From Syntrophorhabdaceae bacterium (lineage in GTDB: Bacteria; Desulfobacterota; Syntrophorhabdia; Syntrophorhabdales; Syntrophorhabdaceae), in assembly GCA_028713955.1 (NCBI GenBank), contig JAQTNJ010000003.1, positions 1-50,518 of the forward strand: a stretch of 50,518 nucleotides of DNA, written 5' to 3'. A program made the translations under genes and the position numbers. The notes beneath the pieces are model-generated. The model was not told where the DNA came from. It saw only the letters and a program-made list of their open reading frames with translations, and did not search any database. This document shows, piece by piece, positions 1 to 50,518 of this stretch. Each line of letters opens with the position of its first letter. Positions within the stretch are counted from its first letter, which is position 1.

Positions 1-1064
1 CAAAAGACCTCTATGATACCGGGTACAAATGGTTTGGCCGTTTACCAGGTGGGCTTGCCATTTCCACTGTATTTGCCTGTGCGGGTTTTGCAGCCTGCAC
101 GGGTTCGAGTGTGGGGATGGTGGCAGCTATGTCAAAGATTGCCCTCCCGGAGATGGACCGTTATGGGTACAGGAGGGATTTAAGCCTTGGTTCAATAGCC
201 GGTGCGGGGACTTTGGGTATACTCATACCGCCCAGCATCATCGCTGTTATCTATGCGATTATCACTGAAGTTTCGGTAGGGAAGGTGCTCATTGCCGGCT
301 TTATTCCAGGCATACTGAACGCCCTTGGATTTGTTATCATGATATTATTGAGGACATCAATAAACCCGAGTCTTGGGCCGAGGGCACACGGAATAACATG
401 GAAGGATTCTTTTCGTTCTTTGAAGGGGATTTGGGGCACAGTAGTGCTTTTTGGTACCTTTATGGGCGTGATCTATACGGGTATTACCACACCTACCGAG
501 GCGGGTGCGATAGGTTGTCTTTGTGCAATGTTCCTCGCCCTTGTGACAGGAAACTTTAATTGGCCAAATATCAAGTCTGCCCTCTTTGATACTATAAAAA
601 CAGGAACAATGATTTTAACTATAGCTATCGGTGCGCAGATTTTTACCCTCTTTCTCACAAGGGCAGGGTTCGCAGACCGTTTTGTCGGCCTGGCACTTAA
701 TCTGGATGTTTCAGCTACAACCATGGTGATTCTTTTCTTACTCATGTACATACCCCTGGGGATGTTCTTTGAGCCAATGAGTATGCTTCTTCTTACCCTG
801 CCGATTACTTACCCGGTGTTAGAGAAAATGGGTGTTGATGGGGTATGGTATGGCATACTTGTCATTATTATGGTCGAACTTAGTCTGATTACACCACCGG
901 TCGGACTGAATGTGTATGTGTTGAAGGCGGCTGTTCCTGAGATTGATCTCATGCTGATTTTCCGAAGCGTTTTCTGGTTCGCTATAGTGGAACTCCTGCT
1001 TATTGCATTGTTAATAGCATTTCCCGACCTTGTGCTCTTCGTACCTCGTCTGATGGCACGATAA
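1..1064 (+). CDS. dctM: TRAP transporter large permease (DctM-like), 5'-truncated
   Basis: The gene begins upstream of the window; the open frame runs from base 3 to the stop at 1062-1064, about 353 visible residues. An internal ATG at 111 is not the start, because the frame is open before it and reads family-like sequence (LPGGLAISTVFACAGFAA, TGSSVGMVAAM). The protein is a run of hydrophobic helices with DctM-type signatures such as GAGTLGILIPPS, TPTEAGAIG and LITPPVGLN. DctM is the 12-helix channel subunit of tripartite ATP-independent periplasmic transporters, which use an ion gradient and a binding protein to import organic acids. The small permease and binding protein would lie upstream, outside the window. 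The substrate cannot be read from the sequence. The next gene starts 53 bases downstream on the same strand. Confidence 0.93.
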   Translation, partial: KDLYDTGYKWFGRLPGGLAISTVFACAGFAACTGSSVGMVAAMSKIALPEMDRYGYRRDLSLGSIAGAGTLGILIPPSIIAVIYAIITEVSVGKVLIAGFIPGILNALGFVIMILLRTSINPSLGPRAHGITWKDSFRSLKGIWGTVVLFGTFMGVIYTGITTPTEAGAIGCLCAMFLALVTGNFNWPNIKSALFDTIKTGTMILTIAIGAQIFTLFLTRAGFADRFVGLALNLDVSATTMVILFLLMYIPLGMFFEPMSMLLLTLPITYPVLEKMGVDGVWYGILVIIMVELSLITPPVGLNVYVLKAAVPEIDLMLIFRSVFWFAIVELLLIALLIAFPDLVLFVPRLMAR

Positions 1065-1116
1065 AAGGCATTTGATTGCCAATCCTTTGATGTTGAGAAA
1101 TGAAGGAGGACTAAAA

Positions 1117-3183
1117 ATGGTGCAAACCAGTAAAGCAGACGTTGTAAAAAAAACAATGTGCGGGATGTGTTCAAAATCCTGTGGTATTGATGTCTATTTG
1201 AGAAATGGAAAGATTGTCGATGTAAGAGGCATGAAAGAACATCTTACGACCCACGGTGTGGTGTGCGCGAAAGCAAGGTTTGCCGGGGAGCTGGAAGTTA
1301 GCAAAGATCGTCTGACGACCCCTCTTTTGAGACAGGGTAATACGTGGAAAAAGATCTCATGGGCCGAAGCGCTTGACACTGCCGCAAAAAAACTTAGTGA
1401 TATCAAATCTAACTGGGGGCCTGAGGCCCTTGCTGTCTACCTGGGAAACTCTGTGGGGTTGCGTGATGCGAAACGTTTTGCCATGAGGTTCTGCGATGTC
1501 TATGGCACGCCGAACTATTCCTCCGTAGATTCCCTCTGCCACTGGTCAAGAGCTATGGCTACAGATTATACCGTTGGCGGCTATCCGGTTCCCGATGAGG
1601 CCAATTCAAAATGTATTATGGTATGGGGGACAAACCCATTCGATTCCAGTGTGCCTGAGTATAATGATATTATTACCGCAATGAAGAAAGGCACCAAGCT
1701 GATCGTGGTTGACCCTCGTTGCATTCCCTTGGCAAGAAAGGCGGATGTCTATGTGCCCATAAGGCCTCAGACAGACTGTGCGTTAGCCCTCGGGATGATA
1801 GGGATCATCATCGATGAGAATCTCTATGATAAAGAGTTCGTTGATCAATGGACGATAGGGTTTGAACAGCTTAAAGAACGGGTAAAGGATTATCCCCCTG
1901 AAAAAGTTGCTCAAATCTGCGGGGTGTCAGTGGATGTGATCTATAATGCAGCGAGGACCTATGCTCAGAACCGGCCTGCGTGTATCCCACAGCATATTGC
2001 AATAGATCACGGCATCAATGGGTTTCAAACAATACGCGCCATTTATACCCTTGCGTCTATAACGGGGAATATCGACGTAACCGGCGGCGACAAACTGCCG
2101 CCGTTATACAAAACGAACAATACAAGGGCCATACAAGAGATGAGCCCTAAAACTATTGGAATCGAAAAATACCCCGCGTTTGTCAAGTTCACTAACCAGG
2201 CCCAGGGCATGGAATTTGCGAACACTCTGCTCTCCGGCAAACCATACCCGATCAAGGCCATGATACTGAACGGCTCCAACCCGTTACTTACATGGCCAGA
2301 AACTGCCAAAACAGAAGAAGCGCTCCAGAAGCTCGATTTTCTTGTGGTAGTGGACCTCTTTATGACCAAAGCTGCAAAAATGGCCGATCTTGTGTTTCCT
2401 GCATCGACCTTTATGGAACGGACGGAATTATGCGATTATGGATACGTTCAGGGAATTCCAATACTTGCCATGAGAAATAAGATCTTTGAGCCGCTTCCTG
2501 ACACCTATCCGGACTGGAAATTCTGGTTGGAGCTGGCGAAGGCAATGGGCTACAAAGAGCATTTTCCCTGGGAGGACAATGAAGAGATGATCGACTTTGT
2601 TCTCCAACCTTCAGGTATTACCGTAGCTCAATTAAAAGAAAATCCCGCCGGTATATTTTATGCGCAGAATACAACACAACGCTACCTTGACCAGGGGTTC
2701 AATACCCCCTCCGGCAAAGTCGAACTTTACTCTGAGCGGCTCGCACAGTATGGTTATGATCCATTGCCAGACCATAAAGAACCCTTGGAGAGCCCCTTGA
2801 GCAATCCTGAATTGTCTAAGGCATATCCTCTCTGCCTTCTTACCGGCGTCAGAATTGTATACTACTGGCAGTCTTCCTTTCGAAGTCTGCCGGGACCGGC
2901 AAAGCTTTACCCGGAACCTCTCGTAGAGATGAATGACGGTACGGCACAAAGACTGGGTATAAAAGAAGGTGATGAGGTCAACGTTGAAACACTGAGAGGA
3001 TCAATTATGATTAAAGCCACAATCAACAAGCATATCCGCCCCGATGTAGTTTCCATACCGCTGGGGTGGGAAAAGTCAAATGTGAATACGTTGACCAGCT
3101 ACGAAGGAAGGGACCCGATTACGGGGTACCCTGCCTTTAAATCACTTCTTTGCAGGATAAGCAAGGTAAAAGCAGAGGGATAA
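1117..3183 (+). CDS. Molybdopterin (bis-MGD) oxidoreductase, catalytic subunit
   Basis: 688 residues from ATG 1117, chosen because GAAGGAGGA lies just upstream and the protein then begins MVQTSKADVV; an in-frame start at 1072 has no such site. The N-terminus carries the [4Fe-4S] motif CGMCSKSC with a fourth cysteine in GVVCAKA, followed by a molybdopterin oxidoreductase domain and a C-terminal dinucleotide-binding domain (RLGIKEGDEVNVET, then SIPLGW). SLCHWSR near residue 140 sits where Cys-ligated members of the DMSO-reductase superfamily place the metal ligand. There is no Tat signal, so it is probably cytoplasmic. No Fe-S or membrane partner is encoded next to it. The size and Cys-type site fit the polysulfide-reductase/acetylene-hydratase/formate-dehydrogenase-like part of the superfamily; the substrate is unknown. 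Confidence 0.88.
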   Translation: MVQTSKADVVKKTMCGMCSKSCGIDVYLRNGKIVDVRGMKEHLTTHGVVCAKARFAGELEVSKDRLTTPLLRQGNTWKKISWAEALDTAAKKLSDIKSNWGPEALAVYLGNSVGLRDAKRFAMRFCDVYGTPNYSSVDSLCHWSRAMATDYTVGGYPVPDEANSKCIMVWGTNPFDSSVPEYNDIITAMKKGTKLIVVDPRCIPLARKADVYVPIRPQTDCALALGMIGIIIDENLYDKEFVDQWTIGFEQLKERVKDYPPEKVAQICGVSVDVIYNAARTYAQNRPACIPQHIAIDHGINGFQTIRAIYTLASITGNIDVTGGDKLPPLYKTNNTRAIQEMSPKTIGIEKYPAFVKFTNQAQGMEFANTLLSGKPYPIKAMILNGSNPLLTWPETAKTEEALQKLDFLVVVDLFMTKAAKMADLVFPASTFMERTELCDYGYVQGIPILAMRNKIFEPLPDTYPDWKFWLELAKAMGYKEHFPWEDNEEMIDFVLQPSGITVAQLKENPAGIFYAQNTTQRYLDQGFNTPSGKVELYSERLAQYGYDPLPDHKEPLESPLSNPELSKAYPLCLLTGVRIVYYWQSSFRSLPGPAKLYPEPLVEMNDGTAQRLGIKEGDEVNVETLRGSIMIKATINKHIRPDVVSIPLGWEKSNVNTLTSYEGRDPITGYPAFKSLLCRISKVKAEG

Positions 3184-3237
3184 AGGAGGGCCTCTACCCG
3201 GGCCGCTCTCAGGGTAGTCTTCTGAACGGGGGATATT

Positions 3238-3600
3238 ATGGTATACGAGGGATCCGACACATTTGATGTCAACGCGATGACAAAGGATTTTCTTGATCAA
3301 CTTCCTGTAGCGTTGACCGTTTTTGATGCTGACGATCGTATTGTGTACTACAATGCCTATGCGGGTGAGCTTCTGAACAGAAAACCGGAGTATATCGGCC
3401 GGGATGTCCATCTCTGCCATACGACACCGGATAGCAAGGCCCGCCTTGCCGAGATACTGGACGACATCAAAAGCGGCAGGTCAAAGCAGATCCGATATGA
3501 GGCGAATCCATACGGCACGCCCTTAATAGTAACCGTGGCGCCCCTTACGATTGACGGCCGCTTTGCCGGTTACGTGCAAGCAGTCGTGAAAAAACCTTGA
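3238..3600 (+). CDS. Single-domain PAS protein
   Basis: 120 residues that are almost entirely one PAS fold. DQLPVALTVFDADDRIVYYN is the opening strand/helix signature, and IGRDVHLCHT matches the type of PAS domain found at the C-terminus of DUF438 proteins. No kinase, GGDEF or DNA-binding domain is attached. It begins 54 bases after the molybdopterin oxidoreductase on the same strand and may be co-transcribed, so it could sense redox state or a ligand for that enzyme; that is inference. The gene lies just outside the left end of the putative island. Confidence 0.75.
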   Translation: MVYEGSDTFDVNAMTKDFLDQLPVALTVFDADDRIVYYNAYAGELLNRKPEYIGRDVHLCHTTPDSKARLAEILDDIKSGRSKQIRYEANPYGTPLIVTVAPLTIDGRFAGYVQAVVKKP

Positions 3601-3635
3601 AACTTTCTTGATCAGAAGTCATAATTCCGTGGAGC

Positions 3636-3696
3636 AGCCTACTGATAAAACTGGTGGAGCTGAAGGGGATCGAACCCTCGACCTCTTGACTGCCAG
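3636..3696 (-). repeat. Left att-like repeat: displaced 3' fragment of tRNA-Ala
   Basis: Bases 3652-3696 equal tRNA nucleotides 32-76 (anticodon loop through CCA) of the tRNA-Ala at 41251-41326, read on the minus strand. The match continues 16 bases beyond the CCA end with one mismatch. Identity stops abruptly at 3697, inside the anticodon stem-loop, so this copy cannot make a tRNA. It is the expected attR/attL scar of an integrated element. Confidence 0.85.
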
Positions 3697-3937
3697 ATAC
3701 CAAAATAACCCACTTCAGGTGTTGCCGATTTCTCCCTTTTCGTTATGGATGCTTACATTTTTAATGGCTCTTTGAGGTGAGGTGTTGTGCATGGTTTCCG
3801 ATTGCCATGTTTACTATACGAAAACTAGACAGCGGAAAGATGAAAGAGCGTAAACGATTGGTACCTTCCTGCAATCCCCAGATGTTAATTTTTTGCAATA
3901 GTGTATATTTTTATTGGCAATCACTTGCATATGTGGG

Positions 3938-4030
3938 ATGTCAATAGATATGAAAGATGAGGATATGACAAAAAGCCAGCTTGTCAGTGAGTTGGCGGCA
4001 ATGCGCAAGAAGATTGCCAAACTGGAATGA
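3938..4030 (+). pseudogene. 30-codon remnant resembling the N-terminus of a PAS/histidine-kinase protein
   Basis: The island's left margin, 3697-4208, holds no normal gene. A 30-codon frame from ATG 3938 ends MTKSQLVSELAAMRKKIAKL, the charged heptad helix that commonly begins PAS sensor kinases, and then stops at 4028-4030 without any PAS domain. I read it as a truncated remnant. A second short frame at 4096-4164 (ending LTPEMEEMF) resumes after its stop as KTMGKDIKKA; it may be another gene scrap but I do not recognise it. Decayed fragments beside an att-like repeat fit a recombination margin. Confidence 0.35.
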
Positions 4031-4208
4031 CCTGCCCCCGCATTATCGTACCTTACCTTTGGTGTCCACTAAAAGCATCTTACCTCATATATGACATGCG
4101 GATCAAGACGATGGAGGAAGAGGGGACCGCGCACCTGACCCCTGAAATGGAAGAGATGTTCTGAAAGACGATGGGGAAGGATATAAAGAAGGCGTAATCG
4201 TTTGTACG

Positions 4209-6158
4209 TCAGTGAAGAAATTGTTGAACAACCTCTGCGATATCCCTGACCTTTATAAGATGGCCTTTGCCTTCGATCTGGAGCGCCTCCTCAAACATCA
4301 ATAGACAGAAAGGACAGGAAGTGGCAACGATCTTTGGATCCAAAGCAAGGGCCTCCTGGAGTCTCATGACACTGATCCTTGAGCCGGACTCTTGTTCTTT
4401 CCACATGTGACCTCCTCCTGCTCCGCAACAAAAAGTCTTTACGTGATGTCTGGGAAACTCCAGGGGTCTTCCGAAAACCTCAGTCAGGACCTTTCTTGGC
4501 TGTTCATAGATGCCCTGATACCTCCCCAGATAACAGGGATCATGATAGATGATGTCTTCCAAAGGACGGGGCTCCTGTAACCGAACCCGGCCCTGTTCGA
4601 GAAGTTCAGAAATTAACTCGCTGTGATGGCGAACCCTGAATGCTGATCCGAAATCACGGTATTCGTTGCTTAATGTATTAAGGCAATGAGGACAGTGTGT
4701 GAGGATAAAATCGAAGGTGAATTTTGACAAAATCTCAATGTTTTCGAAGGCGAGATGTTGGAATAAGCCCTCATCGCCGATCCTTCTGGGAAAATCTCCG
4801 CAACATTTTTCCTTAGTTCCGAGAATGGCATATCTCAGACCAGAGGCCTTCAGGACAGCTATAGTGGCGTTGGCTATCTGACGGGCGCGATCATCAAAGG
4901 CAGCCGCACAGCCGAGCCAGTATATGCAGTCGTACTTTTCTCCTTCCCTGGCTTGTTCCGCGTCGATATTTTTGCCCCTGAACGTCCATTTTGCACCCCA
5001 TGGGTTGAAGTCCTGGGCAACTCTTCTGAGGACTGACCGATGTCCGTTATCAAAGATGCCTTCGTAGACTAAATTTCGTCTCATGGCGGTCACGCAATCC
5101 AACGGCCGGTTGAAAACCGGGCATACGTCTACACATGCGCCACAGGTTGTACATGAAAGAAGCGTTTCCATGTCAGGCAGCAGGGGCTGTTCGCCCGAGG
5201 GGAACCGGAGCAACTTCGTGTTCGTATCGAGGATGATCTGTTTTGGAGACAACGACTTGCCTGAGAGGTATGCAGGACAGCTATCCTGACAGCGCCCGCA
5301 GTGGGCACAGGCGAACCCGTACATGAGCTGACTCCAGGTGAAATCCTCTGTCTTTGCCGTGCCGAACCGTTCTTCCCTTGAGAAGTCGACAGGCTCAATC
5401 CTGCCGGTGGGGCTGAAAGATTTGAAGAAGATATTAATAGGACTAAAAAAAGGATGTTTGTGATGAGAATGTGGCGCATAGACGATGAAGGCAAGCAGAA
5501 TGAGATACTGGACCCACCAGACTATCCTGAGAAGCATAGAAAGGGTCTGCGCGCTTAGAGAAAACTCCGAAAAAACGTCGGCAAGAAACCCTGTGAGAGG
5601 GGTACGAAAATCTGCTATTCCAAGTTTGATGCGCAAGGCCTCTCCGGAGAAGTAGCAGATAAGGAGCAAAAATATGCCGCAGGCAACTGCCAGAAAGACC
5701 CCTGTATCAAAATTGGGACCAAGCCTTTTTGGCTTTAATATGGCTCGGCGGAAAACAGCCGCCAGAATGGATATGAACAGCAGGATGCCGGACACCTCGG
5801 ATAGCCACAGCATCACCCGGGAGAATTGAGTGTCCCTGACGGCCTCTCCGATACCGAGACCATCTCCGATAAACAGGTGAAATATAAAGATAACGGCGAG
5901 GACAAGGGTCCCCCAGAATATGAAGAAGTGGCCGACCCCCGCAAGGTCATTGCGAGAGGTGTTTTTGAGACAAGACCATTGTGCCGCCACATACAGTATC
6001 AATCCTTTGAACCTGGTCAGCAGTTGGGTTGTCGGCGGTCCGCCCCTGCCCTTTTTCAGCAAGCGGAAGAAAGAGGCATATCTCCATCCGGCCATGCCCA
6101 GGGCGATCAGGAATAACAACCAGAAGACAAGCCGTTCCGTCAGGTCCATTTCGATCAT
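4209..6158 (-). CDS. Membrane Fe-S/CCG-domain oxidoreductase (ETF:quinone oxidoreductase type)
   Basis: 649 residues. The first 240 or so hold five or six membrane segments resembling the nitrate-reductase gamma/cytochrome b fold, with candidate heme histidines in GVGHFFIFWG, HLFIG and APHSHHKHP. Then come two [4Fe-4S] motifs, CAHCGRCQDSCP and CTTCGACVDVCP, and two CCG-type domains (KCCGDFPRR with HCPHC; FCCGAGGG with CPFC) as in HdrD/GlpC. Proteins of this build (DUF224 type) beside etfBA in Geobacter and syntrophs pass electrons from reduced ETF to menaquinone. Here it is last in a minus-strand operon after the OYE-like enzyme, EtfA and EtfB, 93 bases from etfB, which supports that role: moving electrons from flavoenzymes into the membrane pool. 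Confidence 0.85.
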   Translation of the reverse strand: MIEMDLTERLVFWLLFLIALGMAGWRYASFFRLLKKGRGGPPTTQLLTRFKGLILYVAAQWSCLKNTSRNDLAGVGHFFIFWGTLVLAVIFIFHLFIGDGLGIGEAVRDTQFSRVMLWLSEVSGILLFISILAAVFRRAILKPKRLGPNFDTGVFLAVACGIFLLLICYFSGEALRIKLGIADFRTPLTGFLADVFSEFSLSAQTLSMLLRIVWWVQYLILLAFIVYAPHSHHKHPFFSPINIFFKSFSPTGRIEPVDFSREERFGTAKTEDFTWSQLMYGFACAHCGRCQDSCPAYLSGKSLSPKQIILDTNTKLLRFPSGEQPLLPDMETLLSCTTCGACVDVCPVFNRPLDCVTAMRRNLVYEGIFDNGHRSVLRRVAQDFNPWGAKWTFRGKNIDAEQAREGEKYDCIYWLGCAAAFDDRARQIANATIAVLKASGLRYAILGTKEKCCGDFPRRIGDEGLFQHLAFENIEILSKFTFDFILTHCPHCLNTLSNEYRDFGSAFRVRHHSELISELLEQGRVRLQEPRPLEDIIYHDPCYLGRYQGIYEQPRKVLTEVFGRPLEFPRHHVKTFCCGAGGGHMWKEQESGSRISVMRLQEALALDPKIVATSCPFCLLMFEEALQIEGKGHLIKVRDIAEVVQQFLH

Positions 6159-6251
6159 ATATTCATCCTTCGTTTGTCGGTAAAGCGTTTACCTCTTTGC
6201 TTGATGCTGCCTCGTCCCGACTATGGACATGCCGGGAACTATAGAGAATGC

Positions 6252-7088
6252 CTACGCAAGGGCATCCTTGATCTCGCTCAGAATCTTTTTTGCCGCCTCG
6301 CCTGCACCCCCGTGGTATATCTCCTTTTTCCTGCCCAGATCTCCGCGCATCATCTTGAGCCTTTGCTGCATGGACATGGCCGATACGTCCAGTCCTACCT
6401 TGACCCTTGGGCGGGAAGGAGCGAGACGTAACGTCTTCAGCAGCGGAACTGCAGAACGCTGGTCGACCTCTGCCTCTATGTATTCCACGTCTTTCCCAAG
6501 GCCTATTCTGTATGATTTGCTGAAAGGAGCCACATACCTTGGTTCGTTTATACCGTCCTCCAGCCCCAGGACGGCCGGGAGACTAATCCGGTAAGTAACC
6601 CGTCTGCCCATCTGGATCTTCTTGTGGACGGTCAGTTTGTTCCCTTGTTCAAGTTTGAGTCCGATTACGCCCGTGATGCACGGGATACCGAGGATGCCGG
6701 CCAGGGCAAACCCTATGAGCTCACTTGCGTAATCACTGCTTCGGGTGCCACATAGCACCAGGTCAAATCCGATCTTTTCTATGACTTGTCCCATCGCCTC
6801 CGCGACGGTCCACGCATCGACTTCCCCGAATTGCTCCTGCCATACCCGGATGGCACGATCGGCCCCCTGAAGCAGGAATTGCCGGAGCACCTCAATGCCG
6901 TTGTCGGGAGAGACGCTCAGGGCAGTGACGTTACAGGTTCCATTCTCTTTGAGCCTGAGGGCTTCCTCAAGGACTTGCCATGCTATCGGGTCGGAATCCA
7001 GATAGATATTGCACAATCTATCGTTCGCCAGGTCGTATTCTACCAATTCTGAATCAATGACAGGCGCGAGGCAGGCTATTACTCTCAT
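6252..7088 (-). CDS. etfB: Electron transfer flavoprotein subunit beta
   Basis: 278 residues with the EtfB fold: LLQGADRAIRV is the nucleotide-binding loop region, followed by VLCGTRSSDYASELIG and the family hallmark NEPRYV. EtfB binds AMP and pairs with EtfA to carry one or two electrons from dehydrogenases. The usual EtfB ending after NEPRY (a run leading to KAKKKP) is replaced by NEPRYVAPFSKSYRIGLG, so it is a diverged member. The start overlaps the end of etfA by 4 bases, showing translational coupling. No sign of the extra FAD of bifurcating Etf can be judged by eye. Confidence 0.92.
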   Translation of the reverse strand: MRVIACLAPVIDSELVEYDLANDRLCNIYLDSDPIAWQVLEEALRLKENGTCNVTALSVSPDNGIEVLRQFLLQGADRAIRVWQEQFGEVDAWTVAEAMGQVIEKIGFDLVLCGTRSSDYASELIGFALAGILGIPCITGVIGLKLEQGNKLTVHKKIQMGRRVTYRISLPAVLGLEDGINEPRYVAPFSKSYRIGLGKDVEYIEAEVDQRSAVPLLKTLRLAPSRPRVKVGLDVSAMSMQQRLKMMRGDLGRKKEIYHGGAGEAAKKILSEIKDALA

Positions 7089-8062
7089 GCTTTATCCTTC
7101 TCTTTTTCGATAAGATCGATTAATTGCGGAATAACCTCATAAAGATCCGCAAGGATGCCCAGCTTCACGTGCTGGAAAATGGATGCGTCCTTAGATATAT
7201 CCACGGCGATGATCCTTTTTGCCCCCTTGATCCCCATCACATGCTGTGGGGCTCCGGAGATACCAATCGCGATATACAGATCGGAAGACAGCCACTTCCC
7301 CGTAGTCCCGATAAGCCTTTGCGGGGGAATCATCCCGGCGAAAACCGCGATCCTCGTGCCTCCTACCACGGCCTTCAAGAGCCGTGCAAGTTTATGAACA
7401 GTATCCATGTAATCAGGCTTGACCCCTTTGCCCACGCCTATGACAATCCTGGCTTCTGCGAGGTCCAGCTCCGCGGGATCGACCTCCCATTCCCTGATAA
7501 ATTCTAATCTCGGGACTGTCATGTTGACATGCTCTGTGATTATTTCCGGCTTAACGGCCTGTTTTGTTCTGACGTCTTCGAGCGCCGAAAGATTTATCGT
7601 TGCAAGGCGGGGCGGAGGGGTGTCCCACGCCATGATCACATCAGCCTTGCCGCCACAGATAGGTTTTCGAGCCACGGGTCCATCGGCCTCTATCTCTAAG
7701 TCGGTGCAGTTTGTAATCAGACCCCTATGGAGGGAGACGGCAACACGAGCCCCGATTTCAGCCCCCAGCGGCGTATGGGCGAAAAGAAGAAACTCGGGAT
7801 GTTTCGCGTCCGCATACCTGGCAATGGAATGGGCAATAATCTCAGCGGTAAGCGCCTCCTTAGCTTTGAATAGATAGAGCCTTTTCAATCCGGACATATG
7901 CAGAGATTCAACATTTTCCGGGTCGTCAATGCCAAAGAGGATGCCGCATGGGTCCAGACCAAAAGTCCTGGCGGTCCTGCTTGCTTCGGCTGCTGCTTTA
8001 AAGGCCGTATCGGCGAGATGCCCTTTTTCCACCTCTAAAAAAGACCAGACTTCTCCTGTCAT
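7085..8062 (-). CDS. etfA: Electron transfer flavoprotein subunit alpha
   Basis: 325 residues. The C-terminal FAD domain is clear: VVGGTRIAVFAGMIP, then LIGTTGKWLSSDLYIAIGIS, SGAPQHVMG and the closing IIAVDISKDASIFQH. The usual R-x-x-VDAGW motif reads TRIAVFAGM, so some FAD contacts differ from standard EtfA. The N-terminal domain includes the loop FAHTPLGAEIGARVA. The protein pairs with EtfB, encoded immediately downstream with a 4-base overlap. The start has a GGAG about 10 bases upstream. Its neighbours suggest the electron donor is an acyl-CoA or enoate flavoenzyme of the island. Confidence 0.92.
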   Translation of the reverse strand: MTGEVWSFLEVEKGHLADTAFKAAAEASRTARTFGLDPCGILFGIDDPENVESLHMSGLKRLYLFKAKEALTAEIIAHSIARYADAKHPEFLLFAHTPLGAEIGARVAVSLHRGLITNCTDLEIEADGPVARKPICGGKADVIMAWDTPPPRLATINLSALEDVRTKQAVKPEIITEHVNMTVPRLEFIREWEVDPAELDLAEARIVIGVGKGVKPDYMDTVHKLARLLKAVVGGTRIAVFAGMIPPQRLIGTTGKWLSSDLYIAIGISGAPQHVMGIKGAKRIIAVDISKDASIFQHVKLGILADLYEVIPQLIDLIEKEKDKA

Positions 8063-8088
8063 AAAGATGTTGCTCCAGACCGGTTTTG

Positions 8089-8120
8089 TAAGGGACCGGC
8101 GTATTGTCGCCGATCCCTTA
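8089..8120 (-). other. Intercistronic stem-loop between the OYE-like gene and etfA
   Basis: The arms 8089-8101 and 8108-8120 are complementary at 12 of 13 positions around a 6-base loop. There is no T-run on either side, so it is not a standard terminator; it may protect or partly attenuate the mRNA between the oxidoreductase gene (stop near 8132) and etfA (start 8062). Confidence 0.5.
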
Positions 8121-8131
8121 TGTTTGCCAAA

Positions 8132-10147
8132 TTAGAGCTCCCTGCCGAGTTTATAGCCATCGTGAGTGGCGTTCATGATCCAGCGGGGGGCCCTTGCATC
8201 GCCTATCAGGTGGCATTCAACGCCGCGGTTCTCGAACAACTCCTGCAGCGCGGTATTAGAGTACTTCATCGTAGCAAGAACAATGGTGTTTGCCTTGATA
8301 TCGAACTCTCTGCCGGAGTGGATGTTGTAGCAGTCAGCCCCGGAGTCAGTGATCTCCTTTACCCAGGAATATGGCATGATCTTTACGCCTAAGAGATCGA
8401 GCTGTCCCATGGCAAAGTGTTCATCGAGCCATATATGGAGATTCGGAGAAAGGTGCGACCATCTGGTCAGGACTTCCACGGTCTTTCCCTGTTCCGCCAG
8501 CATCTCTGCCAACCCCGGAGTGATCCGGTCTGCGAGTTCATCGACGATAAGCACTGTCTGGCCAATTTGAGCCTGGCCTAAAAGGACATCTTCGTAGGTA
8601 AATACATTTTTCCGGTCCCAGCCGGGGATCGGCTCCGTAGTAACGGCGCCTCTGCCATCCCTGGCGGGTCTGGAGCCCGAGGCGAGAACCACTATATCGG
8701 GTTTTTCTTTTGAAAGGATATCGTCAATGTTTTCTGCAGTGATTTCCGCGTTAAATTTGACTTTCACATCAAATTTTTGCATCTGCCGGTCGAGATAGTC
8801 GAGAAAGGTTTGGGGTAAATTATGATTGAGAATTTTCTTGATCAGCCGTGCCTGTCCTCCGACTTCATCATTTTTTTCGTACACAAGGACATTATGCCCC
8901 CTCTGGGCTGCCGTTACAGCACACTGCATACCAGCCGGACCGGCACCTACGATGAGCACATTCCTGCGGTGCGAGGCCTTCTGGAATGTCCAGCTGCCCC
9001 AGCGCATCTCTTCACCTGCCGCGGGATTCACCGTACACCGTATGCCATTGGTTGTAGCGCGGTTAAAGGATCTTGCCACACAACCCTGGTTGCAGTAAAT
9101 GCAGGGAGCGATATCCTCTTCCTTGCCTTCGAGGGCCTTTCGCGGGAAGTGAGGATCTGCTATCAGGGTCCTGGCGAGATAGACATAGTCACATTTGCCC
9201 TCCGCAATCATCCGGTCAGCAAGACCTGGATCGTTGATCTTTGCCGAAACAGAGACGGGAACTTTTACTGCTGCTTTTACTTTTCTTGAAAACTCACCTG
9301 CCCAACCTGGTTCCAGATTCGCACAGAATGGGCTACATTCGAACGCAATAGATTTGTATGTGGCCATAACGGTGCCAAGCCAATCAATGTAGCCTGCCGC
9401 TTCAAGCATTCTTGCCATCTCGATACCATCCTCAAGAGTTAGTCCCCCTGGCTCGAGCTCCATGACATTCATTCTGGCGCCTATGGGGAAATCTCTCCCA
9501 ACAGCATCTCTTACCTTCGCAAACACTTCCATTGCAAATCGAACCCTGTTTTCAACAGAACCACCGTACTCATCCGTTCTTTTGTTACTCAGAGGTGAAA
9601 AGAAAGCACTGCCGAGCTTGTCGTGGGCACACATAATTTCGACGGCATCGACCCCGGCCTTTACACATCTCTCTGCAGCCCGTGCGAACTTATCCTGGAT
9701 CTCCCATATTTCTTTCTTTGTTAGTTCTTTCGATATCTGGTTCGGCACTTCAATTGCTGGAATTTGTGATGGTGCAACAGGGACCTCGTCCACCTGAACA
9801 TGACAGAGGCTGTGTATTCCGGGATGGCTGATCTGGACCATGAACTTGGAATCGTGCTTATGGCATACTTCAGTGAGTTCCTTCAACCCGGGGATGATAT
9901 CGTCCGTCCATAATGCAAAATTGTTTGCAGGGAAATAGTCAGCCTTCTCGTCCACGCTTGAGGTAACGAGACCGACGAGGGCTGCACCGCCGCAAGCCTT
10001 CTCCTCGTAATAGGCCTTTGCCCGGTCAGTGACCATAAAGGTTACCGGATCGGCGACTTGAGATCCACTGGGTGCGCTCACAATCCGGTTTTTGAGAATG
10101 AGCGATCCCAACTTGATTGGTGTAAAAAGGTGTTTATACTCTGCCAT
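8132..10147 (-). CDS. OYE-family FMN/[4Fe-4S]/FAD oxidoreductase (2,4-dienoyl-CoA reductase/BaiCD-like)
   Basis: 671 residues in the classical three-part layout. Residues 1 to about 340 form an FMN-binding TIM barrel of the old yellow enzyme family (LFTPIKLGSLILKNRIV; AHDKLGSAFFSPLSNKRTDEYGG written in part). CIYCNQGC with a later RCTVNP gives the [4Fe-4S] ligands. From about 395 an FAD/NAD(P) domain follows, with the GAGPAGMQCA Rossmann motif. Relatives reduce dienoyl-CoA, enoates or bile-acid intermediates, or oxidise amines (TMADH); the substrate here is not decided. The start is secured by AAGGAGGG just upstream. It is first in an operon with etfA, etfB and the membrane oxidoreductase, so ETF may be its electron partner. 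Confidence 0.88.
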   Translation of the reverse strand: MAEYKHLFTPIKLGSLILKNRIVSAPSGSQVADPVTFMVTDRAKAYYEEKACGGAALVGLVTSSVDEKADYFPANNFALWTDDIIPGLKELTEVCHKHDSKFMVQISHPGIHSLCHVQVDEVPVAPSQIPAIEVPNQISKELTKKEIWEIQDKFARAAERCVKAGVDAVEIMCAHDKLGSAFFSPLSNKRTDEYGGSVENRVRFAMEVFAKVRDAVGRDFPIGARMNVMELEPGGLTLEDGIEMARMLEAAGYIDWLGTVMATYKSIAFECSPFCANLEPGWAGEFSRKVKAAVKVPVSVSAKINDPGLADRMIAEGKCDYVYLARTLIADPHFPRKALEGKEEDIAPCIYCNQGCVARSFNRATTNGIRCTVNPAAGEEMRWGSWTFQKASHRRNVLIVGAGPAGMQCAVTAAQRGHNVLVYEKNDEVGGQARLIKKILNHNLPQTFLDYLDRQMQKFDVKVKFNAEITAENIDDILSKEKPDIVVLASGSRPARDGRGAVTTEPIPGWDRKNVFTYEDVLLGQAQIGQTVLIVDELADRITPGLAEMLAEQGKTVEVLTRWSHLSPNLHIWLDEHFAMGQLDLLGVKIMPYSWVKEITDSGADCYNIHSGREFDIKANTIVLATMKYSNTALQELFENRGVECHLIGDARAPRWIMNATHDGYKLGREL

Positions 10148-10187
10148 AGCCCGAACCCTCCTTAATTTTTTTAATGTAAGCCTCTCA

Positions 10188-10266
10188 GGGACAGTAACCG
10201 CTTACCCATAAGCAGGTAATTTTAATTACCAATTGCGGCTTATCAGGCTTAAGCCCTTACTGTTCC
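10188..10266 (-). ncRNA. Structured 5' leader of the OYE-etf operon (candidate cis-regulatory RNA)
   Basis: Between the promoter (-10 at 10283-10288) and the gene start at 10147 lie about 130 transcribed bases. Ten-base arms 10188-10197 and 10257-10266 pair at 9 of 10 positions and enclose a nested hairpin: 10208-10213 with 10238-10243, and 10215-10221 with 10224-10230 (perfect). An alternative hairpin, 10200-10204 with 10209-10213, would exclude the nested one. A further GGCTTAAGCC palindrome sits at 10246-10255. Mutually exclusive pairings just ahead of the ribosome site suggest a regulatory leader. It does not resemble a riboswitch I know. Confidence 0.4.
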
Positions 10267-10282
10267 TTGCTCTAATGATAAA

Positions 10283-10311
10283 AATATATTGAACGACCGA
10301 TAAATTGTCAA
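10283..10311 (-). promoter_or_regulatory. Promoter of the OYE-etf operon with operator in the spacer
   Basis: On the minus strand, TTGACA (10306-10311) and TATATT (10283-10288) are separated by exactly 17 bases. The spacer, read on the plus strand from 10289, is TTGAACGACCGATAAAT, close to the elements at 12264-12285 and 26089-26110. A repressor bound there would block RNA polymerase directly. Confidence 0.72.
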
Positions 10312-10319
10312 GAAAAAAA

Positions 10320-10335
10320 TATCGATCGATCGATA
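10320..10335. promoter_or_regulatory. 16-bp perfect palindrome upstream of the OYE-etf promoter
   Basis: TATCGATCGATCGATA is perfectly self-complementary and lies 9 bases upstream of the -35 box. It contains the CGATCG core seen in the carboxylase-operon operator, so it may be a second binding site for the same regulator. Confidence 0.45.
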
Positions 10336-10381
10336 CATAACCCGGTTAAAGAGTTATATCCCATACCGGTTTAAGAAGGCG

Positions 10382-10978
10382 TTATGTTTTTTCCCGGCAG
10401 AATGGAGCGAGAACCCCATGCATTATAAAAGTAACTATTTCCTCTGTGATTTGATCTACACTCAGAGGCCCTCCCGGTCGAAACCACAGGAGGTACCAGT
10501 TGATGACGCCCAGGATGTTGAGGGCAAGCACCGTCATGCTGCTGTACCGGACGCGTCCTGTTGCCTGGATCCGTTGGAGTTCCGTACGGTACAGGTCCAG
10601 GATCTGACGCTGAATCTGATTATTTATCTTAGTTGCTTCAGATGGTATATGCTCTTCATCGGTGAAGAATATCCGTGCCTCTTTTACAGTTCCGGTACAT
10701 TGACGAAGATGGGTTCTTATCAGAAGCTCAAGACGTTCCAGCGGATCCATGTCGAGCACCGCAACCTCCTGGAGGCTATTGATGAGCCGCGCCCCGGCCT
10801 CACTGAGGATAGTAGTGAAGAGCGCCTCTTTGCTCCCAAAATAGTGGTAAATGCTAGAGATGCTCATGCCCATGACGCATGCGATGTCACGGATGGACGT
10901 CCCTTTGTAGCCGCTGGCGGAAAAGAGCTCAATGGCAATGGAAATAAGCTTTTCGCGGGTGTCGAGATTGTTACTCAT
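10382..10978 (-). CDS. TetR-family transcriptional regulator
   Basis: 198 residues. The N-terminal TetR helix-turn-helix is clear (GYKGTSIRDIACVMGM, then SSIYHYFGSKEALF). The rest is the helical ligand-binding domain with a C-terminal segment (NWYLLWFRPGGPLS) typical of fatty-acid or aromatic-CoA responsive TetR proteins. It stands directly upstream of the OYE-etf operon on the same strand and is a candidate binder of the TTGARCGAYC elements. A half-site-like TTGAACGTC lies between it and its own possible promoter (10990-10998), hinting at autoregulation. Confidence 0.9.
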   Translation of the reverse strand: MSNNLDTREKLISIAIELFSASGYKGTSIRDIACVMGMSISSIYHYFGSKEALFTTILSEAGARLINSLQEVAVLDMDPLERLELLIRTHLRQCTGTVKEARIFFTDEEHIPSEATKINNQIQRQILDLYRTELQRIQATGRVRYSSMTVLALNILGVINWYLLWFRPGGPLSVDQITEEIVTFIMHGVLAPFCREKT

Positions 10979-11114
10979 TAATTTTACCTTGAACGTCTAA
11001 ACAGAGTATGAACATAACAATAAATCCTCAGCGTAGTCAATATAGCAACTCTTAGATACATTATCAACGGGGCCTTGCAGCGCTGCGGGGTAGGACAGAT
11101 AAGGGGATGCAGTA

Positions 11115-12092
11115 TCACTGCCGGTCCATGAGGCGGAATGAAAGCTCGTGCCCGGTTTCGTGACGCTCCACAAGTCCTTCGTCTTCAAAGGTCTCCAGGT
11201 ATCCGATTACTTCAGAAAGGGCCAGCAAAAGCTGGTCAGGAGGTAATCCTGGAAAAAGGCGCAGGATTATCTGAAAAGGCGTGGTGGCGCCGGTCGAAAG
11301 GATATGCCGGATCTGTTTTTTCCTGCGGGTCATGAAACGAAGAAGCTCTGTAATTCGTTCAGAAGGCCTGTATATGGGTTCCCCATGGCCCGGGAAGGCG
11401 GCTTTAAGCTTCATGCCCCTCACATTTTCCAGGGAGCGGGCATAGCTGGTCACGCTGCGGTAGCCACGGGGGACGACCCAGGGGCGCTGCAAGAGGGGGT
11501 TTGAAGATATGTCCTTTAGGAGAAAGTCCCCGGTGAATGCTATTTTTCTGTCCGGTTCCCAGAAAAGCATACAGTAAGGAGTATGCCCGGGAACGTGAAC
11601 TGCCCTCAGGTTCATTGACGACAGCCGGAATTCGTCCCCGTTTTTCAGAAGTCTGGTAGGTACTACCCTGCATGCGAACCCTTTGAGCCAATTGAAAAAT
11701 CGGGTGGTTTGTCCCAGGAGTTCCTCCGGGATCCCTGATTTTCTGAGCAGTGATTCGAAGAAGCGATTTGTATCAAGAAAGTCCTCTTCGTATTCTTCCA
11801 GGGCTTGTGCCGCGGCCTCGTGTATCCATATTTCAACCCCTCCCTTCTCGGCAATGTCCCGTGCTGAACCAAAATGATCGATGTGCGGGTGAGTGATAAT
11901 GATCCGCCTGATCTCTGCAAGAGAGGAGCCGACTGCATTCAGTCCTTTTTCTAACTTTTCCATGAAGTAGTCACCCATGGGTGGTACGTCGAGCAGGGTG
12001 GGAACCGGTTCAGGGAAGAAGTAGCTATTGACGCTTGCCACCGGAAACGGCAAGGGTATCTTCAGCTGATGTACTCCATAATTTGTCTTCAT
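11115..12092 (-). CDS. MBL-fold metallohydrolase with C-terminal winged helix
   Basis: 325 residues. THPHIDHFGSARD gives the H-x-H-x-D-H metal motif; HVPGHTPYC, FTGDFLL and FPGHGEP give the further histidine and aspartate ligands. The last 75 residues or so look like a winged-helix extension (LLLALSEVIGYLETFEDEGLV), as in the LACTB2-like hydrolase group. Relatives include glyoxalase-II-like thioesterases and nucleases. In this setting thioester hydrolysis is possible but not shown. It lies upstream of the TetR gene on the same strand with a 136-base gap. Confidence 0.82.
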   Translation of the reverse strand: MKTNYGVHQLKIPLPFPVASVNSYFFPEPVPTLLDVPPMGDYFMEKLEKGLNAVGSSLAEIRRIIITHPHIDHFGSARDIAEKGGVEIWIHEAAAQALEEYEEDFLDTNRFFESLLRKSGIPEELLGQTTRFFNWLKGFACRVVPTRLLKNGDEFRLSSMNLRAVHVPGHTPYCMLFWEPDRKIAFTGDFLLKDISSNPLLQRPWVVPRGYRSVTSYARSLENVRGMKLKAAFPGHGEPIYRPSERITELLRFMTRRKKQIRHILSTGATTPFQIILRLFPGLPPDQLLLALSEVIGYLETFEDEGLVERHETGHELSFRLMDRQ

Positions 12093-12106
12093 TCGTTCAC
12101 CGACTT

Positions 12107-12135
12107 TTCTTAACTTACAGCCTCTAACGTGTCAA
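12107..12135 (-). promoter_or_regulatory. Possible promoter of the MBL-fold gene
   Basis: Minus-strand TTGACA (12130-12135), 17-base spacer, TAAGAA (12107-12112). The -35 box is perfect and the -10 weak. It is divergent from the carboxylase-operon promoter in the same 315-base gap. Confidence 0.4.
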
Positions 12136-12234
12136 GGATTTTCACCCTTTGGCCTGCTTCGGTGTCCGGGTGAGCCCGTTGAAAGGAACGTAAATACTGA
12201 GAAATTAACGTCAATAATTTTTTAAAAAATTTGT

Positions 12235-12285
12235 TTGACAAGAAATAGACTTTCTTGTATTCTTAATTGAGCGATCGACCAATTA
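12235..12285 (+). promoter_or_regulatory. Promoter and operator of the ketone-carboxylase operon
   Basis: TTGACA (12235-12240), 17-base spacer, TATTCT (12258-12263). Directly after the -10 box, 12264-12285 is a 22-base dyad: TAATTG, two free bases, CGATCG, two free bases, CAATTA (18 of 22 positions symmetric). It covers the expected start of transcription. The same type of element occurs at 10289 and 26089. Confidence 0.75.
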
Positions 12286-12316
12286 TATGGCATAAAGGAT
12301 TATTTGGTAGTATTCT

Positions 12317-12424
12317 ATGAGCGATATACTTATTGGAAATATTGAGCAATTAGTCAATCAAAGGGGTTTTGGAAGCAAAAAAAACATGGTGATCATGGGA
12401 GGAGGAAATGAGTTACACAATTGA
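12317..12424 (+). CDS. Possible 35-codon leader peptide ahead of the carboxylase operon
   Basis: A frame from ATG 12317 to the stop at 12422-12424 begins MSDILIGNIEQLVNQ and overlaps the start of the first carboxylase gene by 17 bases in another frame. No good ribosome site precedes it. It may simply be an open frame in the 5' leader; if translated it would couple to the carboxylase start. Confidence 0.2.
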   Translation: MSDILIGNIEQLVNQRGFGSKKNMVIMGGGNELHN

Positions 12425-14432
12425 CATTGACACCGGCGGAACCTTCACAGATGGTTTTTTCGTTAATGGCACTCGCGTTGAAACGGTGAAGGTACCAACA
12501 ACACACCATGACCTCACGGTCTGTTTTCTCGAATGCATCAAAGCAGGGGCCGGTCAGTTTGGGGTCTCCCTGGAGGATATGTTGACGGACACGGAAGTAA
12601 TACGTTTTTCCTCCACAATCGGGACAAACACGCTGATTGAGAGAAATGGAACAAAAATCGGACTTATGGTGAGCAGGGGAGAAGAAAAGGAACTCCAGGT
12701 TGTAAACGAAGAAGAGGAGTCTCCCCTCGTATATTCGGAGATGGTCAGGACCCTGGGGGGTCAGATAGGAAAAAACGGAGAAGAGGTTGAAGCATTGAAA
12801 AGAGAAGAGGTGCTGAGAGCGGGTCAGGAACTGCTCGACCTCGGTGCGCGTTGTCTCGTTGTCTCCCTCAAGAACTCCGTCTTTAACCCTGTGCATGAAC
12901 GACAGGTCCGTACCTGGCTCAAAGGGGAGTATCCAAGGGACTATCTTGGATCGGTACCTGTTTTTCTATCCTCTGATACCACGAATCTGCCGGGTGATCA
13001 GGAAAGGATAAATACTGCGGTTGTCAACGCCTACATACACGCAAGACTCGTAAAGTTCCTTTACAAGGCCGGTGAGGACCTGAGAAAGAGGTTTTTTACC
13101 AGGCCCCTGCTTATCGTTCATGCAACAGGCGGGGTTGCAAGGGTGGCAAACACAAAAGCGATCAACACCTATAATTCCGGACCTGCTGCCGGCTTAATGG
13201 GTGTGATGTCGCTCGGAAAACTTTACGAAACAAAGCATTTAGTCTCAGGGGACATGGGCGGGACTTCCTTTGATATCGGCGTAGTGAGAAACGGTCAGCC
13301 AAACTTCACGCTGCGGCCAAACGTCGAAGGTCTGGATCTCAGTGTCCCGATGGTTGCTATACGACCCATTGGGGCAGGCGGCGGCTCAATCGCCACCGTA
13401 CGAAAGGGTGAACTCCAGGTGGGCCCGCAATCTGCCGGTGCCCTTCCCGGACCTGCTTGCTTCAATCTGGGCGGCACCCAGGCAACTGTCACAGATGCCG
13501 ATGTAGCGCTTGGATACATTGATCCCGGCTATTACCTGGGGGGCAAGATGCAGCTGGATGGTTCTAAGGCTACTGAAGTAATAGAGGCGAAGGTGGCTTC
13601 CCAGTTGAGATGTGAGACCCTTGAGGCGGCCCTTGTTATAAGAGACAAGGTGGATTTCAATATGGGTATCGCGTTAAAAGAGGTCATCGAAGCAACGGGA
13701 TCCAGTTTCAAGCCTGCCCTGATCATATACGGCGGCGCAGGTTCTGCTCACTGTTGCGGGCTCGCAAAATATGCTGGCATCAAGAAGATCATAGCCCCTT
13801 TGTACGCTTCGGTCTTCTCAGCATGTTCCCTGTCCAGTATGGATATCTGGCATATCTATTCCCGGCGCTTAGGTATGTGGCTCAAGAAAGATGGTCGCAT
13901 GGTGATTGATCAGGACCGAGCAGAAAGCCTGGTTAGATCAATGTATGACGAGGCCTCGAGAGATATGCGGGGCGAGGGCTTCAGGGAAGATCAGGTACTG
14001 AACCACGTGGAGTTTTTCCTGAGCAGGGGCGGCGACGTGCCCGAGGGCCGCGTGATCGTTAACGGCAAAGACTGGTCAGGAGTACTCGATAACGCGCTCA
14101 AGAAGCAGACCCCGAAACTCTATGAGGGTCCTGACATCTATGGACCCCTGGTATTTATGCATGCTACTGCGCAGATCCCTCATTATGAGACCAGCCGGTT
14201 CGACATGGCCGGTACAGAATCCTCAAAGGCTCTCATTGGAGCACGACCGGTATGCTGGGAGAAGGGAGCAGGCATGGTTGAAACATCCATATACAATAGG
14301 TCAAAACTGTTGCCCGGCAACCTGGTCGAAGGTCCGGCTATCGTTGAAGCGCTCGATACAACCTATGTGGTCCGTAAGGGCTGGACATATAGAGTGGATG
14401 AGTATCTCAACGGGATATTTGAGGAGGTGTAA
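12408..14432 (+). CDS. HyuA-family ATP-dependent ketone carboxylase subunit (ApcA-like)
   Basis: 674 residues, about 73 kDa, in the hydantoinase/oxoprolinase A family with an actin-like ATPase fold. DIDTGGTFTDG at residues 4-14 is the first phosphate loop, GDMGGTSFDIG near 281 the second; GAGGGSIA and the SAGALPGPAC segment are further family marks. GGGAGGAGG sits just upstream of the ATG. In acetophenone carboxylase and acetone carboxylase such subunits activate bicarbonate and/or the ketone enolate with ATP. It is followed after 2 bases by the small zinc-ribbon subunit, then by a second HyuA and a HyuB. That order and the sizes match ApcA-B-C-D rather than acetone carboxylase (one HyuA) or N-methylhydantoinase (no small subunit). 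Confidence 0.85.
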   Translation: MSYTIDIDTGGTFTDGFFVNGTRVETVKVPTTHHDLTVCFLECIKAGAGQFGVSLEDMLTDTEVIRFSSTIGTNTLIERNGTKIGLMVSRGEEKELQVVNEEEESPLVYSEMVRTLGGQIGKNGEEVEALKREEVLRAGQELLDLGARCLVVSLKNSVFNPVHERQVRTWLKGEYPRDYLGSVPVFLSSDTTNLPGDQERINTAVVNAYIHARLVKFLYKAGEDLRKRFFTRPLLIVHATGGVARVANTKAINTYNSGPAAGLMGVMSLGKLYETKHLVSGDMGGTSFDIGVVRNGQPNFTLRPNVEGLDLSVPMVAIRPIGAGGGSIATVRKGELQVGPQSAGALPGPACFNLGGTQATVTDADVALGYIDPGYYLGGKMQLDGSKATEVIEAKVASQLRCETLEAALVIRDKVDFNMGIALKEVIEATGSSFKPALIIYGGAGSAHCCGLAKYAGIKKIIAPLYASVFSACSLSSMDIWHIYSRRLGMWLKKDGRMVIDQDRAESLVRSMYDEASRDMRGEGFREDQVLNHVEFFLSRGGDVPEGRVIVNGKDWSGVLDNALKKQTPKLYEGPDIYGPLVFMHATAQIPHYETSRFDMAGTESSKALIGARPVCWEKGAGMVETSIYNRSKLLPGNLVEGPAIVEALDTTYVVRKGWTYRVDEYLNGIFEEV

Positions 14433-14434
14433 TT

Positions 14435-14818
14435 ATGAAGATACGGATCACTGAAGCGCTTGATCTGGATCTGGAAGCAGAAAAATGGTGTTGCAATCGC
14501 TGCGGCAAAGAGTTGATTTTCGCACGGGAGAATTACAAGAAAGGGTGTTTAGTGAGGGAGCGGATGCCTGTGGAGGTGCACAATCCTCTCGTTGAGAACT
14601 CACCTTTTTCCTTTGCACCGGACCCTGAATGGTGCCGAATAATCGAATTCTATTGCCCGCAATGCGGCCTTATGATTGATAATGAATACTTACCGCCAGG
14701 ACATCCGGTTACCCATGACATAGAGCTTGACATCGATGGCATGAAACGGCGGTATGGAATTAACACTAAAACCAAAACAAAAACCAAAACCAAAACAAAA
14801 ACAATGGGGACTATGTAG
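14435..14818 (+). CDS. Small zinc-ribbon carboxylase subunit (ApcB / acetone carboxylase gamma-like)
   Basis: 127 residues, about 15 kDa. Two cysteine pairs, CNRCG near 20 and CPQCG near 74, form a zinc ribbon, as in the small subunit of acetophenone carboxylase and the gamma subunit of acetone carboxylase. The start follows the stop of the first HyuA gene by 2 bases and has GAGGAGG upstream, so translation is coupled. The C-terminus is odd: after YGIN it becomes six Thr-Lys pairs, then TMGTM, coded by a hexanucleotide repeat; this tail looks like a recent slippage expansion rather than part of the fold. Confidence 0.78.
   Translation: MKIRITEALDLDLEAEKWCCNRCGKELIFARENYKKGCLVRERMPVEVHNPLVENSPFSFAPDPEWCRIIEFYCPQCGLMIDNEYLPPGHPVTHDIELDIDGMKRRYGINTKTKTKTKTKTKTMGTM
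14765..14803 (+). repeat. Hexanucleotide microsatellite (ACNAAA)6 coding a Thr-Lys tail
   Basis: Six units of ACT/ACC/ACA followed by AAA run from 14765 to 14800 with a seventh ACA. The unit length is a multiple of three, so gain or loss of units keeps the frame and changes only the tail length of the small carboxylase subunit. Confidence 0.9.
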
Positions 14819-14826
14819 GAGGAGAC

Positions 14827-16986
14827 ATGGGTTACACAGTCGATGTAGATATTGGCGGGACATTTACCGATTTTTGTGGTGCGCAATATGGGGGTCAGAT
14901 CACGATGACAAAAACTCCGACAACTCATTATGATCTGTCGGTGGGGTTTCTAAGAGGCCTGAAGGAGCTTGCCAGGAGCTTCAACACACCGCTCAAGAGA
15001 TTTCTGTCCGAATGCGATGCCATCCACTATTGCACGACGCTGGGCACCAATGCACTCATCGAGCGAACGGGGCCCAAACTTGGAATTATAACAACGGCCG
15101 GATTCGAAGATACCGTTGCAATCGGACGCGCCCGTTCCTGGGCCGATGGTGTATCGGGAATGGAAAATAAAGACCTCGCGCGAATCATGAAACCGACCCC
15201 GTTGGTTCCAAGAGACATGATCGTTGGAGTGCATGAGCGAATAGACTCGTCTGGAAATGTGGTGTTGCCTATCAGGAAGGACGATGTCCTCGAGAAACTT
15301 CAGTACCTGGTCGAGAAAGGAGCTATGGGTTATATTATCTGCCTGATATCATCCTACTATAATCCCGGCCACGAGATGATGGTCAAGGAGATTATCGAGG
15401 ATGAGTATCCTGAGGACTACCTCGGCAGCATGCCGGTTTTTCTTTCTCATAACATATCGCCAAAGATGGGCGAGTACACCAGGTTCACCTCTGCTGTCGT
15501 GAATGCATACATACACAGCGTCATGGCAGAGGAACTATCCCGCCTTATCTGGGAGTTAAAAGACAATGGATATGCCCGCCCATTGATACTGGTCCAGAAT
15601 GTGGGCGGAATGAAGAAGGTAACCCGGACGAGAGCTATCCTTACTTACAACGCCGGTCCTGTTTCAGGCCTTTACGGAAGTCGTTATCTCGGCGACCTTT
15701 ATGGAATGAAGAATATCATTTTTACGGATATGGGAGGGACATCCTACGATATCGGAATTGTTTCCGATGGTCAGATCCGAACATACGACTTTATTCCGGT
15801 CATCGACAGATGGCGTACGAATATCCCTGCCATAGAGGTGAAGTCGATAGGAGCGGGTGGCGGCTCCATCGCATGGATAAACAGGCTGTTCGGTAACAGA
15901 CTTGAGGTTGGGCCTCAATCGGCGGGATCAATGCCTGGTCCTGCTTGTTACGATCAGGGGGGCACGGAACCGACGGTAACAGACGCTGATCTGGTGTTAG
16001 GTTATCTGAATCCGGATAACTACCTGGGCGGTAAAATGAAGCTCAAGAGGAGCCTTGCCGAAAAGGCTATCCGGGAAAAGATTGCCGAACCTCTCGGCAT
16101 TGACTTAATGGAGGCTGCAGTACGTATTCGCCGGATCATAGATGCGAAGATGGGACAGGAAGTCTTCAATGAGGTTGTTTTAAAGGGCTACGATCCGAGA
16201 GAGTTTGTCGTTTTTGCCTGTGGTGGGGCAGGACCCTCACACGCACTTGATATCGCACCATACATGGAGGTGAAAAAGGTTGTGGTGTCACCCTTCTCGC
16301 CTGTTTTCGGGGCCTTCGGCGCTTCAACGATAGATATCATGCAGGTCTTCGACCGGTCGCGGATGATAAAGCTCTTTCAATATGCTACTCAAGCCTATAC
16401 GGAAGAATATGAAACCTTCAACGGCATTGTGAAGGAACTGACGGATCTGGCACTCAGAGACCTCCAGATGGAAGGATATCAACCGGAGGATGTAAAGTTC
16501 ACGCTCGAATTAGAGATGCGCTACGGAATGCAGTACAACTTCACCAAGGTTGAGTCACCCCACCTGGAACTTCATTCGCCTCAGGATGTTATGGATATCT
16601 GTAGATGTTTTGAGAAAACCTATGCCCAGATTTACACTCCGGAGGCTGCGTTTCCACAGGGCGGCATCAATATTGAGAATTTTTTCCTCAAGGCCTCGGT
16701 ACCAAGCAAACACGTTGAGCTGATGACCCATGAACTGTCCGGCGAAACACCAGGTCCGGATGCCCTCAAGGGGACCAGGTCGGTCTATTTTGTGAATGCA
16801 GGTAAGTCCCTCGATACCAAAATATACGCCTTTGAGACGCTTCAGCCTGGAAACGTGATCTTCGGTCCCGCGGTCATAGAAGCCGAAGATACTACCTGTG
16901 TAATTAATCCGGGATGGCGGTTTGTCATGGACAAGTACCGCCAGTGTCTGCTTGAGCAGGTTGAACATAAAACCGCAGAATTATAA
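14827..16986 (+). CDS. HyuA-family ketone carboxylase subunit (ApcC-like)
   Basis: 719 residues, about 79 kDa, a second HyuA paralogue. DVDIGGTFTDF is the N-terminal phosphate loop and TDMGGTSYDIG the second; GAGGGSIAW and QSAGSMPGPAC follow the same plan as the first HyuA, and CGGAGPSHA lies near 470. A strong TAGGAGGAGAC site precedes the ATG, 8 bases after the small subunit's stop. Compared with the first HyuA it has a longer C-terminal part (EMRYGMQYN, then EDTTCVINPGW). Two ATPase-fold subunits in one complex is the mark of acetophenone carboxylase, which uses separate ATP sites to activate ketone and bicarbonate; by analogy this one probably serves the second activation. Confidence 0.85.
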   Translation: MGYTVDVDIGGTFTDFCGAQYGGQITMTKTPTTHYDLSVGFLRGLKELARSFNTPLKRFLSECDAIHYCTTLGTNALIERTGPKLGIITTAGFEDTVAIGRARSWADGVSGMENKDLARIMKPTPLVPRDMIVGVHERIDSSGNVVLPIRKDDVLEKLQYLVEKGAMGYIICLISSYYNPGHEMMVKEIIEDEYPEDYLGSMPVFLSHNISPKMGEYTRFTSAVVNAYIHSVMAEELSRLIWELKDNGYARPLILVQNVGGMKKVTRTRAILTYNAGPVSGLYGSRYLGDLYGMKNIIFTDMGGTSYDIGIVSDGQIRTYDFIPVIDRWRTNIPAIEVKSIGAGGGSIAWINRLFGNRLEVGPQSAGSMPGPACYDQGGTEPTVTDADLVLGYLNPDNYLGGKMKLKRSLAEKAIREKIAEPLGIDLMEAAVRIRRIIDAKMGQEVFNEVVLKGYDPREFVVFACGGAGPSHALDIAPYMEVKKVVVSPFSPVFGAFGASTIDIMQVFDRSRMIKLFQYATQAYTEEYETFNGIVKELTDLALRDLQMEGYQPEDVKFTLELEMRYGMQYNFTKVESPHLELHSPQDVMDICRCFEKTYAQIYTPEAAFPQGGINIENFFLKASVPSKHVELMTHELSGETPGPDALKGTRSVYFVNAGKSLDTKIYAFETLQPGNVIFGPAVIEAEDTTCVINPGWRFVMDKYRQCLLEQVEHKTAEL

Positions 16987-16995
16987 GGAGGGGAC

Positions 16996-19038
16996 ATGAG
17001 CAATATCACTTACGGAAGAGACTTTGAGGTGGTTCAAAGACTGAAACCGGAGCCGATCACCCCTGAGGAGGCGCGGGCCATGGAAAATCTGGACCCAACG
17101 GATTTTGAAATCTTTAACCACAAAATGAATATGATAGGATTAGAGGGCAAGGAAACGACCCAGAAACTTGGGGCGAGCGCGGGTATGCGTTGGGGTGATG
17201 TGGCGTTTGGTATCTACACGGCTCAGGGGGATCTCGCAATCTGCGCTACCGGTATCTGGTTTCACGCAGCCCTGGGTCAGATCCCTATCAAATATATAGT
17301 AAAGCATTGGGCCGGGGATCCATCGGTGGGGGTAAAGGAAGGCGATTCCTTTTTCTTCAACGATCCCTTCTATTGCGGCGTCCATGGAGCGGATATGGGG
17401 CTTGCTGTTCCCGTGTTTTATAAAGATAAACTCATATGTTTTACCGGGGCGGTTGTACATTCTGGCGAAAACGGTGCCACGGAACCCGGTGGTAATCCAT
17501 CTACATCAAGGTCGAGATACGATGAAGGTTTTCTCATCCCGCCTCTGAAGATTGGCGAAGGTTATGCGCTTAAAGAAGACATAATGACTATGTTGACAAA
17601 CTTTGTACGGGATCCCAGAACCCTTGTTCTTGATATCAAGGCACGCCTCGCGGCATGCAGAATCGCACAGAGAAGGATTCTCGATGTGGTTGAGAAAAAG
17701 GGTGTTGATTTCTTTCTCGGAGGACTAAGGAAGGTCATGGTTGAGACGGCCAAGGCAGCCAGAAGGAAGGTAATGGAATTACCTGACGGGACATTCCGGC
17801 ACCCCGTTTTCATGGACACGGTCGGACCTGAATCCAGTCTCATAAAAATGAATGTTGAAGTAGAAAAGAAAGGCGATACCCTTAAGCTCAATTTGAAGGA
17901 TACGTCACCAATGATCCCCGACCGACCCATGAACACATATTTCCAGGGTATTATCGGTCTGACCATGGTATATCTTTGCGGCTGGTTTTTTTATAATCTT
18001 CCGGCAAACAATGCGCTTCTTGAAGTGCTGGAGTGGGAATTCCCACCTGATGCATTGGTAAATGCATCAGGTGATATACCAACAGCCAATGCCCCTTTCC
18101 CGCAGGTTGCTTTCTGCCAGTCCATGTTTCATATCGGCGCAAAATTGACATATAACTACGACCCATTGCGGGCCGTGGCACCATGGTATCATGGCTTCGG
18201 TTTTGGTGTATATGGCGGGTTTAACCAGTGGGGTGAGCCTTTTGCCGATATAACAGGAGAGATGAATGCAACCGGCAGCGGCGCAAGGCCCGACGCTGAC
18301 GGTTTAGATGTGTCCGGTTCTTTCTTTGCCATCATGAGTGATTGCAGCGACGTAGAGACCACCGAAGCGGACAAACCCTTCGTGTATCTTTTCCGGAATT
18401 TCTTTCAAAATCACGGTCCAGGCAAGTACCGGGGCGGCAATGGCACGGGGTACGGTATATTTGTCCATAAAGTGCCGTGGATAGGGATAGGGACACTCGG
18501 ATACGGGTCAAAATTCCCTGCCACTGTGGGTATATTCGGAGGCTATGCAGCATCGACCAGTTCAGTCCAGTTTCTGAGGAGTTCAAACATGAAAGAGCTT
18601 CAGGCTACGAACAGCGAGGCGATTCCTTCGAACATGCTTGAGCTGTATACCACCAAACCGCTTGAAGGGCAGAGAAATATGACCCAGATAACTACTCCTG
18701 TGGGTCCAATGATGGAAGGAGATGCGGTGTTTATAGCCGCTGGAGGAGGCGCGGGTTATGGAGATGTGCTGGAAAGGGAGCCCGCGCTTGTTATAGAAGA
18801 CCTGAGACTTTCGCTCATTACACAGTGGCAGGCGAAAAACGTATACAGGGTAGTGTACGATGAAAAGACACTGCGTGTTGACGAGAAAGCAACAAGAGAA
18901 CTGAGAGAGGCCGAGAAAAGGGAGCGGCTTACCAAAGGAGTTCCATACAAAGACTTCGAGAAAGAGTGGCTTGCGAAAAGACCTCCTCAGGATATCCTCA
19001 AATATTATGGTGCTTATCCAAACCCCTCGAAGGCATAG
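16996..19038 (+). CDS. HyuB-family ketone carboxylase subunit (ApcD-like)
   Basis: 680 residues, about 74 kDa. The hydantoinase B/oxoprolinase beta family motif FFNDPFYCGVHGADMGLAVP is present near residue 115, with later glycine-rich family segments (GGNGTGYG, AAGGGAGYGD). AAGGAGGGGAC precedes the ATG, 9 bases after the second HyuA. HyuB subunits bring the activated ketone and carboxyphosphate together. The last of four tightly packed genes, it completes an ApcABCD-sized core. The ApcE-type 34-kDa subunit of the acetophenone system is not found downstream. A perfect hairpin lies inside the gene at 18044-18073. Confidence 0.86.
   Translation: MSNITYGRDFEVVQRLKPEPITPEEARAMENLDPTDFEIFNHKMNMIGLEGKETTQKLGASAGMRWGDVAFGIYTAQGDLAICATGIWFHAALGQIPIKYIVKHWAGDPSVGVKEGDSFFFNDPFYCGVHGADMGLAVPVFYKDKLICFTGAVVHSGENGATEPGGNPSTSRSRYDEGFLIPPLKIGEGYALKEDIMTMLTNFVRDPRTLVLDIKARLAACRIAQRRILDVVEKKGVDFFLGGLRKVMVETAKAARRKVMELPDGTFRHPVFMDTVGPESSLIKMNVEVEKKGDTLKLNLKDTSPMIPDRPMNTYFQGIIGLTMVYLCGWFFYNLPANNALLEVLEWEFPPDALVNASGDIPTANAPFPQVAFCQSMFHIGAKLTYNYDPLRAVAPWYHGFGFGVYGGFNQWGEPFADITGEMNATGSGARPDADGLDVSGSFFAIMSDCSDVETTEADKPFVYLFRNFFQNHGPGKYRGGNGTGYGIFVHKVPWIGIGTLGYGSKFPATVGIFGGYAASTSSVQFLRSSNMKELQATNSEAIPSNMLELYTTKPLEGQRNMTQITTPVGPMMEGDAVFIAAGGGAGYGDVLEREPALVIEDLRLSLITQWQAKNVYRVVYDEKTLRVDEKATRELREAEKRERLTKGVPYKDFEKEWLAKRPPQDILKYYGAYPNPSKA
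18044..18073 (+). repeat. Perfect 13-bp inverted repeat with 4-base loop inside the HyuB gene
   Basis: Arms 18044-18056 (CACCTGATGCATT) and 18061-18073 (AATGCATCAGGTG) are fully complementary around GGTA. A 13-bp perfect stem is uncommon within coding sequence. Confidence 0.85.
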
Positions 19039-19203
19039 GCATTAGAACGACAAGGCTGATGGCGGCAAAGACGATATTATGGTTAGCGAGGAAGTATACG
19101 AAGGACCGTGCAACACAATGCAGGCAAAAAGGAAAGACAATGCACCCTGCGTTACAAGGGGGAATTTTATGAAAGACTATAACAGATGGGAGGAGGAACG
19201 GGC

Positions 19204-20808
19204 ATGAATGATGGCGGGAGTGATCAGAGTAGAGAGCGAGTCATTCACGTATTTTTGGAACGTCAGACAGAAAAATATGGTGACCGTACTTTTTTCTACT
19301 TTGGCGAAAAGGAGTTTAGTTACAGAATATTCAACGAAAGCGCAAACCGGGTTGCCTCAGGTCTCCAGGGGCTGGGGATTGTAAAAGGTGATAAGGTGGC
19401 GATCATGATGGATAACAGCCCCGAGTATCTCTTTACCTGGTTCGGCATATCCAAGGCAGGAGCCATTGAAGTACCGCTCAATACTGCCCACAAAGGCGAT
19501 ATCCTTACCTACATGCTGGACCAGTCGGACACCAGAACCCTTGTGCTGGACAGCAAGTATCTGGATCGCTTGGAACGTGTGCTTCCCAATCTTCCGAAGC
19601 TGAGGGACATCGTTGTCCTGGACAACCAGGGAAGCGGAATGCCGAAACTCGATAGACCAATTTTTAGCTGGAACAGTTTGATCGATAATTCGGGTGATTA
19701 CCGACACGTGGATGTACGGTGGTCGGATCCCTTCACCATTATGTACACGTCAGGAACGACCGGGCCCTCAAAGGGATCGCTGATGCCGCATAATTATGGG
19801 ATTTATATGGGGGAGGTAATCTGTGAGATTGCCGATTACAACGAAAAAGACTGCCTGTATAATGCCCTGCCTCTCTTTCATGGCAATGCCCAGTTGTTGT
19901 CAGCATTCCCTGCATTGATGAGCGGCGCCCGCATGGTACTGAAGGAGCGTTTTTCTGCCGGCGCATTCTGGAGCGATATAAAAAAATACGGTTGTACTGA
20001 ATTCAATTACATAGGCGGTATACTCCCTATTCTGTACAAAGCGGATCCGGGGCCTGATGACGCCGACAATCCCCTGAGGATAATGGTAGGGGCCGGGGCG
20101 CCCATGGATATCTTTAACGCTATCGAGAAGAGATTCGGGTTGACTCTCCTGGAAGGTTACGGTATGAGCGAGACCGGCATACCGCTGATGAATACACTGA
20201 AGGAGCGTATTCCCGGAACATGCGGGAAGCCGAGACCGGACTATGTCGTGAAGCTTGTGGATGATAACAATAACGAAGTGGGGCCGAACGTTCCGGGAGA
20301 GCTCTTGCTGCGTCCACAGAAGCCGTACTGTATTTTTCTGGAATACTATAAGATGCCGGAGAAAACAGCCGAAGCCTGTGCGGACCTCTGGTTCCATACA
20401 GGCGATTATCTCTATTATGACGATAGCGGCTATTTTCACTTCATAGATCGCAAGAAGGATGCGCTGAGACGGAGGGGAGAGAACATATCATCCTACGAAG
20501 TGGAAAAGGTTATTAATTCTCATCCTGCTGTGCTGGAATCTGCGGCAATAGCGGCAAAGTCGGATCTGGGAGAAGATGAGGTGATGGTGGTTCTTACAAT
20601 AAAGCCGGGCCAAAGCCTGAAGCCTGAAGAACTTCTGGCCTATTGTGAGGAGAGGATGGCATATTTCATGGTGCCTCGATACCTCCGTTTTATGGCTGAG
20701 ATGCCTAAAACGCCAACGCAGCGCGTACAGAAAAACATCCTGAGAGAACAAGGGATTACAGCGGAAACGTGGGATCGTGAAAAGGCTGGTTACAAGGTGA
20801 AGAGATGA
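19204..20808 (+). CDS. Acyl-CoA synthetase (AMP-forming), CaiC/benzoylacetate-CoA-ligase-like
   Basis: 534 residues from ATG 19204, chosen because GGGAGGAGG (19188-19196) sits just upstream; an in-frame ATG at 19186 would lie before that site. Adenylate-forming motifs are complete: MYTSGTTGPSKGS (P-loop), GYGMSETG, HTGDYLYYDDSGYFHFIDR and RRGENISSYEVEK. KNILRE near the end carries the candidate catalytic lysine in QRVQKN. The protein would activate a carboxylic acid to its CoA thioester with ATP. Standing after the ketone carboxylase it most likely activates the beta-keto acid product, as benzoylacetate-CoA ligase does in acetophenone breakdown. The 165-base gap before it shows no gene. Confidence 0.88.
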   Translation: MNDGGSDQSRERVIHVFLERQTEKYGDRTFFYFGEKEFSYRIFNESANRVASGLQGLGIVKGDKVAIMMDNSPEYLFTWFGISKAGAIEVPLNTAHKGDILTYMLDQSDTRTLVLDSKYLDRLERVLPNLPKLRDIVVLDNQGSGMPKLDRPIFSWNSLIDNSGDYRHVDVRWSDPFTIMYTSGTTGPSKGSLMPHNYGIYMGEVICEIADYNEKDCLYNALPLFHGNAQLLSAFPALMSGARMVLKERFSAGAFWSDIKKYGCTEFNYIGGILPILYKADPGPDDADNPLRIMVGAGAPMDIFNAIEKRFGLTLLEGYGMSETGIPLMNTLKERIPGTCGKPRPDYVVKLVDDNNNEVGPNVPGELLLRPQKPYCIFLEYYKMPEKTAEACADLWFHTGDYLYYDDSGYFHFIDRKKDALRRRGENISSYEVEKVINSHPAVLESAAIAAKSDLGEDEVMVVLTIKPGQSLKPEELLAYCEERMAYFMVPRYLRFMAEMPKTPTQRVQKNILREQGITAETWDREKAGYKVKR

Positions 20809-20844
20809 AGCCCGGCGTAGATCGGAGGTAAAGGGGGTAATAAT

Positions 20845-21888
20845 ATGAAAGCAGTAGTGTTGCAGGCCGGCAATAGATTCGCATTGGAAGATATTCCGAA
20901 GCCCGAACTGAAATCAACCGGTGATGCCCTGGTAAGAGTTACCACAGCGGCTATTTGCGGTTCCGACGTACACGCAAAACATGGTTTGATCCCGGGTTAC
21001 ACACCAGGGACCGTTATGGGTCACGAATTTGTTGGTGTGGTGGAAGAAACAGGTGACGATGTGCTCGAGTTCAAGCCGGGTGATCGCGTGGCCGCTGCAC
21101 CTATTACATGGTGCGGCGTTTGCCGGCCCTGTAAAAGAGGAGAACCCCAGCACTGCATAAGAGGTGGCGTGTGGGGCGGCGGTGAGATTTTCGGACGGGG
21201 GTTAAGGGGTGCCCAAACTGATTATATACAGGTCCCTTTCGCAGACAACTGCCTTATTCCGATCCCGGACAACGTGGAAGACATACAGGCGGTATTCGTG
21301 GGAGATGTTTTTGCTACGGGGTATAGTGGCGCCCACAGAGGGTATATTCAGACAGGGGACACTGTTGTCGTATACGGCTGCGGTCCGATAGGGCTCGGTG
21401 CGATCATTTCGGCCTGGCAGTTTGGACCCAGGCAAGTTTTTGCCGTTGACATGCTGGAGAATCGCCTTGCCCTGGCACGGTTGTATGGTGCAACGACGAT
21501 CGATGCGAAATCCGAAAATGTTGTGGAGAAGGTGCGGCAGGCAACAGGAGGCGAAGGAGTTGATGTGGCGATAGAGGCCATAGGGAGCCCCGATGCATTT
21601 ATGCAAGCGCTCCGGTCCGTGAGAAGGGGGGGATCCGTTTCGGTGGTTGGTCTTTTTCCCGGCCCCATTGAGTTTCCCCTTCATGAGATGGGATTTTATG
21701 GCGTTCGTATAAGCATGGGTCTTGGTGATCCATCCTGTATGAGTCAGCTTATGGGTCTTCTCGAATCCGGACGTGTAGATCTTGGTGCCATGGCAACACA
21801 TACTTTTTGCCTCGATGATGCGTTGGAAGCTTATGATCTGTTCGAGAATCAGAAAGGCAAATGCCTCAAGGTCTTGATAAAACCTTGA
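20845..21888 (+). CDS. Zinc-dependent medium-chain alcohol dehydrogenase
   Basis: 347 residues. ICGSDVH near 38 and GHEFVG near 62 supply the catalytic zinc ligands; CGVCRPCKRGEPQHC gives the four structural-zinc cysteines. The NAD(P) Rossmann motif is YGCGPIGLGA, with D in FAVDML suggesting NAD+. Relatives oxidise secondary alcohols, threonine or polyols. Placed between the CoA ligase and the thiolase genes, its likely job is oxidation of a secondary alcohol to the ketone that the carboxylase uses, or reduction in the reverse sense. AAAGGGGG precedes the ATG. Confidence 0.9.
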   Translation: MKAVVLQAGNRFALEDIPKPELKSTGDALVRVTTAAICGSDVHAKHGLIPGYTPGTVMGHEFVGVVEETGDDVLEFKPGDRVAAAPITWCGVCRPCKRGEPQHCIRGGVWGGGEIFGRGLRGAQTDYIQVPFADNCLIPIPDNVEDIQAVFVGDVFATGYSGAHRGYIQTGDTVVVYGCGPIGLGAIISAWQFGPRQVFAVDMLENRLALARLYGATTIDAKSENVVEKVRQATGGEGVDVAIEAIGSPDAFMQALRSVRRGGSVSVVGLFPGPIEFPLHEMGFYGVRISMGLGDPSCMSQLMGLLESGRVDLGAMATHTFCLDDALEAYDLFENQKGKCLKVLIKP

Positions 21889-21974
21889 TGGGTTAGGAGA
21901 ACGATGGGTCTCGTAGGGATGAAGAATTCGAAGGCTGAACGGAGAAGAATCTCATGACACGGAGACACAATTGT

Positions 21975-21992
21975 CCTATTATAGTAAATAGG
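21975..21992. promoter_or_regulatory. Inverted repeat upstream of the second TetR gene
   Basis: CCTATT (21975-21980) and AATAGG (21987-21992) flank a 6-base centre in the 133-base gap ahead of the GTG start at 22022. It differs from the TTGARCGAYC elements and may be an autoregulatory site for the TetR gene. Confidence 0.35.
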
Positions 21993-22021
21993 AAAGATTC
22001 TAAATTAAGGAGGTAATTGCC

Positions 22022-22609
22022 GTGGCTACAAGAGATACTCAGGAAATATTGTTACGGGCGGCCACCGAACTGTTCTATAAAAAGGGATATTCGGGTACTT
22101 CAATACGTGAGGTAGGTCATAAGGCTGGGGTGAGCAACTCGCTTCTCTATCATTATTTTAAGAACAAAGAAGAGATACTTTTTCAAATCATCATCAAAAC
22201 CTCCGAAAACCTGCTCAAAACCCTGGAGGAGGTCGACCAGAGAGTGGCTGATCCCATGGAATGCCTGAAAGAGATGATCGTGGAGCATGCAGTCAGGTTC
22301 GGCCTCAGGAGCCGCAAGGAATCGAAGATCGTGGTAGAGGAAAATGCGTGGCTTACAGGTAAACGGAAAGAGGTGATGAAGAACTACGAACGGAAGCTCT
22401 TTGACCTTTATATGAAGAGGTTAAAGGAATTGGCGGCTACAGGAAAGATGAACGACCTAAACCTCGTGGTCCTCGACTTCAGCCTTTTCGGGATAATCAA
22501 CTGGTTTCAGAGGTGGTACCGGGAAGAAGGGGCGCTGTCTCCTGAGGAGATAGCCCAGAACCTTCTTAACCTTGTACTGCATGGCATATTGAAGGACAAA
22601 AGTGAATAA
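22022..22609 (+). CDS. TetR-family transcriptional regulator (second)
   Basis: 195 residues, starting at GTG 22022 behind TTAAGGAGG. The HTH is GYSGTSIREVGHKAGV, then SLLYHYFKNKEEIL. The ligand domain shares the FGIINWFQRWYREEGALSPE pattern with the first TetR (VINWYLLWFRPGGPLS), so the two are probably related paralogues sensing similar CoA-type ligands. It lies within the catabolic gene run, with the DUF35/thiolase pair following 20 bases after its stop. Confidence 0.92.
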   Translation: MATRDTQEILLRAATELFYKKGYSGTSIREVGHKAGVSNSLLYHYFKNKEEILFQIIIKTSENLLKTLEEVDQRVADPMECLKEMIVEHAVRFGLRSRKESKIVVEENAWLTGKRKEVMKNYERKLFDLYMKRLKELAATGKMNDLNLVVLDFSLFGIINWFQRWYREEGALSPEEIAQNLLNLVLHGILKDKSE

Positions 22610-22629
22610 TTATCAGGAAAGGAGCACGA

Positions 22630-23028
22630 ATGGATGAACCTTTAAGACATGTATTTCCAGGCATCTTTGAGGACAGCAAGAATCCAAGATTAATCGGAGG
22701 ACATTGTTCTGACTGCAAGAGAAAGTTTTTTCCTAAACCTCTTGTATGTCCCTATTGCCTGGGACCTGTAGAGGCCACACCGCTTTCAAGGAAAGGTGTG
22801 ATATACAGTTTTAGCATTATCCGGGTAAAACCACCATTCGGTTTACCACAGCCCTACCCGGTAGGATTTGTCGATCTGGTCGAAGATGGTCTTCGCATAG
22901 TGACCCTTCTCGATCCTTCAAAGACCGGGGAGTTGGCTATCGGGAAAGACGTTCATCTCATGGTGGTGCCACTGGGTGTGGACGCCGGCGGACAGCCTTG
23001 CTTACGGTACTACTTCACGCCGGCGTGA
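22630..23028 (+). CDS. DUF35 zinc-ribbon/OB-fold protein, thiolase partner
   Basis: 132 residues. The rubredoxin-like zinc ribbon is CSDCKRKFFPKPLVCPYC near 26-43, followed by an OB-fold (KGVIYSFSIIRVKPPFG, VGFVDLVEDGLRIVTLLD). Such proteins are encoded next to SCP2-type thiolases and bind them as an acyl-CoA-handling subunit, for example in acetoacetyl-CoA thiolase/HMG-CoA synthase complexes and in steroid side-chain enzymes. The thiolase gene starts 11 bases downstream. Confidence 0.88.
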   Translation: MDEPLRHVFPGIFEDSKNPRLIGGHCSDCKRKFFPKPLVCPYCLGPVEATPLSRKGVIYSFSIIRVKPPFGLPQPYPVGFVDLVEDGLRIVTLLDPSKTGELAIGKDVHLMVVPLGVDAGGQPCLRYYFTPA

Positions 23029-23039
23029 AAGGAGACAGA

Positions 23040-24191
23040 ATGAGAAAAGTCGATATTATTGGTATTGGGATGACCAGCTTTGGGAAACATCAAGACAAAT
23101 CCTTCATCGAGTTGGCCGTGCCGCCCATCCTGGAGGCCCTCAAGGATGCAAACATCAAACCATCCCAGGTGGAAGCAGGCTTCTGCTCATATGCGCTCGC
23201 CGGGAAGCTGTTCGGTGCCGTGACGGCCGGGCAGACGATCCTGTGGCATGCAGGGATCAGTCGGGTTCCCATAGTTAATGTAGAGAACGCCTGTACCTCC
23301 GGATCCACGGCGTTCCATCTGGCCTGGATGGGAATAGCTTCAGGGCAGTTCGATACGGCAATCGTGGTAGGCGTTGAAAAGATGATGGTCCCCAATCTTG
23401 GACTGATCAGCTCAGGCGATACAGAAATCGATACGTTGGAAGGCTTGGTGACACCTGCAAGCTTTGCCATGCGCGCCCTTTGCCATATGGAGAAATACGG
23501 AACCACAGCAAAACAACTGGCGCTGGTGGCGGTAAAAAACAGACGCCATGCAAGCTTGAATCAGCTTTCCCAGTTCAGGGACCCTATTACCGTGGAGGAC
23601 GTGCTGAACTCTCCTATGATTTGCGATCCTTTGACGCGGCTTAGCTGTTGCCCCAATGCGGACGGCGCTGCAGCAGTGGTGTTATCCGCCGCAGGGAGAT
23701 CCAGAAGGTTTACCGCAAAACCGGTTCGCGTGGCAGCCTCAGTACTGGTTACAGGGAGTTACGAAAATCCCATCGACCTGGTCCCCTGGGAGACAGACTA
23801 CAGGGCGTGCAAAAAGGCATATGAGATAGCCGGATTAGGACCGGATGACCTCGATGTTGTGGAGTGCCATGACGCTTTTACTATTTCCGAGATACTACAT
23901 TATGAAGCGATGCTGCTTTGTCCGGCAGGCGAAGGCGGAAGACTTGTAGAGATGGGTGCTACGAGTCTCGGCGGACGTATCCCGGTAAACCCGTCTGGTG
24001 GTCTACTCTCCAAAGGCCACCCGGTAGGTGCAACGGCGGTTGCTCAATTAGTGGAGGGGGCGCGACAATTGAGGGGGGAGGCTGGTGCTCGCCAAACTGA
24101 GGGGGCGAGGGTTTTCCTGGCACAGTGCATGGGTGGCGACAAGGATGGAGATGCGAGAAGCTGTACTGCGAATATCCTTATGAACAACTAA
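23040..24191 (+). CDS. SCP2-type thiolase
   Basis: 383 residues from ATG 23040, preceded by AAAGGAGA; an in-frame start at 22998 would lie inside the DUF35 gene. The nucleophilic cysteine is in ENACTSGSTAF near 90, VECHDAFTISE carries the NEAF/HDAF-type histidine, and SKGHPVGATA the C-terminal histidine. With the DUF35 protein it should cleave a beta-ketoacyl-CoA with CoA, the expected last step after carboxylase and ligase. A short glycine/arginine-rich stretch (GARQLRGEAGARQTEGAR) near the end is normal for the family. Confidence 0.9.
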   Translation: MRKVDIIGIGMTSFGKHQDKSFIELAVPPILEALKDANIKPSQVEAGFCSYALAGKLFGAVTAGQTILWHAGISRVPIVNVENACTSGSTAFHLAWMGIASGQFDTAIVVGVEKMMVPNLGLISSGDTEIDTLEGLVTPASFAMRALCHMEKYGTTAKQLALVAVKNRRHASLNQLSQFRDPITVEDVLNSPMICDPLTRLSCCPNADGAAAVVLSAAGRSRRFTAKPVRVAASVLVTGSYENPIDLVPWETDYRACKKAYEIAGLGPDDLDVVECHDAFTISEILHYEAMLLCPAGEGGRLVEMGATSLGGRIPVNPSGGLLSKGHPVGATAVAQLVEGARQLRGEAGARQTEGARVFLAQCMGGDKDGDARSCTANILMNN

Positions 24192-24206
24192 AATGAGGTG
24201 GAATCT

Positions 24207-25223
24207 ATGGCGCAATCTTTGCGGCAAGAGAAATCCCCAAAAAAGTTATTGAAGGATCTATTTGATCTTAAGGAAATATCCCGTCCTCTCTTCATTCCGC
24301 TAATCTACAGGTATGCCTCAAAGGTGAGCAAGATGTCTCCGGAAGCGATGGTGAAGGACCCGGTGGCCTTATCGAGAAGCCTGATAATGGCTCAGGAACT
24401 TTTTGAATATGATGCTATAGTCAGCAACTATGACCCATATCTGGAACTGGGGAGCCTGGAGAGATCGCTGGAATGGGTGCGGAAGGATGTTCTTAGTGAT
24501 TTTCTCGCAAAAAAAAGAAAGAGTTGTATCACCGGCAGGGCCTTAGAGTCCTTTGATGAGATTGGTCAACTGCCGGTCATTTACGAGGCTGTCGCTCATG
24601 TATGCGAAATAGTGGGGAGGGAAATTCCCGTGATCGGGGTCCTGAACAGCCCCGTTACACTGGTGAGGATGATTACCGAGGGAAAGTACGATTCCTGGGG
24701 CGGTCATCCCGAAGAATTGCGAGAGGCCTTGAATGATGCCCAGGCGTTTGTGCTGGATTACATTAAAGCATACTGTAATCATCGGGTCGACGCAGTGTGG
24801 CTGATAGAGGAAGACTGGACGTTCATCACGCCGGAAGATCTGGGGTGGCTGAAGCCTATCTACAATACCTTTTGGAATGTTACTCAGTACTATGATGTAA
24901 AAAGCGTGATGGGTTTTCATGACTATGAGCCAAGCATAGTAGATAATTATTTTGATCTTGGTGCTGATGCAGTTTTCCTCGGCGGATCTAAAGCGGATAA
25001 GATCCCGCTTTCGCGTGTAGCAGAATGGGTAGAAAAGTACGGCAAACCTGTTGGTTTGGGATGCCCTTACCCTGAAACCCTTGAGGCCAATGACCGACTG
25101 GGTAATCTTGTAGACTTCGTCAAGGATTTGGGTCATGGGGTATTCCTGTCTACTTGCCACGAAGTGCCTCTCAATACCCCGATTGACTTGATCAACGCTA
25201 TTGTGGAAAGGGTAAAAGGCTAA
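24207..25223 (+). CDS. Uroporphyrinogen decarboxylase-fold protein (methyltransferase-like), catabolic operon
   Basis: 338 residues from ATG 24207 behind GAGGTGG; a GTG at 24198 is the alternative. The protein has the UroD TIM-barrel outline (FIPLIYRYASKVSKM, VIGVLNSPVTLV, VDAVWLIEEDWTFITPED, YGKPVGLGCPYPETLEAN). The H-x-C...C zinc motif of MtaA-type methyltransferases is not intact: the first part reads FHDYEP, and the later cysteine is in LSTCHEVP. It is therefore probably a distant UroD-like enzyme with another chemistry. It comes 15 bases after the thiolase and before the duplicated-domain protein, so it belongs to the ketone operon, but its role there is unknown. Confidence 0.72.
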   Translation: MAQSLRQEKSPKKLLKDLFDLKEISRPLFIPLIYRYASKVSKMSPEAMVKDPVALSRSLIMAQELFEYDAIVSNYDPYLELGSLERSLEWVRKDVLSDFLAKKRKSCITGRALESFDEIGQLPVIYEAVAHVCEIVGREIPVIGVLNSPVTLVRMITEGKYDSWGGHPEELREALNDAQAFVLDYIKAYCNHRVDAVWLIEEDWTFITPEDLGWLKPIYNTFWNVTQYYDVKSVMGFHDYEPSIVDNYFDLGADAVFLGGSKADKIPLSRVAEWVEKYGKPVGLGCPYPETLEANDRLGNLVDFVKDLGHGVFLSTCHEVPLNTPIDLINAIVERVKG

Positions 25224-25262
25224 GATGATATTGACTGCTGAAGAGTAGTAAAAGGAGGGTTC

Positions 25263-25910
25263 ATGCCCGTGTTATTCATTCAGAACTGGGATGTTGTCCC
25301 GGGTTTTGAAGATGAGTATGCCAGGTTTATCACCGAAACGTATATTCCCGAAACCACGACCATGGATCTTATCTCGGTAGGCGGATACTACGTAGAAATG
25401 GGGTTCGGGCCTCGAATCATTGCAGTGCTCTCTGCGAAAGACGCACCGGACCTTGCCCGCGTTGTAACAACAGAGAGGTTCGAAAATCTCACGGTCCGGT
25501 TAAAGGCATTTGTTTACGATTACGGCAGTTATGTTCTGGCGCCGACGGGAAATTTGGAGCATGAAAAGTATGTCATTCAGAAACAGGTGTGGAAGTTCAA
25601 CCAGTATTATGATCTGCGGCCCGGCGCCAAGAAGCAATATATAGATTTCGTGCTCAATGAACATTTACCGGCAATACGGACAATCGACTACGTGGAAGCG
25701 ACCGGTGGGTGGAATGTGATTTTTGGTGACCTGTGCGAGGTCATTGTAGAGTTCACCCTCAAGGATCCCTTGGACATAGGGCGTTTACTTAACCATCAGG
25801 ATTTCAGGCGAGTAACAGATAAATTGAGGCGGGAGTATGTGGTGAATTACAGGAGTCGAATGCTTCGCTGCACGGAGAGGTTTGGTGAGAATCGTTGGGT
25901 TAGGCTGTAA
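25263..25910 (+). CDS. Protein of two tandem homologous domains (dimeric alpha/beta-barrel-like), unknown function
   Basis: 215 residues that I do not recognise as a named family. The halves align with each other: FIQNWDVVPGFEDEYARF with FNQYYDLRPGAKKQYIDF, then Y/LP near +25, GYYVEMGFG with GWNVIFGDL, DAPDLARVV with DPLDIGRLL, and VYDYGSYVL with VVNYRSRML. Each half of about 100 residues looks like a ferredoxin-like (ABM/NIPSNAP-like) unit, so the protein would be a fused pseudo-dimer. No catalytic motif stands out. A good AAAGGAGGG site precedes the ATG. It is last in the ketone operon, directly after the UroD-like gene. Confidence 0.7.
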   Translation: MPVLFIQNWDVVPGFEDEYARFITETYIPETTTMDLISVGGYYVEMGFGPRIIAVLSAKDAPDLARVVTTERFENLTVRLKAFVYDYGSYVLAPTGNLEHEKYVIQKQVWKFNQYYDLRPGAKKQYIDFVLNEHLPAIRTIDYVEATGGWNVIFGDLCEVIVEFTLKDPLDIGRLLNHQDFRRVTDKLRREYVVNYRSRMLRCTERFGENRWVRL

Positions 25911-25920
25911 CATGAGGATC

Positions 25921-25947
25921 AAGTTGACCGTATTTTCCGGTTAACTT
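25921..25947 (+). other. Stem-loop at the end of the ketone operon
   Basis: Arms 25921-25930 and 25938-25947 pair at 9 of 10 positions with a G-T wobble, around a T-rich 7-base loop, 11 bases after the last stop codon. There is no T-run behind it, so it is at most an atypical terminator. Confidence 0.35.
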
Positions 25948-26059
25948 GTCTTGATCCCTGCATCCAGCCTTAGGAAACAGGGAGGTTTCAAGGACTATTT
26001 TTTTGCTCGCAAAGTAAATCGCTAAATTGGAGTTGTGACGAGTGAGGCGTAAAATTGGC

Positions 26060-26110
26060 TTGACAAAAAAAATCTGTTTGCATAGAATTAATTGAACGAT
26101 CAATTAATTT
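26060..26110 (+). promoter_or_regulatory. Promoter and operator of the YCF48-RND-DUF1302-DUF1329 operon
   Basis: TTGACA (26060-26065), 17-base spacer, TAGAAT (26083-26088). Directly after it, 26089-26106 is TAATTGAACGATCAATTA, an almost perfect dyad (16 of 18), matching the element at 12264-12285 in sequence and in position relative to the -10 box. A further TTGAACGGACGG lies at 26113-26124. Confidence 0.75.
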
Positions 26111-26200
26111 TGATTGAACGGACGGTAAATAATGCAGGACATTAAAGAGGCTGATGCATTAAGCAGCCGTATATTCGATTCCTTGATCTTAGGAGGCTCC

Positions 26201-27214
26201 ATGAAAGTATATCCTCATTTAATTAATAGATTGACACCCGTATTGAATCCGTTGATCTTGGGGTTGATAGTGTTTTTGCTCGTAGTTCCCATGATGCTGC
26301 ATGCACAGTCGGGTCGATCACAGGACGACCTGTTCTCCATAACGTTCCCCAATGAAAACGAGGGGTGGATCAGTGGACGCTATGGCACAATATTGCACAC
26401 TTCAGACGGAGGCAAGACGTGGAGTCGCCAGGAAACTGGGACGGAGTATACTTTGAGCGCCATCCACTTCATAGATTCGAAAAATGGTTGGGCCGTCGGG
26501 GAAGAAGGGATTATTATACATACAAACGACGGAGGCAAGACGTGGGGAAGGCAAAAGAGCCCGGTAAACCTTTTCCTCATGGACGTCCACTTCCTGACGC
26601 CTACAAAAGGGTTTATTGTAGGCGAGCGTACGCACATCCTCTCGACGAATGACGGGGGTAAGACCTGGAAGATACAGTTCAAAGACCTTGACTATATCCT
26701 CAAGGCCATCTCCTTCTGTGACGCCAGGAACGGTTGGGTAGTAGGAGAATTTGGCTACATCTATCGGACCAGGGATGGAGGGGATACGTGGGAGCAGCAG
26801 GCAGGGTTTTCTGATCTCTCTGAAGAAACAGGGGAACTGATTGGCGGCACTTATCTCTTTGACGTGATCGCGGTGAACCCGTTAACAGTTTGGGCCGTAG
26901 GAATAGATGGTTATGTTACAAAGACGATCGACGGTGGAAAGACATGGCAGCAGGTGCCTGTCAAGGGCTTGAAAGCCCCGTTCTTCTCAATTTCTTCTGA
27001 CAGACAAAATGCTTTTGTAATCGGTGGGACTGGTAACTGCTTTTCCTCCATTGATGGAGGAAAAGCATGGAGAGCAATTGAGTTCAAGCCACCGATCAAG
27101 TATAGCTGGATCTACGGAATTGTTTGGCGAAAGGGGTCCAGTTTTATAGCTGTCGGAAAAGAGGGTGTTATTTATAGCAGTACTTCAGGGGCCTGGGAGA
27201 AAATAGTCTTTTAA
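26201..27214 (+). CDS. Exported YCF48/BNR-repeat protein
   Basis: 337 residues from ATG 26201 behind TAGGAGG; an in-frame ATG at 26132 is rejected. A signal peptide or anchor is seen (LILGLIVFLLVVPMMLHAQS). Six or more beta-propeller blades follow, each with the DGGKTW-type motif: TSDGGKTW, TNDGGKTW, TNDGGKTW, TRDGGDTW, TIDGGKTW, SIDGGKAW. The fold is that of photosystem II assembly factor YCF48, found in non-photosynthetic bacteria as periplasmic binding or assembly proteins. It is the first gene of the envelope operon, and the same group of families (YCF48, RND, DUF1302, DUF1329) recurs in bacteria that handle hydrophobic substrates. Its ligand is unknown. Confidence 0.85.
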   Translation: MKVYPHLINRLTPVLNPLILGLIVFLLVVPMMLHAQSGRSQDDLFSITFPNENEGWISGRYGTILHTSDGGKTWSRQETGTEYTLSAIHFIDSKNGWAVGEEGIIIHTNDGGKTWGRQKSPVNLFLMDVHFLTPTKGFIVGERTHILSTNDGGKTWKIQFKDLDYILKAISFCDARNGWVVGEFGYIYRTRDGGDTWEQQAGFSDLSEETGELIGGTYLFDVIAVNPLTVWAVGIDGYVTKTIDGGKTWQQVPVKGLKAPFFSISSDRQNAFVIGGTGNCFSSIDGGKAWRAIEFKPPIKYSWIYGIVWRKGSSFIAVGKEGVIYSSTSGAWEKIVF

Positions 27215-27248
27215 TATATGGATGCTATCCAACACGAGAGGTGCAGTC

Positions 27249-29714
27249 ATGTCTAACGATAAACAGAGATTTATGGATCGGTTTGCATGGTTCATGGCAA
27301 GCCACAAGGTGGCTGTGCTGCTGGTGGTGTTGATTGTTTTTGCCGTGTTCGTATACGGAGCCCTGAAGATCAGAGGGGAAGTAATCCTGCAAGACATGCT
27401 GCCTTACGACCACCCGTATCTCAAGCTTCATGCGAAGTTTTCCCAGGTCTTCGGGAGTGGTGGGTCCGGAGGCGTCATCATCGTCAAAGTAAAAAACGGA
27501 GACATATTTAATAAAGAGACGCTGACAAAGTTACAAAAGATAACAAACGAAGTGGAGATGTGGGAAGAGGTATATAGAATACTCACGGTTTCCATAGCGA
27601 GTCGTTCCATAAAGAAGGTGACTACCCTGAAGAAGGGTGAGATCAAGATAGAACCGCTTATGTGGCCAAACGTTCCCGAGGCCCCTACTGAGATGGAGGA
27701 TCTGAAAACAAGCATATTTGCCAGTCCTGCCTACAATGGGGTGTTAGTATCGCAGGACGGAACGGCAGCGCTTCTCTTCACGGAATTCAAGGAGAACATT
27801 TCTTACGAAAGGGCATTCAGTCTTCTCAGGGAGATAGCCGAAAAGTATTCCGACGCCAACACCTCCATCCATCTTGTAGGATATCCCGTGCTCATGGGGT
27901 GGATCTACAGCTTCAAGCACCAGATCTATCAGATCTTTATGGTGAGCATGATACTCATGATTATTACCCTATTCCTGATTTTCAGGAATAGGGTGGGCAT
28001 GTTTGTCCCTGTTGTAACGAGTCTTTTCTTCACCGTTGTTGGTCTCGGTATTATGGGTTTTACGGGTTTCAATTTCAGTCCGCTTCTTTACGTCCTTGCC
28101 TTCCTCGTAGGCGCTATGATGATAAGCCATTCGGTACAGTCAACGTACAGATATCTTGAAGAACTTCACGCCGCCAACAACGACAGCAAACAGGCATGTT
28201 ATATGACCATGAGATCCATGGTGATCCCCGCGTTTGCCGCTGTGACTACGGATGCCGCGGGATTTCTTGTATTGGGACTTGCAAAGATAGCCTTAATGAA
28301 GCAGCTTGCCCTTGTTATGAGTCTTTGGATGACAAGCATCGTCTTAACCTCCGTCCTCACACCCATAATATGCAGCTTTATGCCTATGAGGGGGGCAAGC
28401 GATAAGTGGTCTTCCGAGCGCGGAAAGCTGGACAGGATGGACAAGATGATTGTGGCTATTACGCGGTTTTCTATAGGTCGCGGTAAGGCTGTGATATTCG
28501 GAGCTACCGTGGTGATCCTGGCGCTTGCTGTTTGGCTGTCGGTAGGAATAAAGGTGGGAGACCCCACACCAGGATCTCCTCTTCTGTGGCCCAATCACAA
28601 GTACAACCAGGACCAGGCCTTGATGAATACGGAGTTTGACGCATCGTCAGACAATTTTATGCTCTTCTACGAGGGAAAGGTCGGATCTGTCTATGATCCT
28701 ACCGTGCTCACCACCTTTGAGGCCTTCTCACGCCACATGAAGCAGAAGCTGCCGGACATATACAAGTCTTCCAGCTCCGTCATCAGCATCGTAAAGATGG
28801 TGAATGCCACGCTGCACGATGGAGATCAACTATGGTACCAGTTGCCAAAAAACCCCGAGTTACTTTACGGCCTGATGGGTTATGTGAAAAGCAACACCGA
28901 TATGGGCACACTCAGCAGGTTCATAGATCGCATGCTACAAAGGGCTCAGATGACCATATATTTCCCCGACCATACATCGGATAACCTGTTGCGAGTCCGG
29001 GATGCGGCGTATGACTTTTTTAAGAACCGACCCATGAAGCTTGAGAACGGAGAGTTCATGCTGGCGGGAGGAAGGGTAGGCATGGAGATCGCTCTGAACG
29101 ACGAGATGAAGAAACGGCATCTGGAGATGGACAGTATCGTATATGGTGCGATCCTCGTTCTCTGCATCATCTCCTTTTTATCTATAGTCGGCGGGGTCAT
29201 GCTCACGGTCCCCCTTATATTTGCCAACCTGGTCGCGGTGGCTTATATGGCTATGAACAATATCGGTCTTTCCATCAACACCCTGCCGGTTACGGCCATC
29301 GGTGCAGGCATGGGTGTGGATTTTGCGATCTATTTTTACAGTCGCTGCCGCGACGAGTTTGTCAATGAGGCGGACTGGACAAAGACCATCCTCATGGGTG
29401 TGCGTACCACGGGGAAGGCGGTGGTTTATACGGGACTTACCATGTTTGCAGCCCTCTTGCCCTGGTACTTCATGTCAGGTCTCAAGTTTCAGGCGCAGAT
29501 GGGAATCTTCCTGGCAGTTGTTCTGGGTGTGAACGTGCTTCTGACGCTGACGGTTCACCCTCTTATGCTTTATTTTTTCAAGCCCAAATTCATCACGAGG
29601 GGAGGGATCGGGGTGGAAGCGGAGGTTTCAAAGGCCGAGGAGCATTCTCTGGGGCTGAATGGCAACAGGATTGATACAGGCGAAAAGATACAAGACACTC
29701 ATGAAAGGGGGTGA
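27249..29714 (+). CDS. MMPL/RND-superfamily transporter
   Basis: 821 residues from ATG 27249 behind AGAGGTG; 27222 is the alternative in-frame start. The layout is one helix (VAVLLVVLIVFAVFVYG), a large periplasmic loop, five or six helices, then a repeat of the same in the second half: about 12 helices. The GxxxD proton-relay motif is intact in the second half (GAGMGVDFAIYF), whereas the matching helix of the first half has GAMMISHSVQ without the aspartate. The Asp-asymmetric form fits the hydrophobic-compound or lipid exporters of the HpnN/MmpL type. Co-transcription with YCF48, DUF1302 and DUF1329 proteins suggests a trans-envelope route for a hydrophobic substrate. A perfect hairpin lies at 27966-27994. 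Confidence 0.88.
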   Translation: MSNDKQRFMDRFAWFMASHKVAVLLVVLIVFAVFVYGALKIRGEVILQDMLPYDHPYLKLHAKFSQVFGSGGSGGVIIVKVKNGDIFNKETLTKLQKITNEVEMWEEVYRILTVSIASRSIKKVTTLKKGEIKIEPLMWPNVPEAPTEMEDLKTSIFASPAYNGVLVSQDGTAALLFTEFKENISYERAFSLLREIAEKYSDANTSIHLVGYPVLMGWIYSFKHQIYQIFMVSMILMIITLFLIFRNRVGMFVPVVTSLFFTVVGLGIMGFTGFNFSPLLYVLAFLVGAMMISHSVQSTYRYLEELHAANNDSKQACYMTMRSMVIPAFAAVTTDAAGFLVLGLAKIALMKQLALVMSLWMTSIVLTSVLTPIICSFMPMRGASDKWSSERGKLDRMDKMIVAITRFSIGRGKAVIFGATVVILALAVWLSVGIKVGDPTPGSPLLWPNHKYNQDQALMNTEFDASSDNFMLFYEGKVGSVYDPTVLTTFEAFSRHMKQKLPDIYKSSSSVISIVKMVNATLHDGDQLWYQLPKNPELLYGLMGYVKSNTDMGTLSRFIDRMLQRAQMTIYFPDHTSDNLLRVRDAAYDFFKNRPMKLENGEFMLAGGRVGMEIALNDEMKKRHLEMDSIVYGAILVLCIISFLSIVGGVMLTVPLIFANLVAVAYMAMNNIGLSINTLPVTAIGAGMGVDFAIYFYSRCRDEFVNEADWTKTILMGVRTTGKAVVYTGLTMFAALLPWYFMSGLKFQAQMGIFLAVVLGVNVLLTLTVHPLMLYFFKPKFITRGGIGVEAEVSKAEEHSLGLNGNRIDTGEKIQDTHERG
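27966..27994 (+). repeat. Perfect 13-bp inverted repeat with 3-base loop inside the RND gene
   Basis: Arms 27966-27978 (ACCCTATTCCTGA) and 27982-27994 (TCAGGAATAGGGT) are fully complementary around TTT. The segment codes part of a membrane helix (FLIFRNRVG). Confidence 0.85.
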
Positions 29715-29890
29715 AAGCAACGGGTGGTGAAAGAATATCGACACCTGATCTGCCCAAGGCAAGCCGGGTGAAAAACAGGGGTTTCTCCGGTGGAAGAGAT
29801 GAGATGTAAGTTTCAGTATTGGTCAATGTCAGGATGTGGGACGAACAGGACTGTTTGGAACGTTATGTCAGAAAAAGGGAGGTAACAATT

Positions 29891-31456
29891 ATGAAGGATA
29901 GAAGTTTGGCGATTCTGGTTTTTTTGCTCCTATTCACAACGGTGTGTACCGTACAGGTGGCTGAAGCGGAGCAGTACTCCCTCTACGGGAAACCGCTCAA
30001 CCTTGCGGGCTACGTCAGTCAGGGTGCGACTCTCAGCCTGAACCACAAAGGATATTATGATACGGCTCGCGATGTCCAGTCGTTGCTCACCAACGTCTTT
30101 GTTGAAGGTGATTACAGTTTCAAGAACAATCTCAGGGTATATGGGGCAGGGATGTTCACCGCCGACTGGGTGTACGACGCGAAGTCCAATAATCAAGAAT
30201 GGAATGATCAGCTTTTTGACAAGTCCCGCAAGAACCTATATATGGATAACGATTACTGGCAAGTACTCAAGGAGGCACACGTCACCTGGTCACCGGGAGA
30301 TTTCAACTTCCGCTTTGGGAAACAGGTGGTGGCCTGGGGCGAAACAGACGGTTTCAGGTTAATGGACCAGATCAATCCCATGGATCAGAGCCGTGGTTTT
30401 TCGGATGTGGAATTCGAGAACACGATCATTCCCATATGGCTTCTCAAGGCAGAATATTATCCGAAGGTCGAGACGGGGTGGCTGCAGGATATGGGATTTG
30501 AGTTTGTCTTTAATCCAAACATTTCATTTATCCCCAACAAGACCATTCAGCCGGGAAACGACGTGAGCGGCATCTGGTCGCCCAATGCGAGGATTGACAA
30601 TCCCTTTGTTCCGGGCGGAGAGATTCATCTGGGATCTGCAGATACCTACGACGTTGACAAGCCGAGATCACTAAGCAGCAAGGGGTTCGAGTACGGCTTC
30701 AAGGTCAAGGGCATTGTGAATGATGCCATTGTTACTCTCAATTACTTCTACGGTCTTGACAACTCACCCACAGTCTGGAACATGCCTATCCCCAACCGTA
30801 TCGAAATGGCCTCTGATGGAAAGATGCTTCTCCATCCTAACTTTCAGGGTCGCTACGACCTGCTTCGTTTCGCAGGCGGGACCTTCAGCAGGGATATTCC
30901 TTTTGTGAAGAGTTCTGCCCTCGGAGGTGTTGCCCCGGTGATCCGGCTTGAAGCGTTCTACCTCTTCGGGAACACGCTTGCCGCGACGGATACCACATCG
31001 AGGGGCATGCTCCACCACACAGATGAGGTACGGTGGGCGCTCGGCGTAGACTGGAAGATAAGGCTTCCGTTCATCAATCCCCGCTCAGGGATCACCATCA
31101 TGCCTCAGTTCTACCACAGGAAGATCCTCAACTATCCGAACGGGAAGAGTCTTATTGATCACGACAACCAGGCGCTCATTGATCCCGACAACTACATGAC
31201 AACGTTGATGATATTCACTTCCTATATGAACAACAAGCTCACGCCCTCCTTTTTCTGGATGAGGGACATCAACCGAAGGGCCGACATGTTCCGGTACCAG
31301 GTTCAGTATGATTACAGCGACAACTGGCGCTATACGGTGGGAGCCTTGTTTCTTGGGGGTAAGGATAACATGAATAACGGCGTCATGAACAACAGCTTCG
31401 AGTTTTATGACCACAAAGACCAACTATACTTGAAGTTGACCTACAGATGGGGTTAA
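29891..31456 (+). CDS. DUF1302-family outer-membrane beta-barrel protein
   Basis: 521 residues from ATG 29891, preceded by GGGAGG; the longer frame from 29819 is not used. A clear signal peptide ends at VAEAEQ. The mature protein is rich in alternating aromatic strands and ends in an aromatic strand (LYLKLTYRWG), as beta-barrel proteins do. The segment FGKQVVAWGETDGFRLMDQI is characteristic of DUF1302. Members sit with DUF1329 and RND genes and are thought to be outer-membrane channels or receptors for hydrophobic compounds; direct function is not known. It follows the RND gene by 176 bases with no other gene. Confidence 0.85.
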   Translation: MKDRSLAILVFLLLFTTVCTVQVAEAEQYSLYGKPLNLAGYVSQGATLSLNHKGYYDTARDVQSLLTNVFVEGDYSFKNNLRVYGAGMFTADWVYDAKSNNQEWNDQLFDKSRKNLYMDNDYWQVLKEAHVTWSPGDFNFRFGKQVVAWGETDGFRLMDQINPMDQSRGFSDVEFENTIIPIWLLKAEYYPKVETGWLQDMGFEFVFNPNISFIPNKTIQPGNDVSGIWSPNARIDNPFVPGGEIHLGSADTYDVDKPRSLSSKGFEYGFKVKGIVNDAIVTLNYFYGLDNSPTVWNMPIPNRIEMASDGKMLLHPNFQGRYDLLRFAGGTFSRDIPFVKSSALGGVAPVIRLEAFYLFGNTLAATDTTSRGMLHHTDEVRWALGVDWKIRLPFINPRSGITIMPQFYHRKILNYPNGKSLIDHDNQALIDPDNYMTTLMIFTSYMNNKLTPSFFWMRDINRRADMFRYQVQYDYSDNWRYTVGALFLGGKDNMNNGVMNNSFEFYDHKDQLYLKLTYRWG

Positions 31457-31510
31457 TAATATGTTCAAAGAAAAACAAACACAACCATACACAGATATGA
31501 GGAGGAGAAA

Positions 31511-32944
31511 ATGGGTGGTTTGATGCGATTTTTTTATTGTCTTTTGGCAGCTTTTTTTATACTTGGCGCAGGAGGACCTCTCGCATGGGCTGGAGGACCG
31601 ATGTACAAGCTGAGTATCGATGATCTGGAGAAACAGAAGGCCTTGTTCGATGACCCGCGGCCTTACCGGAATGTACTGAGCATGAAAAAGATCATGCCTC
31701 CCGAGGTGTATGCGAAGCTTTCGGCAGATCCCGAGGAGATGAAGAAGGTGTGGTCTCAGGTCGTCGGCTTCAAGGCGCCGGATGTGGTGGGAAAAATTGC
31801 ACCGGAGATCAAGCCCGGGCAATACACGTACAAAGATAAAGACAGATTGCCCTTCAAGGACTTGCTGATCCCGCAGCATTATCTGCGTTTTGCGCCCCAG
31901 GCGCCGCCTCATGTGGGGAACTTCTCCGAAATCACTGTGGTACCGACGCGACAACAGTACTATCACACCAGAATCGGCGAGGCCACGAAGCTTTCAAGCG
32001 CACGACTGGACTCCCAGGGATACCTGGTTCCGGACTCCTATAAAGGTGGATTTCCATTTCCGAAACCCTCGGGACCGCACAAGGCGCAACAGGTTGTCTA
32101 CAACTGGGTGAAGCGTTACCTGCAGGGTGATAGTCAACACGGGCTCCAGATCGGTACGGGGTTTAATAAAAACCTTGTTCCTGATTTTGACGGACTCTAT
32201 GATTTCTACACTATCCGGACCCACGGAAGGGTCTATCAGGAGCCCTATGGATGGCTCGACGAGCGGGCCGAGAAGAACGCCGAACACCGTTGCTTTTATT
32301 TCGGTATGCTTGCGCCGAGGGATATATACGGAAACGTTGTAAGCATCCTGAACTACCTGGACCCCAACAAGTTTGACCTCTTTTTTCTCTATGTCAATTC
32401 CCTGAGAAGACTGCGGAGACTTTCCGCTACCGACGCTCAGGATGCGGCCGTGGGGCAGGACGTGATCTACGAGGATTTTGAGGGATTCAATCAGCAGCTT
32501 ACCCCGAAACGGTACCCTTATAAATATAAGGTAGTCGCTGAGAGAGAGTACCTGATACCTTTTGTCCCTCCGGACGGTTCCTCCTATTATACCAAGAAGG
32601 GGGAGATAAAGAACGTTAATTTTGAGCGAAGGCCGATATATGTAATCGAACTCCAGCAGCAGGACTCAAACTTCATATACAGCAGGAGGACCATGTATAT
32701 TGACAAGGAAACATTTATGCTGCATTTCATCGAGAACTATGACCAGAAAGGGAGACTTTACAGGACCTGCGAGAATATCACTTACTTCTATGAGGACCTG
32801 GGTTTGATTGGCTCTGAAATCCATACCCAGAGGGATTACTTAGATCTCCATAGCCTTGCGAGCCGGACCTTCATCTATCCTGCGGCATGGGCCGGACGAG
32901 AGCAGATCAGCCTCCGTGGTTTAGCACGTGGAGCTGTCAAGTAA
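31511..32944 (+). CDS. DUF1329-family periplasmic protein
   Basis: 477 residues behind GAGGAGG, with a signal peptide ending GGPLAWAGG. The family belongs to the LolA/LolB-like lipid-binding superfamily by known relationship, and the C-terminal half shows the typical strands with YVIELQQQD, YSRRTMYIDKETFML and YDQKGRLYRT. The 54-base gap from DUF1302 and identical direction place it last in the envelope operon. It may ferry a hydrophobic substrate or lipid between the inner-membrane RND pump and the outer-membrane barrel; this is inferred from genomic association. Confidence 0.86.
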   Translation: MGGLMRFFYCLLAAFFILGAGGPLAWAGGPMYKLSIDDLEKQKALFDDPRPYRNVLSMKKIMPPEVYAKLSADPEEMKKVWSQVVGFKAPDVVGKIAPEIKPGQYTYKDKDRLPFKDLLIPQHYLRFAPQAPPHVGNFSEITVVPTRQQYYHTRIGEATKLSSARLDSQGYLVPDSYKGGFPFPKPSGPHKAQQVVYNWVKRYLQGDSQHGLQIGTGFNKNLVPDFDGLYDFYTIRTHGRVYQEPYGWLDERAEKNAEHRCFYFGMLAPRDIYGNVVSILNYLDPNKFDLFFLYVNSLRRLRRLSATDAQDAAVGQDVIYEDFEGFNQQLTPKRYPYKYKVVAEREYLIPFVPPDGSSYYTKKGEIKNVNFERRPIYVIELQQQDSNFIYSRRTMYIDKETFMLHFIENYDQKGRLYRTCENITYFYEDLGLIGSEIHTQRDYLDLHSLASRTFIYPAAWAGREQISLRGLARGAVK

Positions 32945-33267
32945 GAAATAAAGTGACTCTGACCACCAGACGGGCAGCAGCCGTACCCTCCTGCCTTGCA
33001 ATACTTATGGCTGCTGCCCTCCCTTAGATGAGCGTGTGGAAAATGTCGGCATTAGCCGTTCAGACATCCCGCCGACAATGGATTGGGAGGCTATAAAAGG
33101 TTGTATTTGTGTAAAAAAAGAGGTTCCGCATTTTCCCTTAGTCCAAATGATATTGTAAAACCTTTTTAGAAAGAGCAGCGAATAAGCTGTGAGAGTATGA
33201 ACATGAAAAAGTATGCCGGCTTGAGGCTTCTTGACAAAACCAAAAAGTAAGGATAAGGAGGGGTAAA
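32945..33267 (+). other. Gap after the DUF1329 gene, with an 11-bp perfect stem-loop
   Basis: This 323-base stretch holds no supported gene. Arms 32972-32982 (GGGCAGCAGCC) and 33009-33019 (GGCTGCTGCCC) are perfectly complementary with a 26-base loop, 30 bases after the DUF1329 stop. No T-run follows. It could be a Rho-independent-like end or mRNA 3' protector for the envelope operon. No convincing promoter for the next gene is seen; a TTGACA at 33231 lacks a -10 partner. Confidence 0.4.
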
Positions 33268-33984
33268 GTGTCAGGAAAAATGGAACCAAAATGGGCTGAT
33301 CCTAATCCAGCGGGGTCGTTGCTTATCGCATGTCTTTTGATAGCAACAGGCGCGCTGTTTGTAGGTTTTGTGCCTTCCTCATGCACCCCATTAGTGATGG
33401 TTAACAGCATTATGGTAGGCATCACTTTATTGATAATCGCAATAATTTCTTTCAAGAACGGTGACATAATGGGCGGTACTCTTAATTTTGTTTTTGGCAC
33501 GATTTTCGCAATTGGGTTAAGTTCGTCCGGGCTTGCTCAATATGTAATTCCCTATTTTCTTGGAAGTGTATCAAACGGGGCGCTCATAGCACCTGTGGCG
33601 AAGATTCCATCGCATGCCAACGGATGGATTGTACTACCCGCTGCTGTGGTTATGCTTTTCATGGCAATTATCGCTCTCAGGATGAGTTCGTTATTGGTTG
33701 TATGGATGGTAAGTTTTTCTATTGCTTTGGGATTTACAGGGGCATGGATGATGATGGGCAGTCCGGGCATAACAGACCCTTCGCTTCCTATAAGTAACCC
33801 CATTATTAAAATCAGTGGCTGGCTGTTTCTCGCGTGCGGTATTGCCATGCTTTACATTGGGTTTGCGGGTTTAATCAACACTATTGCCGGAAGAATCGTA
33901 TTACCTTTGGGGCATCCGTTAATAAAACAGCCGTGTCCCGTTAATAAAACAGCCGTGCCCCACGCTGACCGGCTCAGATCGTGA
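33268..33984 (+). CDS. GPR1/FUN34/YaaH (SatP-like) acetate/carboxylate transporter
   Basis: 238 residues starting at GTG 33268 behind AAGGAGGGG. Six membrane helices are evident. PNPAGSLLIACLLIA resembles the NPxPLGL-type opening motif of the family, whose members carry acetate, succinate or other monocarboxylates with protons. The last 20 residues (after HPLIKQP) are not family-like: a 22-bp tandem duplication at 33918-33961 shifts the frame, so the native C-terminus has been replaced. In this place the protein could export acetate formed by thiolysis or demethylation. Confidence 0.75.
   Translation: MSGKMEPKWADPNPAGSLLIACLLIATGALFVGFVPSSCTPLVMVNSIMVGITLLIIAIISFKNGDIMGGTLNFVFGTIFAIGLSSSGLAQYVIPYFLGSVSNGALIAPVAKIPSHANGWIVLPAAVVMLFMAIIALRMSSLLVVWMVSFSIALGFTGAWMMMGSPGITDPSLPISNPIIKISGWLFLACGIAMLYIGFAGLINTIAGRIVLPLGHPLIKQPCPVNKTAVPHADRLRS
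33918..33961 (+). repeat. 22-bp tandem duplication at the 3' end of the SatP-like gene
   Basis: 33918-33939 and 33940-33961 are identical but for one base (GTTAATAAAACAGCCGTG, then TCCC or CCCC). Since 22 is not a multiple of three, the second copy puts the C-terminal codons out of the original frame. Confidence 0.9.
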
Positions 33985-34054
33985 AGGATGCAAGATCCGG
34001 GAAGTATATCAATAATGACATTTTTCCGATAAAAAACGATCCAAGGAGGCAGTA

Positions 34055-35167
34055 ATGGTTTCTGAAAACAATTATGAGACGACAACATTCAGAGCTATGA
34101 AGAAAGATCGACTGACCGATGACGAGAGGATAGAGGCCTTATGGGCCAGACAAAAGCCTGACAGGGTTCCGATTTTTCCGTTTGCCGGCGGTTTTGCCTC
34201 ACTCAACGTGGGGTACAGCATCAACGACATATATACCGATTATAAGAAATGTATTGACGCACAGCGCTGGACCAGCGACCAGTACGGCTGGATGCCGGCC
34301 ACGATGTGCATAGTAGGTCCGCTTAGCGCTTCGCCGGTCGAAGAGTTTGGCGGCGAGGTCACGTACCCGACCGGTGAATATGCCCAGGCGCCGGGGGTGG
34401 CCCGGCGCCCGGTAGAAAAAGATGAGGACATACTGAACCTTCAGGTGCCGGATAATCTGGAGAACATTGGCAGCATACCGTTGACACTGAAAGCTACTGC
34501 TTACCAGTTACAGTTTGGAGGTGTGGTTGTCAGCCCAATTCTTGCCACACCGATGGATGCTGCAGGGGCCGTGGTAGGGGTGGAGAAGACATGTAAACTG
34601 ATGATCAAAAAGCCGGAATTAGTACATAAAGTCTTACGGGTATTAACGGATTTCCGTATTGCTCATGCTAAACTGTGGGCTGACAAGTTCGGTACTGATA
34701 GGTTAGTGCCTCTGGTGGGTGGGCCTACAAGTTCCAATCAGATAATATCTCCCAAACAGTTCAAAGAGTTTGTGCTGCCCTACGTCAAGGAGATGCACGA
34801 CAAACTCAGGGAGATGGGTTATAAACACATGCTGTTCCATGCATGTGGTGAACAGAATGCCAATATGCCTTTTTGGGCAGATGTCAACATGGGCGATCCT
34901 GGAATCATTAGCGTGGGACACGAGATCAGCCTTGAAACAGTGGCGAAGCATTTTCCTGATGACATTGCATTCGGTAATCTTGAGCCGGCCAAGATTCAAA
35001 CAGAGACCCCGGAACAGGTCTATAATGCCAGTAAAGAGATTATCTTAAAAGGCAAGACAATCCCGGGAGGGTTCATTTTTTCTTCTGGATGTGAAATGCC
35101 CCCAAAGGCTCCAGCCTACAATTTGTGGATGATGACAAAGGCTATCAATGATTTCGGATGGTATTAA
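34055..35167 (+). CDS. UroD-family corrinoid methyltransferase (MtaA/MtvB-like), first
   Basis: 370 residues with GGAGG upstream of the ATG. The protein is a UroD TIM barrel with the methyltransferase zinc motif: His and Cys in MLFHACGEQN and a later Cys in SSGCEMP. Enzymes of this type move methyl groups between a substrate such as a methoxylated aromatic, methylamine, methanol or methyl-CoM and the cobalt of a corrinoid protein. The corrinoid protein follows 52 bases downstream, then a close paralogue; both methyltransferases end in DFGWY. The substrate is not given by the sequence; O-demethylation of methoxy-aromatics would fit an aromatic degrader. Confidence 0.85.
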   Translation: MVSENNYETTTFRAMKKDRLTDDERIEALWARQKPDRVPIFPFAGGFASLNVGYSINDIYTDYKKCIDAQRWTSDQYGWMPATMCIVGPLSASPVEEFGGEVTYPTGEYAQAPGVARRPVEKDEDILNLQVPDNLENIGSIPLTLKATAYQLQFGGVVVSPILATPMDAAGAVVGVEKTCKLMIKKPELVHKVLRVLTDFRIAHAKLWADKFGTDRLVPLVGGPTSSNQIISPKQFKEFVLPYVKEMHDKLREMGYKHMLFHACGEQNANMPFWADVNMGDPGIISVGHEISLETVAKHFPDDIAFGNLEPAKIQTETPEQVYNASKEIILKGKTIPGGFIFSSGCEMPPKAPAYNLWMMTKAINDFGWY

Positions 35168-35219
35168 TACTTATTAAAATCAGTTGGTTGATTTTAAGAG
35201 AAAAAGGAGGAAATTGTTA

Positions 35220-35879
35220 ATGGCTACCGAAGAAAGGACGCAGGAACTGGTAAGAGGTTTATATGATGCAGTTGTTCAGATGGATGAAGATACCGTAAGT
35301 GAATTGAGCAAGGCCGTTGTGGAAGAGGGTGTCGATGCGTACTATGCTGTAATGCATGGACTGACGGCGGCAATGGACAAGGTTGGCGAACTGTATTCAA
35401 GTGGTGAATACTTTGTTCCGGAACTCTTACTTAGCGCGGATGCGCTTTATGCCGGGCTGAATGTTTTACGTCCCCACATCAAGCTTGGCAGAGATGAGAA
35501 GAAAAAACAGGTGATTATCGGTACGGTAGAGGGTGATATACATGATATTGGTAAGAATCTGGTGAGAATAATGTTTGAAGCTGCGGGTTGGGTAGTTCAT
35601 GACATGGGTAAAGACGTAACACTGTCAAAGTTTGTCGAGGAACAGACCAGAACGCATTCGGATGTCATAGCGCTTTCAGCCCTCATGACGACGAGTATGA
35701 CAGCTATGCCGAAGGTGATCGCAATGATTAAAGCCGAAGACCCGGGTGTTGCTGTTATGGTAGGGGGAGCTCCTTTGACGCGAGACATTGCCATACACTA
35801 CGGTGCCGATGGATATGCGGATAACGCAGGAGAGGCGGTCCGGGAAGCAAACGAAATGCTCGAGCGGGTCAAAAAGTAG
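35220..35879 (+). CDS. Corrinoid (B12-binding) methyl-carrier protein
   Basis: 219 residues from ATG 35220 behind AAAGGAGGAAA; the longer in-frame start at 35184 lacks a ribosome site. Residues 1 to about 90 form the helical cap domain (LVRGLYDAVVQMDEDTV, LYSSGEYFVPELLLSADAL). The cobalamin domain has the motif EGDIHDIGKNL, whose His is the lower cobalt ligand, then SALMTTSM and GGAPLT. Such MtvC/MtaC/MtbC-type proteins carry the methyl group on cobalt between two methyltransferases. It lies between the two zinc-motif UroD methyltransferases, an arrangement that lets both use it. Confidence 0.93.
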   Translation: MATEERTQELVRGLYDAVVQMDEDTVSELSKAVVEEGVDAYYAVMHGLTAAMDKVGELYSSGEYFVPELLLSADALYAGLNVLRPHIKLGRDEKKKQVIIGTVEGDIHDIGKNLVRIMFEAAGWVVHDMGKDVTLSKFVEEQTRTHSDVIALSALMTTSMTAMPKVIAMIKAEDPGVAVMVGGAPLTRDIAIHYGADGYADNAGEAVREANEMLERVKK

Positions 35880-35926
35880 TAGACAAATACTCTGTTGAAA
35901 TCGAAAAATATACAAGGAGATGATTT

Positions 35927-36985
35927 ATGAGGCAGGAAAAAATGACGTCAGTGGAGAGAATGGACGCATTGCTGAACGGAAGGTCCGTAGACCATGTGCC
36001 TCGACTTTCATTTATTCTCGGATTTTGTGCAAAGAATGTCGGGTATCCCGTAGCTTCTGTTTATAGCGATCCCGAAAAAAGTTTTTTAGCACAGATGCTG
36101 ACGAGGGAGCAATACGGCTATGACAGCGACCCGTTTTATGGATATGCGTCATTTGGAGGGTATGAATTCGGCGGAGAGATCAAGCTCCCGGATGGTGAAT
36201 ATGAACAGGCGCCATCACACGTTCGCTTTGCCGTGGAAAAGAAGCAGGACGTAGAAAAGCTGGAGTTGCCTGATGTCAAGACCGCGGGCATGCTGCCTCA
36301 AGCCATGCAGTTCTCCCGGAATCAGGTTGCCAACGGCATCGCGCCATCTGTGGTCGTTGGAGGCCCCTTTACCATTGCCGGCAATATCTGTGTTGTTGAT
36401 ACACTGTGCCGATGGGTGGTAAAGGAACAGGAAATAGTACACCGGCTTCTTCGTCTGGCTACCGACCATGTTCTTGACGTTGCGCGATTATGGGTAGAGA
36501 CCTTTGGCAAGGGGAGGGTCAAAATGCAGATATGGGAGCCTTTAGCTTCCAATCAAATCATCTCGCCGAAACATTTTGAGAAGCTTGTGCTTCCCTACCA
36601 GGCAGAACTTCACGAGAAGTTGCTTTCTATAGGTATTAAACACATACTCTGCCATATTTGCGGCGAACAGAATCAGAATCTGCCCTTTTGGGCGGATATA
36701 CCGATGGGTGACTTTGGTATTATCAGTATAGGCAGGGAAGTTGACATCAGTACAGCCATAAAGTACTTCGGAGATAGGTATGTTGTTGCGGGCAATATTG
36801 AGCCTGCAATGTTGCAGACAGGAACACCTAAGGAGGTATATGAACTCTGCCGGCAGGCGATTGAAAAAGGGAAACGCGCCCCGAAAGGGTTTGCATTAAT
36901 GGAGGGCTGCGAGGTTCCTGTAAATGCTCCCCCTTACAATATATACACGATGAAAAAGGCCGTTGATGACTTCGGATGGTATTAG
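35927..36985 (+). CDS. UroD-family corrinoid methyltransferase, second
   Basis: 352 residues behind CAAGGAGAT, 47 bases after the corrinoid protein. A paralogue of the methyltransferase at 34055: both share NQIISPK, the run EQNxNxPFWADxxMGDxGIIS and the ending DFGWY. The zinc motif is intact (ILCHICGEQN, then MEGCEVP). Two paralogues may have different substrates, or one may act as the demethylase and the other as the acceptor-side methyltransferase, since no MtrH-type methyl-tetrahydrofolate methyltransferase is encoded nearby. Confidence 0.85.
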   Translation: MRQEKMTSVERMDALLNGRSVDHVPRLSFILGFCAKNVGYPVASVYSDPEKSFLAQMLTREQYGYDSDPFYGYASFGGYEFGGEIKLPDGEYEQAPSHVRFAVEKKQDVEKLELPDVKTAGMLPQAMQFSRNQVANGIAPSVVVGGPFTIAGNICVVDTLCRWVVKEQEIVHRLLRLATDHVLDVARLWVETFGKGRVKMQIWEPLASNQIISPKHFEKLVLPYQAELHEKLLSIGIKHILCHICGEQNQNLPFWADIPMGDFGIISIGREVDISTAIKYFGDRYVVAGNIEPAMLQTGTPKEVYELCRQAIEKGKRAPKGFALMEGCEVPVNAPPYNIYTMKKAVDDFGWY

Positions 36986-37015
36986 GTTTGGATGACGGTC
37001 AGGCTATAAGAGAAT

Positions 37016-37903
37016 ATGGTATCTCATAAAGAAAGAGTTCTTAGTACCCTTCGACACCTCCGTACCAATGTGTTACCGAAGGGCGAACTTTTTCTGCCGA
37101 TCGACCTCCTCGACAGTTACTTCCCTGAGCAGAAAGGTGAGCACGTTAAACAACTGGCATCGGTCGCCCGATTGTTCGGACTATCTTTGCTGGGGGCCGA
37201 CCTCGGGGAAGAGAGACTGTACCCGCTTCTTGTGGAAAAGAGATTTAGAGAGCTTGATCAATTTTTCACGGTGGGGTGTATTGAAGGACCGGTATCACAC
37301 ATGATCGGGCATCTCGGGTTTTATGAAGCCATGACGTCTATCAGAAAGAATCCTCATCGTCTCGCTGAATTAACTGTACCTTTAATAAAAGATATAAAAA
37401 AAAAGTGCCTGCTCGCCCGCGATAACGGTTTCTGCGCAGTTGCGGTTGCCGATGATATTGCCGCCAACAGCGGACTTTTGTTTTCCCATGCCGATTTTGT
37501 GGACATAGCCCTGTCGTTATACAGGCAGATCGCTCAGGCCGTGAAGTCCGCCGGCCTTCTGCTGTTCTTCCATTCGGACGGCAACATAAGGGGCATTATC
37601 AGGTTCTTGATAGAGGAGGGATACGACTGCATCCACCCCGTTGATGCACAGGCAGGGATGTATCTGTATGAGATGAAGCAGAACTTCGGCAAAGAGGTAT
37701 CCTTCATGGGGCATATAGACATTGCAGCCTGGAATCCCAAACGGATCAGCGCAGAGATAGCACGGGCAGAAGGTGAGTTCAGAAATGGCGGGCTTATCCT
37801 TGGCTCATCCTGCGGTATAGCTTCCGATGTATCCGATGAGGCTGTGGCAATACTCTACCCGGATATCAAAAACCGGAGAGGACGGGGACATGGACCGACA
37901 TAA
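37016..37903 (+). CDS. UroD-fold protein lacking the zinc motif
   Basis: 295 residues, shorter than the two methyltransferases before it. The UroD outline remains (FTVGCIEGPVSHMIGHLGF, GFCAVAVADDIAANSGLLFS, YDCIHPVDAQAGM, MGHIDIAAWNP), but the zinc position reads FFHSDGN, with aspartate in place of cysteine, and the second cysteine is in GSSCGI. It is more like true UroD-like enzymes than MtaA and may be an auxiliary or substrate-binding methyltransferase homologue. Its 3' end overlaps the RACE gene by 14 bases, which shows coupling to corrinoid activation. The ribosome site before 37016 is weak. Confidence 0.72.
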   Translation: MVSHKERVLSTLRHLRTNVLPKGELFLPIDLLDSYFPEQKGEHVKQLASVARLFGLSLLGADLGEERLYPLLVEKRFRELDQFFTVGCIEGPVSHMIGHLGFYEAMTSIRKNPHRLAELTVPLIKDIKKKCLLARDNGFCAVAVADDIAANSGLLFSHADFVDIALSLYRQIAQAVKSAGLLLFFHSDGNIRGIIRFLIEEGYDCIHPVDAQAGMYLYEMKQNFGKEVSFMGHIDIAAWNPKRISAEIARAEGEFRNGGLILGSSCGIASDVSDEAVAILYPDIKNRRGRGHGPT

Positions 37904-39749
37904 AATAAGATTCCTTCCTTCACAGAGGACGGTCATTGCCGAACAAGGGAAGACTGTTATCGAAATCGCGAGGGAGGCGGGTGTCTACATGGAATCACCT
38001 TGTGGCGGAAAAATGAAGTGTGGCAGGTGCAAGATCCATGTGGCGGAGGGCAGGCTGAGCGATTTCAGAGAGGAGGAGTCAGCCTTTATCGGGGAGGAGG
38101 AAAGACAATACGGGTACCGACTCGCATGCGCGGCACGGATAGAAGGCGATTCGACACTATTTATCCCTGAAGAGTCTTTGTTTACCGGAACTGCAGCAAG
38201 GAAGGAATTCTCCGGCAGGGTGAGCGATGTGCGACCTGCCGTGCAAAACTACAATCTTGATCTTGCCGCAATGGTGGATTCCGAATCGGCTCTACTTGAC
38301 CAGGCTCTATCGGCCTTGAAGGATCAGTATGGACTGAAAGGGGTGATGGCCGAAGGTCCTGCATCGGATTTGGTCCAAAACGCAGTGAGCGTCAACGAAG
38401 TACATTTCACTGCTTCTTTGTGGATGGAGAAGGAGATCATCAGGAGTGTGCCAGGGTGGAACCATACTGCCCTTGGAATAGCGCTGGATATAGGCAGTAC
38501 CACTGTTGCGCTCTACCTGTGTGATCTCAGGAGCGGGGAGGTAATTGCAAGTGGTTTCTTTGCAAACCCGCAGATTGTATTCGGAGCGGACGTAATCTCC
38601 CGAATCACTTACTCTGTGGACCACCCGCAAACAGGTGTCAAAAGGATGCAAAAGATACTCATACGTTCCATTAACGAGGCAATTAACGATCTCACGGAAA
38701 GGGCGGGATACAAATACAGCGATGTGCTCGACATGACGGCCGTTGGGAATACGGTGATGCATCACATATTTCTCGGTGTCGCACCTGATCCCCTGGGATT
38801 CTGGCCTTTTGAACCCTCAATTCTATCCCCAATTGATGTGAGGGCCCGTGACTTAGGTATAAAAATTAACCCCACATCGTACCTTCATTTACTACCTGTC
38901 GAGGCAGGTTTTGTCGGTGCTGACAATGTTGCGGTGCTTATCTCACAGCAGCCTTACATCGAGGAACAACTGTCCCTCATCATCGACATCGGCACCAACG
39001 GAGAGGTTGTGCTTGGCAACAAGGAGAGACTTCTCTCATGTTCCTGTGCGACCGGCACTGCCCTTGAAGGGGCCACAATCTCATGCGGTATGAGGGGAAT
39101 AGCTGGAGCCATCGAAAAAGTGCGGATTGATCCGGATACTCTCGATGTGGATTACCAAGTGGTAGGTGAAGAGGGATGGGCAAGCGAACAGCCGCGTGCA
39201 GCCCTCAAACCTAAGGGTATATGCGGTTCGGGCATGATTGATGCACTTGCCCAGCTCTTTGCAGCCGGAATCATCGGCCAAAACGGGGCGTTTACGAAAG
39301 ACACAAGAGCGCACGGGCTCAGAACAGACCTAAAAAGATCTATGGAATTTGTTTTAGTGAGTGGAGATAAGACAGCAACGGGCAGGGCTATAGCGATCTC
39401 CCAGCATGACATCAGGCAACTTCAGCTTGCAAAGGCAGCTGTGCGTGCGGGCTGCCAGATATTGATGAGTAAATTCGGGATTGATACAGTGGAGAATGTA
39501 ACCATAGCCGGTGATTTCGGTATGCATGTGGACAAAAAAAGCGCCCTTACTATTGGGTTCTTTCCGCCCTGTAACCCTGAAAATGTATATTTTGCCGGAA
39601 ATGCAGCAGGGCACGGAGCGTATCTTGCCCTCATGGATGTGGAAAAAAGGATCGAGGCCGAAAGGATTGCAAAGTTTGTAACCCACGTTGAATTGGCCAA
39701 GGAGGAAAAGTTTCATAATGAGTTTGTAAAAGCCCTTTCTATACCTTGA
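37890..39749 (+). CDS. RACE-type corrinoid-protein reductive activator (2Fe-2S + ASKHA, DUF4445)
   Basis: 619 residues from ATG 37890, overlapping the previous gene by 14 bases; a frame from 37827 lies inside that gene. The N-terminal plant-type ferredoxin domain has CGGKMKCGRC and a fourth cysteine in RLACAAR. The C-terminal part is an actin-like ATPase: ALDIGSTTVALYL, AVGNTVMHH, IDIGTNGEVVLG and AGDFGMHVD. RACE proteins use ATP and a low-potential electron to bring inactive Co(II) corrinoid back to Co(I). Its place after the methyltransferases and corrinoid protein makes that target very likely here. Confidence 0.92.
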   Translation: MDRHKIRFLPSQRTVIAEQGKTVIEIAREAGVYMESPCGGKMKCGRCKIHVAEGRLSDFREEESAFIGEEERQYGYRLACAARIEGDSTLFIPEESLFTGTAARKEFSGRVSDVRPAVQNYNLDLAAMVDSESALLDQALSALKDQYGLKGVMAEGPASDLVQNAVSVNEVHFTASLWMEKEIIRSVPGWNHTALGIALDIGSTTVALYLCDLRSGEVIASGFFANPQIVFGADVISRITYSVDHPQTGVKRMQKILIRSINEAINDLTERAGYKYSDVLDMTAVGNTVMHHIFLGVAPDPLGFWPFEPSILSPIDVRARDLGIKINPTSYLHLLPVEAGFVGADNVAVLISQQPYIEEQLSLIIDIGTNGEVVLGNKERLLSCSCATGTALEGATISCGMRGIAGAIEKVRIDPDTLDVDYQVVGEEGWASEQPRAALKPKGICGSGMIDALAQLFAAGIIGQNGAFTKDTRAHGLRTDLKRSMEFVLVSGDKTATGRAIAISQHDIRQLQLAKAAVRAGCQILMSKFGIDTVENVTIAGDFGMHVDKKSALTIGFFPPCNPENVYFAGNAAGHGAYLALMDVEKRIEAERIAKFVTHVELAKEEKFHNEFVKALSIP

Positions 39750-39988
39750 TTCAAAGAACTCAACAATGGGGGCTATAGAGGACATGTAAGACCAAGCCAC
39801 ATTTTAATTCCATAGCTAAGTGGAAATCATTCGTCGCGCTTTTACAAATAGGGATAAAACGGGAAAGAAACGGAACAGGAGAGAATGCTATGCGGCAAAA
39901 ACCTCATACCGTACAAAGATTGGCATCTCATCGTCTGACTTTTAGGTTCGTGTAACACTAAAAGAATGAAAAAAAGGAGGAGCTACGA

Positions 39989-40996
39989 ATGTTTAACAAG
40001 GAAAAGTGTGATTTATGCGGAAGCTGTTTGGTATCGTGCGCATACGTTGATTATTCCAGAGAAAAGGCTTTTAAGGAGATGAGAGCGCTCATTGATAACA
40101 GTGAGGCGGAGATACTTCGGGACTGTATAACCTGTTTTGCATGTAATGAATACTGCGAAAAGGGTGCCAACCCTTTTGAACTAATAAGTGACCTTCAGGA
40201 GAAAAGGGGCACTATTTCTGTAACCCCACAGACATTAGGTATGTTCGAACAAATCATCGAAACACCAAGCATTATTATACGTGGAAGAACGACAAAACCA
40301 GTCCTTTCTCTGTGTGCGATTGAACCATTCATCGGACCTGACCTTTTGCAAAGCGAGCTATTCAAGGATATGACCCAGGTGAAAGGAGGGGACTATTTCT
40401 GTTACTATGCCATGCTTCATACGGGGAAAGCCAGTATACTGAACGGAAAAGGGAAGAAGTTTATACAGAATTTGATAAATCTAAATAGCGATGAAATCGT
40501 ATTTTTCCACGATGAATGCCATACTATGGTTACGAAGATGATGAAGGAAATAAAAATCCCATTCAAGGCTACACATATCCTTGGCTACATTAATAGCTAT
40601 TTAAAGGAAAATTGGCAACACGTAAAACCGATAAACAAAAAAATTGCCTATCAACGACCTTGTTCATCTCGGACGATACCCGAAATAGAAGTGCTGCTGC
40701 AGGAATTTTTTGAGTTAATAGGTGTTGAAAGAGTAAAGCGGAAATATGATGGAAAGGACGCTTTGTGTTGCGGGGCAGCGATTATGGGTCTTGGACAGTA
40801 TGGCCGGGGGGAAGAAGTTGTTGAGAAGAATATGAAGGACATTTTATCTTGTAAACCAGATGCTCTCGTATATCTGTGCCCTTTGTGCGGGCACTCCTTT
40901 GCTGAGCCTTGCAAGATGTACCAGTTACCCGCAATCTTTGTTGCCGATCTTGCAAGGATGGCCTTGAGGGAAATTCCTTTTCCCGAACAGAGCTGA
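39989..40996 (+). CDS. [4Fe-4S]/CCG-domain Fe-S oxidoreductase (HdrD/HdrB-like)
   Basis: 335 residues behind AAAGGAGGAG. Two ferredoxin-type clusters open the protein (CDLCGSCLVSC and CITCFACNEYC), followed by one complete CCG domain (LCCGAAIMG with CPLCG) and a weaker first half (HDECHTM, QRPCSSR). It resembles HdrD-like or LutA/GlpC-like electron carriers. Being the last gene of the methyl-transfer block, it may deliver electrons to RACE or take them from methyl oxidation. The 239-base gap before it (39750-39988) contains no gene I can support, and no promoter is clear. Confidence 0.8.
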   Translation: MFNKEKCDLCGSCLVSCAYVDYSREKAFKEMRALIDNSEAEILRDCITCFACNEYCEKGANPFELISDLQEKRGTISVTPQTLGMFEQIIETPSIIIRGRTTKPVLSLCAIEPFIGPDLLQSELFKDMTQVKGGDYFCYYAMLHTGKASILNGKGKKFIQNLINLNSDEIVFFHDECHTMVTKMMKEIKIPFKATHILGYINSYLKENWQHVKPINKKIAYQRPCSSRTIPEIEVLLQEFFELIGVERVKRKYDGKDALCCGAAIMGLGQYGRGEEVVEKNMKDILSCKPDALVYLCPLCGHSFAEPCKMYQLPAIFVADLARMALREIPFPEQS

Positions 40997-41234
40997 GGTA
41001 TTCCCTGACAATAAGGTAACAAAGGAGAGAAGACCCCTAACACCCCCCCCCCGTAAAAAAGGAGGCAAGAGGTTGGCTGCACAATAAGTGAAAATAGGGG
41101 GCTTGAAAAAAAGGGTCTATCAGTCAAAATAAGTTGTAGTAATAGCCGTAAAAGCATTTCTAAAATCATACGATCAAAACGAACCATACAAAAACTATAC
41201 AATTTTGAGGGTATCGAGGATGGGTGTGATGTGT

Positions 41235-41295
41235 AGCCTACTGAAAAAACTGGTGGAGCTGAAGGGGATCGAACCCTCGACCTCTTGACTGCCAG
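41235..41295 (-). repeat. Right att-like repeat (tRNA-Ala 3' part plus flank)
   Basis: The copy of 3636-3696 that belongs to the intact tRNA. It covers tRNA nucleotides 32-76 and 16 bases past the CCA end. Identity with the left copy ends at 41296, within the anticodon stem. Confidence 0.85.
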
Positions 41296-41326
41296 TCAAG
41301 CACTCTCCCAACTGAGCTACAGCCCC
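41251..41326 (-). tRNA. tRNA-Ala (anticodon GGC)
   Basis: 76 bases including encoded CCA. The acceptor stem GGGGCTG pairs with CAGCTCC and contains the G3-U70 pair that defines alanine tRNAs. The D-arm is GCTC/GAGT; the anticodon arm is CTTGA, loop CTGGCAG, TCAAG, giving anticodon GGC (codon GCC); the T-arm is GAGGG, loop TTCGATC, CCCTT. All four stems fold without mismatches other than G-T pairs. It is the attachment target of the putative island. Confidence 0.97.
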
Positions 41327-41336
41327 ACGGTCTATT

Positions 41337-41365
41337 TTTATAACAGCATACATGGCGTATGTCAA
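41337..41365 (-). promoter_or_regulatory. Promoter of tRNA-Ala
   Basis: Minus-strand TTGACA (41360-41365), exactly 17 bases, TATAAA (41337-41342), with the tRNA starting 10 bases downstream of the -10 box. A near-consensus sigma-70 promoter. Confidence 0.85.
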
Positions 41366-41457
41366 CGAACAAATATGGGTTATGCGCCAATGAAGCTTTC
41401 ATGCATGGTGAACCATGTGCCCCGCAAAAAGCGGAAACCTCCTGATCCATAAAATAA

Positions 41458-41485
41458 TTGCCATATCTTTTGTTTGTGGTATTCT
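41458..41485 (+). promoter_or_regulatory. Possible promoter of rmuC
   Basis: TTGCCA (41458-41463), 16-base spacer, TATTCT (41480-41485), 31 bases before the rmuC start, with AAAGGGAGG at the ribosome site. Confidence 0.4.
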
Positions 41486-41516
41486 AATCCTGAGCCTTGT
41501 ATGAAAGGGAGGACGA

Positions 41517-42902
41517 ATGGATACAGGAATATGGATGGTTGCCGGTATCATAATTGGCGCGGTCATCGCCTGGGTCATTGTTTCACAGCGTTACAATAAA
41601 AAACATGCTGAGTTGGAAGGCCGTGCAAGCTCAGCCGAGGCCGTTGCCGAGGAACGAGGGAAGCAGGGTCAGCAGAAGGATGAAGAAATCACAGGGCTGC
41701 GCAATGAGCTCAACCTCGCAAGACAGGCAAAGACAGAGGCCTCGGCAAAGCTCGAAGCGTCTCAGAAAAATCTCGATGAGCAAAAACAGCTTATTGAGAC
41801 AATGAAGAAGGATATGACCGACACCTTTAATGCGCTATCCGCTGCAGCGCTGAAAAGCAGCAGTGAGGATTTCCTGAGGCTTGCCGCAGAGCACATGGGT
41901 AAGGTTATCGAAACTACCAAAGGGAAGCTCGGGGAACATCAGGCAGCAATGGACGGAATGATAAAACCGCTCCAGGAAACACTGAAGAGGTATGAAGATC
42001 AGATCAACGTAATGGAGGGGGAGAGAAAAAAGGCGTATGGTACCCTTGAGGAGCAATTGAGAACTCTGGCGGCAACGAATGAAAACCTGAAAAAAGAGAC
42101 GAGCAACCTTGTTACCGCGTTGAGGAAGCCGCAGGTGAGGGGTCGCTGGGGCGAGATGCAGCTAAAACGGGTTGCAGAGCTCTCGGGCATGTCCGGACAT
42201 TGCGATTTTACCGAACAGCTATCGGTGGACACAGAAAAAGGGAGGATCAGGCCTGATATGGTAGTCCATCTGCCAATGGAGAGGGAGATCGTTGTTGATT
42301 CCAAGGTATCCCTCGAGGCATACCTCGATGCAATATCTGTCCAGACAGACGAAGAGAAAAGGGTAAAAATAGAAAGGCACGCCCAGCAGGTAAGGACCCA
42401 CATGATAAATCTTTCATCGAAGGAGTACTGGAATCAGTTCGATAAATCTCCTGAGTTTGTTGTGCTCTTTATCCCGGGAGAATCATTCCTAAGCGCGGCC
42501 CTTGATATTGACGCCAGCCTCATTGAAGATGGTATTCAGAGGAAGGTTATTATCGCGACACCGACAACCTTCATTGCATTGCTCCGTGCAATAGCATATG
42601 GCTGGCAGCAGGAAAGCATAACAAAAAATGCTCAGGAGATCAGCAAGCTCGGCAAGGAACTGTATGAACGGATCAGCACCATGATGAAACATTTTGACGA
42701 TGTTGGGTCTGCCATTAAAAAGACTACCGATGCGTATAACAGGACCATCGGTTCGCTGGAATCAAGGGTCCTGCCCTCTGCGAGGAGGTTCAAGGAGCTC
42801 GGCATAACGGGAACCGGTGAGGTGCCGGCACTGGAACAGATAGACCACACGCCAAGAAGCCTCGAAGAAATATCATCAGATATTAAGGATGATAAAGTGT
42901 AA
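41517..42902 (+). CDS. rmuC: DNA recombination protein RmuC
   Basis: 461 residues. An N-terminal membrane helix (WMVAGIIIGAVIAWVIV) is followed by a long coiled coil from about 25 to 195, rich in E, K and Q. The RmuC core then shows RGRWGEMQLKRVAELSGM, VDSKVSLEAY and ELYERISTM. RmuC is a nuclease-fold protein that limits inversions at short inverted repeats, which is apt in a region with many such repeats. It is the first housekeeping gene to the right of the island and reads away from it. Confidence 0.95.
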   Translation: MDTGIWMVAGIIIGAVIAWVIVSQRYNKKHAELEGRASSAEAVAEERGKQGQQKDEEITGLRNELNLARQAKTEASAKLEASQKNLDEQKQLIETMKKDMTDTFNALSAAALKSSSEDFLRLAAEHMGKVIETTKGKLGEHQAAMDGMIKPLQETLKRYEDQINVMEGERKKAYGTLEEQLRTLAATNENLKKETSNLVTALRKPQVRGRWGEMQLKRVAELSGMSGHCDFTEQLSVDTEKGRIRPDMVVHLPMEREIVVDSKVSLEAYLDAISVQTDEEKRVKIERHAQQVRTHMINLSSKEYWNQFDKSPEFVVLFIPGESFLSAALDIDASLIEDGIQRKVIIATPTTFIALLRAIAYGWQQESITKNAQEISKLGKELYERISTMMKHFDDVGSAIKKTTDAYNRTIGSLESRVLPSARRFKELGITGTGEVPALEQIDHTPRSLEEISSDIKDDKV

Positions 42903-42914
42903 ACAGATGCATTA

Positions 42915-43766
42915 TCATGCTGGAATGACAGTTACAGCCTGCCCCTTTAGGATCCCCTTCTTCTCTCTGAGATTGCCGCGGTAATACCCGAACTCAAGAT
43001 ACCCGGAGCTTCCGGTCAGGCACGTATAATCATTTTCGTAATAACTTTTGCAGATGGTTGTAAACGACAGGTCATTGATGCTGATCGTAAATGATCTGCC
43101 CTGGATGAATCGCTCGAGGGTGTCGACGTGGATGTTCGTGATCGCGTTCCCGAAACGGTCGAAGCGTACAACCTCGCCGACAAGGCAGTTATCTTCAATG
43201 ACAGGGGATATGTCTGCAAACCGAACCGTATCGGGTATCATCCTCCCGAAGGCAGATGGATGGAATCCCGTTGACAGGTAGGCAGCGGCAGGCGCGAAGA
43301 TGTCCCGTCCATGAAAGGTGGAGCTAACCTCCCTGCGCATGAACTCCGGACTTTCTATTACTGGGGCTTGCGTCGCCCCCTCCGTCAGCGGAAGCTGCCA
43401 GAGCCTCCCCCTCATGTTCGCTATACTCACAGTATCGATTTCATATGCCTCGTATCCGCTTTTATAAAGGAGGGTGAAGATGCCGTTGTCGGGACCGACG
43501 AAGAAATGATTGTCCTTCGTGACGATAATGGGACGCCTGTTGCTCCCGACAGTAGGGTCAACGACGCAGAGGTGGACCGTGTCGTCCGGGAAATACCGGT
43601 AATACTCTTCAACGATGAACGCGCCTTCCCTGATGTCCTGGGGATCCACCTCGTGGGTGATATCCACGATCGTCACGCCGGGATTGATGGAAAGGATGAC
43701 CCCTTTCATGATGCCGGCATAGGGGTCTTTCGTCCCGAAATCGGTTAAGAGGGTTATGATCTTCAT
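42915..43766 (-). CDS. DUF62 S-adenosylmethionine hydrolase/hydroxide adenosyltransferase with repeat-derived insert
   Basis: 283 residues from ATG 43766 (MKIITLLTDFGTKDPY is the family opening; a frame from 43814 extends into an upstream palindrome). VDITHEV, FVGPDNG and STFHGRDIFAPAAA are the signature SAM-binding motifs, and FGNAITNI the C-terminal one. Enzymes of this family hydrolyse SAM to adenosine and methionine. Between PDNG and TFHGRD there are about 54 residues, where family members I know have about 30 to 40. The extra stretch, around RGRLWQLPLTEGATQAP, is coded by DNA that matches an intergenic repeat at 46571-46620. It lies downstream of mtnA on the same strand, a sensible SAM-salvage neighbour. 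Confidence 0.88.
   Translation of the reverse strand: MKIITLLTDFGTKDPYAGIMKGVILSINPGVTIVDITHEVDPQDIREGAFIVEEYYRYFPDDTVHLCVVDPTVGSNRRPIIVTKDNHFFVGPDNGIFTLLYKSGYEAYEIDTVSIANMRGRLWQLPLTEGATQAPVIESPEFMRREVSSTFHGRDIFAPAAAYLSTGFHPSAFGRMIPDTVRFADISPVIEDNCLVGEVVRFDRFGNAITNIHVDTLERFIQGRSFTISINDLSFTTICKSYYENDYTCLTGSSGYLEFGYYRGNLREKKGILKGQAVTVIPA
43363..43413. repeat. Dispersed palindromic-type repeat, copy A, inside the DUF62 coding sequence
   Basis: The blocks 43363-43383 and 43401-43413 match 46571-46591 and 46608-46620 at 32 of 34 positions, with a variable 17-base centre (16 bases in the other copy). The copy is read through in frame as peptide. Confidence 0.75.
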
Positions 43767-43789
43767 TTTAAATAAGATACGCTGTGAAA

Positions 43790-43933
43790 AACGGTGCCGG
43801 AATATCCCCCGCAAACACGCTCATTCCGCTCCAGCGGCTCCAATCGCTCGCGTTCGGCTTCGGAACTTTTGCTGCGCAAAAGACCGAGCTTCCTCGCCTC
43901 ACGACGGTTTGCCGGGGATATTCCGGCACCGTT
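43790..43933. repeat. 144-bp inverted-repeat element (MITE-like or large palindrome) between mtnA and the DUF62 gene
   Basis: Arms 43790-43816 and 43907-43933 are 27 bases long and complementary at 26 positions, closing a 90-base loop that itself contains short palindromes (for example TTTTGCTGCGCAAAA at 43867-43881). It fills most of the 197-base gap between the two genes. No terminal duplication is evident. It could be a nonautonomous mobile element or a strong mRNA hairpin. Confidence 0.7.
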
Positions 43934-43963
43934 ACTCGTCCTAATGGAAAATCCTGGTTTGAC

Positions 43964-44992
43964 CTAATCAAAAAGCATCCTGATATATTTTTTGAAGGGT
44001 TTTTCAATGATGCCCTTCTCGGTGATGAAGTTCGTGATCAACTGCGCGGGGGTGATGTCGAAAGAATAATACCGCGCCTTCACGTCCTTGACAGTGAGCA
44101 ACTGTTTCTTCAGGTACTTGACCTCTTCCCCGCCCCGCTCTTCTATGGGGATGTATGTGCCGTTTCCGATGTTGGGATCGAAGGTGGAGACCGGCGCGGC
44201 GATAAAGAAGGGGATCCTGAACCGGTGCGCTGCCAGGGCTATCATGAAGGTGCCGACCTTGTTTGCCGTGTCGCCGTTTAAGGCTATCCTGTCAGCGCCG
44301 GTGATGACCTTATCTATACCCTTATTGGAGGCGAGAAACCCCACGTTGTTATCGGGGATAAGCTCAACCGGGATTCCTTCCTGGTATAGTTCCCAGACCG
44401 TGAGGCGGGCGCCCTGGAGGTAAGGCCTTGTCTCTGTCGCGATGACCTTGATCTTTTTTCCTGACTCATGTGCTGCCCGTATGACACCGAGGGCAGTGCC
44501 GTAGCCGCCGGTTGCGAGGGCGCCTGCGTTGCAGTGAGTGAGTATGGTGTCGCCGTCATCGATCAGCTCAGCGCCGTAAAGAGAGAGCATCCTGTTATTC
44601 TCGATGTCTTCAACGTGGACCGAGATGGCCTCCTGGAGCATGCTGTCCGGCATATCGAGGTCATCGTGAGACCTGCCATATGCGTCCTTCATTCTCTTCA
44701 ACGCCCAGGAAAGGTTCACGGCCGTTGGCCTCGTGGCGCTTAGCTTTTGATATATCCTGTCCATATCCTTGCTGGTGAAGCGCCTTTTCGATACGATAAC
44801 CTCACGGATTCCCAGGACCACGCCGTATGCGGCAACGATCCCGATAAGCGGAGCGCCTCGCACCGTCATATTCCGGATGGCGACCGCGACGTCCTTTACA
44901 GTCCTGCAGCGGACGTAGGTCTTCTTGAACGGCAGCTCCCTCTGGTCGAGGAGATACAGCGAGCCATCTTTCCAGTAAATGTGGTCAGTCAT
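43964..44992 (-). CDS. mtnA: S-methyl-5-thioribose-1-phosphate isomerase
   Basis: 342 residues, full length. RGAPLIGIVAAYG, THCNAGALATGGYGTALG, DNNVGFL and GADRIALNGDTANKVGT are the family motifs, including the catalytic cysteine (HCNAG) and aspartate (GADRI). The enzyme isomerises methylthioribose-1-phosphate to methylthioribulose-1-phosphate in methionine salvage. The related eIF2B alpha group is excluded by these motifs. It lies between gatB and the DUF62 gene on the minus strand. Confidence 0.95.
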   Translation of the reverse strand: MTDHIYWKDGSLYLLDQRELPFKKTYVRCRTVKDVAVAIRNMTVRGAPLIGIVAAYGVVLGIREVIVSKRRFTSKDMDRIYQKLSATRPTAVNLSWALKRMKDAYGRSHDDLDMPDSMLQEAISVHVEDIENNRMLSLYGAELIDDGDTILTHCNAGALATGGYGTALGVIRAAHESGKKIKVIATETRPYLQGARLTVWELYQEGIPVELIPDNNVGFLASNKGIDKVITGADRIALNGDTANKVGTFMIALAAHRFRIPFFIAAPVSTFDPNIGNGTYIPIEERGGEEVKYLKKQLLTVKDVKARYYSFDITPAQLITNFITEKGIIEKPFKKYIRMLFD

Positions 44993-45012
44993 GATAAACC
45001 CCTTAAAGAAAG

Positions 45013-45090
45013 CTGTCAGCCATCAGCGATCAGCACAAAGCCTTTTTTGTTTTCACTGTCTACTGACGACTATCTACTGACGACTATCGA
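45013..45090. repeat. Short tandem and dispersed repeats between gatB and mtnA
   Basis: TCTACTGACGACTA occurs twice in tandem (45059-45072, 45073-45086). The nearby CTGTCAGCCATCAGC (from 45013) is of the same GCTATCAGC-like type as 47898-47932. Confidence 0.75.
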
Positions 45091-45102
45091 CTGCCTCTAT
45101 CA

Positions 45103-46551
45103 TCAGCCCTTCAGCCTCTTCAGCATCAGTTCGTTGAGCAGTTTCGGGTTCGCCTTGCCTTTTGTTTCCTTCATGACCTGGCCGACGAAGAACCCGAGGA
45201 GCTTCTCTTTGCCCGCCTTAAACTCTGCCACCTCTTTCGGGGAGCGGGCGATCACCTGGTCAATGGTTGCGATGATCGCGTCTTCATCGGAGATCTGGAC
45301 CATCCCCTTTTCCTCAACGAGATGTTTCGGGGAGACACCGCTTTTGTATAGTTCCGGGAAGATGTCCTTTGCTATTTTGGCGCTTATCGTATTGTCCTTG
45401 ATGAGCGACAGCAGCTCCGCGAGGTGAGCCGGAGACAACGGCGAATCCTTCGCCGATGCGTTCCCATCCTTTAATTCGCGGAGGAGCTCCGTCATGATCC
45501 AGTTGCTCACTGTCTTTGGTTCAGGGAAGAGCCCGATGGTCTCTTCAAAGTAACGGGCGAGGCCCTTGTCAGAGACGAGGATCTCCACGTCATATCTGGG
45601 CAGGCCGTATTCCTTCATGAACCGCTCCGTCTTTTCCACGGGCAGTTCAGGCAGGGATTGCCTGACCTCTTCTATCCATGCATCGTCAACCATAAGGGGA
45701 AGGAGGTCCGGTTCAGGAAAGTACCGGTAATCGTGTGCCTCTTCCTTGCCGCGCATCGAATAGGTGATGCCTTCATCGACATTAAAGAGCCTGGTCTCCT
45801 GGACAATTGTGCCGCCTTTCCCTATGACATCGATCTGCCGCTGTATCTCGTAGTCGAGGGACCTCTCAATAAATTTGAAGGAGTTGAGGTTTTTCAACTC
45901 TGCCCTTGTGCCGAGTTCCTGAGCCCCTTTTTTTCTGACCGACACGTTGGCGTCGCATCTGAAACTTCCCTCTTCCATGTTCCCGTCGCAGATCTCAAGG
46001 TAGACGAGGATGTCCCTGAGCGTCTTGAGGTACTGGACAGCCTCTTCGGGTGTCCTCATATCAGGCTCACTGACGATCTCCAGCAGGGGGATGCTGGAGC
46101 GGTTGTAATCGACGAGGCTATATGTGCTTGTTTCAATGGTCGCTTCATGAACGAGCTTCCCCGCGTCCTCTTCCATGTGGACCCTCTTTATTCTCATCCT
46201 CTTTTTGTCGCCGTTGATGAAGACATCGAGGTAACCGTTCTCACAGATGGGTTCCTCGTATTGGGATATCTGGTAACCTTTTGGAAGGTCCGGGTAATAG
46301 TAGTTCTTCCGGGCGAAGATGCTCTTCCGGTTGACATCGCAGTGGAGCGCGATCCCAACCTTGATCGCAAAATCTACCACCTTTTTGTTGAGCACGGGCA
46401 GCGCACCCGGCAGCCCCATGCATGTCGGGCAGGTATGACTGTTCGGTTCAGCGCCGAATTTTGTAGAGCACCCGCAAAAGAGCTTGCTGTCCGTTAAAAG
46501 ATGGGCATGGACCTCAAGACCCATGACGCCTTCGTAATCACCATAATCCAT
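45103..46551 (-). CDS. gatB: Asp-tRNA(Asn)/Glu-tRNA(Gln) amidotransferase subunit B
   Basis: 482 residues from ATG 46551 behind AATGAGGTG; a GTG at 46558-46560 adds three residues. [40 protein letters not shown] and the YqeY-like tail ([13 protein letters not shown]) are hallmarks. GatB binds and phosphorylates the mischarged tRNA in the GatCAB complex, which supplies Gln-tRNA and/or Asn-tRNA. Cysteines C32/C34-type and CPTC form the zinc site (FCGCS, TCPTC). gatA and gatC are not in the window. Confidence 0.97.
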
Positions 46552-46570
46552 TATATACACCTCATTTTCC

Positions 46571-46620
46571 GGGGCTCACGTCGCCCCCTCCACGAACAGA
46601 GTCCGTGGAGCCTCCCCCTC
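46571..46620. repeat. Dispersed palindromic-type repeat, copy B, intergenic
   Basis: GGGGCTCACGTCGCCCCCTC begins at 46571; GAGCCTCCCCCTC is at 46608-46620. CTCCAC (46589-46594) and GTGGAG (46605-46610) form a small stem across the centre. It lies in the 265-base gap between gatB and mtgA and matches the copy inside the DUF62 gene at 43363-43413. Confidence 0.75.
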
Positions 46621-46816
46621 GCGCTCGTGAACTCGCTACAAAATATAAGGGCTCGGGGTTTGCCCCCTCCAGTATCGAGCATCCAGTACCGAGCACCGGG
46701 TTATCAAGAAATATACAACAAGAATCGTGCCTTTTCAAAAGAATTGTCGAGAGGCGGTCAAATAGGTTATAGGTAATATGCAGGACACGACCATATACAA
46801 TGAACGGTATTTTTTT

Positions 46817-47614
46817 ATGAGACAAAAAAAGAAGAAAGAATTTTTCGGCAGATTTATAAAAACCATCTTTGTCCTTGCAGTGCTTGCGGCAATCGGTTTT
46901 GTGGGTTTTTACTTTATGTACCCGAACGTGGCGAAGATGAAAAAGCAGAACCCGGGCAAGACCTCCTTTATGGAATACCGCGAAAAGGAATGGAAACAGA
47001 AGGGCAAGAAGATAAAGATACAGAAAAAGTGGGTCTCCCTCAGGGACATCTCCCCCTACCTCGTCAAGGCGGTGATCATATCAGAGGATGACAAGTTCTG
47101 GTCACACCACGGTTTTGATCTCGACGCCATCCAGAAGGCGCTGGAAAAGAACGTTGAAAAGGGGAAATTCAAGTTCGGGGGGAGCACCATCAGCCAGCAG
47201 CTTACGAAAAACCTCTACCTCACGCCTGACAAGAACCCAATACGGAAATTCAAGGAGGCGGTCATCACCTGGAGGATCGAGCGGACGCTCTCAAAGCGGA
47301 GGATACTTGAGCTCTACCTCAATGTCGTCGAATGGGGTGAGGGCATCTTCGGCGCCGAGACGGCGTCACTCCATTATTTCGGCAAACCCGCGGCCCTCCT
47401 GACGGCACAGGAAGCAGCCAAACTGGTAGTCATCCTGCCGAACCCAAGAAAGTACCGGTTGGATGGTTCTTCGCAGTACGTGGAGAAGCGAGCACAGATC
47501 ATTTATAACATCATGGTGAGACGGGGGATAGCGGTGCCTGAATACGATGAGGTGCTGCAACAGAAGGACAACGGAGAAAATCTGCCGGTGATAGAAGATA
47601 ACCCGGCACAGTAG
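46817..47614 (+). CDS. mtgA: Monofunctional biosynthetic peptidoglycan transglycosylase
   Basis: 265 residues if started at ATG 46817; an in-frame ATG at 46778 would add 13 residues and neither has a good ribosome site. One membrane anchor (FIKTIFVLAVLAAIGFVGFY) precedes the GT51 domain: ISEDDKFWSHHGFD with the catalytic glutamate, FGGSTISQQLTKNLYL, KRRILELYLNVVEWGEGIFG. There is no transpeptidase domain. It polymerises lipid II glycan chains on the periplasmic side. Confidence 0.94.
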   Translation: MRQKKKKEFFGRFIKTIFVLAVLAAIGFVGFYFMYPNVAKMKKQNPGKTSFMEYREKEWKQKGKKIKIQKKWVSLRDISPYLVKAVIISEDDKFWSHHGFDLDAIQKALEKNVEKGKFKFGGSTISQQLTKNLYLTPDKNPIRKFKEAVITWRIERTLSKRRILELYLNVVEWGEGIFGAETASLHYFGKPAALLTAQEAAKLVVILPNPRKYRLDGSSQYVEKRAQIIYNIMVRRGIAVPEYDEVLQQKDNGENLPVIEDNPAQ

Positions 47615-47932
47615 CCCATGGCTCATAGCTCATAGCAAAACCAAATCCTAAATTCTAATATCTAAATTCTAAACAAGCACGAATGTTCCAATGTACAAAA
47701 TAACCATGTCATTGCGAGCGCAAGCGCGGCAATCTCATACAATAGGGGTCACCACAGATCGCCACGTTGCTTCGCTCCTCGCGATGACAACACACTTTGA
47801 ACATTCGATATTTGAATTATGATATTATCTGGAGCTTGGTTATTAGGTGTCTGGGTATTCTCTTTACGCCTAACGCCTTACGCCTAACGGATACATTGCT
47901 ATCAGCTATCAGCCATGAACTATGAGCTGCCT
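47615..47932. repeat. 318-base convergent gap filled with mini-repeats
   Basis: No gene is seen between mtgA and ssb. It holds CTCATAGCTCATAGC (from 47625), a TCTAAATTCTAA-type AT-rich duplication (47650-47675), a 47707-47789 hairpin element whose ends TGTCATTGCGAG and CTCGCGATGACA are complementary bar one base (the common GTCATTGCGAG REP-like palindrome of many bacteria), a duplicated TTACGCCTAACG (47864-47889), and GCTATCAGCTATCAGCC (from 47898). This is a nested landing site for small repeats. Confidence 0.75.
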
Positions 47933-48358
47933 CTAAAGAGGTACGTCGTCATCTTTTTCCGAAGGAAAATCTTCCTCAACCTCTCCACGGGGGCCTCCTG
48001 AGGACCTCCGGTCGTCCCTCTCGCCCCTCTCGCCGATGATGACCTTCATGGTGTTGGCAACGATCTCGACGATCTTGCGTTTATTGCCGTCCCTGCCTTC
48101 AAATTCGCGGGACTGGATCTTCCCCTCAACGTAGACGAGGTTCCCTTTCTTTAACTGTTCTGCCCTCTCCGCGAGGTTTCTCCACGCAACGACCCTGTGC
48201 CACTCGGTCTTTTCCTGCCAGGCCCCGCTGTTTTTATCTTTCCATGATTCAGAGGTAGCCATATTAAAGGTGGCGACAGGCGCACCGTCTGCGGTATACC
48301 GCATTTCAGGGTCTGCCCCGAGCCTTCCGATGAGAATGACCTTGTTCAAACTTGACAT
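47933..48358 (-). CDS. ssb: Single-stranded DNA-binding protein
   Basis: 141 residues behind TAGGAGGGGGG. The OB-fold opens SSLNKVILIGRLGADPEMRY; TEWHRVVAWRNLAE and YVEGKIQSREFEG are diagnostic. A charged linker leads to the acidic tip SEKDDDVPL, the variant of the DDDIPF tail that recruits repair and replication partners. Length is short to normal for bacterial SSB. Confidence 0.97.
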   Translation of the reverse strand: MSSLNKVILIGRLGADPEMRYTADGAPVATFNMATSESWKDKNSGAWQEKTEWHRVVAWRNLAERAEQLKKGNLVYVEGKIQSREFEGRDGNKRKIVEIVANTMKVIIGERGERDDRRSSGGPRGEVEEDFPSEKDDDVPL

Positions 48359-48420
48359 CTTTGCCCCCCTCCTATTCTTTCATTATAAAGAATTTTCTCG
48401 AAATGTTTTTGTGTTGCTAA

Positions 48421-48449
48421 ACAATATAGTATGTCTTGGAAAATGTCAA
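48421..48449 (-). promoter_or_regulatory. Possible promoter of ssb
   Basis: Minus-strand TTGACA (48444-48449), 17-base spacer, TATTGT (48421-48426); a TATATT at 48423-48428 with a 15-base spacer overlaps. It lies about 65 bases ahead of the ssb start. Confidence 0.5.
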
Positions 48450-48545
48450 CGTTCCGCAGTGCCCGCCAGGGGATAAAATAAAGAAAAACAGTTGCAGAAT
48501 ACCTGTAATTACGGGAGAATGGATGAAAAGCGCTGCGGAGCGAAC

Positions 48546-50518
48546 ATGGGTGACCTGAGAAAGATGCTTGATCCTAAGACCGTTGCCTTTATTGGCGCAG
48601 ATGACCGGGAAGGTTCTCGCGAAAGATCGATACTTGACAACCTCCTCTCGTCAGGCGCGAGGCGGGTATGGGCAGTCAACCCGCATAAAAGAAAAGTACT
48701 GCACCTCGATTGTTTATCCTCCATATCCGACATAGATGAGCATATCGATCTTGCCGTGATCGTCGCACCCGATGGCCTGCTCCTCTCTGTAACAGAAGAA
48801 TGCGGAAATAAAGGCGTGGAAGGCGCAATCATAGTCTCTCCAGGCCCTGAGGGTTCCATGGAGGAAAGGAAGGGGTTTGAGGGGAGGATATGGGAGATAA
48901 GAAAAGGTTGCGGCATGAGGGTGATCGGACCAAACAGCAACGGCGTCATTCTGCCGCACATCGGCCTCAACGCCACGTTCCTCAAGGCGAATCCTCTGCC
49001 GGGCAGCACGGCCTTTATCTCCCAGAGCGGCACCATCGGAAATGCCATGTTATATTGGGGGATCGGCAGCCGGATAGGCTTCAGCATGTTCGCGTCCCTC
49101 GGCTCCATGGTGGATGTGGATTTCCCGGACCTCATCGACCTTCTCCAGGAAGATTATTTCACGAAAAGCATCATGCTCTACGTGGAGCGCATAAAGGACG
49201 CAAAGAAGTTCATAAGCGCCTCGCGCTATTTCGCGCGGGACAAGCCTATCGTGGTCCTGAAACCGGGAAGGTATCCTGAGAGCACAGAGGCGCTCATTGC
49301 CCACACGGGCCTTAAGGTGGGAAACGACGCGGTCTATGACGCGGCCTTCAGGCGGGCCGGCGTAGTAAGGGTAAAAGAGACCGATGATTTCTTCGACACG
49401 GCCAAGGTGCTTGTTTCGAGGTCTCTCCCCAGGGGGCCGAACCTTGCGGTGATCACCAATTCGAGCGGCATCGGCATCATCGCCCTTGATACCCTTGCGG
49501 AACAGAAAGGGCGGCTTGCCGGGTTCTCGGAGACCGGCATGGAGAAGCTCGACCGGATCATGCCCCGCTTCTGGAGCAGGAGCAATCCCCTTGACCTGTC
49601 AGGGGACGCAGACGTGGAGAGATATGTACAGGTAACCGATGTATGTTTGCAGGACGACGGTGTGGACGGCGTCCTCATCGTATATGCACCCACTTCCCAC
49701 AGCGACCCCGGTGAGCTGGCAAGGAGGCTGGTGGAGGGTGCGTTGAAGACAGCCAGGCCGGTTGTCGCCGTCTGGATGGGCGGTCAATACTCCCGGGAGG
49801 GTATTGAGGTCTTCAGGGAGGCAAACGTGCCGGTCTATGAGTCGCCGGAAGACGCGGTCAGGGCCTACCTCTATATGCTCAGATACCACAGGGGCATCGA
49901 GCTTTTGTATGAGACGCCGGAGGAGGCGCCTGAAAACGCGATGATGTTGACCAGCCACCTGAGAGACGTGCTCCGCAATGCTATCGGGGAGCAGAGGGAC
50001 GTCCTGACCCCGGAGGAGTCCGTCAATCTTCTCAAGGATTACGGCATCTCCGTCCTGACAGGCACCGGCCATGGAGACAAGGCCGCGGCACAGGGACACG
50101 TTGTCGATGAATGGGCATTGAGATCAATGAGAGACATTGATTTCGGGGCGGCTATCCTCCTGATATCCATGACCGGCAGGATAAAGGGTAGAAGCGGTTT
50201 TGCCGTAGGATTGCCTCCGCTGAACCGGGTGCTTGCAAGGCACCTGATAGAGGAGGCGGAATTTTCCACGACCGGCGGGTCCGCGGCGAGACGCATGGAG
50301 GAGGTCCTGATAAATTTTGCAAAGCTCATCGGCGACTTTCCTGAGATCGCCGAGATAGAAATAGAATGTGTTGTGACGGACGGCGGGGAGGTCTACGCGA
50401 GGCATGCAACGATCCAGGTCGACAAAGACTACCGGAAAGGCATCGTTCAATACCCGCACCTTGTCATCATGCCCTATCCGGCGCGGTATACCATGCCCTG
50501 GAAGATCCGCGACGGCAG
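48546..50518 (+). CDS. NDP-forming acyl-CoA synthetase-like protein with shortened ATP-grasp part, 3'-truncated
   Basis: About 657 visible codons with no stop before the window end. ATG 48546 is preferred (GCGGAG upstream); an in-frame ATG at 48519 is the alternative. The CoA-binding Rossmann domain (LDPKTVAFIGADD), the flavodoxin-like ligase domains (GPNSNGV, SQSGTIGNAM, IAHTGLKVGNDAVYDAAF, NSSGIG) and PLDLSGDADVERY are clear. The C-terminal ATP-grasp part is abnormal: after LLKDYGISV it jumps in about 40 residues to FGAAILLISMTGRIKG and LPPLNRVLARHLIEE, skipping the usual ATP-binding strands and the HKSDxGGV region. The last visible residues, MPYPARYTMPWKIRDG, resemble the linker to a C-terminal GNAT acetyltransferase domain in PatZ/Pka-type proteins. 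Confidence 0.85.
   Translation, partial: MGDLRKMLDPKTVAFIGADDREGSRERSILDNLLSSGARRVWAVNPHKRKVLHLDCLSSISDIDEHIDLAVIVAPDGLLLSVTEECGNKGVEGAIIVSPGPEGSMEERKGFEGRIWEIRKGCGMRVIGPNSNGVILPHIGLNATFLKANPLPGSTAFISQSGTIGNAMLYWGIGSRIGFSMFASLGSMVDVDFPDLIDLLQEDYFTKSIMLYVERIKDAKKFISASRYFARDKPIVVLKPGRYPESTEALIAHTGLKVGNDAVYDAAFRRAGVVRVKETDDFFDTAKVLVSRSLPRGPNLAVITNSSGIGIIALDTLAEQKGRLAGFSETGMEKLDRIMPRFWSRSNPLDLSGDADVERYVQVTDVCLQDDGVDGVLIVYAPTSHSDPGELARRLVEGALKTARPVVAVWMGGQYSREGIEVFREANVPVYESPEDAVRAYLYMLRYHRGIELLYETPEEAPENAMMLTSHLRDVLRNAIGEQRDVLTPEESVNLLKDYGISVLTGTGHGDKAAAQGHVVDEWALRSMRDIDFGAAILLISMTGRIKGRSGFAVGLPPLNRVLARHLIEEAEFSTTGGSAARRMEEVLINFAKLIGDFPEIAEIEIECVVTDGGEVYARHATIQVDKDYRKGIVQYPHLVIMPYPARYTMPWKIRDG

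Follow-up and report, generated by a model that had tools for sequence, protein, structure and literature searches.

The window analysed here is the whole stretch of 50,518 nucleotides, and all window coordinates refer to it. It raises the question of why the reading frame of an enzyme gene contains a segment that recurs between genes in the same stretch. The answer we favour, with a probability of roughly 0.85, is that the segment is a copy of a dispersed, non-autonomous, multi-hairpin mobile element of about 80 base pairs, which entered the SAM hydrolase (DUF62) gene in the lineage of the window and was tolerated, with the gene remaining under selection.

The SAM hydrolase gene and its insertion

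The relevant features of the window are as follows.

42918–43766, minus strand: SAM hydrolase / SAM hydroxide adenosyltransferase (DUF62) gene, 283 codons (Pfam SAM_HAT_N, 3.9e-56; SAM_HAT_C, 1e-12)
About 43362–43442, plus strand: in-frame insertion of 81 bp, 27 residues (109–135), placed by DNA comparison of filled and empty sites in five same-genus genomes and by protein alignment
43355–43440, plus strand: element copy found by covariance model, target included (71 bits, E = 8e-19)
43355–43359, plus strand: CTATT, a case of the left-side CNATT target (target statistics; empty-site comparison)
43363–43379, plus strand: hairpin 1, GGGGC-TTGCGTC-GCCCC (stem invariant in 57 copies; predicted in the DUF62 copy)
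43380–43403, plus strand: hairpin 2, a variable stem that is imperfect in the DUF62 copy (covariation across copies; folding of the DUF62 copy)
46563–46646, plus strand: second element copy, intergenic, directly 5' of gatB (85 bits; site A, a locus that is filled, decayed or empty in relatives)
45106–46560, minus strand: gatB, downstream of the intergenic copy; basis for placement of the host (93% identity to Syntrophorhabdaceae-related MAGs)

A preliminary description of this DNA reported that two blocks of the gene match the intergenic copy at 32 of 34 positions with the same spacing. The figure is right, since the blocks at 43363–43383 and 46571–46591 are identical at 19 of 21 positions and those at 43401–43413 and 46608–46620 at all 13, but the intervening gap is 17 nucleotides in the DUF62 copy and 16 in the intergenic copy. 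This two-block pattern occurs at exactly two sites in the window and was absent from 100 dinucleotide shuffles.

Orthologous DUF62 proteins from the same genus are 257–260 amino acids long, and relative to them the window protein carries the additional peptide EIDTVSIANMRGRLWQLPLTEGATQAP at residues 109–135. Thus, the insertion is in frame as first proposed, although it adds 27 residues (81 bp) instead of the 22–25 originally estimated, with its exact ends ambiguous by about 3–4 bp. The empty site is directly visible because the orthologues of five same-genus species lack the insert, as do all other aligned homologues from the family and order; the alignment suggested in the preliminary description therefore places the insert in the window gene and in none of the homologues compared. 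At the DNA level, one relative (G004) reads TTTTCTATTAC followed directly by ATATGCC, whereas the window reads TTTCTATTAC, then TGGGGC...GATTTC, then ATATGCC, a difference of exactly 81 bp. Comparison of filled and empty sites reveals no target duplication, and CTATT is already present at the empty site of three relatives (G003, G004 and G005). Solved members of the family likewise lack the insert, with query residues 103–141 lying opposite chain residues 103–119 of PH0463.

A separate inverted-repeat element, AACGGTGCCGGAATATCCCC...GGGGATATTCCGGCACCGTT, is located at 43790–43933, beside the start of the DUF62 gene. Its inner 28-mer, CGCTCGCGTTCGGCTTCGGAACTTTTGC, has 37 occurrences in the genome, 35 of them identical, and in about ten copies the hairpin element is nested inside an inverted repeat of this type.

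A modular element and its distribution

The host is Syntrophorhabdus-like, with a GatB protein that shares 93% identity with its counterparts in UBA7527, UBA5758 and one Syntrophorhabdaceae MAG. Its genome (3.45 Mb) is in 371 contigs, and the context of the copies was studied on individual loci. The 21-mer of the element occurs 34 times genome-wide; allowing up to three mismatches raises this to 60, whereas the reversed control has no match. A covariance model trained on 57 copies gives 71 matches at E ≤ 1e-3, both window copies among them. The search for further copies that had been set beforehand thus yielded dozens, and the proposal of a dispersed repeat is borne out, with a unit of about 80 bp.

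The consensus includes an invariant hairpin 1 stem (GGGGC/GCCCC in the 57 aligned copies) and a 10-bp hairpin 2, in which seven pairs have both sides changed among the aligned copies with pairing kept. A C-rich linker follows hairpin 2 and leads to a variable third hairpin, which forms a perfect stem in 38% of copies compared with 5% of shuffles. Some copies contain inserted internal hairpins such as GCACCCGCAAGCGGGTACCCGG, and the element also forms tandem arrays with a spacing of 80–90 bp. Because of these three hairpins, the internal inserted hairpins and the tandem spacing, the element, whose ends are not exactly defined, is a modular multi-hairpin unit and not the single palindrome that was first described. 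Known structured RNAs do not account for it, as a search of Rfam 15 with a cutoff of E = 1 found nothing at window positions 43200–46800, and only tRNAs were matched in seven element-bearing loci.

Other repeats often border the element on its right. In the host genome, TATAGGTCCAATAAGTCCTATA-type repeats often abut it (for example on contigs C60, C80 and C257). In other genomes, the right end is often followed by a GATTCCCACGGGCAAGCCCGTGGGAATC-type hairpin (for example at loci L059, L068, L102 and L114), which could be an additional, fourth module of the element or simply a repeat next to it.

Representatives extend well beyond the host. The 21-mer with at most one mismatch is present in 33 of 198 genomes sampled as relatives, all but one of which belong to the same family or order. 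In GTDB contigs, the matches listed include MAGs labelled Nitrospirae, Troglogloeales, Syntrophus, Syntrophobacterales, other Deltaproteobacteria, Bdellovibrionales and Acidobacteria, and no Rickettsia record is among them. These MAGs carry from 1 to 137 model matches per genome; the high counts are lower bounds because at most 150 candidates were scored per genome, and one or few copies in a MAG could reflect a binning error. Spread on phages or plasmids was considered and rejected, as searches of viral contigs, PLSDB plasmids and INPHARED phages gave no match.

Target preference, orientation and movement

The target position was taken as the five bases ending three nucleotides before GGGGC. 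At this position, 62–66% of copies agree with CNATT at three or more of its four informative positions, compared with 5–6.5% in flanking DNA, and 29–32% carry an exact CNATT, compared with 0.3–0.4% in flanking DNA. The preference exists on the left side only. At intergenic sites A, C, D and E, species differ at a given locus, which may be empty, filled, in partial decay or occupied by another hairpin-2 variant; some intergenic sites align poorly in relatives, and sites F, G and H were left out as too diverged. These filled and empty sites, together with the spread across phyla, uphold the suggestion that the repeat is mobile.

Orientation is also biased. The gene to the left of the element is mostly directed away from it, in 28 of 39 cases in the host genome (p = 0.009) and 65 of 86 cases elsewhere (p = 2e-6). 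Of 118 loci, 79 have the element on the C-rich strand (p = 3e-4). Strand-selective insertion could produce such a bias, but so could selection against orientations that do harm. As the element tends to point away from the start of the left-hand gene, it is often antisense in the 5' untranslated region in the host genome and its relatives, where a regulatory effect is possible.

The element would have entered the SAM hydrolase gene beside CTATT, moved by an enzyme acting in trans, most likely an IS200/IS605-like (HUH) transposase working on single-stranded DNA. Three characteristics suggest this type of enzyme: the one-sided target preference (CNATT at the left end), the lack of a visible target duplication at the DUF62 site, and hairpin-forming ends. 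We consider mobilisation in trans by such a transposase to be a little less likely than not. The mechanism is something that we infer, as the search for transposase genes with the element on their flanks gave none. A dedicated RAYT/Y1 transposase was sought and rejected: the four Y1_Tnp genes of the host genome are not flanked by the element, and clustering of ORFs near 120 copies elsewhere revealed no recurrent transposase.

Two Y1 (RAYT-like) genes of the host genome, at C7:16181–16504 and C138:3198–3521, are flanked by inverted repeats of the GGGGTCAGGTCTTTTAT type. These repeats fit the GGGGWSAS motif, which has been reported for TIRYT genes (PMC3733652).

The copies might instead arise by template switching, gene conversion or reverse transcription, with the hairpins made by the copying process itself. 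Mosaic copies with internal hairpin modules, different hairpin-2 types at one orthologous site and the lack of a linked transposase are all consistent with such a process. However, the strong one-sided CNATT preference, and its presence in the DUF62 site before insertion, point to site-selective cutting. This alternative is a serious one that we nevertheless hold to be somewhat doubtful.

Consequences for proteins and relation to known repeats

The insertion would be tolerated because its length is 81 bp and one of the antisense frames across it is open. The DUF62 gene with the insert still looks to be under purifying selection, because its dN/dS values against relatives (0.135–0.199) are as low as those of insert-free pairs (0.139–0.246). 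The protein alignment reveals that all family-invariant residues are kept, including D70, R77 and H152, which we take to be the catalytic triad of the SAM hydrolase family. The predicted structure retains a confident family fold, and residues 121–147, which overlap the insert at 109–135, have pLDDT values below 50. The enzyme would gain a loop of 27 residues that is probably flexible. We infer that the lengthened protein is made and works, its production being suggested by the open frame and the dN/dS values.

Alternatively, the insertion could be real and the enzyme dead or dying, with the open frame a coincidence of a recent event. The window branch has accumulated 16 inferred residue changes compared with 9 on the branch of the nearest relative, and the insert is close in sequence to the conserved FHGRD motif. 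Against this, dN/dS is as low as in relatives, the gene contains no frameshift or stop, and the family-invariant residues are intact, which makes a failing enzyme unlikely.

The same kind of insertion is found in other genes. Naive ORF spanning gave many spurious 'intragenic' copies, and therefore in-frame cases in a sample of about 130 copies from other genomes were kept only with support from Pfam, PDB or homologues. At least seven genes besides DUF62 carry supported in-frame copies, as listed below with one further candidate.

L081: ammonium transporter (AmtB), in-frame copy
L113: Mfd, in-frame copy
L134: NfnA/GltD-like oxidoreductase, in-frame copy
L140: MBL-rhodanese protein, in-frame copy
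L154: spermine-synthase-like protein, in-frame copy
L162: DnaJ-TPR protein, two in-frame copies
L142: MltD-like protein, in-frame copy in sense orientation
L169: further candidate in-frame copy, without Pfam support

The oxidoreductase aligns to an uninterrupted homologue at locus L152 with a clean gap of 35 residues. PDB chains give the same gap for this protein and a jump at the same region for the MBL-rhodanese protein; the alignment of Mfd to PDB chains does not extend as far as its insertion. Most captures are read antisense in a frame that encodes EGAT[RQ]AP followed by x-I-[D/E/A/G], giving the signature EGAT[RQ]APxI, and the isoleucine codon of this signature derives from a backward reading of the CNATT target. 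Few copies are intragenic, which would be expected if selection removes most such insertions.

Two weaker explanations of the DUF62 segment were also considered. One is that the repeat was mis-joined into the gene during assembly of this metagenome-derived genome. The assembly has 371 contigs, and several other copies lie near contig ends. However, both flanks belong to the same gene and are in frame, the junction fits the target preference of the family, the DUF62 copy has its own sequence variants, and in-frame insertions of the same kind occur in independent genomes, all of which make a chimera very improbable. We give still less credence to an ancestral enzyme loop lost by all relatives, with the intergenic likeness arising by chance or by later copying from the gene, because every aligned homologue from the genus, family and order, as well as the PDB homologues, lacks the segment (the aligned homologues reach order and phylum level only) and the 71 copies share a conserved structure independent of the DUF62 gene.

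In-frame structured repeats are known from the palindromic elements of Rickettsia (RPEs), from Wolbachia, and from ERIC/RU elements and REPs (PMC2229807, PMC2759123, PMC3733652). The comparison with RPEs made in the preliminary description is sound as an analogy, since both are structured repeats in dispersed copies that lie between genes as well as in frame within conserved genes (here DUF62 and at least seven others), where they add a tolerated peptide. The element nevertheless lacks defining features of an RPE. Published RPEs are 105–146 bp long and form one long stem with terminal inverted repeats (PMC2229807), and these descriptions set them apart from an element of about 80 bp that has two consecutive hairpins and a variable third, lacks a terminal inverted repeat, and spans several phyla of free-living bacteria.

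The CGTC-tagged REPs, which include RPE-4 and RPE-6 (Di Nocera 2013, PMC3733652), resemble the element in having CGTC by a GC-rich stem, dispersed copies, intragenic copies of 20–30 residues and no dedicated transposase found. They are defined by a stem of 8–9 bp that nearly always starts with A-T, an adjoining tag and a loop of 4–5 nucleotides (PMC3733652). In the element, however, CGTC belongs to the loop side of hairpin 1, with GCCCC directly after it. Five nucleotides further on comes hairpin 2, whose stem of 10 bp begins with CTC, and the multi-hairpin unit is longer.

GTAG REPs, BIMEs and REPINs, which are mobilised by RAYTs, are also non-autonomous, mostly intergenic, mosaic hairpin clusters (PMC2817692, PMC3116915, PMC3733652). 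Unlike these, the element has no GTAG tag at its invariant end and no RAYT gene that it flanks, and its clusters are head-to-tail arrays of 80–90 bp units. The ERIC/RU elements of enterobacteria are small, non-autonomous units with open frames fused to genes; they are MITE-like and 103–168 bp long, and several have TA termini and target duplications (PMC2759123, PMC2229807), whereas neither was seen in the element. Its ends (GGGGCTYRCG and the GCTR region) also lack the terminal inverted repeat of a classical MITE, and the DUF62 site shows no duplication.

A search for earlier descriptions by the sequence CGTCGCCCCCTCC found none in a literature in which subscription journals were sparsely covered. 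The phenomenon itself is known, but this family appears to be undescribed, as do its target rule and its reach across phyla. Discussion of mobile hairpins in reading frames has so far centred on Rickettsia, Wolbachia and REP-rich Proteobacteria, and a direct empty site is now available for a different, widespread family in several phyla. Tentatively, we propose a hitherto undescribed family of structured mobile elements that crosses phyla and depends for its movement on a strand-selective enzyme recognising CNATT and hairpins. Such a family might repeatedly seed EGAT[RQ]APxI segments into conserved proteins, both in free-living anaerobes and in groundwater bacteria. If this is true, palindrome insertion would be no speciality of Rickettsia but a process by which proteins in general acquire insertions. 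The family offers a peptide fingerprint and a target rule (CNATT) that can be searched for, and its natural pairs of orthologues with and without the insert provide a test of how proteins tolerate sudden insertions of 25–35 residues.

The contig that carries the DnaJ-TPR gene (JACRHA010000068.1, a 6-kb Nitrospirae contig) contains five copies of the element. Two of these are in the DnaJ-TPR gene itself, where they are read in two different frames.
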